Assembly: GCF_017833295.1 (NCBI RefSeq)
Contig: NZ_JAFIBW010000001.1
Coordinates: forward strand, 2,170,001-2,234,000
Direction: 5' to 3'
From: Methylobacterium sp. PvR107
GTDB lineage: Bacteria > Pseudomonadota > Alphaproteobacteria > Rhizobiales > Beijerinckiaceae
DNA length: 64,000 nucleotides
In this document: positions 1 through 64,000 of the stretch, one piece after another
How the letters are laid out: every line of letters begins with the position of its first letter
How positions within the stretch are numbered: position 1 is the first letter of the stretch
Program-made: the position numbers and the translations under genes
Notes under the pieces: model-generated
Databases searched by the model: none
Told to the model about the DNA's origin: nothing
Seen by the model: only the letters and a program-made list of their open reading frames with translations

Positions 1-135
1 GCGGGACGCCGCGTACGAAACCGTCCGGCATCGTGATCCTCGTCGTATGCCCGGGGGCGAGTTTCGGGACTGCCGTCCTCCCGCGCGGGCCGAGAGGCAT
101 TCCAAAGGCTCGGCAATAACGAGGCCGCTCCTCAC
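1..135. other. window edge, no gene supported
   Basis: Downstream side of the otsB gene. On the minus strand an ATG at 29-31 is preceded by GAGG at a usable distance and stays open to the window edge, but only ten codons are visible (MPDGFVRGVP). It could be the start of a following gene. The partner otsA would be the obvious guess from family context, but these residues do not resemble an OtsA start. Confidence 0.2.
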
Positions 136-879
136 TCAGGCCGGCGGCAAAGCCGCCGGATCGATGGTGCCGCCCTCGGCCCAGTCCAGCAGCAGCGCGC
201 GGACGGCGGACGGATCCGGCAGGCGCCGGCCCGCCACGGTGTCGCCGTCGCCGACCCGAACCGCGATGCCGCCATCCTCGTTCACCGACGCGAAAGCGAT
301 CTCGTCGGTGCGGTCGTCGCCGAAGAAGACCGGCCTGCGCCCCGCATAGGGCGCCTGCTCCAGGAAGGCCCGGATCGCGTGAGCCTTCGTCGCCTGTGCG
401 GGGACAATCTCGCCGACCGCCTTGCCGAGCTGAAGCCGGTATGGGCTCCCCAGGGCATCGGCCGCAGCCTTGACCAGCGTCTCCGCCCGGCCGGCATCCT
501 CGGAATTGGCGAGACGCCAGTGCACAGCCACCGAGGCGCCCTTGTCCTCGATCAGCACGTTGGCCAGCGCCGCGCTCTCCGCCTGGAGGTACTCGACCTG
601 CCGGCGCAGATCCGGGTGGTCCTCCGCCCGTCCGCCCGAGAGGCGCCCGTCGACGCGACGCTCGACCCCATGGAGCCCGGCCGCATCGAGGCGGGCCGGG
701 GCCAGGAAATCGTCGATCACCGAGACCGGGCGCCCGGTCACGATCGCGAGGGCGCCGCCGAGGCGCTCACGCAGCCGTTCCAGCGTATCCACCAGGCCGG
801 GTGCGACCTGCACGGCGTCGGGCCGCGGCGCGATCTCGGCGAGGGTGCCGTCGAAGTCGAGGAAGAGGGCGATGTCCAT
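136..879 (-). CDS. otsB: trehalose-6-phosphate phosphatase
   Basis: A 247-residue HAD-superfamily phosphatase that would remove phosphate from trehalose 6-phosphate to give trehalose, a cytoplasmic osmo- and desiccation protectant. The N-terminus carries the HAD nucleophile motif LDFDGT (D8, D10). The motif VTGRP follows near residue 48, and the acidic motif GDDRTDE lies in the C-terminal third, as in OtsB. Length is normal for the family. The ATG at 879 lies directly before the first beta strand, so little extension is possible. No otsA synthase is visible in this window; it may lie just beyond the left edge. Confidence 0.93.
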   Translation of the reverse strand: MDIALFLDFDGTLAEIAPRPDAVQVAPGLVDTLERLRERLGGALAIVTGRPVSVIDDFLAPARLDAAGLHGVERRVDGRLSGGRAEDHPDLRRQVEYLQAESAALANVLIEDKGASVAVHWRLANSEDAGRAETLVKAAADALGSPYRLQLGKAVGEIVPAQATKAHAIRAFLEQAPYAGRRPVFFGDDRTDEIAFASVNEDGGIAVRVGDGDTVAGRRLPDPSAVRALLLDWAEGGTIDPAALPPA

Positions 880-1007
880 CGCGGGCGATCCCGGGGCTTG
901 AGCGTCGGCCCGGGGCTAGCACGGCCCGGCCCTCCGACAAATGACGGCAGCGGTGCCCTATGTGGGTCCACGAGCAACTGGCACGAGGTCTCCATGAGAG
1001 GTTCCCC

Positions 1008-1517
1008 ATGACTGGGCCGACGAAGCGACCGGTTCCGGACCCCGTAGGTCCGGGCGCGGAAAGCGTCTGGGACTACCCGCGCCCGCCGCGGCTCGAGCCG
1101 GTGCGGGAACGGCTGCGTGTGGTGCTCGGCGGCGCGGTGATCGCCGAGACCGAGGCGGCATTTCGCGTCCTCGAGACCTCGCACCCGCCGACCTACTACC
1201 TGCCGCCGGACGACATCGTCGCCGGTGCGCTCGCGAACCCGCGACGTGGCGGGATCTGCGAGTGGAAGGGGCAGGCGCGGCTGTTCGACGTGCGCGGCGG
1301 CGACCGCGTCGCGCCTGGCGCCGCCTGGACCTATCCCGCCCCGACACCGGACTTCACCCGGATCGCCGGCTACGTCGCCTTCTACGCCGGCCCGATGGAT
1401 GCCTGCTTCGTCGGCACGGAACGGGCGACGCCACAGCCCGGCAGCTTCTACGGCGGCTGGATCACGCCGGGGATCGTCGGGCCCTTCAAGGGCGGCCCCG
1501 GCACGATGGGCTGGTGA
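1008..1517 (+). CDS. DUF427 domain protein
   Basis: A 169-residue protein with the DUF427 fold signature: a conserved PRPP...V block near the N-terminus, YYLPPDD near residue 65, a CEWKG segment and a Tyr/Pro-rich C-terminal half ending GPFKGGPGTMGW. DUF427 proteins are small cytoplasmic proteins of unsettled biochemical role. I chose the ATG at 1008 because GAGAGG stands just ahead of it; an in-frame upstream start at 960 lacks such a site. The next gene begins about 50 bp downstream on the same strand, so the two may be cotranscribed. Confidence 0.8.
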   Translation: MTGPTKRPVPDPVGPGAESVWDYPRPPRLEPVRERLRVVLGGAVIAETEAAFRVLETSHPPTYYLPPDDIVAGALANPRRGGICEWKGQARLFDVRGGDRVAPGAAWTYPAPTPDFTRIAGYVAFYAGPMDACFVGTERATPQPGSFYGGWITPGIVGPFKGGPGTMGW

Positions 1518-1570
1518 TTTTCCGGTTCCCGGCCCTTACGACTTCGGACAGACCAAGCGAGGACGACCGC

Positions 1571-2794
1571 ATGAGTGCGCTGACCGAGACCGATCCGCAG
1601 GGGGCCGGCTTCAGTCCGGAGGGGCTCGCTCGGATCGCGCCGTGGATGGACCGCCTTGTCGCCGAGGGACGGCTCGCCGGCCTGTCGGTAACGGTCAACC
1701 GGCGCGGCCGCACCGCCTTCGCGCGCGCCTGCGGGCAGGCCGACCTCGCTCGCGCGACACCGTTCACCCTCGACACGGTGACCCGGATCTACTCCATGAC
1801 CAAGCCGCTCACCTCGGTCGCGGTGATGCAGCTCTACGAGCAGGGGCTGTTCCAGCTCGACGATCCGGTGTCGCGGGTCCTGCCCGAATTCGCCGCGATG
1901 CGTGTCGCGGTCGGCGGCAACCGGGCGAAGCTCGAGACCGAGCCGGCGCGCCGGCCGATCACGGTGCGCGACCTCCTCACCCACACGGCGGGGCTGACCT
2001 ACGGCTTCATGGAGGCGACGCTCGTCGATGCGCAGTACCGCGAGCGCGGCGTCGACTTCCTGGCCCGGGAAGGGACCCTCGCGGAGATGACCGCCCGGGT
2101 GGCGGCGCTGCCGTTGCTGGCGCAGCCCGGCACTGCCTGGAACTACAGCGTCGCCACCGACGTGCTCGGCCAGTACGTCGCCGCGCTCAGCGGCCGGCCC
2201 TTCGCCGAGTATCTGCGGGACGCGGTCATCGCCCCACTCGGCATGGTCGATACCGACTTCCATGTCCGGCCCGACCTGATGTCTCGCTTCTGCGCGACCT
2301 ACGCATATGATCGTGAGCGCCGGCTCAGGCCGTTCGACGATTCGGTGGACACGGTCTTCGCGCAGCCGCCCGCGATCGCGTCGGGCGGCGGCGGCCTCGT
2401 CTCGACGGCCGCCGACTACCAGCGCTTCTGCCGGATGATCCTCAATCGCGGGACCCTCGACGGCCGGCGGCTGCTCGGCCGCAAGACCGTCGATCTGATG
2501 CTGGCGAACCACCTGCCCGGCGATCTTGCCGCGATGGGCACGCCGCGCTTCGCCGAGACCTCCTACACGGGGATCGGCTTCGGCCTCGGCTTCTCGGTGA
2601 TGCTCGACCCGGCCCGCGCCCAGATCCTCGGCACGCCCGGCGAGGTCGCCTGGGGCGGCCTCGCCTCGACGGCGTTCTGGATCGACCCGGCCGAGGATCT
2701 CTCGGTCGTGCTCATGACGCAGCTCGTTCCGTCCTCGGCGCTGCCGATCCGGCGGGAGCTGCGCGTCCTGACCTATGCGGCGCTGGATGCGTGA
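1571..2794 (+). CDS. serine hydrolase, class C beta-lactamase fold
   Basis: A 407-residue member of the beta-lactamase / penicillin-binding-protein-like esterase family (EstB type). The SxxK nucleophile motif is SMTK (S75, K78), the second motif is Y192-S-V, and the HTAGL segment at about 138-142 is typical of this group. No signal peptide is evident from the ATG at 1571, so it is probably a cytoplasmic esterase or peptidase rather than a resistance enzyme. A longer in-frame reading upstream overlaps the DUF427 gene and is rejected. The physiological substrate cannot be read from the sequence. Confidence 0.85.
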   Translation: MSALTETDPQGAGFSPEGLARIAPWMDRLVAEGRLAGLSVTVNRRGRTAFARACGQADLARATPFTLDTVTRIYSMTKPLTSVAVMQLYEQGLFQLDDPVSRVLPEFAAMRVAVGGNRAKLETEPARRPITVRDLLTHTAGLTYGFMEATLVDAQYRERGVDFLAREGTLAEMTARVAALPLLAQPGTAWNYSVATDVLGQYVAALSGRPFAEYLRDAVIAPLGMVDTDFHVRPDLMSRFCATYAYDRERRLRPFDDSVDTVFAQPPAIASGGGGLVSTAADYQRFCRMILNRGTLDGRRLLGRKTVDLMLANHLPGDLAAMGTPRFAETSYTGIGFGLGFSVMLDPARAQILGTPGEVAWGGLASTAFWIDPAEDLSVVLMTQLVPSSALPIRRELRVLTYAALDA

Positions 2795-2807
2795 GGCGCC
2801 GCGCGCC

Positions 2808-3425
2808 TCACTCCTGCGCGGGCGCCTCGGTGGCCGCGGGCGCAGGCTTTGCCGCCGGCTTCGCACCCGCCTTGGCCGTCGGCTTGGCGGCGCCGGCGAA
2901 TTCCGGGTCGCTGCGCGGGCCGTTCGGACCGTTGGTCGGGCCGGGGAGCTGGCCGGGGGCGAGGTCGCTGACCTTGTTCCAGGTCTGCGACTTGCACAGG
3001 AACGCGATCAGGCAGCCACGCACGGTCAGCTCGCCGGGCGCGTCCGTCCAGATCGTGACGTCGTAGGACTTGCCGTCCTCCGAATTGTAGATCTTGCCCT
3101 CGTAATGGGCGTCGGCATTCGGCTTCAGGCCCATGATCAGCTGGTGTCCCAGGGAAGGACGCGTCTGCTTCTTGGGATCGGGGTTCTTGAAGTCGATCCG
3201 CGGCTCACCCTTGTCGCTGAGCGGAACCTTCAGCCAGACCACGTAACCGCACAGCCGATCATTGGCGGCCCCGCACTTCTCGAGGCGCACGCGGGCGCGG
3301 CCATCCTCGGTGAGATAGGTGCCGCTCGGATCTTTCGGGGTCGCCGCATGCGCCTGGCCCGCCAGCACCGACAGCGCCACAATCGCGAGCGGCGCGATCC
3401 GGCGGCCAATCGAAGTAAACCTCAT
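2808..3425 (-). CDS. secreted DUF2147 protein
   Basis: A 205-residue exported protein. Residues 1-27 form a signal peptide ending AHA. The body resembles DUF2147: an early G-x-Y/W segment (DPSGTYLTEDG), a CG-x-V-x-WL segment and a YxGxIYNSEDGKSYD segment. Two Cys pairs could form disulfides. The last 35 residues are a low-complexity Ala/Pro/Lys tail that is not part of the domain and may contact the envelope. GGGAG stands 9 bases before the ATG. It converges with the hydrolase at 1571-2794, only 13 bp away. Function of the family is unknown; periplasmic location is inferred. Confidence 0.82.
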   Translation of the reverse strand: MRFTSIGRRIAPLAIVALSVLAGQAHAATPKDPSGTYLTEDGRARVRLEKCGAANDRLCGYVVWLKVPLSDKGEPRIDFKNPDPKKQTRPSLGHQLIMGLKPNADAHYEGKIYNSEDGKSYDVTIWTDAPGELTVRGCLIAFLCKSQTWNKVSDLAPGQLPGPTNGPNGPRSDPEFAGAAKPTAKAGAKPAAKPAPAATEAPAQE

Positions 3426-3655
3426 ACCCGAACTCCCATGCCTCGCGAGCCGTGTCAGAGACCCGACCGCCCACGCATAAACCGCTTGCGCGCGCGGAAA
3501 GCCCCCCTCCCTCGCGACATCGCGCTCTCGCCGGGCCGAGCCCCGGGCGGCACACGCTTCCTGCCCGCCCTGTCCCGCGCGAAGTTGTCCGCATCATGAC
3601 AACGCAGCTTAGGGCTGAGGATGCAGACCTGCTCCCAAGCGGCGCGCATCCGGGT

Positions 3656-4186
3656 TCAGACGCGGGTCGGCGGGGCGTTCCGAGCGGCGCCGAGCGGGCG
3701 CTGCATCAGGGTCACGTCGAGCCAGCGCCCGTGCTTGTACCCGACCCCCGACAGGGTCCCGACCGGCGTGAAGCCGAGCTTGGCATGCAGTGCAATGGAG
3801 GCGGGAGAGCCGCTATCGGCGATGACGGCGACCATCGTCCGGCAGTCCATCCGCTCGCATTCCGTGATCAGGGCCGCGAGCAGGAGGCGGCCGATTCCGC
3901 CGCCGCGGCACGCCTGCGCGACATAGATCGAGTCCTCGACCGTGGAGCGGTAGGCGGCGCGCTGATGGTAGGGGCCGGCATAGGCATAGCCGGCGACCGA
4001 ACTGTCCCGCACGGCCACGAGATAGGGGAATCCGCCCGCGCGCAGGGCCGCGAAGCGCCGTGCCATCTCGTCGAGGGCAGGCGGCTCCGTTTCGAAGCTG
4101 GCCGTGCTGGTGCTGACGGCGTTTCCATAGATCGCCGTGATGGCCGTCAGGTCGGCCTCGGTGGCTGGGCGTATTCCGTTTGTCAC
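3656..4186 (-). CDS. GNAT acetyltransferase, phosphinothricin/methionine sulfoximine type
   Basis: A 176-residue GNAT N-acetyltransferase close to the Pat/Bar/YncA group. It starts IRPATEADL, has the VEDSIYV strand and the acetyl-CoA loop RGGGIGRLLL in motif A, and ends with the typical LGFTPVGTLSGVGYKHGRWLD-like block. Such enzymes acetylate the amino group of methionine derivatives or phosphinothricin-like analogues with acetyl-CoA. I chose the GTG at 4186 because the domain begins right after it; a TTG at 4222 adds twelve residues without homology and neither has a clear ribosome site. Substrate specificity is inferred from family only. Confidence 0.85.
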   Translation of the reverse strand: MTNGIRPATEADLTAITAIYGNAVSTSTASFETEPPALDEMARRFAALRAGGFPYLVAVRDSSVAGYAYAGPYHQRAAYRSTVEDSIYVAQACRGGGIGRLLLAALITECERMDCRTMVAVIADSGSPASIALHAKLGFTPVGTLSGVGYKHGRWLDVTLMQRPLGAARNAPPTRV

Positions 4187-4336
4187 GGCGCGAGGATACG
4201 CGGCCGACGGCGAGAGCGGCAACGGCTCAGGCTTGCGGCGCTGACATTTTAATCGCCGCGCGCGCGAGACGCGCCGCGCGACGATGAGCGGGGCGGCGCT
4301 GGGCGCCGCACCCGTCGGGCGTTCCGGCCGGGCCGC

Positions 4337-4546
4337 CTACTCGGCCGCCGACATCTCTGCGGTGAAGTGGCCGCACCAATCCTTGGACGCGACCACCGGC
4401 CAGAGGCCCTTGGATTCAGGGGCGGGCTGGCTGACCGGTGGATTGAACCGGCAGAGGCCCTCGTCGCCCTGCGCGCTGGCGCCGTTGAGCTTGTGATCGT
4501 CGAAGAAGCGGCAGCTCTCGCAGGCGGCGTTCGCGGTACCGGCCAT
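4337..4546 (-). CDS. small four-cysteine protein
   Basis: A 69-residue protein that I do not recognise by name. It has four cysteines, C9-x-x-C12, C32 and C58, in a spacing that could bind one zinc or an Fe-S cluster, with conserved-looking contexts CESCRFF, LCRFNPP and DWCGHF. The ATG at 4546 is preceded by GGAGAG at ideal distance; the ATG four codons upstream lacks a site. Aromatic residues around each Cys resemble small high-potential-iron or zinc-ribbon proteins, but no assignment is made. The gene stands alone between oppositely spaced neighbours. Confidence 0.6.
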   Translation of the reverse strand: MAGTANAACESCRFFDDHKLNGASAQGDEGLCRFNPPVSQPAPESKGLWPVVASKDWCGHFTAEMSAAE

Positions 4547-4766
4547 CGGTCTCTCCATCGTAGTGATTGCAGTGGCGCGACCGAGTTCGCGATGCGCCCC
4601 GCACAGTTCTTAATTAGAACAGCTACAAAGAACGGTCAACGATCTGGCTTGGCTGAGGCTTGCGGCTGGGGTCCATCCCGGCAGGGCTTTTCGATAGGGC
4701 GGCGGGTCGGCCGTGCGTGCGGGATCGAGCGGCGGTGACGCCGCCGGCTTAGGTAGCAGACGCAAA

Positions 4767-4797
4767 GAAGCCGGACCCTGGATCAGAGTCCGGCTTC
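4767..4797 (-). terminator. rho-independent terminator candidate
   Basis: A perfect 10-bp inverted repeat (GAAGCCGGAC / GTCCGGCTTC) with an 11-base loop, about 70 bp downstream of the small secreted gene at 4866-5066. On the minus strand the stem is followed by TTTGCGTC, a short T run. It most likely ends that transcript. Confidence 0.6.
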
Positions 4798-4865
4798 GAA
4801 CCGGTTGCGCGTTCGATCCGAGTTCCGCGTTCGCAGGACCTGGACCGTTTGAGCTGGGAGTCGGC

Positions 4866-5066
4866 TCAGCCCTGCTTGGCCTTCTTGTTGGCGTTGTGGT
4901 GCCCGATGGCGCAGCCCGCAGCCGCTCCCATCTTGCCGTGGCCGGCAACGTGACCAGCGACGCCGCCGACCACCGCACCCTTGAGGCAGCCCTTCGCCTC
5001 GGCCGGCGCACCGGCAAGGAGAGCGCCGATGGCCAGGGCGGAAGCGAGAGCAATACGGTTCGTCAT
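4866..5066 (-). CDS. small secreted glycine-rich protein
   Basis: A 66-residue protein with a clear signal peptide (MTNRIALASALAIGALLAG, cleavage near APAEA). The mature part is about 42 residues, with Gly-rich GAVVGGVAGHVAGHGKMG, two Cys that may form a disulfide, a His-rich HHN patch and a Lys-rich end. The glycine spacing resembles a glycine-zipper membrane segment. The ATG at 5066 is preceded by GGAGAA; a longer reading upstream is not supported. Envelope location is inferred; no function is known. Confidence 0.7.
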   Translation of the reverse strand: MTNRIALASALAIGALLAGAPAEAKGCLKGAVVGGVAGHVAGHGKMGAAAGCAIGHHNANKKAKQG

Positions 5067-5171
5067 CAGAGTTCTCCGGTTGTCGGGGTTAGTCTTGTCG
5101 TCCCCTGCCAAACGGCGACGCGGGCTGACCCGTTCCGCGATTCCGGCCGCACGGCCCCGCACGGCGGTCCG

Positions 5172-6308
5172 TCAGCATGCGAGACCGGTGACCAGCCGGA
5201 CGAGTTCCGACTGACGGGTCGCGCCGGTCTTGGCGAAAATCGCTTTCAGCTGCGAGCGGGCGGTGGCAGCCGTGATCGCGAAGCGGGCCGCCGCTTCCGC
5301 CAGCGAAGCGCCGCCGGAAACAGCCTGGGCCAGACGCGCCTCTGCAGGCGTGAGCCGGTAGGCGACCTGCAGGATGGCTGAGGCCGGGGCCCGCGCTGCC
5401 CCTGGGATGCTGCCCAGGAGCAATGTGCACCCACCCGCGAACAGGCCGCGGCTCGGCCCGACGAGCGGGATGACGTGGATCACGATAGGCGGCGCGTCTT
5501 CGCGGGCCACGACCACGGCGGAGATCGGCGGTCGGCCGGCCGGGCGTCCCAAAGCCTCCAAGTGTCGGGCGGCCTCGGGCTCCGCGGCGGTGAGGCGTCC
5601 GCCAATGAGCTTAAGGTCGCGGCCGAGCAGCGCGCCGAACGCTGCGTTCCAGCACACGGCGCGCCCCTCGGAATCGAGGATCAGGGCCGCGCGCTCGATG
5701 ACGTCGAAGGCCTGGGTCATCCCGGCCAGCCGGGCTTTCTCGACCATCGCGGTGAGCAGGCCGGCACGCCGGAGAAGGGGTGACAGAGCAGCCAGGCGCG
5801 TCTGCTCATGCGGCTCGTACGGCCCCTGCGCGATCGTCCGCTGCAGCGACAGGCACCAGAGCCGGCCCTTCACCTCGAACCCGATCCCCGCAAACCAGCG
5901 CAGGCTGCGGGATGCGAGCAGGTCCTGGTAATAGGGAAGCTGGGCGAACTCCTCGGGCGAGGTGAAATCCTGATCGACCGCGATGCCGCGCTGTCGCATC
6001 AGCGGAATGCCGCGCAGCCGGTGGTCTTCGCGATGCCAGCCCTCATCGAAGTAGCGGCGCGAGGCGTCGGCGAGAGAGGGCGTGCACAGCGCGTCGAGCG
6101 CCGTGCGGTCCGAACGCAGGAGCAGCGCGCCTTCGCTGCCGGAGGCCTGCGAGACCCGGTCGATCAGGTCGGGCCAGCGTGCAGCATCGATCACCGCCTC
6201 CTCGAGATCCTCACGGAAACGGGACTCGAGGTCATCCTGCATGGGGATCCAGGAATTGTGGCTCACGCTGCCCATTAGACCCGTTCGCCGGCTGCCGGGC
6301 GTGACCAT
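5172..6308 (-). CDS. LuxR-type transcriptional regulator
   Basis: A 378-residue regulator. The last 60 residues form a LuxR/FixJ-type helix-turn-helix (LTPAEARLAQAVSGGASL, then ATARSQLKAIFAKTGATRQ). The long N-terminal part has no recognised receiver; residues about 190-290 look like a PAS-type sensor (AALILDSEGRAVCWNAAFG). It is therefore a one-component sensor-regulator whose ligand is unknown. AGGA precedes the ATG at 6308; internal ATGs at residues 12 and 23 are alternatives. A dyad 46-64 bp upstream may be its own operator. It has no obvious operon partner. Confidence 0.85.
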   Translation of the reverse strand: MVTPGSRRTGLMGSVSHNSWIPMQDDLESRFREDLEEAVIDAARWPDLIDRVSQASGSEGALLLRSDRTALDALCTPSLADASRRYFDEGWHREDHRLRGIPLMRQRGIAVDQDFTSPEEFAQLPYYQDLLASRSLRWFAGIGFEVKGRLWCLSLQRTIAQGPYEPHEQTRLAALSPLLRRAGLLTAMVEKARLAGMTQAFDVIERAALILDSEGRAVCWNAAFGALLGRDLKLIGGRLTAAEPEAARHLEALGRPAGRPPISAVVVAREDAPPIVIHVIPLVGPSRGLFAGGCTLLLGSIPGAARAPASAILQVAYRLTPAEARLAQAVSGGASLAEAAARFAITAATARSQLKAIFAKTGATRQSELVRLVTGLAC

Positions 6309-6353
6309 TCAGTCCTGAGATGGTCGGATGGCATCCGGATGGCACGCATAAAG

Positions 6354-6372
6354 CCGAATCATCATAATTCGG
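6354..6372. promoter_or_regulatory. dyad upstream of the LuxR-type gene
   Basis: CCGAAT and ATTCGG separated by 7 bases, in an AT-rich patch 46-64 bp before the ATG of the LuxR-type regulator. The size (19 bp) and place fit an autoregulatory operator; this is inference. Just before it, CGGATGGC occurs twice in direct orientation (near 6325 and 6336). Confidence 0.35.
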
Positions 6373-6743
6373 AGCAGCGCAGCAAGGCAATCGTCCGGAT
6401 CTTTACAGTTTTGAAATACGCATGCTCGTCGAAAGATTGACCTTCCCGGCGATCGGATCAGTCCGCTACGCCGGCGAGGCCGTATCCGATGCCCTGGATC
6501 GATGTGGCACGCGCAGACAGCCGCGGCCGATCCGGACGGACGCGACGGGCTCCCGCTTCCCGCACGCGCTTCAGAAGAGCACTCTCCCGATGGATGGCCG
6601 ACGAGCGGTGAGAGGTGCCGTCATTCCGGGGCGCCACAGGCGCGCCCGGAACTCAGAATCGCTGTCGGTGCAAGATCTTGGCGTGTCGGCGGACCCGCAA
6701 TGACGCGTCAGACCTGCCGGCGCGGTGTTGCCCGTGCCGCCGC
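6373..6743. other. intergenic region, no gene seen
   Basis: This stretch lies between the LuxR-type gene and the 3' end of the MFS gene, both on the minus strand. I find no ORF with coding character. It contains a dispersed repeat at 6620-6647 that recurs near 27.3 kb. It is not visibly a remnant gene. Confidence 0.5.
6620..6647 (-). repeat. dispersed intergenic repeat A, copy 1
   Basis: Read on the minus strand, these 28 bases match 27278-27305 at 25 of 28 positions (mismatches at positions 5, 12 and 25). The core is GGCGCCCCGGAA. Both copies are intergenic, consistent with a REP-like element family. Confidence 0.6.
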
Positions 6744-8057
6744 TCATTCGGCCGCGTGCAGGCCGCCCACGAGCGGGCCCGACGGTGCCTCGTCGGCGAT
6801 CGGATCCTGGATCAGCGTCCAGTAGCCGAGGGCGGCAATCAGCGCGATCACCGCACCGGTGATGAACGCCATCGAGAAGTGCCCCGTCCCGCCGACGATG
6901 AAGCCGGTCACGGTCGGGGCCAGGGCGCCACCGATATAGCCGCCGAAATTCTGCATGGCGCCGAGCGAGGCCGTGCAGTTGGCAGGCGCCGCCACGGAGG
7001 CCATCGCCCAGGCGGAGGACGAGCTCAGATAGACTAGGAACAGCGAGGCTGAGATGCACGCGATGGCCAGCGTGTCACTCGGTGTCAGCGCCGCCACCAC
7101 GGTGAAGCCCGCGGTCGCCACCAGGGAGGCGACCATCGGGATCTTGCGGCTGCGGATCGGGTCGACGCCGCGCCGGACCAGCATGTCCACGACCCGACCG
7201 CCCAGGATGCCGCCCATCACCCCGAAGGCGAAGGGAATCGAGCCGACGAGGCCGGTCTTCTGCAGGGTGAAGTGCCGCTCGATCTCCAGGTAGCTCGGCA
7301 GCCACGCGGTGTAGAGCCACGTCATGTAGATGCAGCCGAAATAGCCGACGATCATGCCCCAGCTGGTGCGGAAGCCGAACAGCCGCCGCCACGAACTCCA
7401 GGTCACCGGACGGCTGGCATGCGGCGCATCGCCCTCTTCCAGGAAGTCGCGCTCCGCCGGGGTCAGATCCGTCTCGCGCGGGTTGCGGAACACCAGGTAG
7501 ACGATGGCGGCGAGCACCAGCCCCACCGCGCCCATGATCACGAACATCGCGCGCCAGCCGAAGCTCACCATCAGGAAGGTGAGCAGCGGCAGGGCCAGGA
7601 AGGTGCCGAGGGAGGAGGCGCAGTTCCAGATGCCCGTGGCGGTGCCGCGCTGCCGGATGTTGAACCAGTCGCGGGAGACTCGGGCGCAGGTCGGGAAATG
7701 CGGCGCCTCGCCGATCCCGAGGACGATGCGCGCGCTCACGAACTGCCAGAACGACGTCACGGCCCCACCCAGCATCTGGCCGAGCGACCAGCAGGACAGG
7801 CCGAGGGTGAGCGTCAGTCGCGGTCCCAGGCGGTCGGCCATCGCTCCCGCCGGCAGCTGGGCGAAGGCGTAGGCCCACAGGAATGCCGAGAGCAGCAGGC
7901 CCATGTCGGGGATGGAGAGGCCGAGATCCTCACGGATCAGCGGGTTGGCCACCGCCAGCGTGGCGCGGTCGACATAGTTGACGACGCCCGCCGTCACGAG
8001 GAGGGCGAGCGAGATCGTCTGAATGCGCCTCACGCGCGGCGTTGCAGCCAGAGCCAT
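6744..8057 (-). CDS. MFS transporter, anion:cation symporter (ACS) type
   Basis: A 437-residue inner-membrane carrier with twelve predicted hydrophobic segments. The first segment is followed by NYVDRATLAVANPLI, a signature of the ACS family (hexuronate, phthalate, tartrate and similar organic anions), and the loop between helices 2 and 3 reads GAMADRLGPR. A long central loop separates helices 6 and 7. GGGAGG precedes the ATG at 8057 by a standard distance, so a longer upstream reading is rejected. The substrate is probably a sugar acid or other organic anion; no adjacent catabolic gene narrows it. Confidence 0.87.
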   Translation of the reverse strand: MALAATPRVRRIQTISLALLVTAGVVNYVDRATLAVANPLIREDLGLSIPDMGLLLSAFLWAYAFAQLPAGAMADRLGPRLTLTLGLSCWSLGQMLGGAVTSFWQFVSARIVLGIGEAPHFPTCARVSRDWFNIRQRGTATGIWNCASSLGTFLALPLLTFLMVSFGWRAMFVIMGAVGLVLAAIVYLVFRNPRETDLTPAERDFLEEGDAPHASRPVTWSSWRRLFGFRTSWGMIVGYFGCIYMTWLYTAWLPSYLEIERHFTLQKTGLVGSIPFAFGVMGGILGGRVVDMLVRRGVDPIRSRKIPMVASLVATAGFTVVAALTPSDTLAIACISASLFLVYLSSSSAWAMASVAAPANCTASLGAMQNFGGYIGGALAPTVTGFIVGGTGHFSMAFITGAVIALIAALGYWTLIQDPIADEAPSGPLVGGLHAAE

Positions 8058-8242
8058 CGTATCCTCCCGGGATCGCGGGCGCCCTTGGGGTGCTCCGGGT
8101 CCGACCGGCCGTTTCCCGACTCGTGACGTTCCGCCCGCATTCTGCACCGAATGCGGGCGACGGGAAGAGCCTGCCGCCCCTCGCCTCCCGGCGCCCGACG
8201 TCGTAGACCGCCCTCCACCCTCACCCTCCGAGACCGCTCCGC

Positions 8243-9394
8243 GTGCGCCTGACCCAGATCACCCACCACGACCTCGACGGCTACGGCGCCTCCACGGTGG
8301 CCGCCGCCTGCGCGACGGTCGAGCGCGTCATCCACGTGCCGCGCTACAGCGATGTCGGCCCCGTCTTCGAGGACGAGATCAAGCGCCTCGGCCGCGCGGC
8401 CGAGAGCGAAATCCTCCTGATGACCGACCTCGGCCTGGAGGAGCAGACCATCGCCGGGCTGAAAAAATTCGCCGCGATGAACCGCCGCCGCGATGAAGGC
8501 CTGACCCACCGCCTCGTCGTCCTCGACCACCATGCCTCGTCTCTCGACCAGCTGCGCCGCCTCGGGCTGGAGCCGGCCGCCGATCCGGAGCGGCCCGGCC
8601 TGAATCGGATCGACCTCGGCGATCCCGGGATCGCGGTTCTGATCGAGGAGGATCTCTGCGCCACCCGGATGACCTTCGATCACCGCGTCCTGTTCGCCAG
8701 CCACGAGCCCGAGACCGACCTGTCGAGCCTGCTCGCCGCGGTCGACGCCCTCGACCTCTGGCGGAAGGAGAGCCCCGCCTTCCGGGGCGGCCTGGCGCTG
8801 GACGAACTGTTCTGGGATGTGGTGTCGAGCTTCGTGCCGGTGGGGCATCCCTGGCACGACCGGTTCGTGTCCAGCATCCTGCTCGGCGCCGCTGCTTCCC
8901 TGCGGGACGGCGCGAGCCCGGCAGAGCTGGAGCGGCGCGCGGTCGCCATCCGCGCCGACGTGGTCGACACCCTGCTGCGCGACGCGCCGGACGACGATCC
9001 GGCGCTCACCACGCGGATGCGGCTGGCCCGGGCGCTCGCCCGCTCGGACGCGCTGTTCCGCCCGCTCAAGGACGGCACGCTGCTGTCCTTCGCCCTCGAC
9101 TCAGGCACGTTCCAGAGGGTCTCCGACCTGATCATGGATGCGGGCCGGGCGAAGCGCGTCGTCAACGTCCAGCGGATGGGCAACCTGTCGTTCCGCTCCA
9201 ACGACGAGACGGCGCTCGACGGCGCCCGCCTGTTCCGCGGCGGCGGCCACCGGGATGCCGCGGGCGGCCGGCTCCAGAGCGGCTCGGCCTTCTCGATGGC
9301 GGACGCGATCGCGCAGGTGGAGCCGGTGCTGAACCCCGAAAAGCCCGCGGGCTCGGACAGCCCGTTCGCGGCGCTGAAGAACTGGAAGGGGTGA
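8243..9394 (+). CDS. DHH/DHHA1 family phosphoesterase
   Basis: A 383-residue phosphoesterase with metal-binding motifs in order: HHDLDG (8-13), TDLG (61-64), DHH (95-97) and the DHHA1 substrate loop GGGHRDAAGG near residue 335. Members of this family degrade short oligoribonucleotides, pAp or cyclic dinucleotide products with Mn2+. The start is a GTG at 8243 just before the first beta strand. The middle region (about 130-290) is longer than in NrnA-type nanoRNases, so the exact substrate is not assigned. It converges on the lpt operon across a short repeat-bearing spacer. Confidence 0.83.
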   Translation: MRLTQITHHDLDGYGASTVAAACATVERVIHVPRYSDVGPVFEDEIKRLGRAAESEILLMTDLGLEEQTIAGLKKFAAMNRRRDEGLTHRLVVLDHHASSLDQLRRLGLEPAADPERPGLNRIDLGDPGIAVLIEEDLCATRMTFDHRVLFASHEPETDLSSLLAAVDALDLWRKESPAFRGGLALDELFWDVVSSFVPVGHPWHDRFVSSILLGAAASLRDGASPAELERRAVAIRADVVDTLLRDAPDDDPALTTRMRLARALARSDALFRPLKDGTLLSFALDSGTFQRVSDLIMDAGRAKRVVNVQRMGNLSFRSNDETALDGARLFRGGGHRDAAGGRLQSGSAFSMADAIAQVEPVLNPEKPAGSDSPFAALKNWKG

Positions 9395-9418
9395 GGCGGT
9401 CGGGACGCGCCCCTTCTC

Positions 9419-9498
9419 GCGCGCGCAGCGCGGCGGCTCAGGGCAGTACGCCGACGATCGGCGCGGGGGCACTGGATCGCGTCGCTACGCGCGGACGG
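9419..9498. repeat. dispersed repeat B, decayed copy
   Basis: This spacer between two convergent genes resembles the palindromic element at 39921-39993. Its right end (9472-9498) keeps CTGGAT, TCGCTACGC and GACGG in the same order. Its left end (9419-9446) keeps GCGCAGCG and CAGGGCAG. Several differences suggest an old copy. Confidence 0.45.
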
Positions 9499-9506
9499 TG
9501 AACGGC

Positions 9507-10358
9507 CTAGAGCCGGAAATCCTCGCCCAGATACAGCCGCCGCGCCTCGGGGTTCGCCACGATCTCCTCGGGCGTACCCTCGGTGAGGATGCGGCCGGAA
9601 TGGGCGATGTAGGCGCGGTCGATCAGGCCCAGCGTCTCGCGGACGTTGTGGTCGGTGATCAGCACGCCGATGCCGCGCTGCTTCAGGTGCTTCACCAGAT
9701 CCTGGATGTCGCCCACTGCGATCGGGTCGATGCCCGCGAAAGGCTCGTCGAGCAGCATGAAGGTCGGCGAGGAGGCGAGCGCCCGCGCAATCTCGCAGCG
9801 CCGCCGCTCGCCGCCCGAGAGGGCGATCGAGGGTGCCTTGCGCAGCCGCGCGATGTCGAACTCCTCCAGCAGGGAATCGAGCTTGTGGGCGCGGGCCTTG
9901 CGGTCCGGCTCGACCACCTCCAGCACCGCGCGGATGTTGTCCTCGACGCTCAGCCCCCGGAAGATCGAGGCCTCCTGCGGCAGGTAGCCGATCCCGAGAC
10001 GCGCCCGCTGGTACATGGGCAGGTGCGTGATCGGCAGGCCGTCCAGGGTGATGTGGCCGCGGTCGGCCGCCACCAGCCCGGTGATCATGTAGAAGATCGT
10101 GGTCTTGCCGGCGCCGTTCGGCCCCAGCAGCCCCACCGCCTCGCCGGTGCGGACCGTCAGTCCCGCCTCGTGCACGACCGTACGGGCCCCATAGCTCTTG
10201 CGCAGGCCGCGCACGCTGAGGATGCCGAGGCCGCCCTCCTCCGCCGCCGACCAGCCGTCGGACTCGGCGACATCCGGCTGCCGTGCGCGTCGGCCGAACA
10301 GGCGGCCGAGCCAGCCCGTGCGGCCCGGCGCTTCCTGCGGGCCAGCCTGGAATGCCAC
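9507..10358 (-). CDS. lptB: LPS export ABC transporter ATPase
   Basis: A 283-residue ATPase that powers LptB2FG to pull LPS from the inner membrane. It has Walker A GPNGAGKTT, the Q-loop region LPQEASIF, signature LSGGERRR, Walker B FMLLDEP and the H-loop ITDHN. The ABC core begins at about residue 45; the leading residues (GRLFGRRARQP...) are basic and not part of the domain. I placed the start at a GTG 8 bp after the lptA stop because the reading frame further upstream only overlaps lptA. The start is less certain than the gene. It is the last gene of lptC-lptA-lptB. Confidence 0.93.
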   Translation of the reverse strand: MAFQAGPQEAPGRTGWLGRLFGRRARQPDVAESDGWSAAEEGGLGILSVRGLRKSYGARTVVHEAGLTVRTGEAVGLLGPNGAGKTTIFYMITGLVAADRGHITLDGLPITHLPMYQRARLGIGYLPQEASIFRGLSVEDNIRAVLEVVEPDRKARAHKLDSLLEEFDIARLRKAPSIALSGGERRRCEIARALASSPTFMLLDEPFAGIDPIAVGDIQDLVKHLKQRGIGVLITDHNVRETLGLIDRAYIAHSGRILTEGTPEEIVANPEARRLYLGEDFRL

Positions 10359-10366
10359 GGCGCCGC

Positions 10367-11041
10367 TCAATCGACCTGCGCCTTCGGCCTGGGCGGCGGC
10401 TGCGTGCAGCCCTTCGCCTTCCCGTCCTTGGTGTCCGCCTTCTCGCCCGGGACGAACAGGGCCGAGACCCGGCCGCCGGCCACCGGGTCCATATTCGCCC
10501 GGCCGGTGTTCATGTCGTAGACCAGCCGCTGCCCGCGGGTGACGTTCTGGCACTGGCTCAGGACCACGTTGCCGGTGAGCACGATCCGCTTGGCATCCTG
10601 GTCGAATACCGCGTGGTCGCCGGTGGCGACCTGATCCTTCTGCACCACCGTGACGGGGCCGGCGCAATCGACCTTCTGGATGCCGTTTTCGGCGGGGTTG
10701 CGGGGCGCGGCCTCGGCGCCCTCGTCCTTCGCATCAGGCCTGGCCTCGGCCTTGCCGCCCTTGGCGGGTGCGTCCTTGCCGCGCTTGTAGGTGACCGTCA
10801 TGGTCGAGCAGCGGATGGTGCTGTCGCCCTGCACGGCCACGACGTTGCCGGCGAAAACCGCCTTGTTCTCGCGGTCGAACACGTCGAGCCGGTCGGCGTC
10901 GATCTTGATCGGGTCCTTGCCGCTGCCGCCGATATTGCCGAAGGGCGAATCCTTGCGCGCTGCCGGCTTCTCGGCCAGCGCCGGGCCGGCAAGGAGCAGC
11001 CCGGCCGCCAGGGCGGCGCAGAGGAGGCGGGCGGCTCTCAT
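10367..11041 (-). CDS. lptA: LPS transport periplasmic protein
   Basis: A 224-residue periplasmic bridge protein with an OstA/LptA domain. Residues 1-23 are a signal peptide ending ALA. The domain starts DPIKIDADRLDVFDRENKAVF and continues with GNVVAVQGDSTIRC, typical beta-jellyroll repeats. A Lys/Ala/Glu-rich insert (about 90-120) and a basic tail (GEKADTKDGKAKGC) are extra to the minimal family. The start overlaps the lptC stop by ATGA, which implies translational coupling. Confidence 0.92.
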   Translation of the reverse strand: MRAARLLCAALAAGLLLAGPALAEKPAARKDSPFGNIGGSGKDPIKIDADRLDVFDRENKAVFAGNVVAVQGDSTIRCSTMTVTYKRGKDAPAKGGKAEARPDAKDEGAEAAPRNPAENGIQKVDCAGPVTVVQKDQVATGDHAVFDQDAKRIVLTGNVVLSQCQNVTRGQRLVYDMNTGRANMDPVAGGRVSALFVPGEKADTKDGKAKGCTQPPPRPKAQVD

Positions 11042-11757
11042 CGGCCGGCACCCGCGGCGTCGGCATCCGAGGTCAGGATGCGGACCGGCGGTTTCTCGGC
11101 CGGATCCTCGTTGACGATGACCACGTGGACGTTGCCCACGAAGGAGATCCGCTTGCCGCTCTCCACGACGTCGAGGGTGTCGGCGTTCACCGTGGCCCGC
11201 GGGCTCAACACGGTGACGGGCTCCTGCGAGCTGATCGCGCCGGTCTTGAACGTCACCGCGGCCGAGCGCAGGCGCGCCTCCTCGCCCTTGTCGGTCCAGA
11301 TCCGGATGTCGTCCTTCAGGTCGAGGGCTTCCCGGGCGGTATCGAACAGGCCCGAGGCTGCCGAGAGCCGGGCGACGCCGCCCTGGTCGTCGGTGGCGAT
11401 GTGGCCGCGCATCTGCTGCAGCTCGATCTGGCTGGGCTTGCGCACGTCCTGCAGGGCGGCGTCCGCCGTCACCTCGTAGCCGCGCGTGCCCTGGCGGAAT
11501 CCCGAGAGCCGCGGGTTCTCCATGCGGACCTTCGAGCCCGCCAGCGTCACCGGGCCGACCGATACGCCCGGGAGCTTGGCCGCGAAGGGATTGAACAGGT
11601 AGGCGAGCAGCAGCGCAATCGAGCCGCCGGCCGCCACGGGTATCAGGCGGCGCATCGTGCGCACGCGGTCGCTATGGCGGTAAGCCCGGGCGTGGGCCCG
11701 GGTCCGCGCCGCCGCGACCGCCTGTCCGTTGCCGGCTTCAGCCTCGACCGGGTTCAT
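11038..11757 (-). CDS. lptC: LPS export protein, inner-membrane anchored
   Basis: A 239-residue bitopic protein. After a 35-residue charged cytoplasmic head it has one transmembrane segment (LIPVAAGGSIALLLAYLF), then an LptC periplasmic domain with MENPRLSGFRQGTRGYEVTA and IWTDKGEEARL-type strands. LptC hands LPS from LptB2FG to LptA. The ATG at 11757 was chosen as the first ATG compatible with a short head; a longer reading adds Arg/Ala-rich sequence without support. The usual alphaproteobacterial neighbour upstream, a ribonuclease D gene, is not present here. Confidence 0.88.
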   Translation of the reverse strand: MNPVEAEAGNGQAVAAARTRAHARAYRHSDRVRTMRRLIPVAAGGSIALLLAYLFNPFAAKLPGVSVGPVTLAGSKVRMENPRLSGFRQGTRGYEVTADAALQDVRKPSQIELQQMRGHIATDDQGGVARLSAASGLFDTAREALDLKDDIRIWTDKGEEARLRSAAVTFKTGAISSQEPVTVLSPRATVNADTLDVVESGKRISFVGNVHVVIVNEDPAEKPPVRILTSDADAAGAGR

Positions 11758-11988
11758 GCAGCGTCCGTGAGGCGCGCGTAAAGCGCGCGCGAGAGGGATC
11801 GGCTCAGACGCCTGCGGCCCCCACCGCGCCCGCGCCATCGGTCGGGCGATGCGCCCGTCCGGTGGCGAAGTTATGGCTTGACCATTTCCGAATGATCAAC
11901 CGAACCCGCAAATGTCGGGCTCGAATGTGTGTGGAGACACACGCCGCGCGCAGGATCTCGGCGGCGCACGGCGCGCATCTCCGTAGTT

Positions 11989-13821
11989 TTACACGCCGCG
12001 CGCCGCGGCCAGGGCCGCCGCCACCGTCCGCGCGAAGGCGGCCGGGTCGCGGGGGCTGTCGCCGTCCTGGATCCGCGCGAGGTCGAGAAGCGTGCCGGCG
12101 GCCTGCGGCACCTCGGATTCGGGCGCAGCGGCGAGCGCGCGAATCAGCGGGTGCCGCGGATTGATCTCCAGCACCGGCTGGCCTCCGCCCGCCCGTCCGG
12201 CGCGGCGCATGAGGCGCTGCATCTGGAGGTCGGGCCCCCCGGTGCCGGCCGAGAGCACCACGGCCGAATCGACCAGCCTTTCCGTGGTGCGCACGTCCGA
12301 GACCTCGGCGCCCAGCGCCGACTTCACGGCGGCCACGAAGGCGTCGATCCCCTCCGGCGCCTCGGGCAGATCACCGTCGAGGGCGAATTTCGACAGGTCG
12401 AGGCCGCCCTTGGTGATCGAGCGCAGCGGCTTCTCCTCGAAGGTGCCGAGCTGATCCGGCCAGAACGCATCGACGTGGTCGGAGAGGAGCAGCACCTCGA
12501 GGCCGCGGGCCTTGAAGCCCTCGAGCTGGGGCGAGGATTTCAGCGCCTTGGCATCGTCGGCGACGAGGTAGTAGATCGCCTCCTGCCCGTCCTTCATGCG
12601 GGTCACGTAGTCGGGCAGCGACGTCCAGCCCTCGACCGCCGAGGACCGGAAGCGCAGGAGCGGCGCGATTTCGCCCCGGCGCTCGAAATCCTCGTAGATG
12701 CCCTCCTTGAGGACGGGGCCGAAATTCTCCCAGAACGCCGTGTAGCTCTCCGCGTCCTTGGCGCGCGTCGTCAGCTCGGACACGACCCGGCCGGTCACGG
12801 CCCGACGGATCCGCGCCAGGGCTGGCGTCGACTGGAGCATCTCGCGGGAGACGTTGAGCGGCAGGTCCTCGGTGTCGACGACGCCCTGTACGAAACGCAG
12901 CCACGGCGGCAGCAGCTCGGCCTCGTCGGTGATGAACATCCGCCGGACATGCAGCCGGACCTTGCTCTGCCGCTCGTTCTCGAGAGCCTGGAAGGGCTTC
13001 GAGCCGGGGATGAAGAGCAAGGCGGAGAATTCGAGCTGGCCTTCGGCGCGCCAGTGCAGCGTCGCCCAGGGCTTGTCGAAGTTCATGCCAATGGCATGGT
13101 AGAATTCCTCGTACTGCTCCTCGGTGACCTCGGACTTGGCCTTGCGCCAAAGCGCGGTGGCCTGGTTGGCCGATTCGTCCTTGCCGTCGCGCACGACGGC
13201 GATCGGCACGGTGATGAAGTCGGCCCATTTCCGCACGAGGTGGTCGAGGCGGTAGGGCTCGAGGTATTCGTCGGCATCCTCCTTAAGGTACAGCACGATG
13301 TCGGTGCCGGGCTCGGCCCGCGTGGCCGGCTCCAGCGTGTAGCTGCCCTGCCCCTCGGAGGCCCAGGTCCAGGCCTCGTCGCTGCCGGCGCGGCGCGACG
13401 TGACGGTCACCCGGTCGGCGACCATGAAGGCCGAGTAGAAGCCGACGCCGAACTGGCCGATCAGGCTGGGCCGGTCTTCGGCCTTGGCGGATTCCAGCGT
13501 CTGCGAGAAAGCCCGCGTGCCTGAGCGGGCGATGGTACCGAGGTTGGTGCCGAGATCCTCCTTGGTCATGCCGATGCCGGCATCCGAGACGGTCAGGGTG
13601 CGCGCTTCCTTGTCGGGCGCGATGCGGACCTTGGCGTCCGGCGGGAGTGCGCTCGCCGCCGACGTCAGGGCCTCGAACCGGCGCCGGTCCATGGCATCGG
13701 CGGCGTTGGCGACGAGTTCGCGCAGAAAGATTTCGCGGTCGGAGTAGAGCGCGTGCACGACGAGGTCGAGGAGCCGGCCAACCTCCGCTCCGAACTCGTG
13801 CCGCTCGATCGTCTCGCTCAC
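11989..13821 (-). CDS. htpG: Hsp90-family chaperone
   Basis: A 610-residue ATP-dependent cytoplasmic chaperone. The N-terminal GHKL ATPase shows [15 protein letters not shown] (N-box), [11 protein letters not shown] (G1) and [12 protein letters not shown] (G2/lid). The middle and C-terminal dimerisation domains follow, with the conserved LNVSREMLQ segment. Length is standard for HtpG. The gene is monocistronic by spacing, with a promoter candidate and a dyad 37-65 bp upstream. Confidence 0.97.
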
Positions 13822-13857
13822 GGGTGATGCCTCCGCTGTGGGGAAAAACGCGGTGGC

Positions 13858-13886
13858 GATATGCTTGCGAACGCGTCCGTTTGCAA
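13858..13886 (-). promoter_or_regulatory. htpG promoter candidate with internal dyad
   Basis: Read on the minus strand, TTGCAA (13881-13886) and CATATC (13858-13863) are 17 bases apart and start about 40 bp before the htpG ATG, a plausible heat-shock-like or vegetative promoter. A near-perfect dyad overlaps it: TTGCGAACG (13865-13873) and CGTTTGCAA (13878-13886), 8 of 9 pairs matching. Confidence 0.4.
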
Positions 13887-13972
13887 CGCGCCGGGCAGGG
13901 TCGCGCGGCTTCGATCGAAGAGCGCGTCGCCATGTCTTCGACGCGGCTCCGACTCCGCGCGCATCGAATGGG

Positions 13973-15961
13973 TCAGATCTCGATCTCGGTCCCCACCTCC
14001 ACGATCTGCCGGGTCGGCAGGCCGAAATGGGCGCCGGTCCGCTCGGCGTTGCGCTTCATGAATGCGAACAGGCCCTCCCGCCAGGGCGCCATACCGGGAT
14101 GGGTCGGCGACGGGATCACCACCTCGTGGCCGACGAAGTAGGTCATGTCCTCCAGGTATTCCGGCGGCAGCAGGCCGCTCGTTACGGCGCATTGCAGCCC
14201 CTCGGGGATCGAGGCGGTCTGCATGAAGCCGTAGCGCAGGACCACGCGCTCCATGCCGGGCGTGTATTTGGAAATGGCCTTGCGGATGCCCTGGGCCACG
14301 AGCGTCACCTCCGCCCGTTCCGTCGCCGGAATGACCGGCTCCTCCTCGTAGAGGACGGTGATCAGCAGGAGCCGCTCGTGCAGGCAGCGGCTGCGCTCGA
14401 GCAGACGGCCGAGCGCCATCGGAATGCCCTCTGTGGCGGCCGTCAGGAAGGCCGCGGTGCCGGGCAGCGTCACCGGCGGGTGCGAGGCGAGGCGGGCGAG
14501 GAAGGTCGCCTCGGACATGCGCATGGTCTGGCGGACCGATTCGAGGACGTGGTTGCCCTTCATCCAGGTCAGCATCAAGAAGGCGACCACGGCGGCCAGC
14601 AGAAGCGGAAACCAGCCGCCTTCCAGAAGCTTCACGCTGTTAGCGGCGAAGAAGACGCCGTCGATGGCGAGGAAGAAGCCGTTCACGGCCACGACCAGGA
14701 TCGGGTTGTAGCCCCACCGGAGGGCGATCAGGGCCGCCAGCAGCGTGGTGATGCCCATGAGCGCCGAGACCGCGATCCCATAGGCGCCGGCCAGCGCGTC
14801 GGACGAGCCGAACACCACGACGGCGGTGAGCGTCGCGGCGGCGAGCATCCAGTTCACCCCGGGGACGTAGATCTGCCCGCGCTCGTCCCGGTCGGTGTGG
14901 ACGACCCGCATCGCCGGGAGGAAGCCGAGCTGGATCGATTGCTGGGTCAGCGAATAGACGCCCGAGATCACCGCCTGCGAGGCGATGACCGTCGCCATCG
15001 TGGCCAGCGCGACCAGGGGATAATGCGCCCAGTCCGGAGCCAGCAGGTAGAACGGATTCTCGATGGCTTCGTGATTCGCGAGGATGAGAGCACCCTGGCC
15101 GCAGTAATGGATCAGAAGTGCGGGCAGGACGAGGACGAACCATGCTGCACGGATGGCCGGGGCGCCGAAATGGCCGAGGTCGGCGTACATTGCCTCGCCG
15201 CCGGTCACCGCCAGGAAGGCGGCGCCGAGCATCAGGAAGCTGATGTGCCAGCCCGCATGGATCAGGAAATCGATCGCCCGCCAGGGATTGGCCGCCGCCA
15301 GGATCTCCGGCGCCCGCAGGATGCTCGGGACCGCGAGCAGGACCAGCACGACGAACCAGACCAGCATCACCGGTCCGAACACCCGGCCGATGGCGGCCAC
15401 GCCCTTGTGCTGGACCAGGAACAGCCCGACCAGGATCACCAGCGTGATCGGCACCACGAACGGACCGAGTGACGGCGCATCGACCTTCAGGCCCTCGACC
15501 GCCGACAGCACCGAGATCGCCGGCGTGATCGCCCCGTCGCCGTAGAGCAAAGCCGCGCCCACGAGCCCGATCACCAGAAGCAGCGCCTTCCACGTCCCCG
15601 GCCGCGCCTGCCGCGCCCCCAGCAGCGCCAGCATGGCGACGATGCCGCCCTCGCCGCGATTGTCGGCGCGCAGGATCAGCACCGCGTATTTCAGCGACAC
15701 GATCAGGATCAGCGACCACAGGATCAGCGACACCGCACCCGTGGCCGCCGCCGGCACCGAGGCCCCGCCGGCGGTCGCGGCCTTCACCGCCTCCTTGAAC
15801 GCGTAGAGCGGGCTCGTGCCAATGTCGCCGTAGACGACCCCCAGCGCGCCGAGCATCAGCGCCGGCCCCGGACCGTGCCGGACGGCGCCGGGCTTGCGCA
15901 CGACCGGTGCGTTGGGGAGCCCGACTGTCGGTGCTGCCGCGGGATTGAGGGCTTGGCTCAC
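13973..15961 (-). CDS. kup: KUP-family potassium uptake protein
   Basis: A 662-residue inner-membrane K+/H+ symporter. The family signature [18 protein letters not shown] stands at about residues 40-57, followed by about twelve hydrophobic segments and a 190-residue cytoplasmic C-terminal domain ([17 protein letters not shown] region to the end). Length is normal for bacterial Kup (about 620-660). The ATG at 15961 begins a 30-residue polar head. No partner gene is adjacent. Confidence 0.95.
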
Positions 15962-16189
15962 GGGCAGGTCCGGTCGATGGCGTCGCTATCGAGGCGACCT
16001 TAGCAAGCCGAGGGCACGGCGAAAGACTGTCGGATAGCCCCAAGGGACTACGACGAAGACTTGTCACTGACCGCGATGACGATCGCGTGAGATCGGCGCG
16101 TCAGAACGGGGCGCCCAGTCACCGTCAGGATCCCGCTCCGACGGCCGTCGACGCGACCGCTCGCACGTTCCGGACCCACCCGCACCGCG

Positions 16190-16888
16190 TCAGGGTGACG
16201 GCGGTTTGCTGAGGACGACGACGGACTGACCGAGCATGGTGCCCGACGGCCAAGGGGCGGCGGGCCCGTCGATGAAGTGCGCGATTTCGAACCCGAGATG
16301 ACCGGCCCAGATCTGCCAGACGCTCCGCTCGATGAATGTATTGAGGTGAGGTACCGAGCTGGTCCGTTGCTCGCCCACGGTGGTCGTGAAGATGCCCCAA
16401 TGCGAGGGGGTGCTGAATTCGAGAAAGGACGCGACGACACGTCCGCCCGGGCGCAGCGCGCGATACATTTCCTCGAGATAGATGTAGCACTCCGTGTGCA
16501 ACAGGTGCGTGAAGATGCTGAAAGCCGCAAACAGATCGACGCTGTCGTCCGAAACCGGCAAGGCGAGCCGATCGTTCTTCATGAAACGATAGCTTGGCGG
16601 ACATTTCGTCTTCGCGTAATTCAGCAACGCCTGAACGACGTCGAGACCGAGATATTCGACCTGCACTTCTCTCGCGAGATTGACCGCCAGGCGGCCGGAA
16701 CCGCACCCGAAATCGACGACCGTATCCCCGTCCTTCAGCCCGAAATGCTTCAGGATCTCGCACTCGATCGCGCCGATGCGATCATAGTCACCACCGACGG
16801 CGCGGCTCATGGCCTCGTCGAGCGGCAAATCGCGCATGAGCTGGTGGACAAACTTCTCGTAGTCTTCGACGAAGTGAAACTTCGCCAT
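16190..16888 (-). CDS. SAM-dependent methyltransferase
   Basis: A 232-residue class I methyltransferase. SAM-binding motif I is VVDFGCGSGRLAVNLA (about 55-70), followed by YLGLDVVQALL (motif post-I) and a motif around ALRPGGRVVASF. The region between, SIFTHLLHTECYIYLEEM, is typical of the Methyltransf_11/25 group. Its reading frame is open far upstream through nadC, but the ATG at 16888 matches the domain start. Codon use looks less GC-biased than neighbouring genes, which may indicate transfer. The substrate is unknown. Confidence 0.78.
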   Translation of the reverse strand: MAKFHFVEDYEKFVHQLMRDLPLDEAMSRAVGGDYDRIGAIECEILKHFGLKDGDTVVDFGCGSGRLAVNLAREVQVEYLGLDVVQALLNYAKTKCPPSYRFMKNDRLALPVSDDSVDLFAAFSIFTHLLHTECYIYLEEMYRALRPGGRVVASFLEFSTPSHWGIFTTTVGEQRTSSVPHLNTFIERSVWQIWAGHLGFEIAHFIDGPAAPWPSGTMLGQSVVVLSKPPSP

Positions 16889-17037
16889 CCGGGCAACCTC
16901 GATCGATAGGTTCTTGACGAGACTTGTGTCAGCTTTCCCGCGGCCGCGATAGCAGCAACACCGAGGCGCGCAGTGAGATGCCGGGGGAGCCGCATCGCGG
17001 CGTCCGGCGCGTGTCCGCGGGTCAGGTCGGCGCCGCC

Positions 17038-17910
17038 TCAGGCGGCGTCGAGGCCCAGATCGATGATCGCGGCCGAGTGGGTGATCCAGCCGCAGGAGAT
17101 CAGATCGACGCCCGACGCCGCGACCGCGCCCACCGTCTCGCGGGTGATCCGGCCCGAGGCCTCGGAGAGCGCGCGTCCGTCGATCATCGCCACCGCGCGG
17201 GTGAGCTGGTCGGGACTCATGTTGTCGAGGAGCACGGCGTCGAGCCCGACCGAGAGCGCCTCCTCCAGCTGCTCCAGGCTGTCGACCTCGCACTCGATCT
17301 TCACGAGGTGACCGGCCCGGGACCGGGCGCGCTCGATCGCCGGCACGATGCCGCCGGCCACCGCCACGTGGTTGTCCTTGATCAGCACCGCGTCGTCGAG
17401 GCCGAACCGGTGGTTCGAGCCGCCACCGGCCCGGACCGCGTGCTTCTCCAGGGCGCGCAGGCCCGGCGTGGTCTTGCGGGTGCAGACGATCGAGGCCTTG
17501 CCGTGCGGGCGGGCCGCCGCGACGAGCCCCTGGGTGGCGGTGGCGACGCCCGACATGCGGCAGAGCAGGTTGAGGGCCACGCGCTCGGCGGTGAGGATCG
17601 CCCGGGCGGGCCCTTCGAGGCGCAGGACCACGTCGCCCGGCGCGACGCGTGCGCCGTCGCCGCGCTCGACCGTCACGGTCACGGCTGGATCGACCAGCGC
17701 GAACGCTATGGCGGCAGCATCGGTGCCGGAGATTACGCCGTCCTGGCGGGAGGCGATCACGCCGCGCATCCGCTCCCCCGGGGGCACGATGGCGTCGGTG
17801 GTGATGTCGCCGGCCCGGCCGAGATCCTCCAGCAGGGCGGCGCGCACCACCGGCTCGACCAGGAGCCGCGGCAGGGGCAGGATCTCTTCGGGAAGGACCG
17901 ATCGGGTCAT
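17038..17910 (-). CDS. nadC: quinolinate phosphoribosyltransferase
   Basis: A 290-residue decarboxylating enzyme that joins quinolinate with PRPP to give nicotinate mononucleotide. Family markers seen are EDLGRAGDITTDAI near residue 28, LNLLCRMSGVATAT, CTRKTTPGLRALEKHAVRAGG with the substrate-binding Arg/Lys/His residues, and LLDNMSPDQL near the end. It overlaps nadB by ATGA and is the last gene of nadABC. A short GC-rich inverted repeat spans the stop codon but lacks a T run. Confidence 0.97.
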   Translation of the reverse strand: MTRSVLPEEILPLPRLLVEPVVRAALLEDLGRAGDITTDAIVPPGERMRGVIASRQDGVISGTDAAAIAFALVDPAVTVTVERGDGARVAPGDVVLRLEGPARAILTAERVALNLLCRMSGVATATQGLVAAARPHGKASIVCTRKTTPGLRALEKHAVRAGGGSNHRFGLDDAVLIKDNHVAVAGGIVPAIERARSRAGHLVKIECEVDSLEQLEEALSVGLDAVLLDNMSPDQLTRAVAMIDGRALSEASGRITRETVGAVAASGVDLISCGWITHSAAIIDLGLDAA

Positions 17911-19430
17911 GGCGTCAGAGCCTCCTCGGCGGTCTCACGAACGCTCCGCGCCGCCCGGATTTCGGCCAGCGCGGTCTCCGTGTGGCTCGCGGCTACAGGA
18001 TGCGGATAATCGCTCCGCCAATGGGCACCGCGGCTCTCCTGCCGCTCCAGCGCGCCGCGGGCGATCAGCAGCGCCACCAGCGCCGCGTCGCAGGATTCCG
18101 CCTCGGGCGTCAAGGCGGTCACCGCCCCCGCGAGACCGGCAGCGTCGCGCACGACCCCGACCTGGCGCTCCATCAGGGTGCGGATCGCCGGCAGGTCGCC
18201 GGAGGTGCGGGCGTTCACGGCCTGGGGCACGATAGCCGCCGGCGGCGGCGCGTCGAGCCCGTCGGCGATGAAGCGCGCATAGGCGAGCCCCTCCAGCAGC
18301 GAGTTGCTGGCGAGCCGGTTGGCGCCGTGCAGGCCCGTGGAGGAGACCTCGCCGCAGGCATAGAGGCCCGGCACCGAGGTGGCGCCGTGCGCATCCACCT
18401 TGACGCCGCCCATGTGGTAATGCGCCGCCGGACGCACCGGGATCGGCTGAACGGCCGGGTCGATGCCGGCGGCGGCGCAGAGTCCCGCCACCGTCGGGAA
18501 ACGCGTCGGCATCGCGGCGCCAAGCGCGCCCCGGGCGTCGAGATAGACCGTCCGCCCTCGCTGCAGCGCCTGGAAGATGCCTCGGGCGACGACGTCGCGT
18601 GGGGCGAGATCGCCGCCCGCGATGCCGGCCATCACGGGGGCGCCGGTCTCGTCGATCAGTCGGGCGCCCTCGCCGCGCAGGGCCTCGGTGGCGAGCGGCA
18701 TCGGATCGGCACCGGTCGCGATGGCGGTCGGGTGGAACTGCACGAATTCCATGTCGCGCATCACCGCCCCGGCGCGGGCGGCAAGGGCCAGCCCGCGTCC
18801 AACCGCGCCCGGCGGATTGGTGGTGGCCGCGTACAGGGCTCCGACGCCGCCGGTGGCCAGCACCACGGCGCGGGCCGGGATGCGGAACAGGGCGCCGTCG
18901 CGCTCGGCGACGATCCCGGCCACCGCCCCTTTCGTATCACGGAGCAGGTCGCAGGCGCGCGCCATGACGATCTCGATCGACGGCGCGGCCAGCACGGCCC
19001 GGACCAGCCCTTCGAGGACGCGCGCCCCGGTGGCATCCCCGCCGGAGCGGACGATGCGTCGTCGGCCGTGCGCGGCCTCCAGCCCGAGGGCGAGTGCTCC
19101 GTCGGCGGTCCGGTCGAACGGGACGCCGATCCGCACCAGCCAGTCGATGAGGGCCGGGCCTTCCTGGGCGACGCGGAGCGCGACGTCGGGCTCGGTCAGC
19201 CCGGCGCCGGCGGCTTCCGTGTCGGCGGCGTGCAAAGCGGCCGCGTCGTCCACGCCGACCGCGGCGGCGATGCCGCCCTGCGCCCAGCCGGTGGCGGTGC
19301 CGAGACCCAGGGGCGAGGCGGTGAGGAGCGTCACCGGGCGGGGCGCGAGGCGCAGCGCGACGCTCAGCCCCGCGACGCCGCCGCCGACCACGACGACGCG
19401 GTCGGCCGCGTTGGGTGAGATCGCGTTCAT
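17907..19430 (-). CDS. nadB: L-aspartate oxidase
   Basis: A 507-residue FAD enzyme that oxidises L-aspartate to iminoaspartate for quinolinate synthesis. The FAD Rossmann motif [11 protein letters not shown] is at residues 13-23, the substrate-loop [12 protein letters not shown] follows, then [10 protein letters not shown] and the [13 protein letters not shown] segment. The ATG at 19430 overlaps the nadA stop (ATGA), which settles the start; a much longer upstream frame runs through nadA in another frame and is not real. It acts together with NadA. Confidence 0.96.
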
Positions 19431-20443
19431 CGCGTGCGCACCTGGAGCATGCGCTCCACCGCCGCCCGGGCGCGGTCGGCCAGCGCCGGATCGACTAACA
19501 CCTCGTGGGTCATCGTCTCGAGCGACCGGCGGATGTTGCGCAGGCTCATCCGCTTCATGTGCGGGCACATGTTGCAGGGCTTGATGAACTCGATGTCCGG
19601 GTTCGCAGCCGCGATGTTGTCGGCCATCGAGCACTCGGTGACGAGCACCACCTGCTTCGGCCGCTTCTCGAGGACGAAATCCATCATCATCGCGGTCGAG
19701 CCCGAGAAATCCGATTCGGCCACCACCGCCGGCGGGCATTCCGGATGCGCGATGACGGTAACGCCGGGATAGCTGTCGCGGACGTCGCGGATGTCAGCCG
19801 GCGTGAAGCGCTCGTGCACCTCGCAATGGCCGGCCCAGGTCAGGATCTCGACCTCGGGGATCTCCGCCTGGACGTTCTGCGCCAGGAACTCGTCCGGGAT
19901 CATCAGAACGCGCGGGGCGTTCAGTGACTTCACCACCGCAACGGCATTGCCGGAGGTGCAGCACAGGTCCGACTCGGCCTTCACGGCCGCGGAGGTGTTC
20001 ACGTAGGTGACGATCGGAACGCCCGGGTACTTGGCCCGCAAGCCGCGCACATCCGCGGCGGTGATCGAGTCGGCCAGCGAGCAGCCCGCACCCATGTCGG
20101 GGATCAGCACGGTCTTGCTCGGGTTCAGGAGCTTGGCCGTCTCGGCCATGAAATGGACGCCCGCCAGCACGATCACGTCGGCGTCGACGTTCACAGCCTC
20201 GCGGGCGAGCGCGAGGCTGTCGCCGACGATGTCGGCCACCGTGTGGAAGATCTCGGGCGCTTGGTAGTTGTGCGCCAGGATCACGGCGTTGCGCTCGCGC
20301 TTCAGGCGCAGGATCGCCTCGATGTCCGGAGCCAGCGCAGGCCACTCGATCGCCGGAACGTGCCGGCTGACACGGGCGTAGAGGTCCGGAAGCGGCAGAC
20401 CCGGAATGGGCGTGCGGGAGACGGGTGCAACGGTCGCCGCCAT
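19427..20443 (-). CDS. nadA: quinolinate synthase, [4Fe-4S]
   Basis: A 338-residue enzyme that condenses iminoaspartate with dihydroxyacetone phosphate to quinolinate. The Fe-S ligands are expected in the segments [17 protein letters not shown] and CNMCPHM, and the family motif HNYQAPEI is near residue 60. The ATG at 20443 is preceded by GGAGGA at ideal spacing; a farther ATG at 20473 lies inside the operator palindrome and is unlikely to be used. It is the first gene of nadABC and should be controlled by the operator pair in front. Confidence 0.96.
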
Positions 20444-20456
20444 GGCGTCCTCCATT

Positions 20457-20473
20457 ATGCTCAGTTTGAGCAT
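20457..20473. promoter_or_regulatory. perfect 7-3-7 palindrome before nadA
   Basis: ATGCTCA-gtt-TGAGCAT, a perfect dyad 14-30 bp upstream of the nadA ATG. Many alphaproteobacteria control nadABC through NadQ (COG4111, a Nudix-like repressor). I believe its operator is a palindrome of this general kind, but I recall that motif only approximately. Confidence 0.6.
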
Positions 20474-20515
20474 TGTGCCGTCTAACTTATGGGTGCCGGA
20501 GGCGCCTGTCCAGAT

Positions 20516-20532
20516 ATGCTAGCTGTGAGCAT
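20516..20532. promoter_or_regulatory. second, imperfect nad operator half
   Basis: ATGCTAG-ctg-TGAGCAT: the right arm is identical to the first palindrome and the left arm matches 5 of 7. Centres of the two sites are 59 bp apart. Another ATGCTG half-site follows near 20555. This pair brackets the probable nadABC promoter. Confidence 0.5.
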
Positions 20533-20580
20533 AAATATTTTGCGGCGCGATGTTATGCTGCGCCGCCGAAGACCGACGGG

Positions 20581-21405
20581 TCAGCAGAAGGTGGCGGGGT
20601 CCGGTCCGATCCGGCCGTCGGGCCGGTCCAGGGCCGCGATCGTCTCCATCTCGTCGGATGCGAGTTCGAAATCGAACAGGGCGATGTTCTCGAGGATGCG
20701 CTCGGGCCGGGCGGTCTTCGGGATGGCCACGCAGCCGATCTGAATTTGCCAGCGTAGCACCACCTGGGCGGGGGTCTTCCCGTGGGCCTTCGCGATCGCC
20801 ACGAAGACCGGGTCGTTCAGCTCCCTGCCCTGTCCCAGCGGGCTCCAGGATTCGGTCACGATCCCGCGACTTGCATCGTCGGCCCGCGGCGCCTTGCGCT
20901 GGAAGTGCGGGTGCAGCTCGATCTGATTCACCGCGGGCGCGACGCCCGTCTCGCCGATCAGGGTGGCGATGTGCTCGGGCGTGAAGTTCGAGACGCCGAT
21001 CGACTTGGCGCGCCCCTCCTCACGGAGCTGGATCAGGGTCTTCCACGTCTCGACGAACAGGCGTCGCTGCGGGCACGGCCAGTGAATCAGGTAGAGGTCG
21101 ACATAGGGGAGGCCAAGTCGCTGCAGGCTCTCGTCGAAGGCACGCCGCGTTTCATCGCGGCCCTGGCGGTCGTTCCAGAGCTTGGTGGTCAGGACGATCT
21201 CGTCCCGGGGCACTTGCGCGTCGCGGACGGCGCGGCCGACGCCGGCCTCGTTGCCGTAGACGGCCGCGGTGTCGATCAGGCGATAGCCGGCCTGGAGCGC
21301 CCGGCCAACGAGGTCCGGCGCCTGTGCGTCCGAGAGCTGCCAGCAGCCGTAGCCGATCTGCGGGATCCGGCGCCCGTCGTTGAGCGGCAGGGTCGGGACG
21401 GCCAT
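20581..21405 (-). CDS. aldo/keto reductase, DkgA type
   Basis: A 274-residue NADPH-dependent reductase of the AKR5-like group (2,5-diketo-D-gluconate / methylglyoxal reductases). The catalytic tetrad appears as RLIDTAAVYGNE (Asp, Tyr), LTTKLWND (Lys) and LIHWPCP (His). The segment SIGVSNFTPEHI and the C-terminal IPKTARPERI (NADPH site) are typical. GGAGG precedes the ATG at 21405. It lies divergent from paoABC and could reduce the same aldehydes that PaoABC oxidises; that link is inference. Confidence 0.9.
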   Translation of the reverse strand: MAVPTLPLNDGRRIPQIGYGCWQLSDAQAPDLVGRALQAGYRLIDTAAVYGNEAGVGRAVRDAQVPRDEIVLTTKLWNDRQGRDETRRAFDESLQRLGLPYVDLYLIHWPCPQRRLFVETWKTLIQLREEGRAKSIGVSNFTPEHIATLIGETGVAPAVNQIELHPHFQRKAPRADDASRGIVTESWSPLGQGRELNDPVFVAIAKAHGKTPAQVVLRWQIQIGCVAIPKTARPERILENIALFDFELASDEMETIAALDRPDGRIGPDPATFC

Positions 21406-21476
21406 GGCGCAAGCCTCCGGTGTCGTTGTCCGATCAACTCAAACGCTCGCATCGGGACGCGTTCCAACGCGCCACC

Positions 21477-21501
21477 GTCTTTGCGAGCGCAGCAGCGAAG
21501 C
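21477..21501. repeat. dispersed repeat B, half copy
   Basis: GTCTTTGCGAGCG followed by an AGCGAAGC end matches, in reverse, one arm of the palindrome at 39972-39998, with a three-base insertion. It lies in the intergenic region between the aldo/keto reductase and paoA. Confidence 0.4.
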
Positions 21502-21614
21502 CGCGGTGAACGGGCGCAGTCTGGACCGGATCTAATCCAGCGCGCTGGGCGTTGGCACACCGGATTCCAGACTGCGTCGCGCCGTGTTGCGCTGCGCACG
21601 GGCGGGATAGCAGC

Positions 21615-22265
21615 ATGACAGACGCGACTCCGAAGAAGCCGTTCGCCTTGACGCGGCGGGCCGTGGTGGAGGGCTGCGCCGCGGCCGGGGCGCTCGGCGC
21701 CCTCGGCCTCCGGCCTGCGCCCGCAGTGGCGGCACCGGGCGATCCTGCTCCGCAGACCATGCCGGTGCGGCTCACGATCAACGGCCAGCCGCGGGATCTC
21801 GTCCTCGACACCCGCACGACGCTGCTCGATGCCCTGCGCGAGCATCTGGCGCTGACCGGCACCAAGAAGGGCTGCGACCACGGCCAGTGCGGCGCCTGCA
21901 CGGTGCTGGTGGACGGTCGTCGGATCAATTCCTGCCTGACGCTCGCGGCGATGCACGAGGGCGATGAGGTCACCACGATCGAGGGGCTCGCCACCGGCGA
22001 CCATCTCCACCCGATGCAGGCGGCCTTCCTGGAGCATGACGGCTTCCAGTGCGGCTACTGCACGCCGGGCCAGATCTGCTCGTCAGTCGGCATGCTGAGC
22101 GAGGCCAAGGCCGGCTGGCCGAGCCACGTCACCGAGGACGTCGCGTCAACGCCGACACTCAGCGATGCCGAGATCCGCGAGCGCATGAGCGGCAACATCT
22201 GCCGCTGCAGCGCCTACCCGAACATCGTCGCGGCGATCCGCGACACCGCCGCCAGCAACCTCTGA
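21615..22265 (+). CDS. paoA: aldehyde oxidoreductase, 2Fe-2S subunit
   Basis: A 216-residue small subunit of a periplasmic molybdenum aldehyde oxidoreductase (PaoA/YagT type). It begins with a twin-arginine signal (LTRRAVVEG, residues 12-20, then a hydrophobic stretch to AVAA). The plant-type [2Fe-2S] site is C87, C92, C95, C107; the second site is C146, C149, C196, C198. The ATG at 21615 gives the complete Tat signal. Followed after 10 bp by paoB. Confidence 0.93.
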
Positions 22266-22275
22266 GGGGGCGGAG

Positions 22276-23247
22276 ATGAAGGCTTTCACATACGAGCGTC
22301 CGGCGACGGTTCAGGACGCCGCGAAGCTCGCGGCCGAACGGCCGAACGCCAAGTTCATCGCCGGCGGCACCAACCTTCTCGACCTGATGAAGCTCCAGAT
22401 CGAGACGCCGGCGACGCTGATCGACGTCAACCGGCTGCCGCTGGACAAGGTCGAGGCCACGCAGGATGGCGGCCTGCGCGTCGGCGCGCTGGTACGCAAT
22501 TCCGACCTCGCCGCCGACCCGCGGGTGCGGAAGGACTACGCCGTGCTGGCAAAGGCGCTCCTGGCCGGCGCATCGGGGCAGCTGCGCAACAAGGCGACCA
22601 CGGCCGGCAACCTGCTTCAGCGGACGCGCTGCTACTATTTCTACGACACGGCCATGCCCTGCAATAAGCGCGAGCCCGGCTCCGGCTGCTCGGCGATCGG
22701 CGGGTTCAACCGCATCATGGCGGTGGTCGGGGCGAGTGAGGCATGCATCGCCACCAACCCGTCCGACATGGCGGTCGCCATGCGGGCGCTGGACGCCACC
22801 GTCGAGACGATGAACCCGGACGGGCAGACGCGGACCATCCCGATCGCCGAATTCCACAAGCTCCCGGGCGACACCCCGCAGATCGAGACGGATCTCCGCA
22901 CGGGCGAGATCATCACCGCCGTCACGTTGCCGAAGCCGGTGGCGGGCATGCACATTTACCGCAAGGTCCGCGACCGGGCGTCCTACGCGTTCGCCACCGT
23001 GTCGGTGGCGGCGGTGATCGCCGGCGAAGGCGGCAAGCCGACGGCCGCGCGCCTCGCCTTCGGCGGGCTGGCGCACAAGCCCTGGCGGGTCGCCGAGGCC
23101 GAGGCCGCCCTGGTCCAGACTGGCTCCGCCGACGCCGCCGCCGACGCGGTGCTCAAGGGCGCCCGCGGATACGGCAGCAACGACTTCAAGATCCCGCTGA
23201 CCCGGCGGACCCTGCGCGCCGTCGTGGCGCAGGCGACCCGCGCGTAG
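22276..23247 (+). CDS. paoB: aldehyde oxidoreductase, FAD and 4Fe-4S subunit
   Basis: A 323-residue FAD-binding subunit. [14 protein letters not shown] is the FAD loop, and [18 protein letters not shown] a second FAD-contact. The inserted Cys-rich segment [17 protein letters not shown] plus GSGCSA is the mark of the PaoB-type subunit with an extra [4Fe-4S] cluster, as opposed to plain xanthine dehydrogenase FAD subunits. It passes electrons between the molybdenum site and the 2Fe-2S subunit. Confidence 0.93.
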
Positions 23248-23269
23248 CATCCCGGCAAGGACCGTTCCC

Positions 23270-25492
23270 ATGGAGATGAACCAGCCGATCGGCCGGACGC
23301 CCCTCGACGACCGGCCCGACGGGCTCGTCGGCAAGCCGCTGAACCGGGTCGAGGGCAAGCTTAAGGTCACGGGGCACGCGCCCTACGCCTACGAGACCCG
23401 GGCGCTCAAGAACCCCGCCTACGGCTTCATCGTGCCGGCGACGATCGCTTCCGGCACGATCCGCTCGATCGACGCGGAGGCCGCCCGCAAGGCGCCGGGC
23501 ACGATCCTGGTCCTGACCCACGAGAACGTGCCCGAGCAGGGCGAGAAGAAGGAGCAGGTCTGGCCGCAGCTCCAGGGAACCGAGGTCAGGTTCTACGGGC
23601 AGCCCGTGGCCTTCGTGGTGGCCGAGACCTTCGAGCAGGCCCGGGCGGCCGCGATGCTGGTCAAGGTCCGGTACGACGCGGCCAAGCCCAAGGGACTGCT
23701 GAAGGACAGCCTGGCGGCGGCTTACGAGCCGAAGCCGGTCAACTCGCCGCCGGACTCCAAGCTCGGCGATTTCGACGCCGCCTTCGCGGCCGCGCCGGTG
23801 AAGCTCGACGTGGAGTATGTCACGCCGAACCAGATCCACGCGCAGATGGAGCCACACGCCACCATCGCCGCCTGGGACGGCGACGGGGTCGTGCTGCACA
23901 CCGCGAACCAGATGCCGAACCGGGGCCAGAAGGCGCTGGGCTCGGTGCTGAAGCTGCCGCCCGAGAAGGTCCGGATCGTCAGCCCCTATATCGGCGGCGG
24001 GTTCGGCGCGAAGCTGCAGGTCCAGCCGGAGGCGACGCTCGCGATCCTGGCCTCGAAGGTCGTCCAAAGGCCCGTGAAGGTGGCCCTGACCCGTCAGCAG
24101 GAATTCCACGTCGCGACCCACCGCACCGACACGATCCAGCGGATCCGGCTCGGTGCCGACAAGGAGGGGCGCCTCTCGGCGATCGGCCACGAATCCTGGT
24201 CCGACACGGCCGAGGGTGATGGCTTCTTCGAGACCTCGGCCAACGTCACCCGCTCACTTTACGCGGCGCAGAACCGTGTGACGCGGCACCGGCTCGTGAA
24301 CCTCAACATGCCCATCGCCTCGTCGATGCGCGCGCCCGGCGAGGCCGTGGGCCAGCTCGCCTTCGAGTGCGCCATGGACGAGCTGGCCGAGCAGCTGAAG
24401 GTCGATCCGATCGAGCTGCGGGTGCGCAACGAGCCGGAAGAGGATCCCGAGAAGAAGGTGCCGTTCTCCACCCGCCAGCTCGTACCCTGCATGCGCGAGG
24501 GTGCCCGCCTGTTCGGCTGGGACAAGCGTCAGGCGGCGGGCAGCCGGCGCGAGGGCAACTGGCTCGTCGGCATGGGCATGTCGGCCGCCGCCCGCCTCAA
24601 CCCGCTGATGCCGTCCGCCGCCAAGGTCCGGCTCGGGCCGGACGGTGTCCTGGTCGTCCGGATGGCCATGACCGATCCCGGCACCGGCACCTACACGATC
24701 CTCACCCAGATCGCCGGCGAGATGCTGGGCCTCCCGCCCGAGCGCGTGCGGGTCGAGATGGGAGACACCGACTTCCCCTTCGCCTCAGGATCCGGCGGCT
24801 CGTTCGGCGCGGCCTCGGCGGGCTCGGCCCTGTACGTGGCCTGCGACAACCTCCGGCAGGCCCTGCTCAAGGCCGGCGATCTCAACCCGGACGGGGCGAC
24901 GTTCCGCAACGGCGCGGTCACGTCTGGCAACCGCACGGAGGCGCTTACTGACCTCGCTGGCTCGGGGCTCGAAGCGGCGGGCGAGATCAAGCCCGGCGAG
25001 ATGAAGCAGAAATTCTCGCAATACTCCTACGGCGCCCACTTCGCCGAGGTCAGCGTCGATGTCGACACCGGCGAGATCCGGCTGCGGCGGATGCTGGGCG
25101 TCTTCACCGGCGGCCGCATCCTCAACGCCAAAACCGCGCGCAGCCAGGCGATCGGCGGCATGACCTTCGGGGTCGGCGCGGCGCTGATGGAGGATGCGGT
25201 GGTCGATCCACGCTACAGCTTCTTCGTCAACCACGACATGGCCGAGTACCACGTGCCGGTCCACGCCGACATCCCGGAGATCGACGCGGTGTTCCTGCCA
25301 GAGCTCGACGACAAGGCGAACCCGTTGAAGAGCAAGGGCCTCGGCGAGCTCGGCATCTGCGGCGCCGGCGCCTCGCTCGCCAACGCCATCTACAACGCCA
25401 CCGGGATTCGGGTCCGCGAGTACCCGCTGACGCTCGACAAGATGCTCAAGGGCTTCGAGGAGCAGGAGGGGCAGGCGCAGCGGCGGACGTGA
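23270..25492 (+). CDS. paoC: aldehyde oxidoreductase, molybdenum subunit
   Basis: A 740-residue large subunit that binds molybdenum cytosine dinucleotide and oxidises aldehydes (aromatic aldehydes in E. coli PaoABC) to carboxylic acids. It has the molybdopterin motif IGGGFGAKLQ near residue 245, MRAPGEAVGQLAFE, GSGGSFGAASAGSA, and the catalytic glutamate in KGLGELGICGAG near the C-terminus. No PaoD/XdhC-like insertion chaperone follows, so that factor must be elsewhere. Confidence 0.94.
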   Translation: MEMNQPIGRTPLDDRPDGLVGKPLNRVEGKLKVTGHAPYAYETRALKNPAYGFIVPATIASGTIRSIDAEAARKAPGTILVLTHENVPEQGEKKEQVWPQLQGTEVRFYGQPVAFVVAETFEQARAAAMLVKVRYDAAKPKGLLKDSLAAAYEPKPVNSPPDSKLGDFDAAFAAAPVKLDVEYVTPNQIHAQMEPHATIAAWDGDGVVLHTANQMPNRGQKALGSVLKLPPEKVRIVSPYIGGGFGAKLQVQPEATLAILASKVVQRPVKVALTRQQEFHVATHRTDTIQRIRLGADKEGRLSAIGHESWSDTAEGDGFFETSANVTRSLYAAQNRVTRHRLVNLNMPIASSMRAPGEAVGQLAFECAMDELAEQLKVDPIELRVRNEPEEDPEKKVPFSTRQLVPCMREGARLFGWDKRQAAGSRREGNWLVGMGMSAAARLNPLMPSAAKVRLGPDGVLVVRMAMTDPGTGTYTILTQIAGEMLGLPPERVRVEMGDTDFPFASGSGGSFGAASAGSALYVACDNLRQALLKAGDLNPDGATFRNGAVTSGNRTEALTDLAGSGLEAAGEIKPGEMKQKFSQYSYGAHFAEVSVDVDTGEIRLRRMLGVFTGGRILNAKTARSQAIGGMTFGVGAALMEDAVVDPRYSFFVNHDMAEYHVPVHADIPEIDAVFLPELDDKANPLKSKGLGELGICGAGASLANAIYNATGIRVREYPLTLDKMLKGFEEQEGQAQRRT

Positions 25493-25587
25493 AGCCCGTC
25501 CGCATCGTGCGGCACCTCGCCGAAGGTTGACGGGCAGACGCCCAGGCAGGACACCCGGCCAAAAGCCCGAATGCGGGAGAGCGCCCG

Positions 25588-27129
25588 GTGCCCGACAGCC
25601 TGCCCCACGACCGCCAGCCGCCCGCGCGGTTCAACGCCGCGCGGTACTGCCTCGCTGAGAACGCGCGGCTGCGCGCCGACAAGACCGCCCTCGTCCTGGT
25701 CGGGGATGGGATGGCCGACTGCCTCAGCTTCGGCGCGGTCGAGCGGTCGGCGCGCGCGATCGCGGCGGGCTTGCTCGATCTGGGGCTCAAGCCCGGCGAC
25801 CGGGTGATGATCCGGATGGGCAATGAGGCCGATTACGTCCTCGTCTATTTCGGCGCTCTGGCGGCCGGCCTCGTCGCGCTGCCCTCCTCGCCGCAGCTCA
25901 CCGCGGCCGAGGCGGCGTTCCTGATGGAGAATTCCGGCGCCGCCGCCGTGGTGGTCGGCAGCGGCTGCACGGTCGCGCCGGAGGCCCTGGACGGCCGGCT
26001 GCTCCTCGATGCCGCCGCCATCGCCGCCCTGAAGGCCGGTCCGCCGCTGCCCGCCTACGCCGACACCGCCGCCGACGATCCGGCGGTACTGATCTACACC
26101 TCCGGCACGACCAGCCGGCCGAAGGGCGTGCTTCACGCCCACCGTGCCGCCTACGGCCGCCGGCCGATGCTCGACCACTGGCTCGGGCTGACCGAAGCCG
26201 ACGTGATGCTGCATGCCGGCACCATGAACTGGACCTACACACTGGGCGTCGGCCTCAGCGATCCGTGGTCGGTGGGCGCAACCGCGGTGCTCTACAATGG
26301 CCCGCGCGATCCCGCCATCTGGCCGCGCCTGATCGCGCAGTACCACGCCACTGTGTTCGCCGCCGTCCCGACGCTCTACCGTCAGATCCTCAAGTACGGC
26401 GATCTCGGCGCGCACGATCTGTCGAGCCTGCGCCATGGCTGCACGGCGGGCGAGCCGCTCCCGGTCGAGTTGCTCGACGCCTGGACGCACGCGACGGGCA
26501 AGCCGCTCTACGAGGCGCTCGGGATGAGCGAGATCTCGACCTACATCTCCAGCGGCTCGACGATCCCGGTGCGGCCCGGCTCGCCCGGTAAGCCGCAGCC
26601 TGGGCGGCGGGTGGCGATCCTGCCCGCGGAAGGCGACGCCGTTCCCCTGCCCGCGGGCGAGACTGGCCTGCTCGCCGTCCACCGGTCAGAGCCTGCCCTG
26701 ATGCTGGGCTACTGGAACCGCCCCGAGGAGGAGGCCGAGGTGATGCGCGGCGACTGGTTCGTCGGCGGCGACCTGGCACGGCTCGATGCCGACGGTTACC
26801 TCTGGTTCGAGGGCCGCAACAACGACCTGATGAAGGCGATGGGCTACCGGGTCTCCCCAAACGAGGTGGAGGTGGTGCTCTCCGCCCATCCGTCGGTGGC
26901 AGAGGTGGGCGTCGCCGAGTTGCCGGTGCGGGCGGATGTCTCGGTGATCTGCGGCTTCGTGGTGCTCCAGCCCGACGCGGAGCCCGACGCCGAGGCCCTG
27001 CTCGCGTGGTGTGCCGAGCGGCTCGCCGCGTACAAGCGCCCGCGGGAGATCCGCTTTCTCGACGCTCTGCCCCGCACGGCGAACGGCAAGGTGCAGCGCA
27101 AGCGGCTAGCCGAGGCGGTGGCGGGGTGA
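25588..27129 (+). CDS. AMP-forming acyl-CoA ligase, benzoate-CoA ligase-like
   Basis: A 513-residue ANL-superfamily ligase. The AMP-binding P-loop is LIYTSGTTSRPKG, the A5 motif YEALGMSEIS, the A7/A8 region DLARLDADGYLWFEGRNND, and the catalytic lysine is in RTANGKVQRKRL. The start is GTG at 25588. It lies about 95 bp after paoC on the same strand, so the acid made by PaoABC could be activated to a CoA ester here. An aryl or medium-chain acid substrate is inferred; no adjacent ring-degradation genes confirm it. Confidence 0.85.
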   Translation: MPDSLPHDRQPPARFNAARYCLAENARLRADKTALVLVGDGMADCLSFGAVERSARAIAAGLLDLGLKPGDRVMIRMGNEADYVLVYFGALAAGLVALPSSPQLTAAEAAFLMENSGAAAVVVGSGCTVAPEALDGRLLLDAAAIAALKAGPPLPAYADTAADDPAVLIYTSGTTSRPKGVLHAHRAAYGRRPMLDHWLGLTEADVMLHAGTMNWTYTLGVGLSDPWSVGATAVLYNGPRDPAIWPRLIAQYHATVFAAVPTLYRQILKYGDLGAHDLSSLRHGCTAGEPLPVELLDAWTHATGKPLYEALGMSEISTYISSGSTIPVRPGSPGKPQPGRRVAILPAEGDAVPLPAGETGLLAVHRSEPALMLGYWNRPEEEAEVMRGDWFVGGDLARLDADGYLWFEGRNNDLMKAMGYRVSPNEVEVVLSAHPSVAEVGVAELPVRADVSVICGFVVLQPDAEPDAEALLAWCAERLAAYKRPREIRFLDALPRTANGKVQRKRLAEAVAG

Positions 27130-27224
27130 GGTGAATTGCCCGGCGTGGGTGCGATCCGCGTCACCATTCGCCGCATCACAGCCGTCCGATCCCGTCGTTG
27201 CGGGGCCGCGACGCGGAGCCCGGA

Positions 27225-27250
27225 ATCCTGGCGCACCAACGCGCCAGGAT
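27225..27250. repeat. perfect inverted repeat between convergent genes
   Basis: ATCCTGGCGC and GCGCCAGGAT with a 6-base loop, in the 278-bp space between the ligase gene and mgtE, which converge. It may act as a two-way terminator, although no T run follows directly. It belongs to a patch that also holds repeat A copy 2. Confidence 0.5.
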
Positions 27251-27277
27251 CCTTCTGAGGCAGCGGCTTTGGTTTTG

Positions 27278-27305
27278 GGGCTCGCCTGCGGCGCCCCGGA
27301 ACGAC
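27278..27305 (+). repeat. dispersed intergenic repeat A, copy 2
   Basis: Matches the reverse complement of 6620-6647 at 25 of 28 positions, about 20.6 kb away. Located in the spacer of two convergent genes. Confidence 0.6.
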
Positions 27306-27407
27306 GGGGCGGATCACCGGTCCGAGAACGTCACATCGTCGACTGCGCGTTCCAGCGTCCGATCCGAAGCGCCGACTGGAACATGTCCGGCGCGGCTCAC
27401 AAGCACC

Positions 27408-28778
27408 CTACAGGAGCGTCCCGCGCAGGATCAGCAGCGCCACCGAGAAGTAGATCACGAGCCCGGTCACATCGACCAGCGTTGCCACGAAGGGCGCCGA
27501 GGCGGTAGCCGGATCGAAGCCGATCCGCTGGAGCAGGAACGGCAGCATCGAGCCGGACAACGACCCGAACGTCACGATTCCGACCAGCGCCGCGCCGACC
27601 GTGGCGGCAACCAGCGGCCAGTGCTCGCCGTAATCGTACAGGCCGAGCTTCTGCCAGGCCACGATCCGGATCACCGCGATGATGCCGAGGATCGTCCCGA
27701 GGAAGATCCCCGTCGGCAGTTCGCGCAAGGCCACCCGCCACCAGTCGCGCAGGCGGATCTGGTGCAGGGCCAGTGCCCGGATCAGCAGCGAGGTCGCCTG
27801 CGAGCCGGAATTGCCGCCCGAGCTCATGATCAGCGGGATGAACAGCGTCAGGACGATCGCCTTCTCGAGCTCGCCCTCGAAACCTTGCATGGCCGAGGCG
27901 GTCAGCATCTCCGACAGGAACAGCGCGCACAGCCAGCCGGCGCGCTTCCGGATCATCGTGAAGAAGCCGATATCCATGTAGGGCTCGGGGAGCGCCTCCA
28001 TGCCGCCGAAGCGCTGCACATCCTGCGTCTGCTTCTCGATCATGGCGTCGATCATGTCGTCGACCGTGACGATTCCGATGACGTGGCCGACTGCATCGAC
28101 CACCGGCAGCGCCAAAAGGTCGTATTTGGAGATCAGCCGGGCCGCCTCCTCGCGGCTCGCCGTCGGCGAGACGGCGAGGGGCCGCCGCCCCGGTGCGACG
28201 CTGAGCACGTTGTCGTTGGGATCGCCCGAGATCAGCCGGCGCAGCGGCACCGCCTTGGTGAGCGCCCGGGTGCGCGGGTCGAGCACGAAGATCGCGTAGA
28301 TGGTCTCGCGGGTCTTCTCGACGTGGCGGATGTGCTCCAGGGTCTGGCCGACCGTCCATGTGCCCGGCACCGTGACGAACTCGGTGGTCATCAGCGAGCC
28401 GACCGTCTCCTCGCCGTAGGCTGAGAGTCGGTCCACCGCGCCCCGGGTCTCGGCGTCGAGGCGGGCGCGCAGGTCGGAGCGGCCGGGCTCCTCGATCTCG
28501 CGGAACACGTCGGTGACCCGGTCGGCCGACATGCCCGACAGGTAGGCCGCGACCCGGTCGCGCGGCAGCATCTCGATGATGTCGGCGACGCAGTCGAGTT
28601 CCGGCTGATCGAGCACCTCGATCGCCCGCTCCACCGGCAGGCCCAGCAGGATGGCGGCAGCGACCTCGGGGGCCTCGTCGTTGAGCTTCTCGACGATATC
28701 CGGGGCGCGCTCGTCCGAGAGACGCGCGGCCAGCACGGACGGGTCGACGCGCGTATCGAAGAGGGCGATCTCGTTCAT
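27408..28778 (-). CDS. mgtE: magnesium transporter MgtE
   Basis: A 456-residue Mg2+ channel/transporter. It has an N-terminal MgtE_N superhelical domain (LSDERAPDIVEKLNDEAP...), two CBS domains (VGSLMTTEFVTVPGTWTV; LPVVDAVGHVIGIVTVDDMI) and five C-terminal membrane helices with the pore motif SSGGNSGSQATSL. The CBS/N domains close the pore when Mg2+ is high. The ATG at 28778 is preceded by GAGGCGAGG; an upstream in-frame start adds 14 residues without support. Confidence 0.95.
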   Translation of the reverse strand: MNEIALFDTRVDPSVLAARLSDERAPDIVEKLNDEAPEVAAAILLGLPVERAIEVLDQPELDCVADIIEMLPRDRVAAYLSGMSADRVTDVFREIEEPGRSDLRARLDAETRGAVDRLSAYGEETVGSLMTTEFVTVPGTWTVGQTLEHIRHVEKTRETIYAIFVLDPRTRALTKAVPLRRLISGDPNDNVLSVAPGRRPLAVSPTASREEAARLISKYDLLALPVVDAVGHVIGIVTVDDMIDAMIEKQTQDVQRFGGMEALPEPYMDIGFFTMIRKRAGWLCALFLSEMLTASAMQGFEGELEKAIVLTLFIPLIMSSGGNSGSQATSLLIRALALHQIRLRDWWRVALRELPTGIFLGTILGIIAVIRIVAWQKLGLYDYGEHWPLVAATVGAALVGIVTFGSLSGSMLPFLLQRIGFDPATASAPFVATLVDVTGLVIYFSVALLILRGTLL

Positions 28779-29160
28779 GGCCTCGCCTCGTGGGTTACGA
28801 GACGACGCGGCGCCGGTCATCCTGGGTCAAGGCCGTAGCCGGCAGCCGCGCCGGTCGCCCCGCGGCCAGGCCTCTCAGCGGCTCAGGCGGGACGACGGCA
28901 CGGGGCCGGGCACGGCAGGCACGATCGGTCGGGCACGTCGCTTCGCGGGTCGCTGCTGAATGGGAGCGCGGCGTCGCCGGAGACGATAGCGCGCGGCTGC
29001 GTCGTGCGCCCGCGCGGAAGGCCCGTCAAGCCGAAACAGTTCCCGATCCCGTGCGTTCCGACCACCCGCTGCACTCCGCGCGCCGGTGTCGCACCGCGGC
29101 ACCAACCCCCTCCACGGAGGATAGCGGCCTCCCTATGAGAAATATAAGTGTTGCGCTCGC
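28779..29160. other. intergenic region before mgtE and pqqA
   Basis: This stretch separates mgtE (leftward) from the pqqA pair (rightward). It is GC-rich in its left two thirds and AT-rich from about 29130. I see no gene, and no recognised magnesium riboswitch on the mgtE side. An in-frame ATG at 29134 would add 28 residues to the first PqqA, which I reject. Confidence 0.45.
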
Positions 29161-29189
29161 TTGTATTGCGTCCAAGATATTGCCTATAT
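29161..29189 (+). promoter_or_regulatory. pqqA promoter candidate
   Basis: TTGTAT (29161-29166) and CTATAT (29184-29189) with a 17-base spacer, inside an AT-rich patch 30-58 bp before the first pqqA ATG. TTGCGC at 29151 with AAGATA at 29174 is an alternative. Neither is strong. Confidence 0.25.
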
Positions 29190-29218
29190 GCCTCTCAGCA
29201 ACAGCGAGGAGAAGCGCC

Positions 29219-29308
29219 ATGGCTTGGTCTGCCCCGATCGTGTCCGAGATCTGCGTCGGCATGGAAGTCACCAGCTACGAGTCGGCTGAGATCGACACCT
29301 TCAACTAA
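29219..29308 (+). CDS. pqqA: PQQ precursor peptide PqqA, copy 1
   Basis: A 29-residue peptide that is the ribosomal precursor of pyrroloquinoline quinone. It has the cross-linked pair E16-V-T-S-Y20 (ExxxY) that PqqE joins and that becomes the PQQ skeleton. The sequence is almost the Methylobacterium PqqA I remember, differing near the N-terminus (MAWSAP rather than MKWAAP). AGGAG lies 7-11 bases ahead. No pqqB, C, D, E or F gene is near, so it works with a distant pqq operon. Its coding DNA is identical to copy 2. Confidence 0.95.
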   Translation: MAWSAPIVSEICVGMEVTSYESAEIDTFN

Positions 29309-29388
29309 GTCACTGTGATCCGAGGTGAAATATGCCTCGGTCAACGTGGTCTCAAACTAAAATATCCGAAATTCTCCAGGAGGAAAAC

Positions 29389-29478
29389 ATGGCTTGGTCT
29401 GCCCCGATCGTGTCCGAGATCTGCGTCGGCATGGAAGTCACCAGCTACGAGTCGGCTGAGATCGACACCTTCAACTAA
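29389..29478 (+). CDS. pqqA: PQQ precursor peptide PqqA, copy 2
   Basis: The same 29-residue peptide as copy 1, 170 bp downstream, with no synonymous change. Its own ribosome site AGGAGG is stronger than that of copy 1, and the 80 bp between the genes differ entirely from the flank of copy 1. The stop is followed by a strong terminator, so one transcript from upstream of copy 1 would carry two doses of precursor. The E16/Y20 pair is intact. A silent or regulatory role cannot be excluded from sequence. Confidence 0.95.
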   Translation: MAWSAPIVSEICVGMEVTSYESAEIDTFN

Positions 29479-29499
29479 GTCGACGACCGCACGGTTTGG

Positions 29500-29527
29500 G
29501 CGCCGCTTCACTCGAAGCGGCGCTTTT
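29500..29527 (+). terminator. rho-independent terminator after pqqA
   Basis: A perfect 10-bp stem (GCGCCGCTTC / GAAGCGGCGC) with a 4-base loop, followed by TTTTCGTTT, 22 bp after the second pqqA stop. It fixes the end of the pqqA-pqqA transcript and excludes readthrough to further pqq genes. Confidence 0.92.
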
Positions 29528-29655
29528 CGTTTGTGCGCCGTCCTGGCCTGCGCCTACGCCCTGCGAGACCTTCCGGCATCGGATTGCTTGGGCTGAGACC
29601 GGAGGTTCGTCCCGGCTCCGGCGCCTCGCAGGACGCCGGACCGGCCGATACCGCC

Positions 29656-30903
29656 TCACCGCACGAAGAGCCCTGCGATGGCCGCGCTCGTGAGGTTCGA
29701 GAGTGAGCCCGCCAGGATTGCCCGGAGCCCGTAGCGGGCGACCTCGGAGCGCCGCTCCGGAACGAGGCTCGAGAAGCTCGCAAGCTGGATCGCGATCGAG
29801 GCGAAATTCGCGAAGCCGCACAGGGCAAAGCAGACGATCGCCTGCGAGCGCGGGTCGAGCGTGCCGGCCTTCAGCGTCGGTGACAGGTTGGCGTAGGCGA
29901 AGAATTCATTGAAGGCGAGCTTCTGGCCGATCGCGCCGCCGACCAGCGTCGCGTGCTCCCAAGGAACACCGAGAATCCACGCCAGCGGGCCCAGCGCCCA
30001 GCCGAATACGCCCTCGAACGAGGCGCCGGGATAGCCGAACCAGCCCCCCGCGGTACCGAGGAGCCCGTCCGCCAGCGCGATGAGGCCCACGAAGGCGATC
30101 AGCATGGCGCCGACCGAGACGGCCACCGCCAAGCCCTTCTGCGTGCCGTCCGCCGCCGCCTCGATGATGTTGGCCGCGCGGGTTTCGCCGAACTCCACCC
30201 GGGTGGTGGCGATCCGGGTCGGCTCGGTGGAGGGCATGAGGATCTTGGCGTAGAGCAGGCCGCCGGGGATCGCCATCACCGAGGCGGCGAGCAGGTAGGT
30301 CATCGGGACGCCGAGGGCGGCGTAGCCGGCCAGGATCGAGCCCGCCGTGGACGAGGCGCCGCTCGACATGACCGCGAACAGCTCGGCACCGGTCAGGAGC
30401 GCGAGGAACGGGCGTAGAGCCACCGCGATCTCGCTCTGACCGATGGCGATCGTAATGACGGCAGCGAAGGACTCGATCGGCGCTGTGCCGAGGATCCGCT
30501 GGAGGACCGCACCAAGGCCGCGGGCCAGGACCTGCATCAGGCCGACGTGATAGAGCACCGCGATCAGAGCCGAGACGTAGAGGATCTGCGGCAGCACCCG
30601 CAGCGCCAGGATGAAGCCCGAGCCCCCGAACAGCTCGAACATCTTCGGCTCGACGAGGCCGCCGAACAGGAAGGCCGTGCCGCGGTCGCCGTAGGACAGC
30701 ACCGTCACCACCGCGTCGGCGGCCGCCACCAGCGCGGCCTGACCGGCGGGCAGGAACAGGACCAGCGCCCCGAGCCCCACCTGGAGTGTGAGGGCCGCCA
30801 GCACGACCCGCGGGCGGATCGCGCGGCGGTTCGTGGAGAACAGGGCCGCGACGGCGAGCAGCAGCAGGAGGCTGAGGCCGGCATGGGTCAGGCGGTCGAG
30901 CAT
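29656..30903 (-). CDS. nupC: concentrative nucleoside transporter
   Basis: A 415-residue inner-membrane nucleoside/H+ symporter of the CNT family. The marks are GQSEIAVALRPFLALLTGAELFAVMSSG (split over helices), GSILAGYAALGVP, KILMPSTEP, and KLAFNEFFAYANL followed by LCGFANFASIAIQL. Hydrophobic segments cover both ends. The ATG at 30903 starts the first helix after a short head. There is no adjacent nucleoside catabolic gene. The symbol is by family similarity. Confidence 0.92.
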   Translation of the reverse strand: MLDRLTHAGLSLLLLLAVAALFSTNRRAIRPRVVLAALTLQVGLGALVLFLPAGQAALVAAADAVVTVLSYGDRGTAFLFGGLVEPKMFELFGGSGFILALRVLPQILYVSALIAVLYHVGLMQVLARGLGAVLQRILGTAPIESFAAVITIAIGQSEIAVALRPFLALLTGAELFAVMSSGASSTAGSILAGYAALGVPMTYLLAASVMAIPGGLLYAKILMPSTEPTRIATTRVEFGETRAANIIEAAADGTQKGLAVAVSVGAMLIAFVGLIALADGLLGTAGGWFGYPGASFEGVFGWALGPLAWILGVPWEHATLVGGAIGQKLAFNEFFAYANLSPTLKAGTLDPRSQAIVCFALCGFANFASIAIQLASFSSLVPERRSEVARYGLRAILAGSLSNLTSAAIAGLFVR

Positions 30904-30960
30904 CGCGTCCTTCGGGTCCGAGCTTGGCCGGCGCTTATGGAAGGTTCGGGCCAGCGACCG

Positions 30961-31566
30961 TCAATCCGGTCGATCCGGCGCGAGATAGGGGGTGAACAGG
31001 TCTCGGACCTGCGCGAAGCCCCAGTCGAGATCGGCCTCGGTCAGCGCACTACCGCCCTGGGGACGATGGCTCATCCAGTGGCTGGACACGATCCAGGCAT
31101 TGTCGATGAGGCGCCCGAGGGCGTCGGGGCCGATCCGGAGCCGCCCGGCCCGCGCCGCCGCCTCGAAGACGCCGCGGGCCAGATCCTGCGTCTGCGCCCG
31201 CAGCGCGTGGACACGCGGGCGCAGGGCCGGCGCGATCTCCACCATGGCGATCCCGTCCCGGTAGACGCAGCGGTAGCGCCAGATCAGGTCGAACCACGCC
31301 CGCTGGTAGGCGAGCAGCGCCTCCGGCGCCGCGGGATCCGCCGGCATCCGGCCGGCAACCGCCACGGCCTCCGCCTCGAAGCCGGCGAACATCGCCTCCA
31401 CGAGGCCACTCTTGCGCGGGAAATGATACTGCAGGTTCCCCTCGCGAATCCCCGTCGCCGCGGCGATCTCCGCCGTCGTCACGCGGCCCAGGCCGCGGGC
31501 GTTGAACAGCGCCAGGCTCACCGCCAGGATCCGGTCGCGCGTGCTCGGCGCGGCCGGGGGCGGCAT
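30961..31566 (-). CDS. TetR-family regulator
   Basis: A 201-residue repressor-type regulator. The N-terminal helix-turn-helix is RDRILAVSLALFNARGLGRV then TTAEIAAATGIREGNLQYHF. The C-terminal ligand domain is about 130 residues and not recognisable by ligand. I chose the ATG at 31566, preceded by AAGGA; an ATG at 31602 adds 12 residues without a good site. It is divergent from the SDR-esterase-monooxygenase operon and an 18-bp palindrome lies between them, so it very likely represses that operon. Confidence 0.85.
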   Translation of the reverse strand: MPPPAAPSTRDRILAVSLALFNARGLGRVTTAEIAAATGIREGNLQYHFPRKSGLVEAMFAGFEAEAVAVAGRMPADPAAPEALLAYQRAWFDLIWRYRCVYRDGIAMVEIAPALRPRVHALRAQTQDLARGVFEAAARAGRLRIGPDALGRLIDNAWIVSSHWMSHRPQGGSALTEADLDWGFAQVRDLFTPYLAPDRPD

Positions 31567-31617
31567 CCTCTCGTCCTTCAATGATGCTCGGCCGCGCGCC
31601 ATGGTCCGTCGTCTCGC

Positions 31618-31635
31618 CTAGGGTGTTCACCCTAG
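31618..31635. promoter_or_regulatory. TetR operator, perfect dyad
   Basis: CTAGGGTG-tt-CACCCTAG, a perfect 8-2-8 inverted repeat between the divergent tetR and SDR genes, 69-86 bp before the SDR start. It is the right size for a TetR dimer and would cover promoters in both directions. Confidence 0.75.
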
Positions 31636-31703
31636 ACAATCTCCGGAGCGGAGGCTATCCCTCGCGCCAGGCCCGGACCAACCGGCAAGACGGGAGGCAC
31701 AGA

Positions 31704-32555
31704 TTGGCTCAGAGGTTTCAGCTCGCAGGCGCGGTCGCGCTGATCACCGGCGCGGCGAGCGGCATCGGAGCCGCCCTGGCGGCGGGTCTGGCCGCCAAGG
31801 GCTGCAGCCTCCTGCTGGTGGACCGGGATCCGGTCGGCCTCGAGGACGTCGCCCGGCAGGTTCGCGGACGCGGCACCACGGTCGAGACCCGGATCGTCGA
31901 TCTCGTGGATGCGGACGCGATCCGCGCGCTGCCAGACTGGGCACAGGACCGGTTCGGGCGCCTCGACATCCTGATCAACAATGCCGGCGTGGCGCTCGGC
32001 GGCCGGTTCGACGAGACGCATCTCGACGATTTCGAGTGGCTGATGGACATCAACCTGCGCGCGGTCGTGCGCATGTGCCACGCCTTCCTGCCGATGCTGC
32101 GCGCCCGGCCGGCGGCACAGATCGTCAACCTGTCGAGCCTGTTCGGGCTGATCGCGCCTCCCGGCCAGGTCGCTTACTGCACCAGCAAGTTCGGGGTCCG
32201 GGGCTTCTCTGAGGCCCTGCGCCACGAATACGAGGGCACCGGGCTCGGGATCACGGTCGTCCATCCGGGCGGGGTCGCCACCGCCATCTCCCGCAACGCC
32301 CGCGGCCGCCGGCCGCCCTCCGACCCCGAGGCGGCCAAGCGTGCAGCGGTCGAGGACGAGAAGGGGCGCGAGGCCTTCGGCAAGCTCCTGACCCTTCCGC
32401 CCGCCGACGCCGCGCACGCGATCATCCGCGGCATCGAGGCCCGGGCGCCGCGCATCGTCATCGGCAAGGATGCCCGGAACGCGGCGCTGATCCAGCGGCT
32501 GATGCCGGCCGGCTACTGGAAGACGATCGTGCGGCTGTCGGGCGGGAACCTCTGA
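31704..32555 (+). CDS. short-chain dehydrogenase/reductase
   Basis: A 283-residue NAD(P)-dependent SDR. The cofactor motif is TGAASGIGAAL (about 14-24), then NNAGVALGG, the catalytic serine in NLSSLFGLIAPPGQ, and the active-site Y-x-x-x-K as YCTSK. I place the start at a TTG at 31704 because GGGAGG lies 6 bases before it; the frame upstream runs through the operator. It would interconvert an alcohol and a ketone. It is the first gene of a three-gene operon and lies 1 bp from the esterase. Confidence 0.87.
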   Translation: MAQRFQLAGAVALITGAASGIGAALAAGLAAKGCSLLLVDRDPVGLEDVARQVRGRGTTVETRIVDLVDADAIRALPDWAQDRFGRLDILINNAGVALGGRFDETHLDDFEWLMDINLRAVVRMCHAFLPMLRARPAAQIVNLSSLFGLIAPPGQVAYCTSKFGVRGFSEALRHEYEGTGLGITVVHPGGVATAISRNARGRRPPSDPEAAKRAAVEDEKGREAFGKLLTLPPADAAHAIIRGIEARAPRIVIGKDARNAALIQRLMPAGYWKTIVRLSGGNL

Positions 32556-32556
32556 G

Positions 32557-33465
32557 ATGGCAAGCCTGCGCGCCTATATCGGCGCCTACATGATCCGCAG
32601 CCGGATCCGCGGTCCGCTGGCCCGGGCGCGGGACGCCGCCGCCTTCCGCCGCATCTTCGAGGCCCCGGCCTTCCCCGACCCTAAGGGCGTGACCTACGAG
32701 CCCGGGACCGTCGGGGGCATCCGCGGCGAGTGGGTGCGGCCGAGATCCGGGCCGGGACAGCGGATGCTCTACATCCACGGCGGCGGCTTCATCGCCTGCT
32801 CGCCGCGCACGCACCGGCCCGTGACGGGCGCGCTGGCCCTGCGCGGCTTCACGATCTTCGCCCCGGATTACCGCCTCGCCCCCGAGCACCCGTTCCCCGC
32901 CGCCGTCGAGGATGTCGTGGCGGTCTGGCGGGCCTTCAGCGCCGAGGGCGCGGCCTGCGTGGCCGGCGAGTCGGCCGGCGGCAATCTCGCCCTGGTCCTG
33001 ATGGCCGAGGCCCGCGACCGCGGCCTGCCGATGCCCTGGGCCGCCGCCCTGTTCTCCGCCGCCACCGACTTCGTCTCCGAGGACGGCTCGCGGGTGACGA
33101 ATGCGTGGCGCGACGCGATGTTCGACCCGCAGGCGCTCGCGGCGATCCGGCCGATGTATCTCGGCAAGGCCGACCCCGCCGACCCGCGGATCTCGCCGAT
33201 CTACGGCGACCCGGCCGGCTTCCCGCCGCTGCTGTTCCACGTGGGCGACCGCGAGATCCTGCGCGACGATTCCGTGCGCATGGCGGAGCGGACCCGGGCG
33301 GCCGGGGTCGAGACGGAGCTGAAGGTCTTCCCCGTCGTCTCCCATGCCTGGCAGTTCGCGGCCCATATCCTGCCGGAGGCGCGGATCTCCCTTGACGAGG
33401 CCGCCGCCTTCCTGAAGGCCCGCGCGCCGAAATCCCACGCCAGCTCCGGGAGCCTCGTGCCATGA
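32557..33465 (+). CDS. alpha/beta hydrolase, HSL-type esterase
   Basis: A 302-residue esterase of the hormone-sensitive lipase family (family IV). It has the oxyanion motif HGGG (H74-G77), the nucleophile elbow GESAGG with S139, and the acid and histidine near D231 and H263. DYRLAPEHPFPAA after the oxyanion loop is diagnostic. No signal peptide. It overlaps the monooxygenase by ATGA. In this operon it would hydrolyse the ester or lactone made by the monooxygenase. Confidence 0.9.
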   Translation: MASLRAYIGAYMIRSRIRGPLARARDAAAFRRIFEAPAFPDPKGVTYEPGTVGGIRGEWVRPRSGPGQRMLYIHGGGFIACSPRTHRPVTGALALRGFTIFAPDYRLAPEHPFPAAVEDVVAVWRAFSAEGAACVAGESAGGNLALVLMAEARDRGLPMPWAAALFSAATDFVSEDGSRVTNAWRDAMFDPQALAAIRPMYLGKADPADPRISPIYGDPAGFPPLLFHVGDREILRDDSVRMAERTRAAGVETELKVFPVVSHAWQFAAHILPEARISLDEAAAFLKARAPKSHASSGSLVP

Positions 33466-34940
33466 CCGATCCTGCGGGCGAAACCGCCCCTGAACCGCTG
33501 GCGGTCCTCATCGTCGGCGCCGGCTTCTCCGGGCTGGCCATGGCGATCCGCTGCCGGCAGGCGGGGATCGGGCCGCTGCGGGTGATCGAGAAGAGCGACG
33601 GCCTCGGCGGCACGTGGCACGACAACACCTATCCGGGGGCAGCCTGCGACGTGCCCTCGCATCTCTATTCCCTCTCCTTCGCCCCGAAGGCCGACTGGAG
33701 CCGGATGTACGCCCCGCAACCGGAGATCCTGGCCTATCTGCGCAACACCGCCGAGCGCCACGGGCTGATGCCGGTGATCCAGTTCCGGACCACCTTTCAG
33801 GGCGCCACCTGGCACGAGGCGCGCGCCCTCTGGCACGTCGAGACCGACCGGGGGCCGATCACCGCGCGGGCGATCGTCTCCGGCATGGGGGGCCTGCATC
33901 ACCCGGCCTATCCGGATATCCCCGGCCGCGAGTCCTTCGCGGGTCCCGCCTTCCACACGGCGGCGTGGGACCATGCCGTCGACCTCGCGGGCAAGCGCGT
34001 CGGGGTGATCGGCACGGGGGCGAGCGCGGTCCAGGTGGTGCCCGAGCTCGCCGCGATCACCGCCCAGCTCACCCTGTTCCAGCGCACGCCGCCCTGGATC
34101 ATGCCCAAGAACGACCATGCCATCGCGGAGCGTGCCAAGGACCGGTACCGGAAGATCCCGTTCGCCCGGCAGCTGGAGCGGGCGCGGCTGTTCTGGCTCC
34201 ACGAGATCCGCGCGCTGCTCGGCTTCACCAAGGTCTCGAAGCTGACCGCCCAGGCCGAGGGCCTGGCGCGCCGGCATCTCGCCAAGGCGGTCCCGGACAA
34301 AGTGCTGCGGGAAAAGCTGACGCCGAATTACCGGCTCGGCTGCAAGCGGGTGCTGATTTCCGACGATTACTACCCGGCCGTCCAGCGCCCGAACGTCACC
34401 CTGGAAACCGGGGTCATCACGGGGATCGCGCCGACCGGCGTGGTCACCGAAGGCGGCCACACGCACGACCTCGACGTGATCGTCTACGCCACGGGCTTCG
34501 ACGTCACCGCGACCTTCGCGCGGATGAACCTCGTCGGGCGCGGCGGCCTGCGGCTGACCGAGGCCTGGGCCGGCGGCATGGGCGCCTACCAGGGCATCAC
34601 CGTCGCGGGCTTTCCGAATTATTTCATGCTGCTCGGGCCGAATACCGGGCTCGGGCACAACTCGGTCGTGTCGATGATCGAGGTTCAGGTGCAGCACGTG
34701 CTCGACTGCCTGAAGGCCCTGCGCCGGGGCGCCCGGGCGATCGAGGTCCGCCCGGAGGCGCAGGCGCGCTTCCTCGACCGGATCCGCACCCGGTTGGCCG
34801 ACAGCATCTGGCAGGCCGGGGGCTGCAAGAGCTGGTATCTCGACGCCGCGGGGCGCAACACGACCCTCTGGCCGGATTCGGTGATGGCCTACCGGCGCAG
34901 CGCCCGCCGGGCCCGGATGGCCGATTACCGGTTGGGCTGA
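33462..34940 (+). CDS. Baeyer-Villiger type flavin monooxygenase
   Basis: A 492-residue class B flavoprotein monooxygenase. The FAD motif VGAGFSGLAMA is near residue 17, the BVMO fingerprint FxGxxxHxxxW is met exactly at F159-W169, and the NADPH motif VGVIGTGASAVQVVPELA follows. The DGLGGTWHDNTYPGAACD segment is family-typical. It would insert oxygen next to a ketone using NADPH and O2. The order SDR, esterase, FMO parallels sadH-lipR-mymA of Mycobacterium. It ends 15 bp from the convergent pcm. Confidence 0.92.
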   Translation: MTDPAGETAPEPLAVLIVGAGFSGLAMAIRCRQAGIGPLRVIEKSDGLGGTWHDNTYPGAACDVPSHLYSLSFAPKADWSRMYAPQPEILAYLRNTAERHGLMPVIQFRTTFQGATWHEARALWHVETDRGPITARAIVSGMGGLHHPAYPDIPGRESFAGPAFHTAAWDHAVDLAGKRVGVIGTGASAVQVVPELAAITAQLTLFQRTPPWIMPKNDHAIAERAKDRYRKIPFARQLERARLFWLHEIRALLGFTKVSKLTAQAEGLARRHLAKAVPDKVLREKLTPNYRLGCKRVLISDDYYPAVQRPNVTLETGVITGIAPTGVVTEGGHTHDLDVIVYATGFDVTATFARMNLVGRGGLRLTEAWAGGMGAYQGITVAGFPNYFMLLGPNTGLGHNSVVSMIEVQVQHVLDCLKALRRGARAIEVRPEAQARFLDRIRTRLADSIWQAGGCKSWYLDAAGRNTTLWPDSVMAYRRSARRARMADYRLG

Positions 34941-34955
34941 GACTGGGTTCGGCGC

Positions 34956-35609
34956 TCAGAACGCGAAGCCGGCCTCCTCCGCGAAGGCATCGAGGCCGGG
35001 GAGCGACGCATCGAACAGCGGGCGCGCGCCGAAGGCGTCGCCGGCCCGGACGAACAGCGTCACCTTCGCGTTCCGGTGCGGGCCCATCACGCAGACCAGG
35101 CGGCCGCTATCCTTCAGCTGCTCCAGCAGCGCCTGCGGCCGGACCTCGACGCGTCCGTTGATCAGGATCACGTCGAACGGCGCCTGCTTGGGCGCGCCGG
35201 CGCCGATCGGGCCCTCCACCACCTGGACGGTGCTGCCGAGCCGGCCGCGCGCCTCGGCGGCGAGATCGGGAACCGATTCCAGCGCGGTCACCTGGGCGCC
35301 GAGTTGCGCCATGACCGCCGCGGCGTAGCCGTAGCCGCTGGCGACATCGAGGGCAGTGACGCCCGGCCGGACCCGCAGGGCCTGGATCATCCGCGCCAGC
35401 ACCATCGGCGCCGGCATGCAGCGGGTCTCGCCGCCGGCCCCGTCGATGTGCAGGGTCTGGTCGATATACGCGAAGGGCTCGCGGCCCTTGGGCACGAACG
35501 TCTCGCGCGCCACGGTGTCGAACGCGTCGAGCACCGTATTGTCGTTCACGTCGAAGGTCCGCAACTGGCAGTCGACCATCATCCGCCGCGCCTGCGCGTA
35601 ATCGATCAT
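34956..35609 (-). CDS. pcm: protein-L-isoaspartate O-methyltransferase
   Basis: A 217-residue member of the PCMT family, which repairs isoaspartyl residues by SAM-dependent methylation. It has the early segment RRMMVDCQLRTFDV, FVPKGREPFAYIDQTL, and the SAM motif ALDVASGYGYAAAVMAQLGAQVTALE. The group with this N-terminus (common in Rhizobiales) diverges from classical Pcm, so the substrate is less certain. ATG at 35609; it converges with the monooxygenase. Confidence 0.82.
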   Translation of the reverse strand: MIDYAQARRMMVDCQLRTFDVNDNTVLDAFDTVARETFVPKGREPFAYIDQTLHIDGAGGETRCMPAPMVLARMIQALRVRPGVTALDVASGYGYAAAVMAQLGAQVTALESVPDLAAEARGRLGSTVQVVEGPIGAGAPKQAPFDVILINGRVEVRPQALLEQLKDSGRLVCVMGPHRNAKVTLFVRAGDAFGARPLFDASLPGLDAFAEEAGFAF

Positions 35610-35909
35610 CGAACCCTGTCCTCGAACCGGATCGGAACGCCGCTTCGGCCGGGCTCCGGCAGGTCGCCGGTCCCCCGGCCAAGCCTAAGCTTTCCGGACG
35701 GGGGCGTTTTCGGAGATCGGTGCCCAAAACGCAAGGCGAGTGCGGGCGCAGCCGTCCGCGCGTCGCTCGGGGCCCCTTGGTCTGGTCGCGGCCGCGAATT
35801 TGTAACGCTGGCGTTCAGAATGCTGTCGACATGCGACGCCCAGCCTTCGCTTAATCGGCCCAGGGCTCCGACGGCCTAAGAACGAAAACGTTATTGGGGG
35901 GATCGAGGG
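35610..35909. other. divergent intergenic region, 300 bp
   Basis: Promoters of pcm (leftward) and the secreted hydrolase (rightward) must lie here. I see no gene. Near 35880-35893 an AACG...AACGTT patch stands shortly before the AGGG ribosome site of the hydrolase, but no motif is strong enough to name. Confidence 0.4.
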
Positions 35910-37886
35910 ATGTCTATCCGCGCTGTGCGCTTGCGTGCCTGCGTCGCTGCACTCTGCCTCGCGGTGCCGGCCGCCTCGCCGGCTGCGGCCCGGATCGTGG
36001 GCCTCGACATCACCGCCGTCGAGCCGTTCGCAGGCGGTGCGAGCTTCGGAGAGACCGGCGCCTACGAGCGGGTCACCGGCTTCGCCCGCGGGGAGATCGA
36101 CCCGGCGGACCCCGCCAATGCCGGCATTGCCGACATCGCGCTGGCGCCGCGCAACGCGCGCGGCCTCGTCGAGTATCGCACGGACCTGTTCATCCTGCGC
36201 CCCAAGGACCCGGCGCGCGGCAGCGGTACGCTGGTCTACGAGGTGCTCAACCGGGGCCGGAAGTTCCTGTTCAACTGGGTGCTCGACGCGCCCGCCCAGG
36301 CCGCGCAGGCGGTCAACGACCCGCGCGAAGCCCGGGATGCGGGCACGGCCCTGGTCCTGAACCGCGGCGACACGATCGTGTGGTCGGGCTGGGAGGCGGA
36401 CGCCCTGCGCCAGAACGGCGGCATGGCGATCGACGTACCGGTGGCCAGCCGCGACGGCAGGCCGATCGTCGGCACCGTGCGTGATGAACTGGTGAGTGGA
36501 ACGCGCGGCCCGCTGGAGGCGCCGTTCTACCTGACCTTCGCGGCGGCCGGCACGGACCAGCCCGGCGCCACCCTGACGGTCCGGCGCCGGGAGGCCGACC
36601 CGCCCCAGCCGGTGCCGCGCGAGGCCTGGACCTTCGCGGGGCCGCGCCAGCTCATGCTGCTGCCGGCGGGCACGAAGCCCCAGCCCGGCTCGCTCTACGA
36701 GTTCACCTACGAGGCCGTCGGCCCGAAGGTGCTGGGCCTCGGCTTTGCGGCGACGCGGGATGTGGTCGCCCATCTGCGCGAGGGCGCCGCGGACAATCCG
36801 GCCGGCGGCAAGATGCAGCGCGCCCTCGCGCTCGGCATCTCGCAGAGCGGTCGCTTCCTGCGCGACTTCGTCCATCTCGGCTTCAACCGGGACGAGGCCG
36901 GCGCCCGCGTCTTCGACGGGGTGCTGGCCCATATCTCCGGAGTCGGCGGCGTCTTCCTCAACGCGCGCTTCGCCCAGCCCTCGCGGACCAACACCCAGCA
37001 CGAGGATCACCTCTACCCCGAGAACGCCTTCCCCTTCTCGCCGGCCGTCCAGCACGATCCGGTGACGGGGCAGCGCGGCGCACTCCTGCGCGGCGACGGC
37101 TTCGACCCGCTCTGGATGGAGGTGAACACCGAGACCGAGTACTGGCAGAAGGGCGCGTCGCTCCTGACAACGGATCCCCTCGGCCGCGCCGACGTGGACC
37201 TGCCGGACACGGCGCGGGCCTACCTGATCGCGGGCGGTTTCCACTACGGCCGCTCAGGCCTCGTCTCGGACAAGGGGCCGTGCGCCAATCCGCGCAACAC
37301 GCTCAATCCCGGCCCGGCCCTGCGGGCGCTGCTGGTCGATCTCGAGGAATGGGTGCGCGACGGCCGGGCGCCGCCGGCGAGCCGGGTGCCGCGCCGATCG
37401 GACGGGACCCTGGTCGAGCCGACAGCCACAGGCTTCCCGTACGTTCCGGGTCTCGCCGTCGCGACATTCACCAACGCCATCGCGCGGTTTCCGACCTACG
37501 TCGACCCGCATCCCGAAGCGGGGCCGCAATACCGGCCCCTGGTGCCGCGGGTCGACGCGGACGGGCAGGCCATCGCGGGTATCCGCCTGCCCGAGGTCGC
37601 CGTGCCGCGCGGCACCTATACCGGCTGGAACCTCTACGCCGAGCCGTTCCCGGCCGGCGCGCTGTGCGATCGCGAAGGCAGCCTGCTGCCCTTCGCGGGG
37701 ACGAAGGCCGAGCGCGACGCCAAGGGTGACCCGCGGCTCTCGCTCGCGGAGCGTTACCCGGATCAGGCCGCCTATGCTGACGCCGTCGCCCGCACCGTTG
37801 ACGCGCTCGTTGCGGACAGGCTGCTGCTGCGGGAGGATGGCGACCGGTACCTGGAACGTGCCCGCACGGGCGCGCAGCGCCCCTAA
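35910..37886 (+). CDS. secreted alpha/beta-hydrolase domain protein
   Basis: A 658-residue exported protein. Residues 1-27 form a signal peptide (ALCLAVPAASPAAA). The rest matches the large alpha/beta-hydrolase family Abhydrolase_10 (PF20091): LVYEVLNRGRKFLFN, the putative nucleophile elbow GISQSGRFLRDF near residue 310, and HYGRSG later. Catalytic function is not established for this family; ester hydrolysis in the periplasm is the best guess. It is transcribed in the same direction as the PQQ dehydrogenase and cytochrome 130 bp downstream and may serve the same pathway. Confidence 0.8.
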   Translation: MSIRAVRLRACVAALCLAVPAASPAAARIVGLDITAVEPFAGGASFGETGAYERVTGFARGEIDPADPANAGIADIALAPRNARGLVEYRTDLFILRPKDPARGSGTLVYEVLNRGRKFLFNWVLDAPAQAAQAVNDPREARDAGTALVLNRGDTIVWSGWEADALRQNGGMAIDVPVASRDGRPIVGTVRDELVSGTRGPLEAPFYLTFAAAGTDQPGATLTVRRREADPPQPVPREAWTFAGPRQLMLLPAGTKPQPGSLYEFTYEAVGPKVLGLGFAATRDVVAHLREGAADNPAGGKMQRALALGISQSGRFLRDFVHLGFNRDEAGARVFDGVLAHISGVGGVFLNARFAQPSRTNTQHEDHLYPENAFPFSPAVQHDPVTGQRGALLRGDGFDPLWMEVNTETEYWQKGASLLTTDPLGRADVDLPDTARAYLIAGGFHYGRSGLVSDKGPCANPRNTLNPGPALRALLVDLEEWVRDGRAPPASRVPRRSDGTLVEPTATGFPYVPGLAVATFTNAIARFPTYVDPHPEAGPQYRPLVPRVDADGQAIAGIRLPEVAVPRGTYTGWNLYAEPFPAGALCDREGSLLPFAGTKAERDAKGDPRLSLAERYPDQAAYADAVARTVDALVADRLLLREDGDRYLERARTGAQRP

Positions 37887-38021
37887 TCCGGGCGCGAGTT
37901 ACGTCGGCATCGCGCTGTCGCGCCCAGGCTTGCCCGGCGGGTCGCGTCGTCGGACAGTTCGTTGAATAACGAGTGCATAACAAGCGGGCCGGCCAGAGCG
38001 CCTGCCGCATCGGGAGACACC

Positions 38022-39293
38022 ATGACGCCGAACCGCAAGCCGCTCCTCACCCGCTCCCTCGCCGCCGCGCTCACCTGCCTGGGCGCCCTCGGTACCCAAG
38101 CCGTGCGCGCGCAGGAGACGCCCGCCTCCGCAGCCCCGCCGGCGAGCGTGAAGCCCGTCGAACGCGGAGATGCGCTGTATGGTCGGCCTGAGAGCGGCGC
38201 GGCCGCGAAGCTCGCACCCGTCGCGGGGCCACCGCTCGCGACCCCGGTCGCCAAGCTGCCGCTGGACCAGCTGAAGGTACCGGACGGCTTCAAGATCGAG
38301 GTCTACGCGAGCGGTCTCGCGAATGCCCGCGAGATGACCCAGGCACCGGATGGCACCCTGTTCGTCGGCACCCGCACGGTCGGCAAGGTTTACGCGGTGC
38401 TGCCGCAGGCCGGCCAGGACGGGAAGCGCGAGGTCAAGACCATCGCGTCGGGCCTGCACCGGCCGAACGGCGTCGCGTATCACGACGGCGCGCTTTACGT
38501 CGCCGAGCTCTCGAAGATCTGGCGCTACGACGACATCGCGCAGCATCTCGACGGCGCGGCCAAGCCGACCCTGGTCTACGACGACCTGCCGAAGGACGAG
38601 GCGCACGGCTGGAAGTTCATCGCCATCGGCCCGGACAACAAGCTCTACGTGCCGATCGGCTCGCCGGGCAACATCCTGATGCCGCCGGAGACGCACGCGC
38701 AGATTCGGCGCATGGACCTCGACGGCAAGAACGCCGAGGTGATCGCCCGTGGCGTGCGCAACACCGTCGGCTTCGACTGGAACCCGAAGACCAAGCAGCT
38801 CTGGTTCACCGATAACGGCCGCGATTGGGTGTCGGAGGACATCCCGAACGACGAGCTGAATGTCATCTCCGAGCCGGGCAAGCAGCATTTCGGCTACCCG
38901 TTCTGCCACCAGGGCACGTTCACCGATCCCGAGTACGGCTGGGGTCATTCCTGCTCGGAATTCACCGCGCCGGCCGCCCTGCTCGGGCCGCACACGGCCT
39001 CGCTCGGCATGCGATTCTACACCGGGACGCAGTTCCCCGAGGCGTATCGCGACGCGATCTTCATCGCCCGGCACGGCTCCTGGAACCGCACCAAGAAGCT
39101 CGGCGGCGACGTGGTGATGGCCAAGGCCGGCAACGACGGCAAGATCACCGCGGTGGAGCCGTTCCTGACCGGCTTCCTCCAAGACAACAAGTATGTCGGA
39201 CGTCCGGCCGACGTCCTCGTCGCCAAGGACGGCTCGCTCTTCGTCGCCGACGATTACAACGGCGCGATCTATCGCGTCAGCTACGGCAAGTGA
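38022..39293 (+). CDS. PQQ-dependent sorbosone-type dehydrogenase
   Basis: A 423-residue periplasmic protein with a signal peptide (to VRA at about 28) and a six-bladed beta-propeller of the soluble aldose/L-sorbosone dehydrogenase group. Repeated blade motifs include GLHRPNGVAYHDGALYVAE, FIAIGPDNKLYVPIG, RGVRNTVGFDWNPKTKQLWFTDNGRD (do not run on) and RHGSWNRT. PQQ is the expected cofactor. GGGAG precedes the ATG at 38022. It is followed by its likely electron acceptor, a cytochrome c. A link to the two pqqA genes in this window is thematic only. Confidence 0.85.
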   Translation: MTPNRKPLLTRSLAAALTCLGALGTQAVRAQETPASAAPPASVKPVERGDALYGRPESGAAAKLAPVAGPPLATPVAKLPLDQLKVPDGFKIEVYASGLANAREMTQAPDGTLFVGTRTVGKVYAVLPQAGQDGKREVKTIASGLHRPNGVAYHDGALYVAELSKIWRYDDIAQHLDGAAKPTLVYDDLPKDEAHGWKFIAIGPDNKLYVPIGSPGNILMPPETHAQIRRMDLDGKNAEVIARGVRNTVGFDWNPKTKQLWFTDNGRDWVSEDIPNDELNVISEPGKQHFGYPFCHQGTFTDPEYGWGHSCSEFTAPAALLGPHTASLGMRFYTGTQFPEAYRDAIFIARHGSWNRTKKLGGDVVMAKAGNDGKITAVEPFLTGFLQDNKYVGRPADVLVAKDGSLFVADDYNGAIYRVSYGK

Positions 39294-39301
39294 GGCCGCC
39301 T

Positions 39302-39886
39302 GTGACGCGGATGCGCATCCTCCGAGGGCTGGGACCGGCCCTCGGCGCGATGCTGGCCGGCACGGCCCTCGCGGCGCCGGATGCCGCGATGCAGGAGCGC
39401 CTCGCGCCCTGCATCGGCTGCCACGGAGCGGGCACCTCGGAGGCCGAGGGAGTGCCCTCGCTCGGAGGGCAGCTCCCGGACTACGTGGTCACGCAGCTGT
39501 TCCAGTTCCGGGAGAAGCAGCGCGAGGCGCCGCCCATGAACGACGTCGCCGCCGGGTTCTCCGACGACGACCTGCGCGCCTATGCCGACGCGGTGGCGAC
39601 CCTGCCGCCGCCGAGCCGGTCCGGCCCGCCCGCCGACCCGGCCCTGACGGAGCGGGGGCAGGCCCTCGTCGCCAAGCACCAGTGCAATTCCTGCCACGGC
39701 CCCGACCTCGCGGGCCGCGACGCGATCCCGCGGATCCGGGGTCAGCGGGAGGAGTATCTCGCCAAGGCACTGGCCGGCTACAAGTCGAACGCCCGGCCCG
39801 GCTACGATCCCGCCATGAACGAGGTCGCGCAGGGCCTGAGCGAGGCGGAAATCAAGGATCTCGCGGTCTACGTGTCCCGGCTCTGA
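39302..39886 (+). CDS. diheme cytochrome c, c4-like
   Basis: A 194-residue periplasmic cytochrome with a signal peptide (to ALAA) and two heme sites, C37-I-G-C40-H41 and C128-N-S-C131-H132. Met residues in PPMN and DPAMN are probable axial ligands. The GTG at 39302 lies 6 bases from GAGG and only 8 bp from the dehydrogenase stop; an ATG three codons later is an alternative. It should take electrons from the PQQ enzyme to a terminal oxidase. Confidence 0.9.
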   Translation: MTRMRILRGLGPALGAMLAGTALAAPDAAMQERLAPCIGCHGAGTSEAEGVPSLGGQLPDYVVTQLFQFREKQREAPPMNDVAAGFSDDDLRAYADAVATLPPPSRSGPPADPALTERGQALVAKHQCNSCHGPDLAGRDAIPRIRGQREEYLAKALAGYKSNARPGYDPAMNEVAQGLSEAEIKDLAVYVSRL

Positions 39887-39920
39887 CACGACGTCTCTAT
39901 CCGCGCCCATCCGTCATCAC

Positions 39921-39993
39921 GAGCGCAGCGAAGTGACCCAGGGCAGCGCGTGGCTTGCCAGCTCGGCGCTCCCTGGATTGCTTCGCTACGCTC
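39921..39993. repeat. dispersed repeat B, full palindrome
   Basis: Two 22-base arms (39921-39942 and 39972-39993) are inverted copies with 18 of 22 matches, separated by 29 bases. The left arm begins GAGCGCAGCGAAG, the right arm ends CTTCGCTACGCTC. Related pieces occur near 9.4, 21.5 and 43.7 kb. It could fold into a long hairpin between cyt c and the MOSC gene, which converge. Confidence 0.75.
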
Positions 39994-40029
39994 GCAAAGA
40001 CGGCAGCACTCGATGGAAGAGATAACGCA

Positions 40030-40800
40030 TCACCCCACCACCCGCAGGGCATCGCCCTGCGCGAGCGCCCCGCCGGCGATCACCTCGGCGTAGACGCCGA
40101 GGTCGCGGTGGCCGAGGCGCGCGTCGAGGGTCCAGGGGATGTCGCAGTCGCGGATGCCGCTCGCCGGGTCGACGTTGGTGGCAGCGCAGCGCACGGTCCG
40201 CTTGATGATCTTGAGGCGAAGGCCGCTCGGCGCCTCGACCACCTGCCCGACCATCTCCAGCTCCGCGAAGGGCGCGAGCCCGTCGACCAGCAGGTTGCCG
40301 CGGAAGCGCAGCGGATCCACGGGCGCGCCGATGTAATCCTCCACCGCCGCCACGCTCGCGCGATTGATCAGCGACACGTAGCCGGTCGGCGAATCCGTGA
40401 AGCGGTACCGCGGCGGGGCGGCGAGCACCTTCGGCTCGCCGCGCAGGCTCTCAGGGATGAACCGCCGCATCAGATCCGCCAGGCCCGCACGCCCGGCCTC
40501 GGTGTCGAGACGGAAGGCCTGCGGTTCTCCGTGTCCCTCCACGGTCAGCGTCGCCGTGGCGTCGTCGTAGCGGGTCCGCAGGCGGGCGAGGGCCTCGTCG
40601 CGCATGAGCATCAGGTATTTGGTCTTCGGCTGATGCCGGGGCGCCACCTCGTTGAAGCCCGACGGCCCGTTCTCGATGGCGTAGAGCCGGTCGCCCGGGA
40701 AGTGGCCGCTCGTTTCGAGCTCCGCCCGCTCGACAGGTTCGGGGCTCAAGCCCTTCACCGGATAGCGATACAGGGCGATGACATGAATCAATGCGGTCAT
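40030..40800 (-). CDS. MOSC domain protein
   Basis: A 256-residue protein with an N-terminal beta-barrel (IHVIALYRYPVKGLSPE) and a C-terminal MOSC domain (FRGNLLVDGLAPFAELEMVGQ, then the conserved Cys in KRTVRCAATNVDP). The family includes molybdenum-cofactor sulfurases' C-termini and mARC-type reductases of N-hydroxylated compounds. ATG at 40800. It is divergent from clpB. Substrate unknown; a molybdenum cofactor role is by family. Confidence 0.85.
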   Translation of the reverse strand: MTALIHVIALYRYPVKGLSPEPVERAELETSGHFPGDRLYAIENGPSGFNEVAPRHQPKTKYLMLMRDEALARLRTRYDDATATLTVEGHGEPQAFRLDTEAGRAGLADLMRRFIPESLRGEPKVLAAPPRYRFTDSPTGYVSLINRASVAAVEDYIGAPVDPLRFRGNLLVDGLAPFAELEMVGQVVEAPSGLRLKIIKRTVRCAATNVDPASGIRDCDIPWTLDARLGHRDLGVYAEVIAGGALAQGDALRVVG

Positions 40801-40850
40801 GCGCGGAGCGTGGCCCTGAAATGATCCGGCACGCAAGAGCTTCGCCGCCC

Positions 40851-40879
40851 CTTGTGGTGCTCAATTGCAACACCACATC
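40851..40879 (+). promoter_or_regulatory. clpB upstream promoter and dyad candidate
   Basis: CTTGTG (40851-40856) and CACATC (40874-40879) 17 bases apart resemble an alphaproteobacterial heat-shock promoter only loosely. They overlap an inverted repeat, TGTGGTG (40853-40859) and CACCACA (40871-40877), about 120 bp before the clpB ATG. Confidence 0.3.
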
Positions 40880-40998
40880 GGGTCTACCGGCGGCCACCAT
40901 GGCGCCGGGGCCCTCGCGCGGCGGATAGCCGGAGGGCGACGTTTCGGTGGCGCCGCGCCTCTCATCGGGCGGCGGATGCCGGTACGGGAGGGTTGTGC

Positions 40999-43623
<2,625 letters not shown>

Positions 43624-43641
43624 TCGACCCGCACGGAAGGG

Positions 43642-43674
43642 GGCGGCGCACCGAATCGTGGTGCGCCGCCTTTT
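43642..43674 (+). terminator. clpB terminator
   Basis: A perfect 11-bp stem, GGCGGCGCACC / GGTGCGCCGCC, with a 7-base loop and TTTT, starting 19 bp after the clpB stop. It ends the clpB transcript before the leftward operon that follows. Confidence 0.92.
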
Positions 43675-43725
43675 CAGCGAGTTGGCGTTCGGTGGCTCCG
43701 GCCGCAGCCGCTCCTCCGTCGTGAC

Positions 43726-43749
43726 GAGCGAAGCGACGTGACCCAGGGC
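43726..43749. repeat. dispersed repeat B, half copy
   Basis: 24 bases that match 39921-39944 with two differences (end of both: GTGACCCAGGGC). It lies in the spacer between the clpB terminator and the convergent inositol phosphatase gene; the second arm is not recognisable. Confidence 0.6.
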
Positions 43750-43834
43750 TGCGCGGCCCCGTTGGAAGGGGCGTCGACATTTCCGACCGAGACCGGTTTC
43801 GGATGGCCGCGATCGCCCGCGGTTCCCCGGCCGT

Positions 43835-44818
43835 TCAAGGGCCATCCTGGCGCACGAGTGCCGGGCTGAACGGGACCGCTGGAACCGCGGCCTCGTCGCC
43901 GTGTATCGAGCCGGCCTCCGGCTCGGCCCGGTGAATGGCCTTTGCCAGGTCGGCCGCCTGGTGCCGATTTCGGCAAACCATCCAGAGATCGTCGTGGGCC
44001 GACAGACCCGCATCGAAAAGGTCGACGAACGCGGCCGGCGGCGGCTTCAGGTCGGGCCAGTGGAACAGGCCGAAGCCCAGTGCCTCGAACAGCGGCAGGA
44101 TCGGCGCGAGATCCCAGAGCCGGTTGTTGCTGAGCGTCGCGTCGAGACGCCCGGTCGCCAGGAGCGCGGCGTCGGAGATCGTGCCGCCCTCGCTCCAGGG
44201 GAACCAGCCGCGCCCGTAATCCAGGGTGAACTTCTGGGCCGTCACGGCGAGCCAGCCGACATGGCCGGTGCGGCGCTCCGGCCGGTCCAGCGGTCGCAGG
44301 GCCTCGGCCCGAACTCCCCCTTGCGTGGGCGCCCAGAACGCCTGGCCGTCGCAGGCCGCGAGCAGGAGACCGCGCGTCGCCTCGGCCGGATGGATGCGGG
44401 CCGGCCCGGCGCGGTCTTCCGCCCAGACGGGCAGGTTCATCACGCAGGCGCGAGGCCAGCCCGCGCGGCAGGCGGCCACCATCACGCCCCAGCCCGACAG
44501 GCCGCCCGCGAAGGGGCGGGTCCCGTCGATCGGGTCGCCGACGAAGGTCCAGGCGTCCCGGGCGAGCAGCGCCGCCGCGGCCGCGTGGCTGAGGTCGTCC
44601 GCCGTTTCCTCCTCGATCAGGTCGGGGCCGAACCGAGCGTGCAGCAGACGGCTGACTGCGAGATCGGCCTCGGTGAGGGCCTGACCCAGATCCGGGCCCT
44701 TGTTGGTCATGTCCAGCCCGGCCGCGCGCATCCGCAGAGCCATCGGGGCCGCCTCCTCGGCGAAGGCGAGCATCCGGGCGAGGACATCCTGCGCGGGCGC
44801 GTCGGGCGGAAGGATCAT
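43835..44818 (-). CDS. inositol monophosphatase-family phosphatase
   Basis: A 327-residue Mg2+-dependent phosphatase of the IMPase/HisN group. It has the metal site EEETADD (Glu), the signature DPIDGTRPF and the second metal Asp in NRLWDLAPILPLFEALG. Possible substrates include histidinol phosphate, inositol phosphate or pAp; the sequence does not decide. The last 60 residues beyond the fold are unusual and polar. It overlaps the Nudix gene by ATGA and lies third in a GST-Nudix-phosphatase operon. Confidence 0.85.
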   Translation of the reverse strand: MILPPDAPAQDVLARMLAFAEEAAPMALRMRAAGLDMTNKGPDLGQALTEADLAVSRLLHARFGPDLIEEETADDLSHAAAAALLARDAWTFVGDPIDGTRPFAGGLSGWGVMVAACRAGWPRACVMNLPVWAEDRAGPARIHPAEATRGLLLAACDGQAFWAPTQGGVRAEALRPLDRPERRTGHVGWLAVTAQKFTLDYGRGWFPWSEGGTISDAALLATGRLDATLSNNRLWDLAPILPLFEALGFGLFHWPDLKPPPAAFVDLFDAGLSAHDDLWMVCRNRHQAADLAKAIHRAEPEAGSIHGDEAAVPAVPFSPALVRQDGP

Positions 44819-45390
44819 GCGGCGAACAACTCGGGTCTGCGAAGCATCAGCGCCTGGACGAGCACCAGGGTCTTGAGGTCGGGAAGCCGGCCCGAACGGG
44901 CCGCCTCCGCCAGCGTCGCGAGGGGCACCTCGAGGGGCAGCACCTGCTCGCCCTCTCCGTGCAGCCCTCCGCCGGGTCCGACCTTGTGGGCCTCCGCGTA
45001 GGGAGCGAGGTAGAGCCAGAGGCGCTCCGAGGACACGCTCGGCATGCTGTAGGCATGCGCGACGCAGTCGAGCTGCCGGAGACGCACGCCCGCCTCCTCC
45101 ATTGCCTCGCGGATGGCGGTCTCCTCCGGATCGCCCCCATCGAGGCCGCCGGCCGGAGCCTCATCGAGATCGGCGGGTTCGCCCCAGAAGGCCGGTCCGA
45201 CCCGGGCTTGCCGGACGAGCAGCGCCACGCGCCGCTCGGGGTCGTAGGGCAGGACACAGGCCGCTTCGCCGTGATCCTCCAGCGCCCGGGGCACGGTGCT
45301 GCCGTCCGGCAGCGTCAGCGTGGCGATCCCGAAGGTGTTCCACCCACGGTGAATCACCGTCAGCGGCAGCGCGGCCGGCATCTCGCTCAT
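44815..45390 (-). CDS. Nudix hydrolase, ADP-ribose pyrophosphatase-like
   Basis: A 191-residue Nudix enzyme with a full Nudix box: G-x5-E-x7-REAMEEAGV, within GGDPEETAIREAMEEAGVRL. The N-terminal half and the segment after the box (YSMPSVSSERLWLYLAPY) resemble ADP-ribose or GDP-mannose pyrophosphatases (NudF/NudK). It would cleave a nucleoside diphosphate sugar. Coupled by ATGA to the inositol phosphatase gene. Confidence 0.87.
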   Translation of the reverse strand: MSEMPAALPLTVIHRGWNTFGIATLTLPDGSTVPRALEDHGEAACVLPYDPERRVALLVRQARVGPAFWGEPADLDEAPAGGLDGGDPEETAIREAMEEAGVRLRQLDCVAHAYSMPSVSSERLWLYLAPYAEAHKVGPGGGLHGEGEQVLPLEVPLATLAEAARSGRLPDLKTLVLVQALMLRRPELFAA

Positions 45391-45399
45391 CGGGACGGG

Positions 45400-46107
45400 T
45401 CAGCGCTTGGTGCTGGAGGCCGTCTGGCCGAACATCACCTTCTTGGCGTCCTCGCTCATGGTCTTCCCGAAATCCGGATTGACTTCCGGGGCCCGGGCAT
45501 AGGCCGCCTTGGTGGCGGGCCGCTCGGCGACCGCGGTGAACCAGCGCTTCAGGTTCGGGTGCTCGTCGAGGTTCTGACCCTGCTTCTCCCACGGCACGAT
45601 CCAGGGATAGCAGGCCATGTCGGCGATGGAGTAGTCCGCGCCGGCGACGAAGGCACGGTCGGCCAGACGCCAGTCGAGCACGCCGTAGAGCCGGTTGGTC
45701 TCGTTGACGTAGCGCTTGATCGCGTAGTCGATCTTCTCGGGCGCGTATTGCGAGAAATGGTGGTTCTGGCCGAGCATCGGGCCGAGGCCGCCCATCTGCC
45801 AGAACAGCCATTGCAGCACCTCGGCGCGGCCGCGCAGGTCTGTCGGAATGAAGCGCCCGGCCTTCTCGGCGAGGTAGAGGAGAATCGCACCCGATTCGAA
45901 CAGCGAGACCGGCGCGCCGCCACCCGCCGGCTCGTCGTCGACGATCGCCGGCATGCGGTTGTTGGGAGCAATCTTCAGGAAATCCTGATTGAACTGTTCG
46001 CCTTTACCAATATTGACCGCGTGAATGCGGTATGGAACGCCCGCTTCTTCGAGAAACATCGTGATCTTATGGCCGTTCGGCGTCGGCCAGTAGTAGAGAT
46101 CGATCAT
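45400..46107 (-). CDS. glutathione S-transferase, YfcG/nu-class type
   Basis: A 235-residue GST. The N-terminal thioredoxin fold begins IDLYYWPTPNGHKI (a T-P-N motif as in YfcG, with no catalytic Cys), then PNNRMPAIVDDEP (cis-Pro) and FESGAILLYLAEK, which binds the glutathione gamma-glutamyl group. The C-terminal helical domain is complete. YfcG-type enzymes act as glutathione disulfide-bond reductases. ATG at 46107; the Nudix gene starts 9 bp downstream, so they likely form an operon. Confidence 0.9.
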   Translation of the reverse strand: MIDLYYWPTPNGHKITMFLEEAGVPYRIHAVNIGKGEQFNQDFLKIAPNNRMPAIVDDEPAGGGAPVSLFESGAILLYLAEKAGRFIPTDLRGRAEVLQWLFWQMGGLGPMLGQNHHFSQYAPEKIDYAIKRYVNETNRLYGVLDWRLADRAFVAGADYSIADMACYPWIVPWEKQGQNLDEHPNLKRWFTAVAERPATKAAYARAPEVNPDFGKTMSEDAKKVMFGQTASSTKR

Positions 46108-46208
46108 CGGCTGGTGTCCCGCTATGCCCCCCGGCGGACGGGAAGTGGGTCGGGACGGCGCTCCGGTCAAGCACGGATCCAGCGCCATGCCGCTCCGCGT
46201 TGAACGGC

Positions 46209-47147
46209 TCATCCCCCCGCAGAACCCTGCACGTCGACGTAGAGGGCGTAGAGGGATTGGCTCGCGGCCATGAACAGCCGATTGCGGTGCCGCCCGCCGA
46301 AGCAGAGATTGGCGCAGCGTTCCGGCAGACGGATCCGGCCGATCAGCCGGCCGTCGGGGTTGAACACCATCACGCCGTCCAGAGCGTCGTCGCCCATGCC
46401 CCATCCGCACCAGAGATTGCCATCGACGTCACAACGGATGCCGTCGGGCGTCCCCGGCCCGGCATCGACCAGCACACGCCTGTCGCGCAGAGCGCGGCCG
46501 CCGATTACATCGTAGGCGACGATCCGCCGGGTCGGCTGTCCGCGGGATTCGACCAGGTAGAGCACGCTTTCGTCCGGGGAGAAGCACAGGCCGTTGGGAC
46601 CGGCGATGCCGCTCGCCACCGCCTCCAGGACGCCCGTCGCCGGATCGATCCGGTAGACGTTCTGGGACAACTCGGGCTCGGCCCGCTCGCCCTCGTAGTA
46701 ACCCGCGATCCCGAAGGGTGGATCGGTGAACCAGACCGCGCCGTCGGAGGCCACGACGACGTCGTTCGGGGAGTTCAGCCGCTTGCCTTCGAACGCGTCG
46801 GCCAGGACCGTGATCGTCCCGTCATACTCCGTCCGGATGACCCGACGTCCGCCATGCTCGCAGGTGACGAGGCGCCCCTGCCGGTCGCGCGTGTTGCCGT
46901 TGGCGAAGCGCGACGGTTTCCGGAAGGTCCCGATCGTCCCGCTTTCCTCATCCCAGCGCAGGATGCGGTCGTTGGGGATGTCGCTCCACAGGAGATACCG
47001 GCCGTCCCCGAACCAGACCGGCCCCTCGCACCAGCGGAAGCCCGTGGCGAGGCGTTCGATCGCGGCGCTGAAGACCCGATAGCGGGCGAAGGACGCATCG
47101 ATGATCTCGATCGCCGGGTCGGGGTAGCGCGTGCTCGGTGTCCACAC
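46209..47147 (-). CDS. SMP-30/gluconolactonase-family lactonase
   Basis: A 312-residue six-bladed beta-propeller hydrolase. Metal ligands fit the family: Glu in CEGPVWFGDG, Asn in LNSPNDVVVA, Asn in GPNGLCFSPDESVLY, and Asp in GTPDGIRCD. It would open a sugar lactone (for example glucono-1,5-lactone). No signal peptide is seen. The start is a GTG at 47147, poorly supported by a ribosome site. The GST operon follows about 100 bp downstream on the same strand, so cotranscription is possible. Confidence 0.87.
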   Translation of the reverse strand: MWTPSTRYPDPAIEIIDASFARYRVFSAAIERLATGFRWCEGPVWFGDGRYLLWSDIPNDRILRWDEESGTIGTFRKPSRFANGNTRDRQGRLVTCEHGGRRVIRTEYDGTITVLADAFEGKRLNSPNDVVVASDGAVWFTDPPFGIAGYYEGERAEPELSQNVYRIDPATGVLEAVASGIAGPNGLCFSPDESVLYLVESRGQPTRRIVAYDVIGGRALRDRRVLVDAGPGTPDGIRCDVDGNLWCGWGMGDDALDGVMVFNPDGRLIGRIRLPERCANLCFGGRHRNRLFMAASQSLYALYVDVQGSAGG

Positions 47148-47259
47148 GGTGCTGATCTTCTCGCGTCGGGATCACCGTTACGGTTTCCGGATCGCGGAGC
47201 AAGACGCGAGCGCGCGAGCCGGACCTGCTCCGTTCGCGAAGATTCCGCCGAGGGTGCCG

Positions 47260-47478
47260 TCAATGGGTGGCGTGCGGCACCCGATGCGGCGGCCTCCGCT
47301 GGCGCGCCAGCACGGTCCAAGCTTCATGCAGGGCGAGAGACAGCACAGCCGCGCCGAGCACAAGCATGGCGACGAGGCACAACACGGCGATGTTGAGCGC
47401 CTCCCACATCGAATTGGCGGCGACGTGGTCCCGCCTGCCGAAATTCGGGGAAAAGTCAGCGGTCTCGCGGGTCTTCAT
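47260..47478 (-). CDS. small single-pass membrane protein
   Basis: A 72-residue protein with one strong hydrophobic helix (LNIAVLCLVAMLVLGAAVLSLAL, about 22-44), a polar N-terminus and a basic His/Arg-rich tail ending PHRVPHATH. I do not recognise it. The ATG at 47478 was chosen because the domain begins near it; a start 10 codons upstream is possible, and neither has a strong ribosome site. Its reality rests on the clean transmembrane segment. Confidence 0.4.
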   Translation of the reverse strand: MKTRETADFSPNFGRRDHVAANSMWEALNIAVLCLVAMLVLGAAVLSLALHEAWTVLARQRRPPHRVPHATH

Positions 47479-47720
47479 GAGGAGTGACTCCGCATCGCCC
47501 CAGGTCATAGACGTCCGCGCGCTGCCAGCCCGGGATTCAGCAGTACAGCCTCCGCCATTGCGGAGGTCCGGTTTCCGGCGCGCCGCGGACGCGGAGGCCC
47601 GCGCACCGCTCTCGATCGTGCGGCCGCCGATTCCGGCAGCCCATCGGCGGCGAATCCGACCGCCCACGCCGTGCGCCCACGGAGCGACCGGGTCCGGTTC
47701 GCCCCCTTCCTACCGAAACG

Positions 47721-48428
47721 TCAGCAGACCCCGTCGGCGCAGGCGAAGTCCCTGAGGTCGGCCAGCCGCTCGATCAGCACGATGTCGCGTCCGACCGTCC
47801 TGATGTGCCCGGCCTTCTTGAGCTTGGCGAGGGAGCGGCAGACGGTCTCGACGGTAAGGCCCAGGTAATCCGCGATATCGAGGCGCGACATCGGCATCCG
47901 GACCTCGACCTTGCCGGCCGACTTGCGTTCGCCCCGGGGGACCAACTCCAGGATAAAGCTCGCGACACGCTCCTCGGCGCTCTTCTGGCTCAGGTTCAGG
48001 ACCAGCGACTGCGTCCTCGACACTTCGGCACAGAGTTCGGAGATGAATTCCTCCCGGAGAACCAAGCTGTCGGCAAGCAGCGTATTCAGCTTCTCCCGAG
48101 GCAAAGCGTATATATAGCAGTTCGTAACGGCCTCAGCTGAATAAATGTGTCTTGTACGCGCGGAAAGCCCCATGATGTCGCCGGGAAAAACAAATCCAAT
48201 GACGCCGCGACGCCCGTCCATGAGGAACCGAGAGATCCTCAAGACACCGTCAGCCACGAGAAAGATCGAATTAGCCTGGTCGTCCTCCCAGAAAATGCGC
48301 TGTCCGGCAGGATACAGGATGGTGGGCCGATGAGAAAATTCTGATCTCAAGCTCGCTGTACGAAAATTTCTATCAGCCAACGCCGTCCGGATCGGAGAAC
48401 GTGAGGTGAGCGAAGCGAGGCATTCCAC
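47721..48428 (-). CDS. Crp/Fnr-family regulator, FixK/FnrN-like
   Basis: A 235-residue regulator. The cyclic-nucleotide-binding-type domain begins ILYPAGQRIFWEDDQANSIF, and the C-terminal helix-turn-helix reads SRLDIADYLGLTVETVCRSL, which has the E-x-x-C/S-R pattern of proteins that bind TTGAT-N4-ATCAA sites. The N-terminal Fe-S cysteines of FNR are absent, which suggests a FixK-like protein that does not sense oxygen itself. GTG at 48428 with GAGG ahead. One matching box lies at 54902-54915. Confidence 0.88.
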   Translation of the reverse strand: MECLASLTSRSPIRTALADRNFRTASLRSEFSHRPTILYPAGQRIFWEDDQANSIFLVADGVLRISRFLMDGRRGVIGFVFPGDIMGLSARTRHIYSAEAVTNCYIYALPREKLNTLLADSLVLREEFISELCAEVSRTQSLVLNLSQKSAEERVASFILELVPRGERKSAGKVEVRMPMSRLDIADYLGLTVETVCRSLAKLKKAGHIRTVGRDIVLIERLADLRDFACADGVC

Positions 48429-48806
48429 GGCAGGTACCTCTAAACTGTTTAAAAACCGTTAACAGCTTAGGCAGGGGATGCCACACACGTATAACTGCCG
48501 TGTCCCCAATTGTCACGAAAATCTACATTCGGTTACAGGTGATCGATAGATTGTAACAGTGGCGCTTTTCCGGTCGGCTCTTTGCATATTGGCTGGGCAA
48601 AAGATGCCTCCAGCCGCATCGGACACCGTATTTTCACCCGGATTTCAATGTGTTAGCGTGCGACATTGGGTACTCACTACGTACCCCCTCACACTATGCA
48701 TTTTGTGGATAAGCGATTCGTCCAAAGAGCCTGAAGATTGATATTTCCAAAAATCGTCCGATGCAACTTGTGCTAGTCGATCGTCACTTGGTCGCGGGAG
48801 CGCGGA
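48429..48806. other. AT-rich divergent control region
   Basis: 378 bp between the Crp/Fnr regulator (leftward) and the epimerase (rightward). It is visibly more AT-rich than the surroundings. It holds inverted repeats GTTACA-N14-TGTAAC (48532-48557), GGGTAC-N7-GTACCC (48668-48686) and CTGTT-N11-AACAG (48445-48465). No convincing ORF is seen. It is probably the promoter region of both genes. Confidence 0.5.
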
Positions 48807-49817
48807 ATGAAACCTGTCTTGTTGACCGGAGCCGCCGGCTTCATCGGATACCATGTCGCCAAGCGCTATCTGGAGGCCGGTCGCAGCGTTGTCGGCATCG
48901 ACGACCTTAACGATTACTACGAGGTCGCGCTCAAGGAGAGCCGCCTCAGCGATCTCTCCGCTCACAGCAACTTCGCGTTCCGGAAGATCGATCTGGCCGA
49001 TCGTTCGGCCATGGAAGATGTCTTCAGGGCGCAGGCCTACGACACCGTCATCCATCTCGGCGCTCAAGCGGGCGTGCGGTACTCGCTGGAAAACCCGCAC
49101 GTCTACGTGAAGAGCAACGTCGAAGGTTTCCTCCACGTGCTCGAAGGCTGCCGGCACAATCCGGTGGCTCATCTCGTCTATGCGTCATCCAGTTCCGTCT
49201 ACGGCGCGGTGACGCAGATGCCCTTCTCCGTCCATCAGAATGTCGATCATCCGGTCAGCCTGTACGCGGCCACCAAGAAGTCGAACGAGCTGCTCGCCCA
49301 CTGCTACAGCCACCTCTATCGGATCCCGTGCACCGGACTGCGCTTCTTCACGGTCTATGGGCCCTGGGGACGGCCCGACATGGCGCTGTTCCTGTTCACG
49401 CGGGCAATCCTGGCGGGCGAGCCGATCAAGGTCTTCGCCAACGGTCAGATGATGCGCGATTTCACCTATATCGACGACGTGGTCGAGGGCATCGTGCGGC
49501 TGGCCGAGCAGCCAGCCCAGAGCAACCAGGCCTGGGATTCGGATGTGCCCGATCCGGGCACCAGCAACGCCCCCTATCGGGTCTACAACATCGGCAATCA
49601 CCAGCCGGTGCAGCTCCTGCACCTGATCGAGGTGCTGGAGACCTGTCTGGGCCGCAAGGCGCAGAAGGAGTTCCTGCCGCTCCAGCCCGGCGATGTGCCG
49701 GCCACCTACGCGGATGTCGAAGACCTCTCGGCAGCCACGGGCTACGCACCGAGCACACCCATCGAGGTCGGCGTCGAGCGTTTCGTGCGCTGGTACCGGG
49801 ACTACTATCGCGTCTGA
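48807..49817 (+). CDS. UDP-glucuronate 4-epimerase-like sugar epimerase
   Basis: A 336-residue extended SDR that would turn UDP-glucuronate into UDP-galacturonate for surface polysaccharide. The NAD motif GAAGFIGYHV is at 8-17, then GAQAGVRYSLENP (typical of the CapI/LspL group), SSSSVYGAV and the catalytic Y-x-x-x-K as YAATKKSN. RFFTVYGPWGRPDMALFLF also belongs to this subfamily. ATG at 48807. It faces the leftward methyltransferase gene and probably supplies the precursor for the locus to its right. Confidence 0.92.
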   Translation: MKPVLLTGAAGFIGYHVAKRYLEAGRSVVGIDDLNDYYEVALKESRLSDLSAHSNFAFRKIDLADRSAMEDVFRAQAYDTVIHLGAQAGVRYSLENPHVYVKSNVEGFLHVLEGCRHNPVAHLVYASSSSVYGAVTQMPFSVHQNVDHPVSLYAATKKSNELLAHCYSHLYRIPCTGLRFFTVYGPWGRPDMALFLFTRAILAGEPIKVFANGQMMRDFTYIDDVVEGIVRLAEQPAQSNQAWDSDVPDPGTSNAPYRVYNIGNHQPVQLLHLIEVLETCLGRKAQKEFLPLQPGDVPATYADVEDLSAATGYAPSTPIEVGVERFVRWYRDYYRV

Positions 49818-49910
49818 TGTCGCTGCCGGCGGTCGCGGATCGCCGGGTTCGCGATCGCACGCCCGCTCGGATGGTCGCGCGCCGGGAAGATGAACCCGGC
49901 GCGGCAAGCC

Positions 49911-50867
49911 TCAGCGCTGGTGACCGAGGTAGATGTCCTGCGGGTGCAGACTGGCCGTCGCGGCAGGAACCTGTGCCGGCTTGCGTCCCAGGAAATAGAC
50001 GCCGTTGGCGCTGTCGACCTGCCGCGCCTCGGGTAGACCATGGTCGAGGAAGGCCAGCGGCAGGAACGGCAGGGAGAGCAGACCCCCGAGCTTGCGGGAG
50101 CGGGTCAGATCCCGAATCAGGGCGCGGATCGCCCAGTAGGCGGACAAGCCCGTGCCGCCGAGGGATCCCCGCGCCATGGGCTCGAAGGCGCGGAACAGGA
50201 GGCGGTGCCCGCTCTCCGTGAACCGCCAGAAATCGTACGGCCCCTCATGCACGTGCTGGAGGAACGGCGTTTCCGCGTAGACGTGCCCGCCGGGCTTGAG
50301 CACGCGCTCGATCTCCGCAACGATCCGGGCCGGATCGACGACATGCTCCAGCACCGCCTGCACCACCACCGCGTCGACCGAGGCATCCGCGAGGGGGATG
50401 GCGTGTCCGTCGGCGATGAAGGAGATGTCCCTGCTCGGGTAGACATCGAAGGCGATGACCTTCAGGCCCGGATCGGCATAGAGGTCGCGGGATCCTTCCC
50501 CGCGAGTCCCGCCGCCCACCACGACCAGGATCGGATCGTCGGCCGAGGCCTTGGCGGCCGCGATCAAGGCGCTGAAATTGGCGCGGCTGCGCTTGGTCGA
50601 GGGAAACAGCGCCTTGGCGATCTGGCGCAGGCCGGAATGCGGCTTGCGGTCGATGAGCGGCGCGAGACCCTCCTCGCCGAGATCGGCCCGCCGGACGACG
50701 CTCCGCTCGAAATCGATGAGCACCGGCTGACCGTGCACCACGGGAAAGGCGGAGAGCGCGGATGCGGCGCGCACCGCGCCGGACTTGCCCGGCGTAACCA
50801 CCACGCGCTCGTCGGGCCGGCCCGGATGGCGCAACAGACCTGCATAATCTTCGAAGCTTGCCAGCAT
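49911..50867 (-). CDS. SAM-dependent methyltransferase of the polysaccharide locus
   Basis: A 318-residue protein. The C-terminal half is a class I methyltransferase: LVVVGGGTRGEGSRDLY at motif I, AFDVYPSRDISFIADGHAIP, then VVVQAVLEHVVDPARIVAEI and LKPGGHVYAETPF. The first 110 residues include a short YcgR/Trm112-like segment (HGQPVLIDFERSVV), typical of methyltransferases with a small N-terminal zinc-ribbon-like or beta domain. I chose the ATG at 50867 just before this segment. It is the last gene of a leftward operon and could methylate the polysaccharide. Confidence 0.82.
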   Translation of the reverse strand: MLASFEDYAGLLRHPGRPDERVVVTPGKSGAVRAASALSAFPVVHGQPVLIDFERSVVRRADLGEEGLAPLIDRKPHSGLRQIAKALFPSTKRSRANFSALIAAAKASADDPILVVVGGGTRGEGSRDLYADPGLKVIAFDVYPSRDISFIADGHAIPLADASVDAVVVQAVLEHVVDPARIVAEIERVLKPGGHVYAETPFLQHVHEGPYDFWRFTESGHRLLFRAFEPMARGSLGGTGLSAYWAIRALIRDLTRSRKLGGLLSLPFLPLAFLDHGLPEARQVDSANGVYFLGRKPAQVPAATASLHPQDIYLGHQR

Positions 50868-50920
50868 ACCAGGAACTCCACCTTCGGGGCCGATCCGGCC
50901 GATGCTCGACCAGGAAGCGC

Positions 50921-52177
50921 TCAGACGATCAGCCCCCGCACCGGAGGCAGGTGCTCGGTTCCGGGGAACACGTCCCGCGAGAGGACGGCGTCGGAGGCGC
51001 CCAGAAGATCCATCGCGACGCCCTTCAGGACGGCACGCAGGTCCAGGGTCGGCATCAGATCGCGCCTCTCGTAGAGCTGATTCTCGCGCAGGCCCGGCCA
51101 GTCGGTGATCATCCGACCGCCGGCGATCGCGCCGCCCGCCAGCAGCGCGATGGTCCCGTTGCCGTGGTCGGTGCCGAGGGTGCCGTTCAGCCGGGCGGCC
51201 CGCCCGAACTCCGTGGTGACGACGATGGCCGTGTCGCGCCAGACCGGCGCAAGCTCGACCTCGAAGGCCTGCAAGGCCGCGTCGAGCGCCTGCAGCAGAT
51301 CCGCCAGCCGGCCGGACGCCCCGCCGGTATGGGCATGCGTGTCGAACCCGTCGAACGACAAGGCCGCGACCCGGGGCCCATCCGGCCGGACGAGGAACCG
51401 CGCGGCGCCCGTCGCGATGGAGCGCGCGGCCTGCACGTCGGGCTGGGTGCGGGTGTTGAGGTTCGCGCCGATCCCGGCCTCGGACGCCATCCGGTCGGTC
51501 TCGATGGCGCGGTCGAGGGCCTGTGCGAGCTTCGGATCGGTATGGGCGTAGATCTGCTCCATCCGGTCGAACAGCGTCGCGGTGGCCGCCGGCAGATCCG
51601 ACGGGTACCATGCGAGCACCGGAGCCGGCCCGCGGAGGATCAGAGGCGTCGAGGCCCCGATGGCAAGGCCGCCCGGATTGCCCGGCTGCGCCTCGCCGCG
51701 CCCGAGCGCGCGTCCGGCCGGCAGGTGCGCGGCGAGCCGGTTCAGCCAGCCGGTCCGGGACGCGCCCGGCCGCGGCGTCCCGCTCTCGAGGACATCCTGT
51801 CCGTCGAAATGCGAGCGGTCGCGGTAGGGCGTGGCGACGGCATGGACGACCGAGAGCTTGCGCTCGCGGAACAGGCGCGCCGTCTCTCGCATGGCCGGGT
51901 GCAGGTAGAAGAAGCCGTCGAGCGGCAGGGCCGGATTCGCGCCGCCGGCCTCCAAAGCGATCGATTCGCGCAGGCTGCGATAGGCCGGATCGCCGATCGG
52001 AGCGACGGCCGACAATCCGTCGAGGGCACCACGCAGGATCACCACCAGCAGGCGGGGATCGCGGCCCGTGGTCGCCTGCGCGAAGCGGGGCGCATGAGCC
52101 CAGGCGTAGAGCGCCCCTGCTCCGAAGGCCAGGCTCCGGCGGGTCGGCCCGGCTCCATGTCCGTACGCCATGATCAT
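50921..52177 (-). CDS. DUF1501 protein, Tat-exported
   Basis: A 418-residue protein with a twin-arginine signal (TRRSLAFGAGALYAWAHA, R13-R14). The mature part belongs to DUF1501, an alkaline-phosphatase/sulfatase-like fold: LLVVILRGALDGLSAVAP, SHFDGQDVLESG, FDGFDTHAHTG and TTEFGRAARLNGTLGTDHGNG, which contain probable metal-binding Asp and His. Catalytic activity is unproved for the family. The ATG at 52177 overlaps the DUF1800 stop (ATGA), so the two are translationally coupled. Confidence 0.88.
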   Translation of the reverse strand: MIMAYGHGAGPTRRSLAFGAGALYAWAHAPRFAQATTGRDPRLLVVILRGALDGLSAVAPIGDPAYRSLRESIALEAGGANPALPLDGFFYLHPAMRETARLFRERKLSVVHAVATPYRDRSHFDGQDVLESGTPRPGASRTGWLNRLAAHLPAGRALGRGEAQPGNPGGLAIGASTPLILRGPAPVLAWYPSDLPAATATLFDRMEQIYAHTDPKLAQALDRAIETDRMASEAGIGANLNTRTQPDVQAARSIATGAARFLVRPDGPRVAALSFDGFDTHAHTGGASGRLADLLQALDAALQAFEVELAPVWRDTAIVVTTEFGRAARLNGTLGTDHGNGTIALLAGGAIAGGRMITDWPGLRENQLYERRDLMPTLDLRAVLKGVAMDLLGASDAVLSRDVFPGTEHLPPVRGLIV

Positions 52178-53613
52178 CTCCGCTGGAACTCGGGTGACAG
52201 GAGCAGGACGGCGATGGCTTCCCGTCGGTTCGGGGCAGCACGCAGGCCCTCGCTCGTCTCGCGAGTCAGGGCGGGGCCGAGGATCGCGGCCGCGAGCTCC
52301 CCGACATCGCGGTCCGTCCGCTCGTGCTCGGCCACCACGGAGGCGGCCTCGAACCGTGCCCGGAAATTGGCGGGCGAGAGCCACGCGGCCTCCGTATCGG
52401 GGAATCCGTTCGGGCCCGGCACGTCCCAGACCCTCTGGGCAAGGCTGCGCAGGATCAGGGTGAAGCCCTCCGCCGAGAGCGACACGCCGGTGGCGCGCAG
52501 GGCCGCCGCCAGAAATTCCTGTGGGGTGCGCAGCTTCACCCGCTCGCCCCAGGCGAGATCGGACCCCACCAGCGTGCGCGTGACGGCGCCGAGATCCCCG
52601 TCGGTCCGCCGGTAGGTCTCGGCGAGCGCCTGGACGAGGGCCTCCGGCGGCTGGTCGGCGACGAAGTGACGGCAGAGCTTGAACGCGACGAAGCGGGCCG
52701 TCGCAGGGTTGCGGGCCAGTTGGTCGAGGGCGTCCAGCGCCTCCTGGGCGCCGGCCTCGGGGTAGGTGCGTCCCAGAAGCACCTTGGCGCCGGGCTCGTG
52801 CGCCGCGGCGTTGAACACGAAGCTCCCGGCAACGGCTCCCTGGCGTGCGTCGCCGGTCGTCCAGCCGGTGAGCATGCGCGCGAGGTTCTCGACATCCCGC
52901 TGTCCGTAGCCGCCGTCCACGCCCAGCGTGTGCAGCTCCAGGATCTCACGGGCGAGGTTCTCGTTGAGACCCGCCCGGCCTGCCCCGGACAGCGCGCGCG
53001 CGACTTGGGAATGCGGGCCGATCGAAGTGCTGTTGTCGAGGTAGGTCAACATCGCGAAGTGTCGGGTCGAGGCCTTCAGCATGTCGGCGAATCGACCCAG
53101 TACGTGCGGCCGCACCACCTCCCGCTCGAAGGCGCCCGCGGTGATGCGCTGCCAGCCGCTCTTGGCGACGCCCACCGCGAAGTGGTTCGACCAGAACCAG
53201 ACGAGCCGTTCAGTGAGGCCGATGGTTGGTTGCGGCAGGATCGCGAGGCGCGCCTCGACCTCCTTGTCGTAGAAGCGTCCCTCTGGGAGGCGGAAGACGC
53301 CGGGGGGCAGTTGGGGCGGTGACGGCGGTGCGGCGTTCGCGCGTCCGTTGGGCGCCATGCCGGAGGCCGGCATATCGGCCATGGCCATGGCCGGCCGGCG
53401 CGCGGTTGTGGAGGCGAGGTACTGCTCCCAGCGCATCTTGTGGGTGACGAGTTCGGCAAGGCTGGCCATGCCCTCAGGCATCGCGGCCCCACCGTCGAGC
53501 TCGGCCGCCACGCGGGCCCGCGGGTCATCGGCGACCGCGTTGAGGTCGCCCGGACGGGCGCCAAGCCCGAACCGATGCAGCGCGATGCAGGCGGCCTGCG
53601 CGCCGGTGGTCAT
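52174..53613 (-). CDS. DUF1800 protein
   Basis: A 479-residue helical protein of the DUF1800 family, partner of DUF1501 in many bacteria. Family segments are HRFGLGARPGDL near the start, WSNHFAVGVAKSG, NENLAREILELHTLGVDGGY, DVENLARMLTGWT and KLCRHFVAD. There is no classical signal peptide. The role is unknown; export with DUF1501 is one possibility. It overlaps the GT4 gene by ATGA at 53610-53613 and the DUF1501 gene by ATGA at its end. Confidence 0.88.
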   Translation of the reverse strand: MTTGAQAACIALHRFGLGARPGDLNAVADDPRARVAAELDGGAAMPEGMASLAELVTHKMRWEQYLASTTARRPAMAMADMPASGMAPNGRANAAPPSPPQLPPGVFRLPEGRFYDKEVEARLAILPQPTIGLTERLVWFWSNHFAVGVAKSGWQRITAGAFEREVVRPHVLGRFADMLKASTRHFAMLTYLDNSTSIGPHSQVARALSGAGRAGLNENLAREILELHTLGVDGGYGQRDVENLARMLTGWTTGDARQGAVAGSFVFNAAAHEPGAKVLLGRTYPEAGAQEALDALDQLARNPATARFVAFKLCRHFVADQPPEALVQALAETYRRTDGDLGAVTRTLVGSDLAWGERVKLRTPQEFLAAALRATGVSLSAEGFTLILRSLAQRVWDVPGPNGFPDTEAAWLSPANFRARFEAASVVAEHERTDRDVGELAAAILGPALTRETSEGLRAAPNRREAIAVLLLSPEFQRR

Positions 53614-54812
53614 TGGACGACAGGCGCCGGGACGCCGGCCTCGGCGCTGCCACGCTCAGGAGGCGCCCTGTTCATCCGGTCATCGGCCATCTCGCGATAC
53701 AAGCGCAGATACGCCTCGGCCACGACATTGATCGCGTGCTTCTCGCACACCCGCTGTCGCGCCCCGGCGCTCATGACAGCCCACTGCGCCGCATCGAGGC
53801 CGCCGGCGGTCACGAGCCCCTCCAGGATCCCGTCGCGGGTGTTGGCCGCCAGCATCACACCCGATTGCCCGGGGATGACGAGGTCTCCGGCCCCGCTGAC
53901 ATCGCTGATGACCGGCACGGCGCCGTACGCCATGGCTTCGAGCAGGGTGTTCGACATGCCCTCGGAATCCGAGGGCAGGATCATGAAGGCCGCGCCTCCA
54001 TAGATCGCGTCGCGATCGTCGGTGACACCCATGAAGCGCACCGAGGGAAGGCCGGCGGCCTGCTCGACGAGGCGACTTGTCTCGGGGCCGCTCCCGAAGA
54101 TGCGCAGGGTCGCGGGGCGGTCGGCGGAAAAGATCCGGAAGGCCTCGATCAGCCGATCGACGCGTTTCTCCTGCGCGAGCCGGCCGGCATAGACGAACAC
54201 GCATGCGCCATCCGGAGCGCGGTAGGCCGCCCGCGGCTCCAGCGGGCACTCGACCCCGTTCGGCACCCGCGCCACCCGGTCAACAGGGATCCCGAGAGCA
54301 GCGAGATCGCCAGCGATCTCGCTGCTGTTGGCCACGAAGACGAGTCGCGAACGGCGCGCCAGCGCGACCACGAGCTTGCCGAAGGGCAGCTTCTGCGCCG
54401 GCAGTCGGCGCAACTCGATATGCTCGCCCCCGCGCCCGAGCTTGGCCGAGAGCAGCTTCCGGAACAGCCGCCCGGCAACCAAGCCGGGCCAGGCATGCAG
54501 GCGCAGGTGCTGGATCGCGATGACGTCGTAGGAGTGGCGATGCCGGGCGAGCCAGAGGAAGGCGCGAAACCAGAAATGAAGCATCGAGAAGACGTAACGG
54601 CCGCCGAGGGCGGGATCGCTGCGCATCGGGAGGCGGACCACCCGTCCTTCGGGCTGGTCGTCGGTTCCGGCCGCCTGCGCCTGGAGGGTCGGTGTCAGGA
54701 TCGTGGTCGTCGCGCCGCGGTCGCGCAGGGAGCGGGCGAGGATGCGGGTCTGACGCTCCGCTCCGCCGAAGCTGTCCGGATAGTAGGTCGGCATCAGGAA
54801 TACGATGCGCAT
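53610..54812 (-). CDS. GT4 glycosyltransferase
   Basis: A 400-residue retaining glycosyltransferase of the GT-B fold. The N-terminal domain begins MRIVFLMPTYYPDSFGGAERQTR, and the nucleotide-sugar domain includes FVYAGRLAQEKRVDRLIEAF and the E-x7-E motif in LPSDSEGMSNTLLEAMAYG. It adds one sugar to a growing lipid-linked glycan. The ATG at 54812 was chosen over a 32-residue extension. First gene of the leftward operon, driven from the shared control region 54813-55213. Confidence 0.9.
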   Translation of the reverse strand: MRIVFLMPTYYPDSFGGAERQTRILARSLRDRGATTTILTPTLQAQAAGTDDQPEGRVVRLPMRSDPALGGRYVFSMLHFWFRAFLWLARHRHSYDVIAIQHLRLHAWPGLVAGRLFRKLLSAKLGRGGEHIELRRLPAQKLPFGKLVVALARRSRLVFVANSSEIAGDLAALGIPVDRVARVPNGVECPLEPRAAYRAPDGACVFVYAGRLAQEKRVDRLIEAFRIFSADRPATLRIFGSGPETSRLVEQAAGLPSVRFMGVTDDRDAIYGGAAFMILPSDSEGMSNTLLEAMAYGAVPVISDVSGAGDLVIPGQSGVMLAANTRDGILEGLVTAGGLDAAQWAVMSAGARQRVCEKHAINVVAEAYLRLYREMADDRMNRAPPERGSAEAGVPAPVVQ

Positions 54813-54901
54813 GGAGCGGTTCGTCCCTTTCGCGATGGAGTGCGGACAGATGGCTCGCTGGCTCCGCGGGATGAAATTAGATCGGCCGTGACGCCGTATG
54901 C

Positions 54902-54915
54902 TTGACAAAGGTCAA
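54902..54915. promoter_or_regulatory. FNR/FixK-type box
   Basis: TTGAC-aaag-GTCAA, a perfect 5-4-5 dyad that fits TTGA-N6-TCAA. It lies 90-103 bp before the leftward GT4 start and about 300 bp before the GMC gene. The Crp/Fnr regulator at 47721-48428 is the natural candidate to bind it. Binding is inferred. Confidence 0.6.
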
Positions 54916-54937
54916 GGCGCCGGGCCGCATCACCTGA

Positions 54938-54998
54938 AAATGAGCGTACAATCGCAACCGATATTGGTGACGCTCATTTCAGCGTACGGACGCAACCG
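54938..54998. promoter_or_regulatory. repeat cluster, possible enhancer elements
   Basis: Two direct repeats, AGCGTAC-aat-CGCAACCG (54943-54960) and AGCGTAC-gga-CGCAACCG (54981-54998), start 38 bp apart. An inverted pair AAATGAGCGT (54938-54947) and ACGCTCATTT (54970-54979) overlaps them. They lie about 160-225 bp before the sigma-54 promoter, where activator sites are usually found. Confidence 0.5.
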
Positions 54999-55160
54999 CG
55001 TCGGCACCTTGGACTGAATTTGACGCGGAACCGCCTTTTTCTCCAAAATTCGCGCTGAAAAGACGCAAATATCCCCTCTCATCTATTGCGATGACCGATC
55101 CTTGGACGACACGCGCACAAGCAATGCCGGGGAGGACTGCATTCTTGGCAAGGTCCTGCT

Positions 55161-55176
55161 TGGCATGACTGTTGCA
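55161..55176 (+). promoter_or_regulatory. sigma-54 (-24/-12) promoter
   Basis: TGGCATG-actg-TTGCA: GG at 55162-55163 and GC at 55174-55175 are exactly 10 bases apart, and nearly every base fits the RpoN consensus TGGCACG-N4-TTGCW. The expected start is near 55187, 27 bp before the GMC oxidoreductase ATG. Confidence 0.75.
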
Positions 55177-55213
55177 AGGCATCTACTTACGCAGCGCCTC
55201 GAGGGTCAGGGCG

Positions 55214-56821
55214 ATGACGGTATTCAACCTGTCAGATGCCGATGGCGCGTGTCTGCGGCAGAAGGTTGATGTCTGCATCGTCGGAGGCGGGATGGCTGGG
55301 CTTGCCGCCGCCCATCGCCTCGGCGCTGTCCCTGGTATTCGGGCCTGTGTCCTGGAGAGTGGCGGCCTCACCCGGGACGAGCAACTGGAAACCCTCAACG
55401 ACGTCGAGGATCCGAAGGGACGCTATGCCGGGTCGCGGGCGAGCCGCGTCCGCCTGATCGGCGGCGCTTCGACGCTCTGGGGTGGCCGGCTCCTTCCCCT
55501 GACCGCACACGACCTCGGCGCCCGCGATTACGCCTCGATCGAGCCGTGGCCGATCGATCCCGAGGAACTGGACGCCCACACATCCTCGGTCGAAACGCTG
55601 TTCGATCTCGATCACCGCCCGTTCGAACGGACGGACCTGGCGCGGGTATGGCCGAAGTTCGGTCTTTATCCGCAGCACGCCGGCGTGGACTGTCGATTCG
55701 CGAAATTTCCGACCTTCCGCAACCGGAACATCGCCACGGCTCTACGGCGCTCGGTCCTGAGGGGCGCGCGGGTCACCGTCTACCTCAACGCCACCGTCCA
55801 CGATTTCGGCCTGGACGCGGAGGCCGGACAACTCCGCGAGGTCGTTGCCCGGGCCCCCAGCGGAGCGAGCCTGCGCGTCGCGGCCCGGTATTTCATCTTT
55901 GCGGCGGGCACCATCGAGACGACACGCCTCGCCCTCCTGCTGGACCGGGTCTCGCAGCAGCGCGCCTTCGCAGGTTGTCGGGCGCTCGGACGCTACTTCA
56001 ACGATCATCTCAAGATCGCGGTCGGCCGGGTCCATCCGGTCGACGCTTGCGCGACCAATCGGCTTCTCGGCTACCATGTCGCCGGAGCGACCCGGCGGAA
56101 TCTTCATTTCGAGTTGAGCGCGCAGGCGCAGCGCCAGCACGCGATTCCCAGCGCCTATATCGACTTCCGGCTCGCGATGCCCGACCGGTCGGTTTACGGC
56201 GCTCTGCGCGACCTGGGTCGGCGCGTCCAGGGCAAGGCGCAGCCCCATCGGAACCGACAGCTCCTGCGCGAGGCGTTGGACGTCGAGACCCTGTACCGGC
56301 TCCTGTTCTGGCGCCTGCGGCACCGCCAGCTCTATCTGTCGGACGAGATCAGCATCACGGCCGAGATGCGGATCGAGCAGGCCCCGAGCGCGGCGCACCG
56401 CGTAACCCTGTCGGACCGGCTCGACGCGTTCGGCACACCTTTGGTGCGGCTGGATTGGTCTCCGACGGAAGCCGACCGCCGGACGTTCCTCACGGCGTTG
56501 CGGCACTTCAAGGCATTCTGGTCGCAATCCGGACTGACGGAAGTGAGCCCGATCGCGTGGGAGCCGGACGACGAGGCATCGGGCGATCGGTTCCTGAGCA
56601 CCGCGCAGGATGCCTCGCATCCCGCTGGCTCAACCCGGATGGGGCTCGACCCGACACGCTCGGTGGTCGATTCCGCGCTGCGCTGCCACGGGGTCCCGAA
56701 TCTGTTCCTCGTCAGCGCCTCCGTGTTCCCGGGCGCGGGAAGCGCGAACCCGACCCTGACGATCCTGCAACTCGCCTACCGCTGCGCCGGCCGAATCGCC
56801 GGGGAGATCCGTCCGGCCTGA
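55214..56821 (+). CDS. GMC-type FAD oxidoreductase
   Basis: A 535-residue flavoprotein of the glucose-methanol-choline oxidoreductase family. The FAD motif CIVGGGMAGLAAAHRL has G24, G26 and G29, and the C-terminal HPAGSTRMGLDP begins at H469, the typical GMC_oxred_C segment. It may oxidise a sugar or alcohol group on the polysaccharide or its precursor. No signal peptide, so cytoplasmic. ATG at 55214 with AGGG ahead; an ORF start 14 codons earlier is not supported. It is first in the rightward operon and directly downstream of the sigma-54 promoter. Confidence 0.87.
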   Translation: MTVFNLSDADGACLRQKVDVCIVGGGMAGLAAAHRLGAVPGIRACVLESGGLTRDEQLETLNDVEDPKGRYAGSRASRVRLIGGASTLWGGRLLPLTAHDLGARDYASIEPWPIDPEELDAHTSSVETLFDLDHRPFERTDLARVWPKFGLYPQHAGVDCRFAKFPTFRNRNIATALRRSVLRGARVTVYLNATVHDFGLDAEAGQLREVVARAPSGASLRVAARYFIFAAGTIETTRLALLLDRVSQQRAFAGCRALGRYFNDHLKIAVGRVHPVDACATNRLLGYHVAGATRRNLHFELSAQAQRQHAIPSAYIDFRLAMPDRSVYGALRDLGRRVQGKAQPHRNRQLLREALDVETLYRLLFWRLRHRQLYLSDEISITAEMRIEQAPSAAHRVTLSDRLDAFGTPLVRLDWSPTEADRRTFLTALRHFKAFWSQSGLTEVSPIAWEPDDEASGDRFLSTAQDASHPAGSTRMGLDPTRSVVDSALRCHGVPNLFLVSASVFPGAGSANPTLTILQLAYRCAGRIAGEIRPA

Positions 56822-56992
56822 CGCCATTGCCCTTCGCACGCTGTGTTCGGCCGGATCCTGAGGCATAGATCGACCAGCATTTTCCAGCGTATTCACATCT
56901 AAAATCCATGCATTGTATGACTAAAATCAATCGTCTGTGAGTTATCCAGCCTAGCCTGCCGTCATCTTATCCCGATCTGGTGGGAGCGGCCG

Positions 56993-58198
56993 ATGGTGGA
57001 GACTGGTCTGAAGATCGCCCATGTCATCACGCGCATGATCCGCGGCGGTGCGGACGAGAATACGATGCTCTCCTGCAACGCTTTCGCCGAACGGGGCCAT
57101 GACGTCACCCTCCTGTGCGGTGGCGAGATCGAGGAGGAGATGCTGGCCCGGGCCCATCCGCGCGTGACCACGATCCGCATTCCGAGCCTGATCCGGCCGA
57201 TCAACCCCATTGCGGACGCCACCGCCCTGATCGCCCTCCGCCATCACCTCCAGGCCCTGCGCCCGGACATCATCCACACCCACACCAGCAAGGCCGGTAT
57301 CCTCGGGCGCGCAGCGGCGGTGCGGATGCGATCGAGCGCGGTGATCCACGGCATCCATATCTTGCCCTTCGTGAATGTCGGCGCCGCCCAGCGCGCCATC
57401 TATCTCGGGCTGGAGCGCGCCCTGGCCCGGGCCACCGACCAGTTCGTCAGCGTCAGCGCGGGCATGCGCGACATCGCCGTCGCCCACGGGCTCGGCGGCG
57501 CCGACAGGCACCACGTGGTGGCCAGCGGTATGGACATCGCCGCGTTCCAGAGATTGGCGGCCCGTGGTCAAGCCCCCGCCCCCGGCAACGACAACCGGGC
57601 GTTCAAGGTGCTCTACCTTGCGAATTACGAGGCGCGAAAGCAGCATGCCCGCCTCATCGACGAGATTGCCGCGCAGGCGGCACGCTTTCCCGATACGACC
57701 TTCCTCCTCGCCGGGCAGGGCCGCGAGCAAAGCGCGCTGCAGGACATGGTCCAGCGCCGCGGCCTGTCGCAGAAGGTCAAGATCCTGGGCTACGTGGAGG
57801 CGACCAGCGAGCTGATCGCCTCGGTTGATCTATGCCTCTACTGCTCCGAGCGCGAGGGACTTCCGCGGGCCGTCGTGCAGTACTGCGCCACCGGCCGTCC
57901 GGTCGTGGCCTTCCACCTGCCCGGGATCGAGGCCGTGATCCGCCACGGCCATAACGGCTATCTCTGCCCGCAAGGCGATTTCATCGACCTGTTCGCCCGG
58001 ATCCGCGGCCTGCTCGACGACGCGGCGGCGCGGGCGCGCATGGCGGAGAATGCAGCTGCCATCGACCTCAGCGAATGGGGCGCCGAGCGCATGTACCACC
58101 GGCTGAACGAGATCTACCGGAGCGCGCTCCGCACCAAGCGCAATGCGGCCAGCGTGACGGTCCTGCCGACCGGCCTCGACGTCCGGAGCGCTTCGTGA
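56993..58198 (+). CDS. GT4 glycosyltransferase, WbnK/EpsD type
   Basis: A 401-residue GT-B glycosyltransferase. The N-terminal domain begins KIAHVITRMIRGGADENTML, with HTHTSKAGILGRAAA in the acceptor region (a mark of the Glyco_transf_4 domain). The donor domain has KVLYLANYEARKQHARLIDEI and the E-x7-E motif in CSEREGLPRAVVQY. It adds a sugar to the lipid-linked unit. GGGAGCGG precedes the ATG. The next gene overlaps it by GTGA. Confidence 0.9.
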   Translation: MVETGLKIAHVITRMIRGGADENTMLSCNAFAERGHDVTLLCGGEIEEEMLARAHPRVTTIRIPSLIRPINPIADATALIALRHHLQALRPDIIHTHTSKAGILGRAAAVRMRSSAVIHGIHILPFVNVGAAQRAIYLGLERALARATDQFVSVSAGMRDIAVAHGLGGADRHHVVASGMDIAAFQRLAARGQAPAPGNDNRAFKVLYLANYEARKQHARLIDEIAAQAARFPDTTFLLAGQGREQSALQDMVQRRGLSQKVKILGYVEATSELIASVDLCLYCSEREGLPRAVVQYCATGRPVVAFHLPGIEAVIRHGHNGYLCPQGDFIDLFARIRGLLDDAAARARMAENAAAIDLSEWGAERMYHRLNEIYRSALRTKRNAASVTVLPTGLDVRSAS

Positions 58199-59151
58199 GT
58201 GCCGCCGCCGGTCCGGGCAGCGTCGCCGTCATCCTGACATGCTACAACGAGGGCGCCTGGATCGAGGAGGCAGTCTCGAGCGTGCTCGCGCAGACCGCCG
58301 CCGACGCGATCAGCGAGATCGTGGTCGCGGATGACGGATCGGACGCCGCCACCGTCGCGGTGCTGGAGCGCCTCCGCGGGCTCGATGCCCGCATCACGGT
58401 GCTAAGTCACGGGGGATACGGGACCTCCCGCAACCGCAACGTCGCGGTCCGACACTGCAGCGCCCCGCTGCTTGCCTTCCTCGACGCCGACGACCTCTGG
58501 ATGCCCGGCAAGCTCGCCGCCCAGCTTCAAGCGCTCGCGGAGCACCCCGAGACCGGTCTCGTCTATACGGGCTTCTGCCTGTTCCAGAACCATGCCCCGG
58601 ACGCGCTCACGCCCGTGCGCGTTCTCGATCACACGGACGCGCGTGATCTCGCGCTCAGCTACTTCGTGAGCGATCCGCCCGTGATTCCCTCATCGGTCCT
58701 CCTCAGGCGCTCCGTTTTCGAACTCGCCGGCGGCTTCGATGAGAGCCTGCGCGTGTTCGAAGATACCGAGTTCTTCTGCCGCCTCGCCCGCATCACGCGG
58801 TATCGCGCCCTCGTCGATCCCCACCACGTTCACAAGCGGAATCACGGCTCGAGCATCACCAATAAGCGCCAGGACCTGATGATGCATCACGCCTTCGTGG
58901 CGTTCTACCTGGCCCGGACCGAACCGCGGCTGCTGGCCCATATCCCGCGCCGCCTCTCCGAGCGCGCGCGCAAGCTCGGGAACCTGGAGGCACGGGACGG
59001 GCGTCCCGACAGCGCGAGCCGGTTCTACAGGCTCGCCCTCGCATTGCGGCCCGTCTCGGCCCTGGCCTGGATCAACCTGGCCATGCTGAAGCTGCGCGTG
59101 ACCGGCCTTGTCTATCACCTGCGCACGTCCGTGAGCTCAACCAAGGTGTAG
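58195..59151 (+). CDS. GT2 glycosyltransferase
   Basis: A 318-residue inverting glycosyltransferase of the GT-A fold. It starts VAVILTCYNEGAWIEEAV, has the nucleotide-binding VVADDGSDAATV, and LLAFLDADDLWMPGKLA carries the D-x-D. The GTG at 58195 overlaps the previous stop by 4 bases, so coupling fixes this start; an earlier ORF start overlaps the upstream gene. After the GT domain, a helical tail (about 240-318) is present. Confidence 0.9.
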   Translation: MSAAAGPGSVAVILTCYNEGAWIEEAVSSVLAQTAADAISEIVVADDGSDAATVAVLERLRGLDARITVLSHGGYGTSRNRNVAVRHCSAPLLAFLDADDLWMPGKLAAQLQALAEHPETGLVYTGFCLFQNHAPDALTPVRVLDHTDARDLALSYFVSDPPVIPSSVLLRRSVFELAGGFDESLRVFEDTEFFCRLARITRYRALVDPHHVHKRNHGSSITNKRQDLMMHHAFVAFYLARTEPRLLAHIPRRLSERARKLGNLEARDGRPDSASRFYRLALALRPVSALAWINLAMLKLRVTGLVYHLRTSVSSTKV

Positions 59152-59155
59152 GACG

Positions 59156-60325
59156 ATGTCGCCGTGTCGCGTGCTCTACGTCATCAACGGGTTCAACAAG
59201 GGCGGCGCCGAGATCGGCCTTCAGACCATGCTGGAGCATGGCTTTCTCAAAGGCTGCGACGTCCGCGTCATCGGCTTGCATGAGGGCGCGCCCGAGCTGC
59301 GTGCGGCGATCGAGCGCCTCGTGGGCCCGGAAAACCTCGTCCTCGCCTCGGACGGCCCGAAGCTGACGCTCGCCGGCCTCTGGCGCGGCTTCCGGACCCT
59401 GCGCGCGACGCTTCGCACCTTCCGACCGCACACGGTGGTCCTGTCGCTCCGGCAGACCAACATCGTCGGGCGCCTCGCGCTGCTCGATCACCGCGCGGTC
59501 CGCTGTATCGCCTTCGAGCACATCGCCAAGCTGGAGGCCGGGCGGCTGACGGCCCTCTACGCGGCCCTGCTGTGGCTGCTCTCCCCGCGCGTCGACGAGG
59601 TCTGGGCCGATTGCCGCGTCACCCTGGAGGGCGCGCGGCGCTATCATCGCGGTCGTCCCCGGGAGCGGGTGGTGCCCTTGTTCGTCGCGGATGCGCAGGC
59701 ACCGCGGAAGACGGATTACCGGCTCGGCACGCCCGCGCGGATCGTGACCGCCGGGCGGCTCATTCCGCGCAAGCGCGTGGACGTGCTGCTGCAAGCCCTG
59801 ACCCGACTCCGCCGGGACGGCCATGACTGCACCCTGACGATCTTCGGCGACGGTCCGGACCGTCCGCGGCTGATGCAGCTGGCGGAGTCTCTCGGGCTCG
59901 GCGCGAGCGTCACCTTCGCGGGCTTCCAGCCCCGCTGGCACGAGGCGGCGCGGGAGCACGATCTGTGCGTGCATCTGAGCGATGAGGAAGGGTTCTGCAT
60001 CGTCGTGGCCGAAGCGATGATGGTCGGGCTGCCGGTCATCGCGAGTCCCGTCGGCGGCGTGCGCGAATATGCCCGCGACGGGCTCGACGCGATCCGCGCG
60101 CCGGTGCCGCCGACGCCGAACGATGTCGCCCGGCAGATTTCAGGCCTGCTCGCGGATGCCGGGCGACGCCGCGCGCTGGGCGAAGCGGCGGCCGAGCGGA
60201 TCGCCGATACCTACGGCACGGTGGCGGCCGTCGCCGTCTACGACTCGCTGACACGCACGCTGGCGCAGAGCGCGGCCGGCCCCACCGCGTCCGGGCTGTT
60301 CGGGGGAAACCATGGCAGAGCCTGA
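59156..60325 (+). CDS. GT4 glycosyltransferase
   Basis: A 389-residue GT-B enzyme. The N-terminus is RVLYVINGFNKGGAEIGLQ. The donor domain includes RIVTAGRLIPRKRVDVLLQAL, LTIFGDGPDRPRLMQLAESL and the E-x7-E motif in SDEEGFCIVVAEAM, followed by GLPVIASPVGGVREYA. Together with the other GTs it would build the repeating unit. Starts 4 bp after the GT2 stop; the 3' end overlaps the flippase gene by 14 bp. Confidence 0.9.
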   Translation: MSPCRVLYVINGFNKGGAEIGLQTMLEHGFLKGCDVRVIGLHEGAPELRAAIERLVGPENLVLASDGPKLTLAGLWRGFRTLRATLRTFRPHTVVLSLRQTNIVGRLALLDHRAVRCIAFEHIAKLEAGRLTALYAALLWLLSPRVDEVWADCRVTLEGARRYHRGRPRERVVPLFVADAQAPRKTDYRLGTPARIVTAGRLIPRKRVDVLLQALTRLRRDGHDCTLTIFGDGPDRPRLMQLAESLGLGASVTFAGFQPRWHEAAREHDLCVHLSDEEGFCIVVAEAMMVGLPVIASPVGGVREYARDGLDAIRAPVPPTPNDVARQISGLLADAGRRRALGEAAAERIADTYGTVAAVAVYDSLTRTLAQSAAGPTASGLFGGNHGRA

Positions 60326-61874
60326 GCCCCGATCCGCGACGGGGCCCTCCGCACGGTCCTTCGTCCATGCCGGCGTGTCATCACGCGGCGTGCTGCGCGG
60401 GGTGGGCTGGCTCGCCGCCGCGCGGATGCTCGGCATGATGCTGTCCCTCGTGTCGACGGCGGTCCTCGCGCGGATCCTGTCGCCGGCGGATTTCGGTTTG
60501 ATGATTCTCGTTGCGGTCATCGCCAACCTCGCTGGGCAGGTGGTCGAGGGCGGCGTCGCGGTGCCCCTCGTGCAGCGTGCCCAGATCGCGACGGCCCACG
60601 TCCATATGGCCCTCCTCCTGGCGACCGGCGTCGCCCTCGTCCTCTCCGCGGGTCTCGTGGCCATCGCGCAGGTCGGGCAGGCGCTGGCAGGCCGAGAGAT
60701 CATCCCGGACCTGGTCGTGGTCTTCGCCTCGCTCACGATGCCGTTCCGCGCCTGGATCTCGGTCCTGTCCGCCATCCTCCAGCGCGAAGGGCGCTTCCGC
60801 GACAACACGATCATCGCCCTTCAGAGCAATCTGTTCGGCAACGTGCTGCCCGCCCTCGCCCTGGCCTGGGCCGGTTTTCAGATCCAGGCCCTGCTGATCG
60901 GACTTCTCGCGGCGACCATCCTGGAAGCGGCCCTGACCGCGCGCGCCGCACATATCCCCAGGTTTCGTCGGCCTCCGCTCGCGGCCGCGCGGGACCTGGC
61001 GAAGGCGAGCTACGCCGGCACGGTCATGCAGGTCATCAACTGGGCGGCCCTGAGCAGTCCCAACTTTCTCGTCGGGACGCTGTTCGGCGCGCACGCGCTC
61101 GGTCTGTTCTCGCGGGGCGCCACCCTGGTCAATTTCGCCAAGGACGTGCTCGGATCGAGTCTGTCCCGCGTGCTCCTCCCGACTTTCGCGGCGATGGCCG
61201 ACGAGCCCAACCGCCAAGTCGAAGCCTTCTCGCGCGCGATGGCCGCGAGCCTGCCGGCCTTCGCGATCGCCAGCGTTGCCCTCGTCCTCCACGCCGAGGC
61301 GGCCGTCCGGATCCTCCTGGGGCCGGACTGGGGGCAATCGATCCCGGTGCTTCAGCTTCTCGCCCTGGGGCTGCTTCCGCGGATCAGCTACAAGATCTCG
61401 GATTCCCTGCTGATGGCGAAAGGCGCGTTCTGGCCGGTCGCCGGTCGGCAGCTCTTCTACCTGACGACCATTGTTGGACTGTCCCTCTGCGTCACTCCAC
61501 TCGGACTCGACGGCGTGGCCGGGGCAGTGACTGCGGCAACGACGCTTTACTATTGTCTGTCGCTGAGGGCCGTCTCAAGCCGCCTGGGCCTATCCGGACC
61601 TCAGATCATGCGGATGCACGCGACGGCCGCAGCCTGGGCGAGTTCGGCCGCGAGCCTCGACCTGCTGCTGAGCTGGGCCGCGAGCCCGCTCGGCTTCTGG
61701 CCGGCGCAGGTCACAGGTGGCGCGGGATTGGTCCTCGCCTGCCTGATTCTGTTTTTCGCAACGCCCCGTCGGGCCCTTGGAAGCGATATGGCAGCCCTGC
61801 GGACGCGGGTGTGCGACCATGTCTCGTCGAAGCTCCGCTCCATCCGCCAGCGGCCGATGCCATCGGCGGGCTGA
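60312..61874 (+). CDS. lipid-linked oligosaccharide flippase, Wzx/MOP type
   Basis: A 520-residue inner-membrane protein of the MOP (multidrug/oligosaccharidyl-lipid/polysaccharide) exporter superfamily, polysaccharide transporter branch. It begins with a short polar head then RGVGWLAAARMLGMMLSLVS, LARILSPADFGLMILV and LFGAHALGLFSRG. About twelve to fourteen hydrophobic segments are seen. It should carry the lipid-linked repeat unit to the periplasm for polymerisation. No polymerase gene follows in this window. Confidence 0.87.
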   Translation: MAEPEPRSATGPSARSFVHAGVSSRGVLRGVGWLAAARMLGMMLSLVSTAVLARILSPADFGLMILVAVIANLAGQVVEGGVAVPLVQRAQIATAHVHMALLLATGVALVLSAGLVAIAQVGQALAGREIIPDLVVVFASLTMPFRAWISVLSAILQREGRFRDNTIIALQSNLFGNVLPALALAWAGFQIQALLIGLLAATILEAALTARAAHIPRFRRPPLAAARDLAKASYAGTVMQVINWAALSSPNFLVGTLFGAHALGLFSRGATLVNFAKDVLGSSLSRVLLPTFAAMADEPNRQVEAFSRAMAASLPAFAIASVALVLHAEAAVRILLGPDWGQSIPVLQLLALGLLPRISYKISDSLLMAKGAFWPVAGRQLFYLTTIVGLSLCVTPLGLDGVAGAVTAATTLYYCLSLRAVSSRLGLSGPQIMRMHATAAAWASSAASLDLLLSWAASPLGFWPAQVTGGAGLVLACLILFFATPRRALGSDMAALRTRVCDHVSSKLRSIRQRPMPSAG

Positions 61875-62008
61875 GGAGAACACGCCCTCTGGAACCGGCA
61901 CGTCGGAGGCCGTCAAATCAATCCATCGGCAGACAGAGTCGAGTCGAACACCGTGGCGACAGAGCCCGTCGGCGCATTGATTGAAATCTTGCAGACGGAA
62001 TCTCACAT

Positions 62009-62902
62009 ATGATGCTATTAACGGACGAATACACGTGCTATTTAGATAGCCATAGCGAGATGTGCCTCGCCTGCGTCGGGAGACGTTGGTTGCTGCGAAG
62101 CGTGCTGCCTGGAGCACACCGCGTGCTGATCGTCGATCCCGACGATGAGAGTCGCTCGGCCCTCGCGCGGCAACTCGCGCTGGAGGGATTCAGCGTCCGA
62201 GACACGAGCGGAGCGGCAGGCATGCACCAGTGCCTGGCGCATGACGGGATCGATCTCATCCTCCTCGACCTCGTACTGCCCGACATCGACGGATTGCAGC
62301 TCGCACGGGAAATCAGAAGCCTGTCCTGGAAGGTCGGGCTGATCATGCTGGCGGGTCGCACGGACGTCATCGACCGCATCGTCGGATTGGAGATCGGTGC
62401 GGACGACTACGTCCTGAAGCCCTTCCATATCCGTGAACTCATCGCCCGGATGAAGAGCATCCTGAGACGCGTTCAGCCCACGATGCCGGCCAGCAGCACG
62501 GGCGAGCAGGTCTTCTCCTTCGACGGGTGGCAGTTCAATCCGAGTCGGCGCAAGCTCACCTCGCCCCTGGGCCATGACATCGTTCTGACCTCTGGCGAGT
62601 ATGAGCTCCTCAAAGTCTTCGTCGAGCATCCGGGGCAAGTTCTGACCCGCAATCAGCTCATGGATCTCACGCGCGGACGCGAATGGAACGGTCTCGATAG
62701 GGTCGTGGATGCGCAGATCGTCCGACTGCGCAAGAAGATCGAGATCGACCCGAAGAACCCGCAGCTGATCAAATCCGTCCGCGGCGCAGGCTATGTCTTC
62801 GCCTCCCGTCTCTCCTACGCAAGCGCGCGTATCTGTGCCGTGCCGGCCATGGACAGAGACACGAGCCTCTACCGCCGGGCCGAAAAGTCACAGCCATGCT
62901 GA
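62009..62902 (+). CDS. OmpR-family response regulator with a degenerate receiver
   Basis: A 297-residue regulator. Residues 38-155 are a receiver domain with phospho-acceptor D87 (LILLDLVLPDIDG) and K137 (YVLKPF). The conserved Thr/Ser is replaced by A115 (IMLAGRTD), and the acidic pair reads D43-P44. Residues about 170-268 form a winged helix (RRKLTSPLGHDIVLTSGEYELL, then VVDAQIVRLRKKIE). No histidine kinase is adjacent. The 37-residue head has CxxC-like cysteines (C10, C19, C22) and is of unsure reality; a GTG at 62102 is an alternative start. Confidence 0.85.
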   Translation: MMLLTDEYTCYLDSHSEMCLACVGRRWLLRSVLPGAHRVLIVDPDDESRSALARQLALEGFSVRDTSGAAGMHQCLAHDGIDLILLDLVLPDIDGLQLAREIRSLSWKVGLIMLAGRTDVIDRIVGLEIGADDYVLKPFHIRELIARMKSILRRVQPTMPASSTGEQVFSFDGWQFNPSRRKLTSPLGHDIVLTSGEYELLKVFVEHPGQVLTRNQLMDLTRGREWNGLDRVVDAQIVRLRKKIEIDPKNPQLIKSVRGAGYVFASRLSYASARICAVPAMDRDTSLYRRAEKSQPC

Positions 62903-63170
62903 GGCAGGCGCTCCTGGTCGAGCGTTCTGCCACATCGGATCCGCGTTCCCTCCTTTTCCGCTCCGGTCCGGCGAGGGGCGCTGCACCGGACCTCTGCATG
63001 ATCCCTCGGCCCGTCGGAAAGGTCAGCGTGAAGCGCCGCCGATCCAGCGCTCGAGCCCGTCTCCGATGACCTGAGATGGGCTTTCGGCTCCGTCCTGTCT
63101 TCGACCGCGCCCGTCGAATCCGATCGACGATTTTTTACGGTAACAGGGACTTAAGGGGCAGCCGAGGGCG

Positions 63171-63902
63171 ATGCGTCTGGTCGTTTACCTTTTGATCGTG
63201 CTCCTCGGTGGCGGGATTGTGGGCGCCGTGCTCCTGGCCGATCCAGCCCGGGTGGAGATCGCCCCCGAGCCTGCCACGCCCGAGCAGCCGCACGCCAACC
63301 AGCCGGTCTGTGAGGTGGACCGCGGACCGTCCGTCAGGCCATCGGACGTCGGTGGTTTCGATATCGGGGGCCTCAAACTTGGCATGACCCTGGAGGACAC
63401 GCAGCACATCATGGAGTGCGCCCACGCGACGGAGCGCAACGTCTCCTTGAAGGAATGTGCCGCGGACGTCATCGCCTACGAGCGAGAATGGCGTGAGGCG
63501 CGCAAGCGGGGGGTGGTCAACACACGGGCGGTGGAGCGGAATTGTATCGGCTCGCTCAACTGGCGCGAGCAGGAACGCCGCGTCAGTGTCAACTTCGTGG
63601 AAGATCTTCCCGATCATCCGGGGCGGATGATCATCTACCAAGTTTCGACCGAGCAGGACGGGTCGGTTAACGACGCCTCCCTTCAAATTTTCCGAAAGGC
63701 CCTGATCGGCAAGTACGGCCTACCAACCTCGGACAGCAAGACAGATTTGGTCTGGGGCAAATATCCGGATCCGCAGCTACGGTTCTTTCCTTATGCGCAA
63801 TACTATCTGGATCTGGTCCATAGGGGCGCAAAGGTGGAGCGGGATCGGATCATGCTCAAATTCGTGAGCGATTCAGCGCCGACCGTTGAGCCGCGGCTCT
63901 GA
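63171..63902 (+). CDS. membrane-anchored protein of unknown function
   Basis: A 243-residue protein that I do not recognise. Residues 4-24 form one membrane helix (VVYLLIVLLGGGIVGAVLL), followed by a Pro/Glu-rich linker and a periplasmic domain of about 190 residues. That domain has four Cys and segments GFDIGGLKLGMTLEDTQHIM (reminiscent of small secreted domains with a G-x-x-L-G-M start, as in SmpA/OmlA-like folds) and VNFVEDLPDHPGRMI. ATG at 63171 follows GAGGG. The gene stands alone after an uncoded 268-bp space. Confidence 0.7.
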   Translation: MRLVVYLLIVLLGGGIVGAVLLADPARVEIAPEPATPEQPHANQPVCEVDRGPSVRPSDVGGFDIGGLKLGMTLEDTQHIMECAHATERNVSLKECAADVIAYEREWREARKRGVVNTRAVERNCIGSLNWREQERRVSVNFVEDLPDHPGRMIIYQVSTEQDGSVNDASLQIFRKALIGKYGLPTSDSKTDLVWGKYPDPQLRFFPYAQYYLDLVHRGAKVERDRIMLKFVSDSAPTVEPRL

Positions 63903-64000
63903 CTTTCGAAGTCCGAAAGCAGGCTTCAGCACGGACCGATACAACCTCGCTCAGGGCACGCAATAGCTTGAGATTTGTCAATCCACCCCGCTAATTCCGC

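Follow-up and report, generated by a model that had tools for sequence, protein, structure and literature searches.

Two identical pqqA genes that stand in tandem in the 64,000-nucleotide window (the whole stretch of DNA analysed here) are probably the coding part of a self-contained, separately controlled transcription unit supplying the PqqA precursor peptide for PQQ. The original prediction had likewise proposed a precursor dosage unit away from the operon, and this is the best-supported reading, although base identity between the copies, on which that prediction relied, is not its signature. More is learned from a conserved island upstream of the first copy than from any other part of the locus, and this island had been overlooked.

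The two genes, of 29 codons each, are the same at all 90 coding bases; the identical run extends to 94 bases (29218–29311 against 29388–29481) and the starts are 170 bp apart, so the tandem arrangement that had been described is confirmed by measurement. The separate ribosome sites are also borne out, with GAGGAG before the start of copy 1 and GGAGG before that of copy 2. Both copies score above the cut-off of Pfam PF08042, and the second matches NCBIfam TIGR02107 with 39.9 bits (cut-off 20). The E-x3-Y core is present in both, and its two conserved positions are presumably the glutamate and tyrosine that PqqE joins. Cross-linking of a Glu and a Tyr within PqqA by PqqE has been reported (PMC9851590). 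On the opposite strand, the pair is flanked to the left by an MgtE-type magnesium transporter and to the right by a NupC-like nucleoside transporter (414 bits, below the model cut-off of 442). The surrounding 11 kb (L034) encode no relatives of PqqB, PqqC/D or PqqE (tblastn, E ≤1e-10, 40 % identity, 30 % coverage). The genes therefore lie away from any pqq biosynthesis operon, in which pqqA adjoins pqqB-C/D-E, as had been claimed, and they belong with the orphan pair of Methylorubrum extorquens AM1, two pqqA genes outside the operon. Positions are listed in the table.

Features of the orphan pqqA locus (positions in the window)
Feature	Position	Strand	Basis or remark
Conserved promoter/operator-like island upstream of first orphan pqqA	29133..29190	+	Conservation, single genomic site
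Left arm AATATAAG of proposed dyad	29141..29148	+	Invariant in 80 sequences
Right arm CTTGTATT of proposed dyad	29160..29167	+	Overlaps −35-like hexamer
−35-like hexamer TTGTAT	29161..29166	+	Putative, from conservation
−10-like hexamer CTATAT, 17 bp after −35	29184..29189	+	Putative
Orphan pqqA copy 1, 29 codons plus stop	29219..29308	+	Pfam, base comparison
Spacer with G+C hairpin and ribosome site, without island copy	29309..29388	+	
Orphan pqqA copy 2, identical to copy 1	29389..29478	+	Pfam, NCBIfam, base comparison
Terminator-like intrinsic hairpin	29498–29525	+	About 20 bp after second stop

A check of the genome for pqqABCDE and for extra pqqA genes found one further copy (G000:C1:1168243), 1.03 Mb from the pair, which stands at the head of pqqB, a fused pqqC/D and pqqE. 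It departs from the orphan copies at 9 of 90 coding positions. Upstream of operon pqqA, a direct repeat TCTTA-N6-TCTTA was seen by eye (L134 3180–3195), with a few variants and in both operon types; it looks like a response-regulator site. In strain DM4, mxbM is reported to adjoin pqqA, and the single mention of pqqA in that start-site study concerns the operon gene (PMC9320726).

A PqqA match (E up to 0.05) was found in all 111 Methylobacterium genomes, of which 88 carry an orphan locus, 20 an operon tandem and three neither. A tandem is present in 107 of them, 87 orphan and 20 operon-type, so that the duplication is not confined to this assembly; as the present genome is also a single contig, an assembly artefact is unlikely. 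One tandem locus was fetched from each of 100 genomes, and 13 more stretches from the other 11. Among the 100 loci, the tandem is accompanied in 28 by MgtE together with one or more further neighbours known from the window, in 33 by MgtE only and in 20 by none of them, and in 19 it stands directly before pqqB. No relatives of PqqB, PqqC/D or PqqE were found in the 81 non-operon stretches, a few of which end early at contig ends. Orphan tandems are also present in G019, G073, G077, G078, G083 and G093 (in G019 and G077 contig ends left one full copy by script, and the pairs are taken from the PqqA matches), and G039 combines an operon-type copy with one orphan; these seven additional cases were assigned by island and peptide type. 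The operon-tandem genomes comprise 19 in which the pqqB neighbour was checked and G109, in which two operon-type copies were recognized by peptide type. Only one operon-type pqqA is seen in G025, G037 and G110, and the orphan unit can therefore be lost, or be missing from draft assemblies.

Between one and four copies are present at each orphan locus. The four at the start of a contig in G047 (L077 69–635) are identical 159 bp units, reflecting either recent amplification or an assembly matter. Two other genomes have pqqA copies in unusual settings. G009 has a further isolated pqqA of the WTAP type, without the island (L137 5040), beside an ORF (4041–4856) that matches a shikimate dehydrogenase domain. 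In G013 (L140), a pqqA at 4574–4663 on the plus strand is accompanied, about 1.6 kb away at approximately 6150–6240 on the minus strand, by a second with an altered C-terminus.

The island is a sharp block of 55–60 bp, present ahead of the first orphan copy at 87 of the 88 orphan loci of the genus; the one exception is G047, whose contig ends 68 bases upstream. In the window it reads CTATGAGAAATATAAGTGTTGCGCTCGCTTGTATTGCGTCCAAGATATTGCCTATATG. Across 79 loci, the mean frequency of the most common base in successive 12-base bins of the island is 0.90, 0.89, 0.91, 0.83 and 0.77, compared with 0.37–0.42 in the seven bins just upstream, and 27 of the 65 columns in the alignment of 80 loci are invariant. 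A 34-position template in which four positions are free is matched with at most two mismatches in 79 of 81 orphan loci and in six of the seven added ones; L058 has a form one base shorter, and G077 also has the shorter form. From the start of the template to the start codon there are 80–85 bases in most loci, 162–166 in another group, 181 in L058 and 194 in L109. The island is retained across the differing gene neighbourhoods of the orphan unit. It is absent from the 19 operon-tandem loci (11–16 template mismatches), from the 18 single operon loci with pqqB checked (12–16; L137 is outside this count, having no pqq enzyme gene beside its pqqA), from six further loci with operon-type peptides (13–15) and from G109 (16).

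Within the genome, the island was found at one site. A profile search of the whole genome at E up to 10 found this site only among the 150 of 934 first-look candidates that were scored. A search with its left 17 bases, allowing three mismatches, also matched only here, the reversed control likewise giving one. Of the eight matches to the right half-site, seven had three mismatches, and its reversed control gave 17, so that search is uninformative. An island-bound regulon was considered and rejected, as the profile and left-half searches each gave the single site. Among 199 genomes of the family, the profile strongly matches seven Methylobacterium genomes, with marginal matches in other genera (G161, E 0.005; G168, E 0.008); the misses listed within the genus (G032, G105 and G025) are operon-type or single-pqqA genomes. 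In a collection of 84,980 species, an exact spaced pattern was found in 43 stretches, all titled Methylobacterium or Methylobacteriaceae, although this pattern misses other forms of the island because it demands CTTGTATTG and GAGAAATATAAG.

The island has the look of a weak sigma-70 promoter, and its imperfect dyad would be centred near −42. A consensus promoter scan called no promoter in the region, the −35 and −10 matches being weak. The arms of the dyad are symmetrical at seven of eight positions in the window and at six of eight in loci with CTTGAATT or CTTGTGTT as the right arm; in L058 and G077 the arms stand one base closer together. Since the symmetry is imperfect and the arm spacing varies, this may not be a true dimer site. 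A position near −42 is a usual one for a class II activator contacting RNA polymerase. Measured from the putative start site, the island would fit that arrangement, a dyad near −42 together with a weak −35, with the imperfect symmetry noted. Transcription would probably start from one promoter inside the island, at about 29196, and an activator bound at the dyad overlapping the −35 could contact RNA polymerase; both copies would then be read from their own ribosome sites on one transcript, which would stop at the terminator at 29498, and the peptides would presumably be used by PqqD and PqqE.

The terminator that had been described as closing the unit is seen as a terminator-like hairpin, and shuffles of the region contain on average 0.6 terminator-like sites. 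Over 99 loci in total, the tails after the last copy fold with a mean z of −3.75 at orphan loci against −0.27 at operon-type loci, which fits an orphan unit that stops at this point and an operon that reads on into pqqB. The hairpin in the window's spacer has a z of −1.65, which shuffles often equal, and the spacer means are −0.78 for 92 orphan and −1.24 for 19 operon spacers. No role is claimed for these hairpins, because they are only weakly beyond shuffled sequence. None of the 111 spacers contains a second copy of the island, the best match having 14 mismatches over 34 positions.

The peptides also differ between orphan and operon genes. Residues 3–6 read WAAP in all 18 single operon copies and WSAP, WTAP or WSTP in all 173 orphan copies (81 loci); in the 38 operon-tandem copies they read WSMP (22), WSLP (10) or WALP (6). 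These counts exclude L137, L140 and 15 additional loci. Outside these residues, the peptide hardly varies among the classes. The E-x3-Y core is found in every orphan copy counted, the motif having been part of the search filter, and a Pfam family search without that filter lists the same orphan copies. The second operon-type copy of G109 (L217, minus strand) reads AESLVGMEV, altered within an otherwise conserved stretch.

Base identity does not hold up as a general property. Only four of the 100 loci show it between their first two copies, the first and last copies differing by a median of 5 bases, and identity was therefore rejected as the main signal of the locus. In the window, L061 and L086, identity stops within 1–3 bases of the coding ends, and in G047 it spans the four whole units. 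It had also been suggested that gene conversion keeps the copies equal. Without exchange since an old duplication, copy 1 would be equally far from its own and from a relative's copy 2; copies within a genome are closer than that in all four groups (mean distances of 5.64 against 6.72, 6.83 against 9.36, 4.00 against 6.51 and 6.41 against 8.54), pointing to conversion or codon bias. In groups of 28, 29, 14 and 17 two-copy loci (L063 and L094 excluded because the trimmed start is not ATG), the observed value was reached in 0, 0, 6 and 0 of 5000 permutations, or 30, 0, 5 and 1 with synonymous sites alone, counts that ignore relatedness and genome-wide codon bias. Within the window's group, 378 genome pairs divide into 161 in which the orthologue is closer, 167 in which the paralogue is closer and 50 ties, which argues against constant conversion. 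In addition, copy 1 of the window agrees at every base with the second copy of another genome. These comparisons are weakly suggestive of a modest effect, either of occasional gene conversion or of shared codon bias. Occasional conversion, together with purifying selection on the peptide, would keep the copies alike.

Could such a pair be plain redundancy, a duplication held alike by conversion or codon selection with no special regulation? The closeness of own copies and the range in orphan copy number would fit this, yet a sharply conserved island and a unit that persists in differing neighbourhoods argue for selection on the unit, and we consider simple redundancy unlikely. Still less probable is that the island is not a promoter and acts as a structured leader RNA or small reading frame. 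It does lie just before the gene, and an ATG at 29135 of the window is in frame with copy 1. However, consensus folding of the island alignment yields three pairs and −1.66 kcal/mol, almost nothing, so a riboswitch-like leader was rejected and the island more likely works as DNA. A small reading frame was likewise rejected: the distance to the start codon varies without keeping the frame, loci with CTTGAATT have a TGA in the frame of the 29135 ATG, and the long invariant runs of the island ignore codon position.

The peptide classes bear on a different alternative, that orphan PqqA peptides have a non-precursor role, for example in lanthanide uptake or signalling, which the island serves. In its favour are the residues 3–6 that separate orphan from single operon copies and the suggestion that an alternative system of lanthanide uptake might include PqqA (PMC11317620). 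The difference is small, however, and does not strictly divide orphan from operon genes, as the operon-type tandem has its own variants; outside these residues the classes barely differ, and a tandem in operon form in 20 genomes fits precursor supply. A non-precursor role is therefore doubtful, and supply of PqqA as a precursor is the preferred function of the unit. Each PQQ consumes one PqqA, whereas the Pqq enzymes are catalysts; separate control of extra precursor genes would therefore allow supply to be set apart from enzyme level. Beyond this, it is conceivable, and we suggest it tentatively, that PQQ is controlled at the precursor level, by a dedicated one-site promoter and a putative regulator sensing methanol, lanthanide or PQQ demand, with doubling of pqqA at the head of the operon providing the dosage in species without the orphan unit. 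A regulator of methanol genes would be expected to bind at other places too; one site per genome would be unusual for it, and this counts against the best explanation.

Earlier publications include those of Toyama and Lidstrom in 1998 and Ge and colleagues in 2015, known here through citing papers. In M. extorquens AM1, orphan pqqA genes have been put forward as the reason why PQQ is still made when the pqqA of the operon is missing (PMC6520949, PMC11317620), so the suggestion in the original prediction that spare copies account for this result was already in print (PMC6520949). Expression of the AM1 orphans pqqA2 and pqqA3 depends on which neodymium source is given: the results section gives a fourfold increase of the orphan copies with soluble NdCl3 compared with Nd2O3, although the discussion reads the opposite way (PMC11317620). 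Deletion of phaR is accompanied by altered expression of two pqqA homologues (PMC6520949). Judging by how the genes are described and by locus tags that follow one another, we infer that both papers concern the same, adjacent genes, probably MEXAM1_RS21885 and RS21890. AM1 thus resembles the window in having two pqqA genes outside the operon, there with condition-responsive expression; unlike here, the AM1 passages on these genes describe no shared promoter island, genus-wide distribution or base identity. The group of genomes in which the island lies some 164 bases ahead of the start codon may, as a guess, be relatives of AM1.

Two pqqA genes are also known as pqqA1A2 in Methylobacterium aquaticum 22A, in which they increase under all methanol conditions and pqqBCDE only with methanol plus calcium (PMC5784242). 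These are perhaps of the operon-head tandem type (19 loci), which lacks island and terminator. Methylovorus sp. MP688, a distant bacterium, similarly has extra precursor genes, five pqqA copies, and PqqA supply there is reported to be rate-determining (cited in PMC11317620 and PMC6520949). The tandem orphan pair is therefore of a known kind, and its genus-wide form, the operon-head alternative and the promoter-like island look new: no report of the island or of a genus-wide unit was found in the open-access literature, a coverage that leaves most subscription papers outside and included few promoter-directed queries.

Distinguishing orphan from operon pqqA may help annotators. For example, pqqA of M. 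oryzae was reported 930 kb from pqqBC/DE (PMC4161386); as the present genome has both kinds, that report could reflect an unannotated operon pqqA. The claimed dispensability of pqqA in AM1 likewise becomes testable. PQQ genes that do not rise with XoxF on lanthanides have been described as unexplained or counterintuitive (PMC11317620, PMC5784242, PMC10848612), and a separate conserved promoter for extra PqqA copies would provide a concrete DNA target for this lanthanide and PQQ question.
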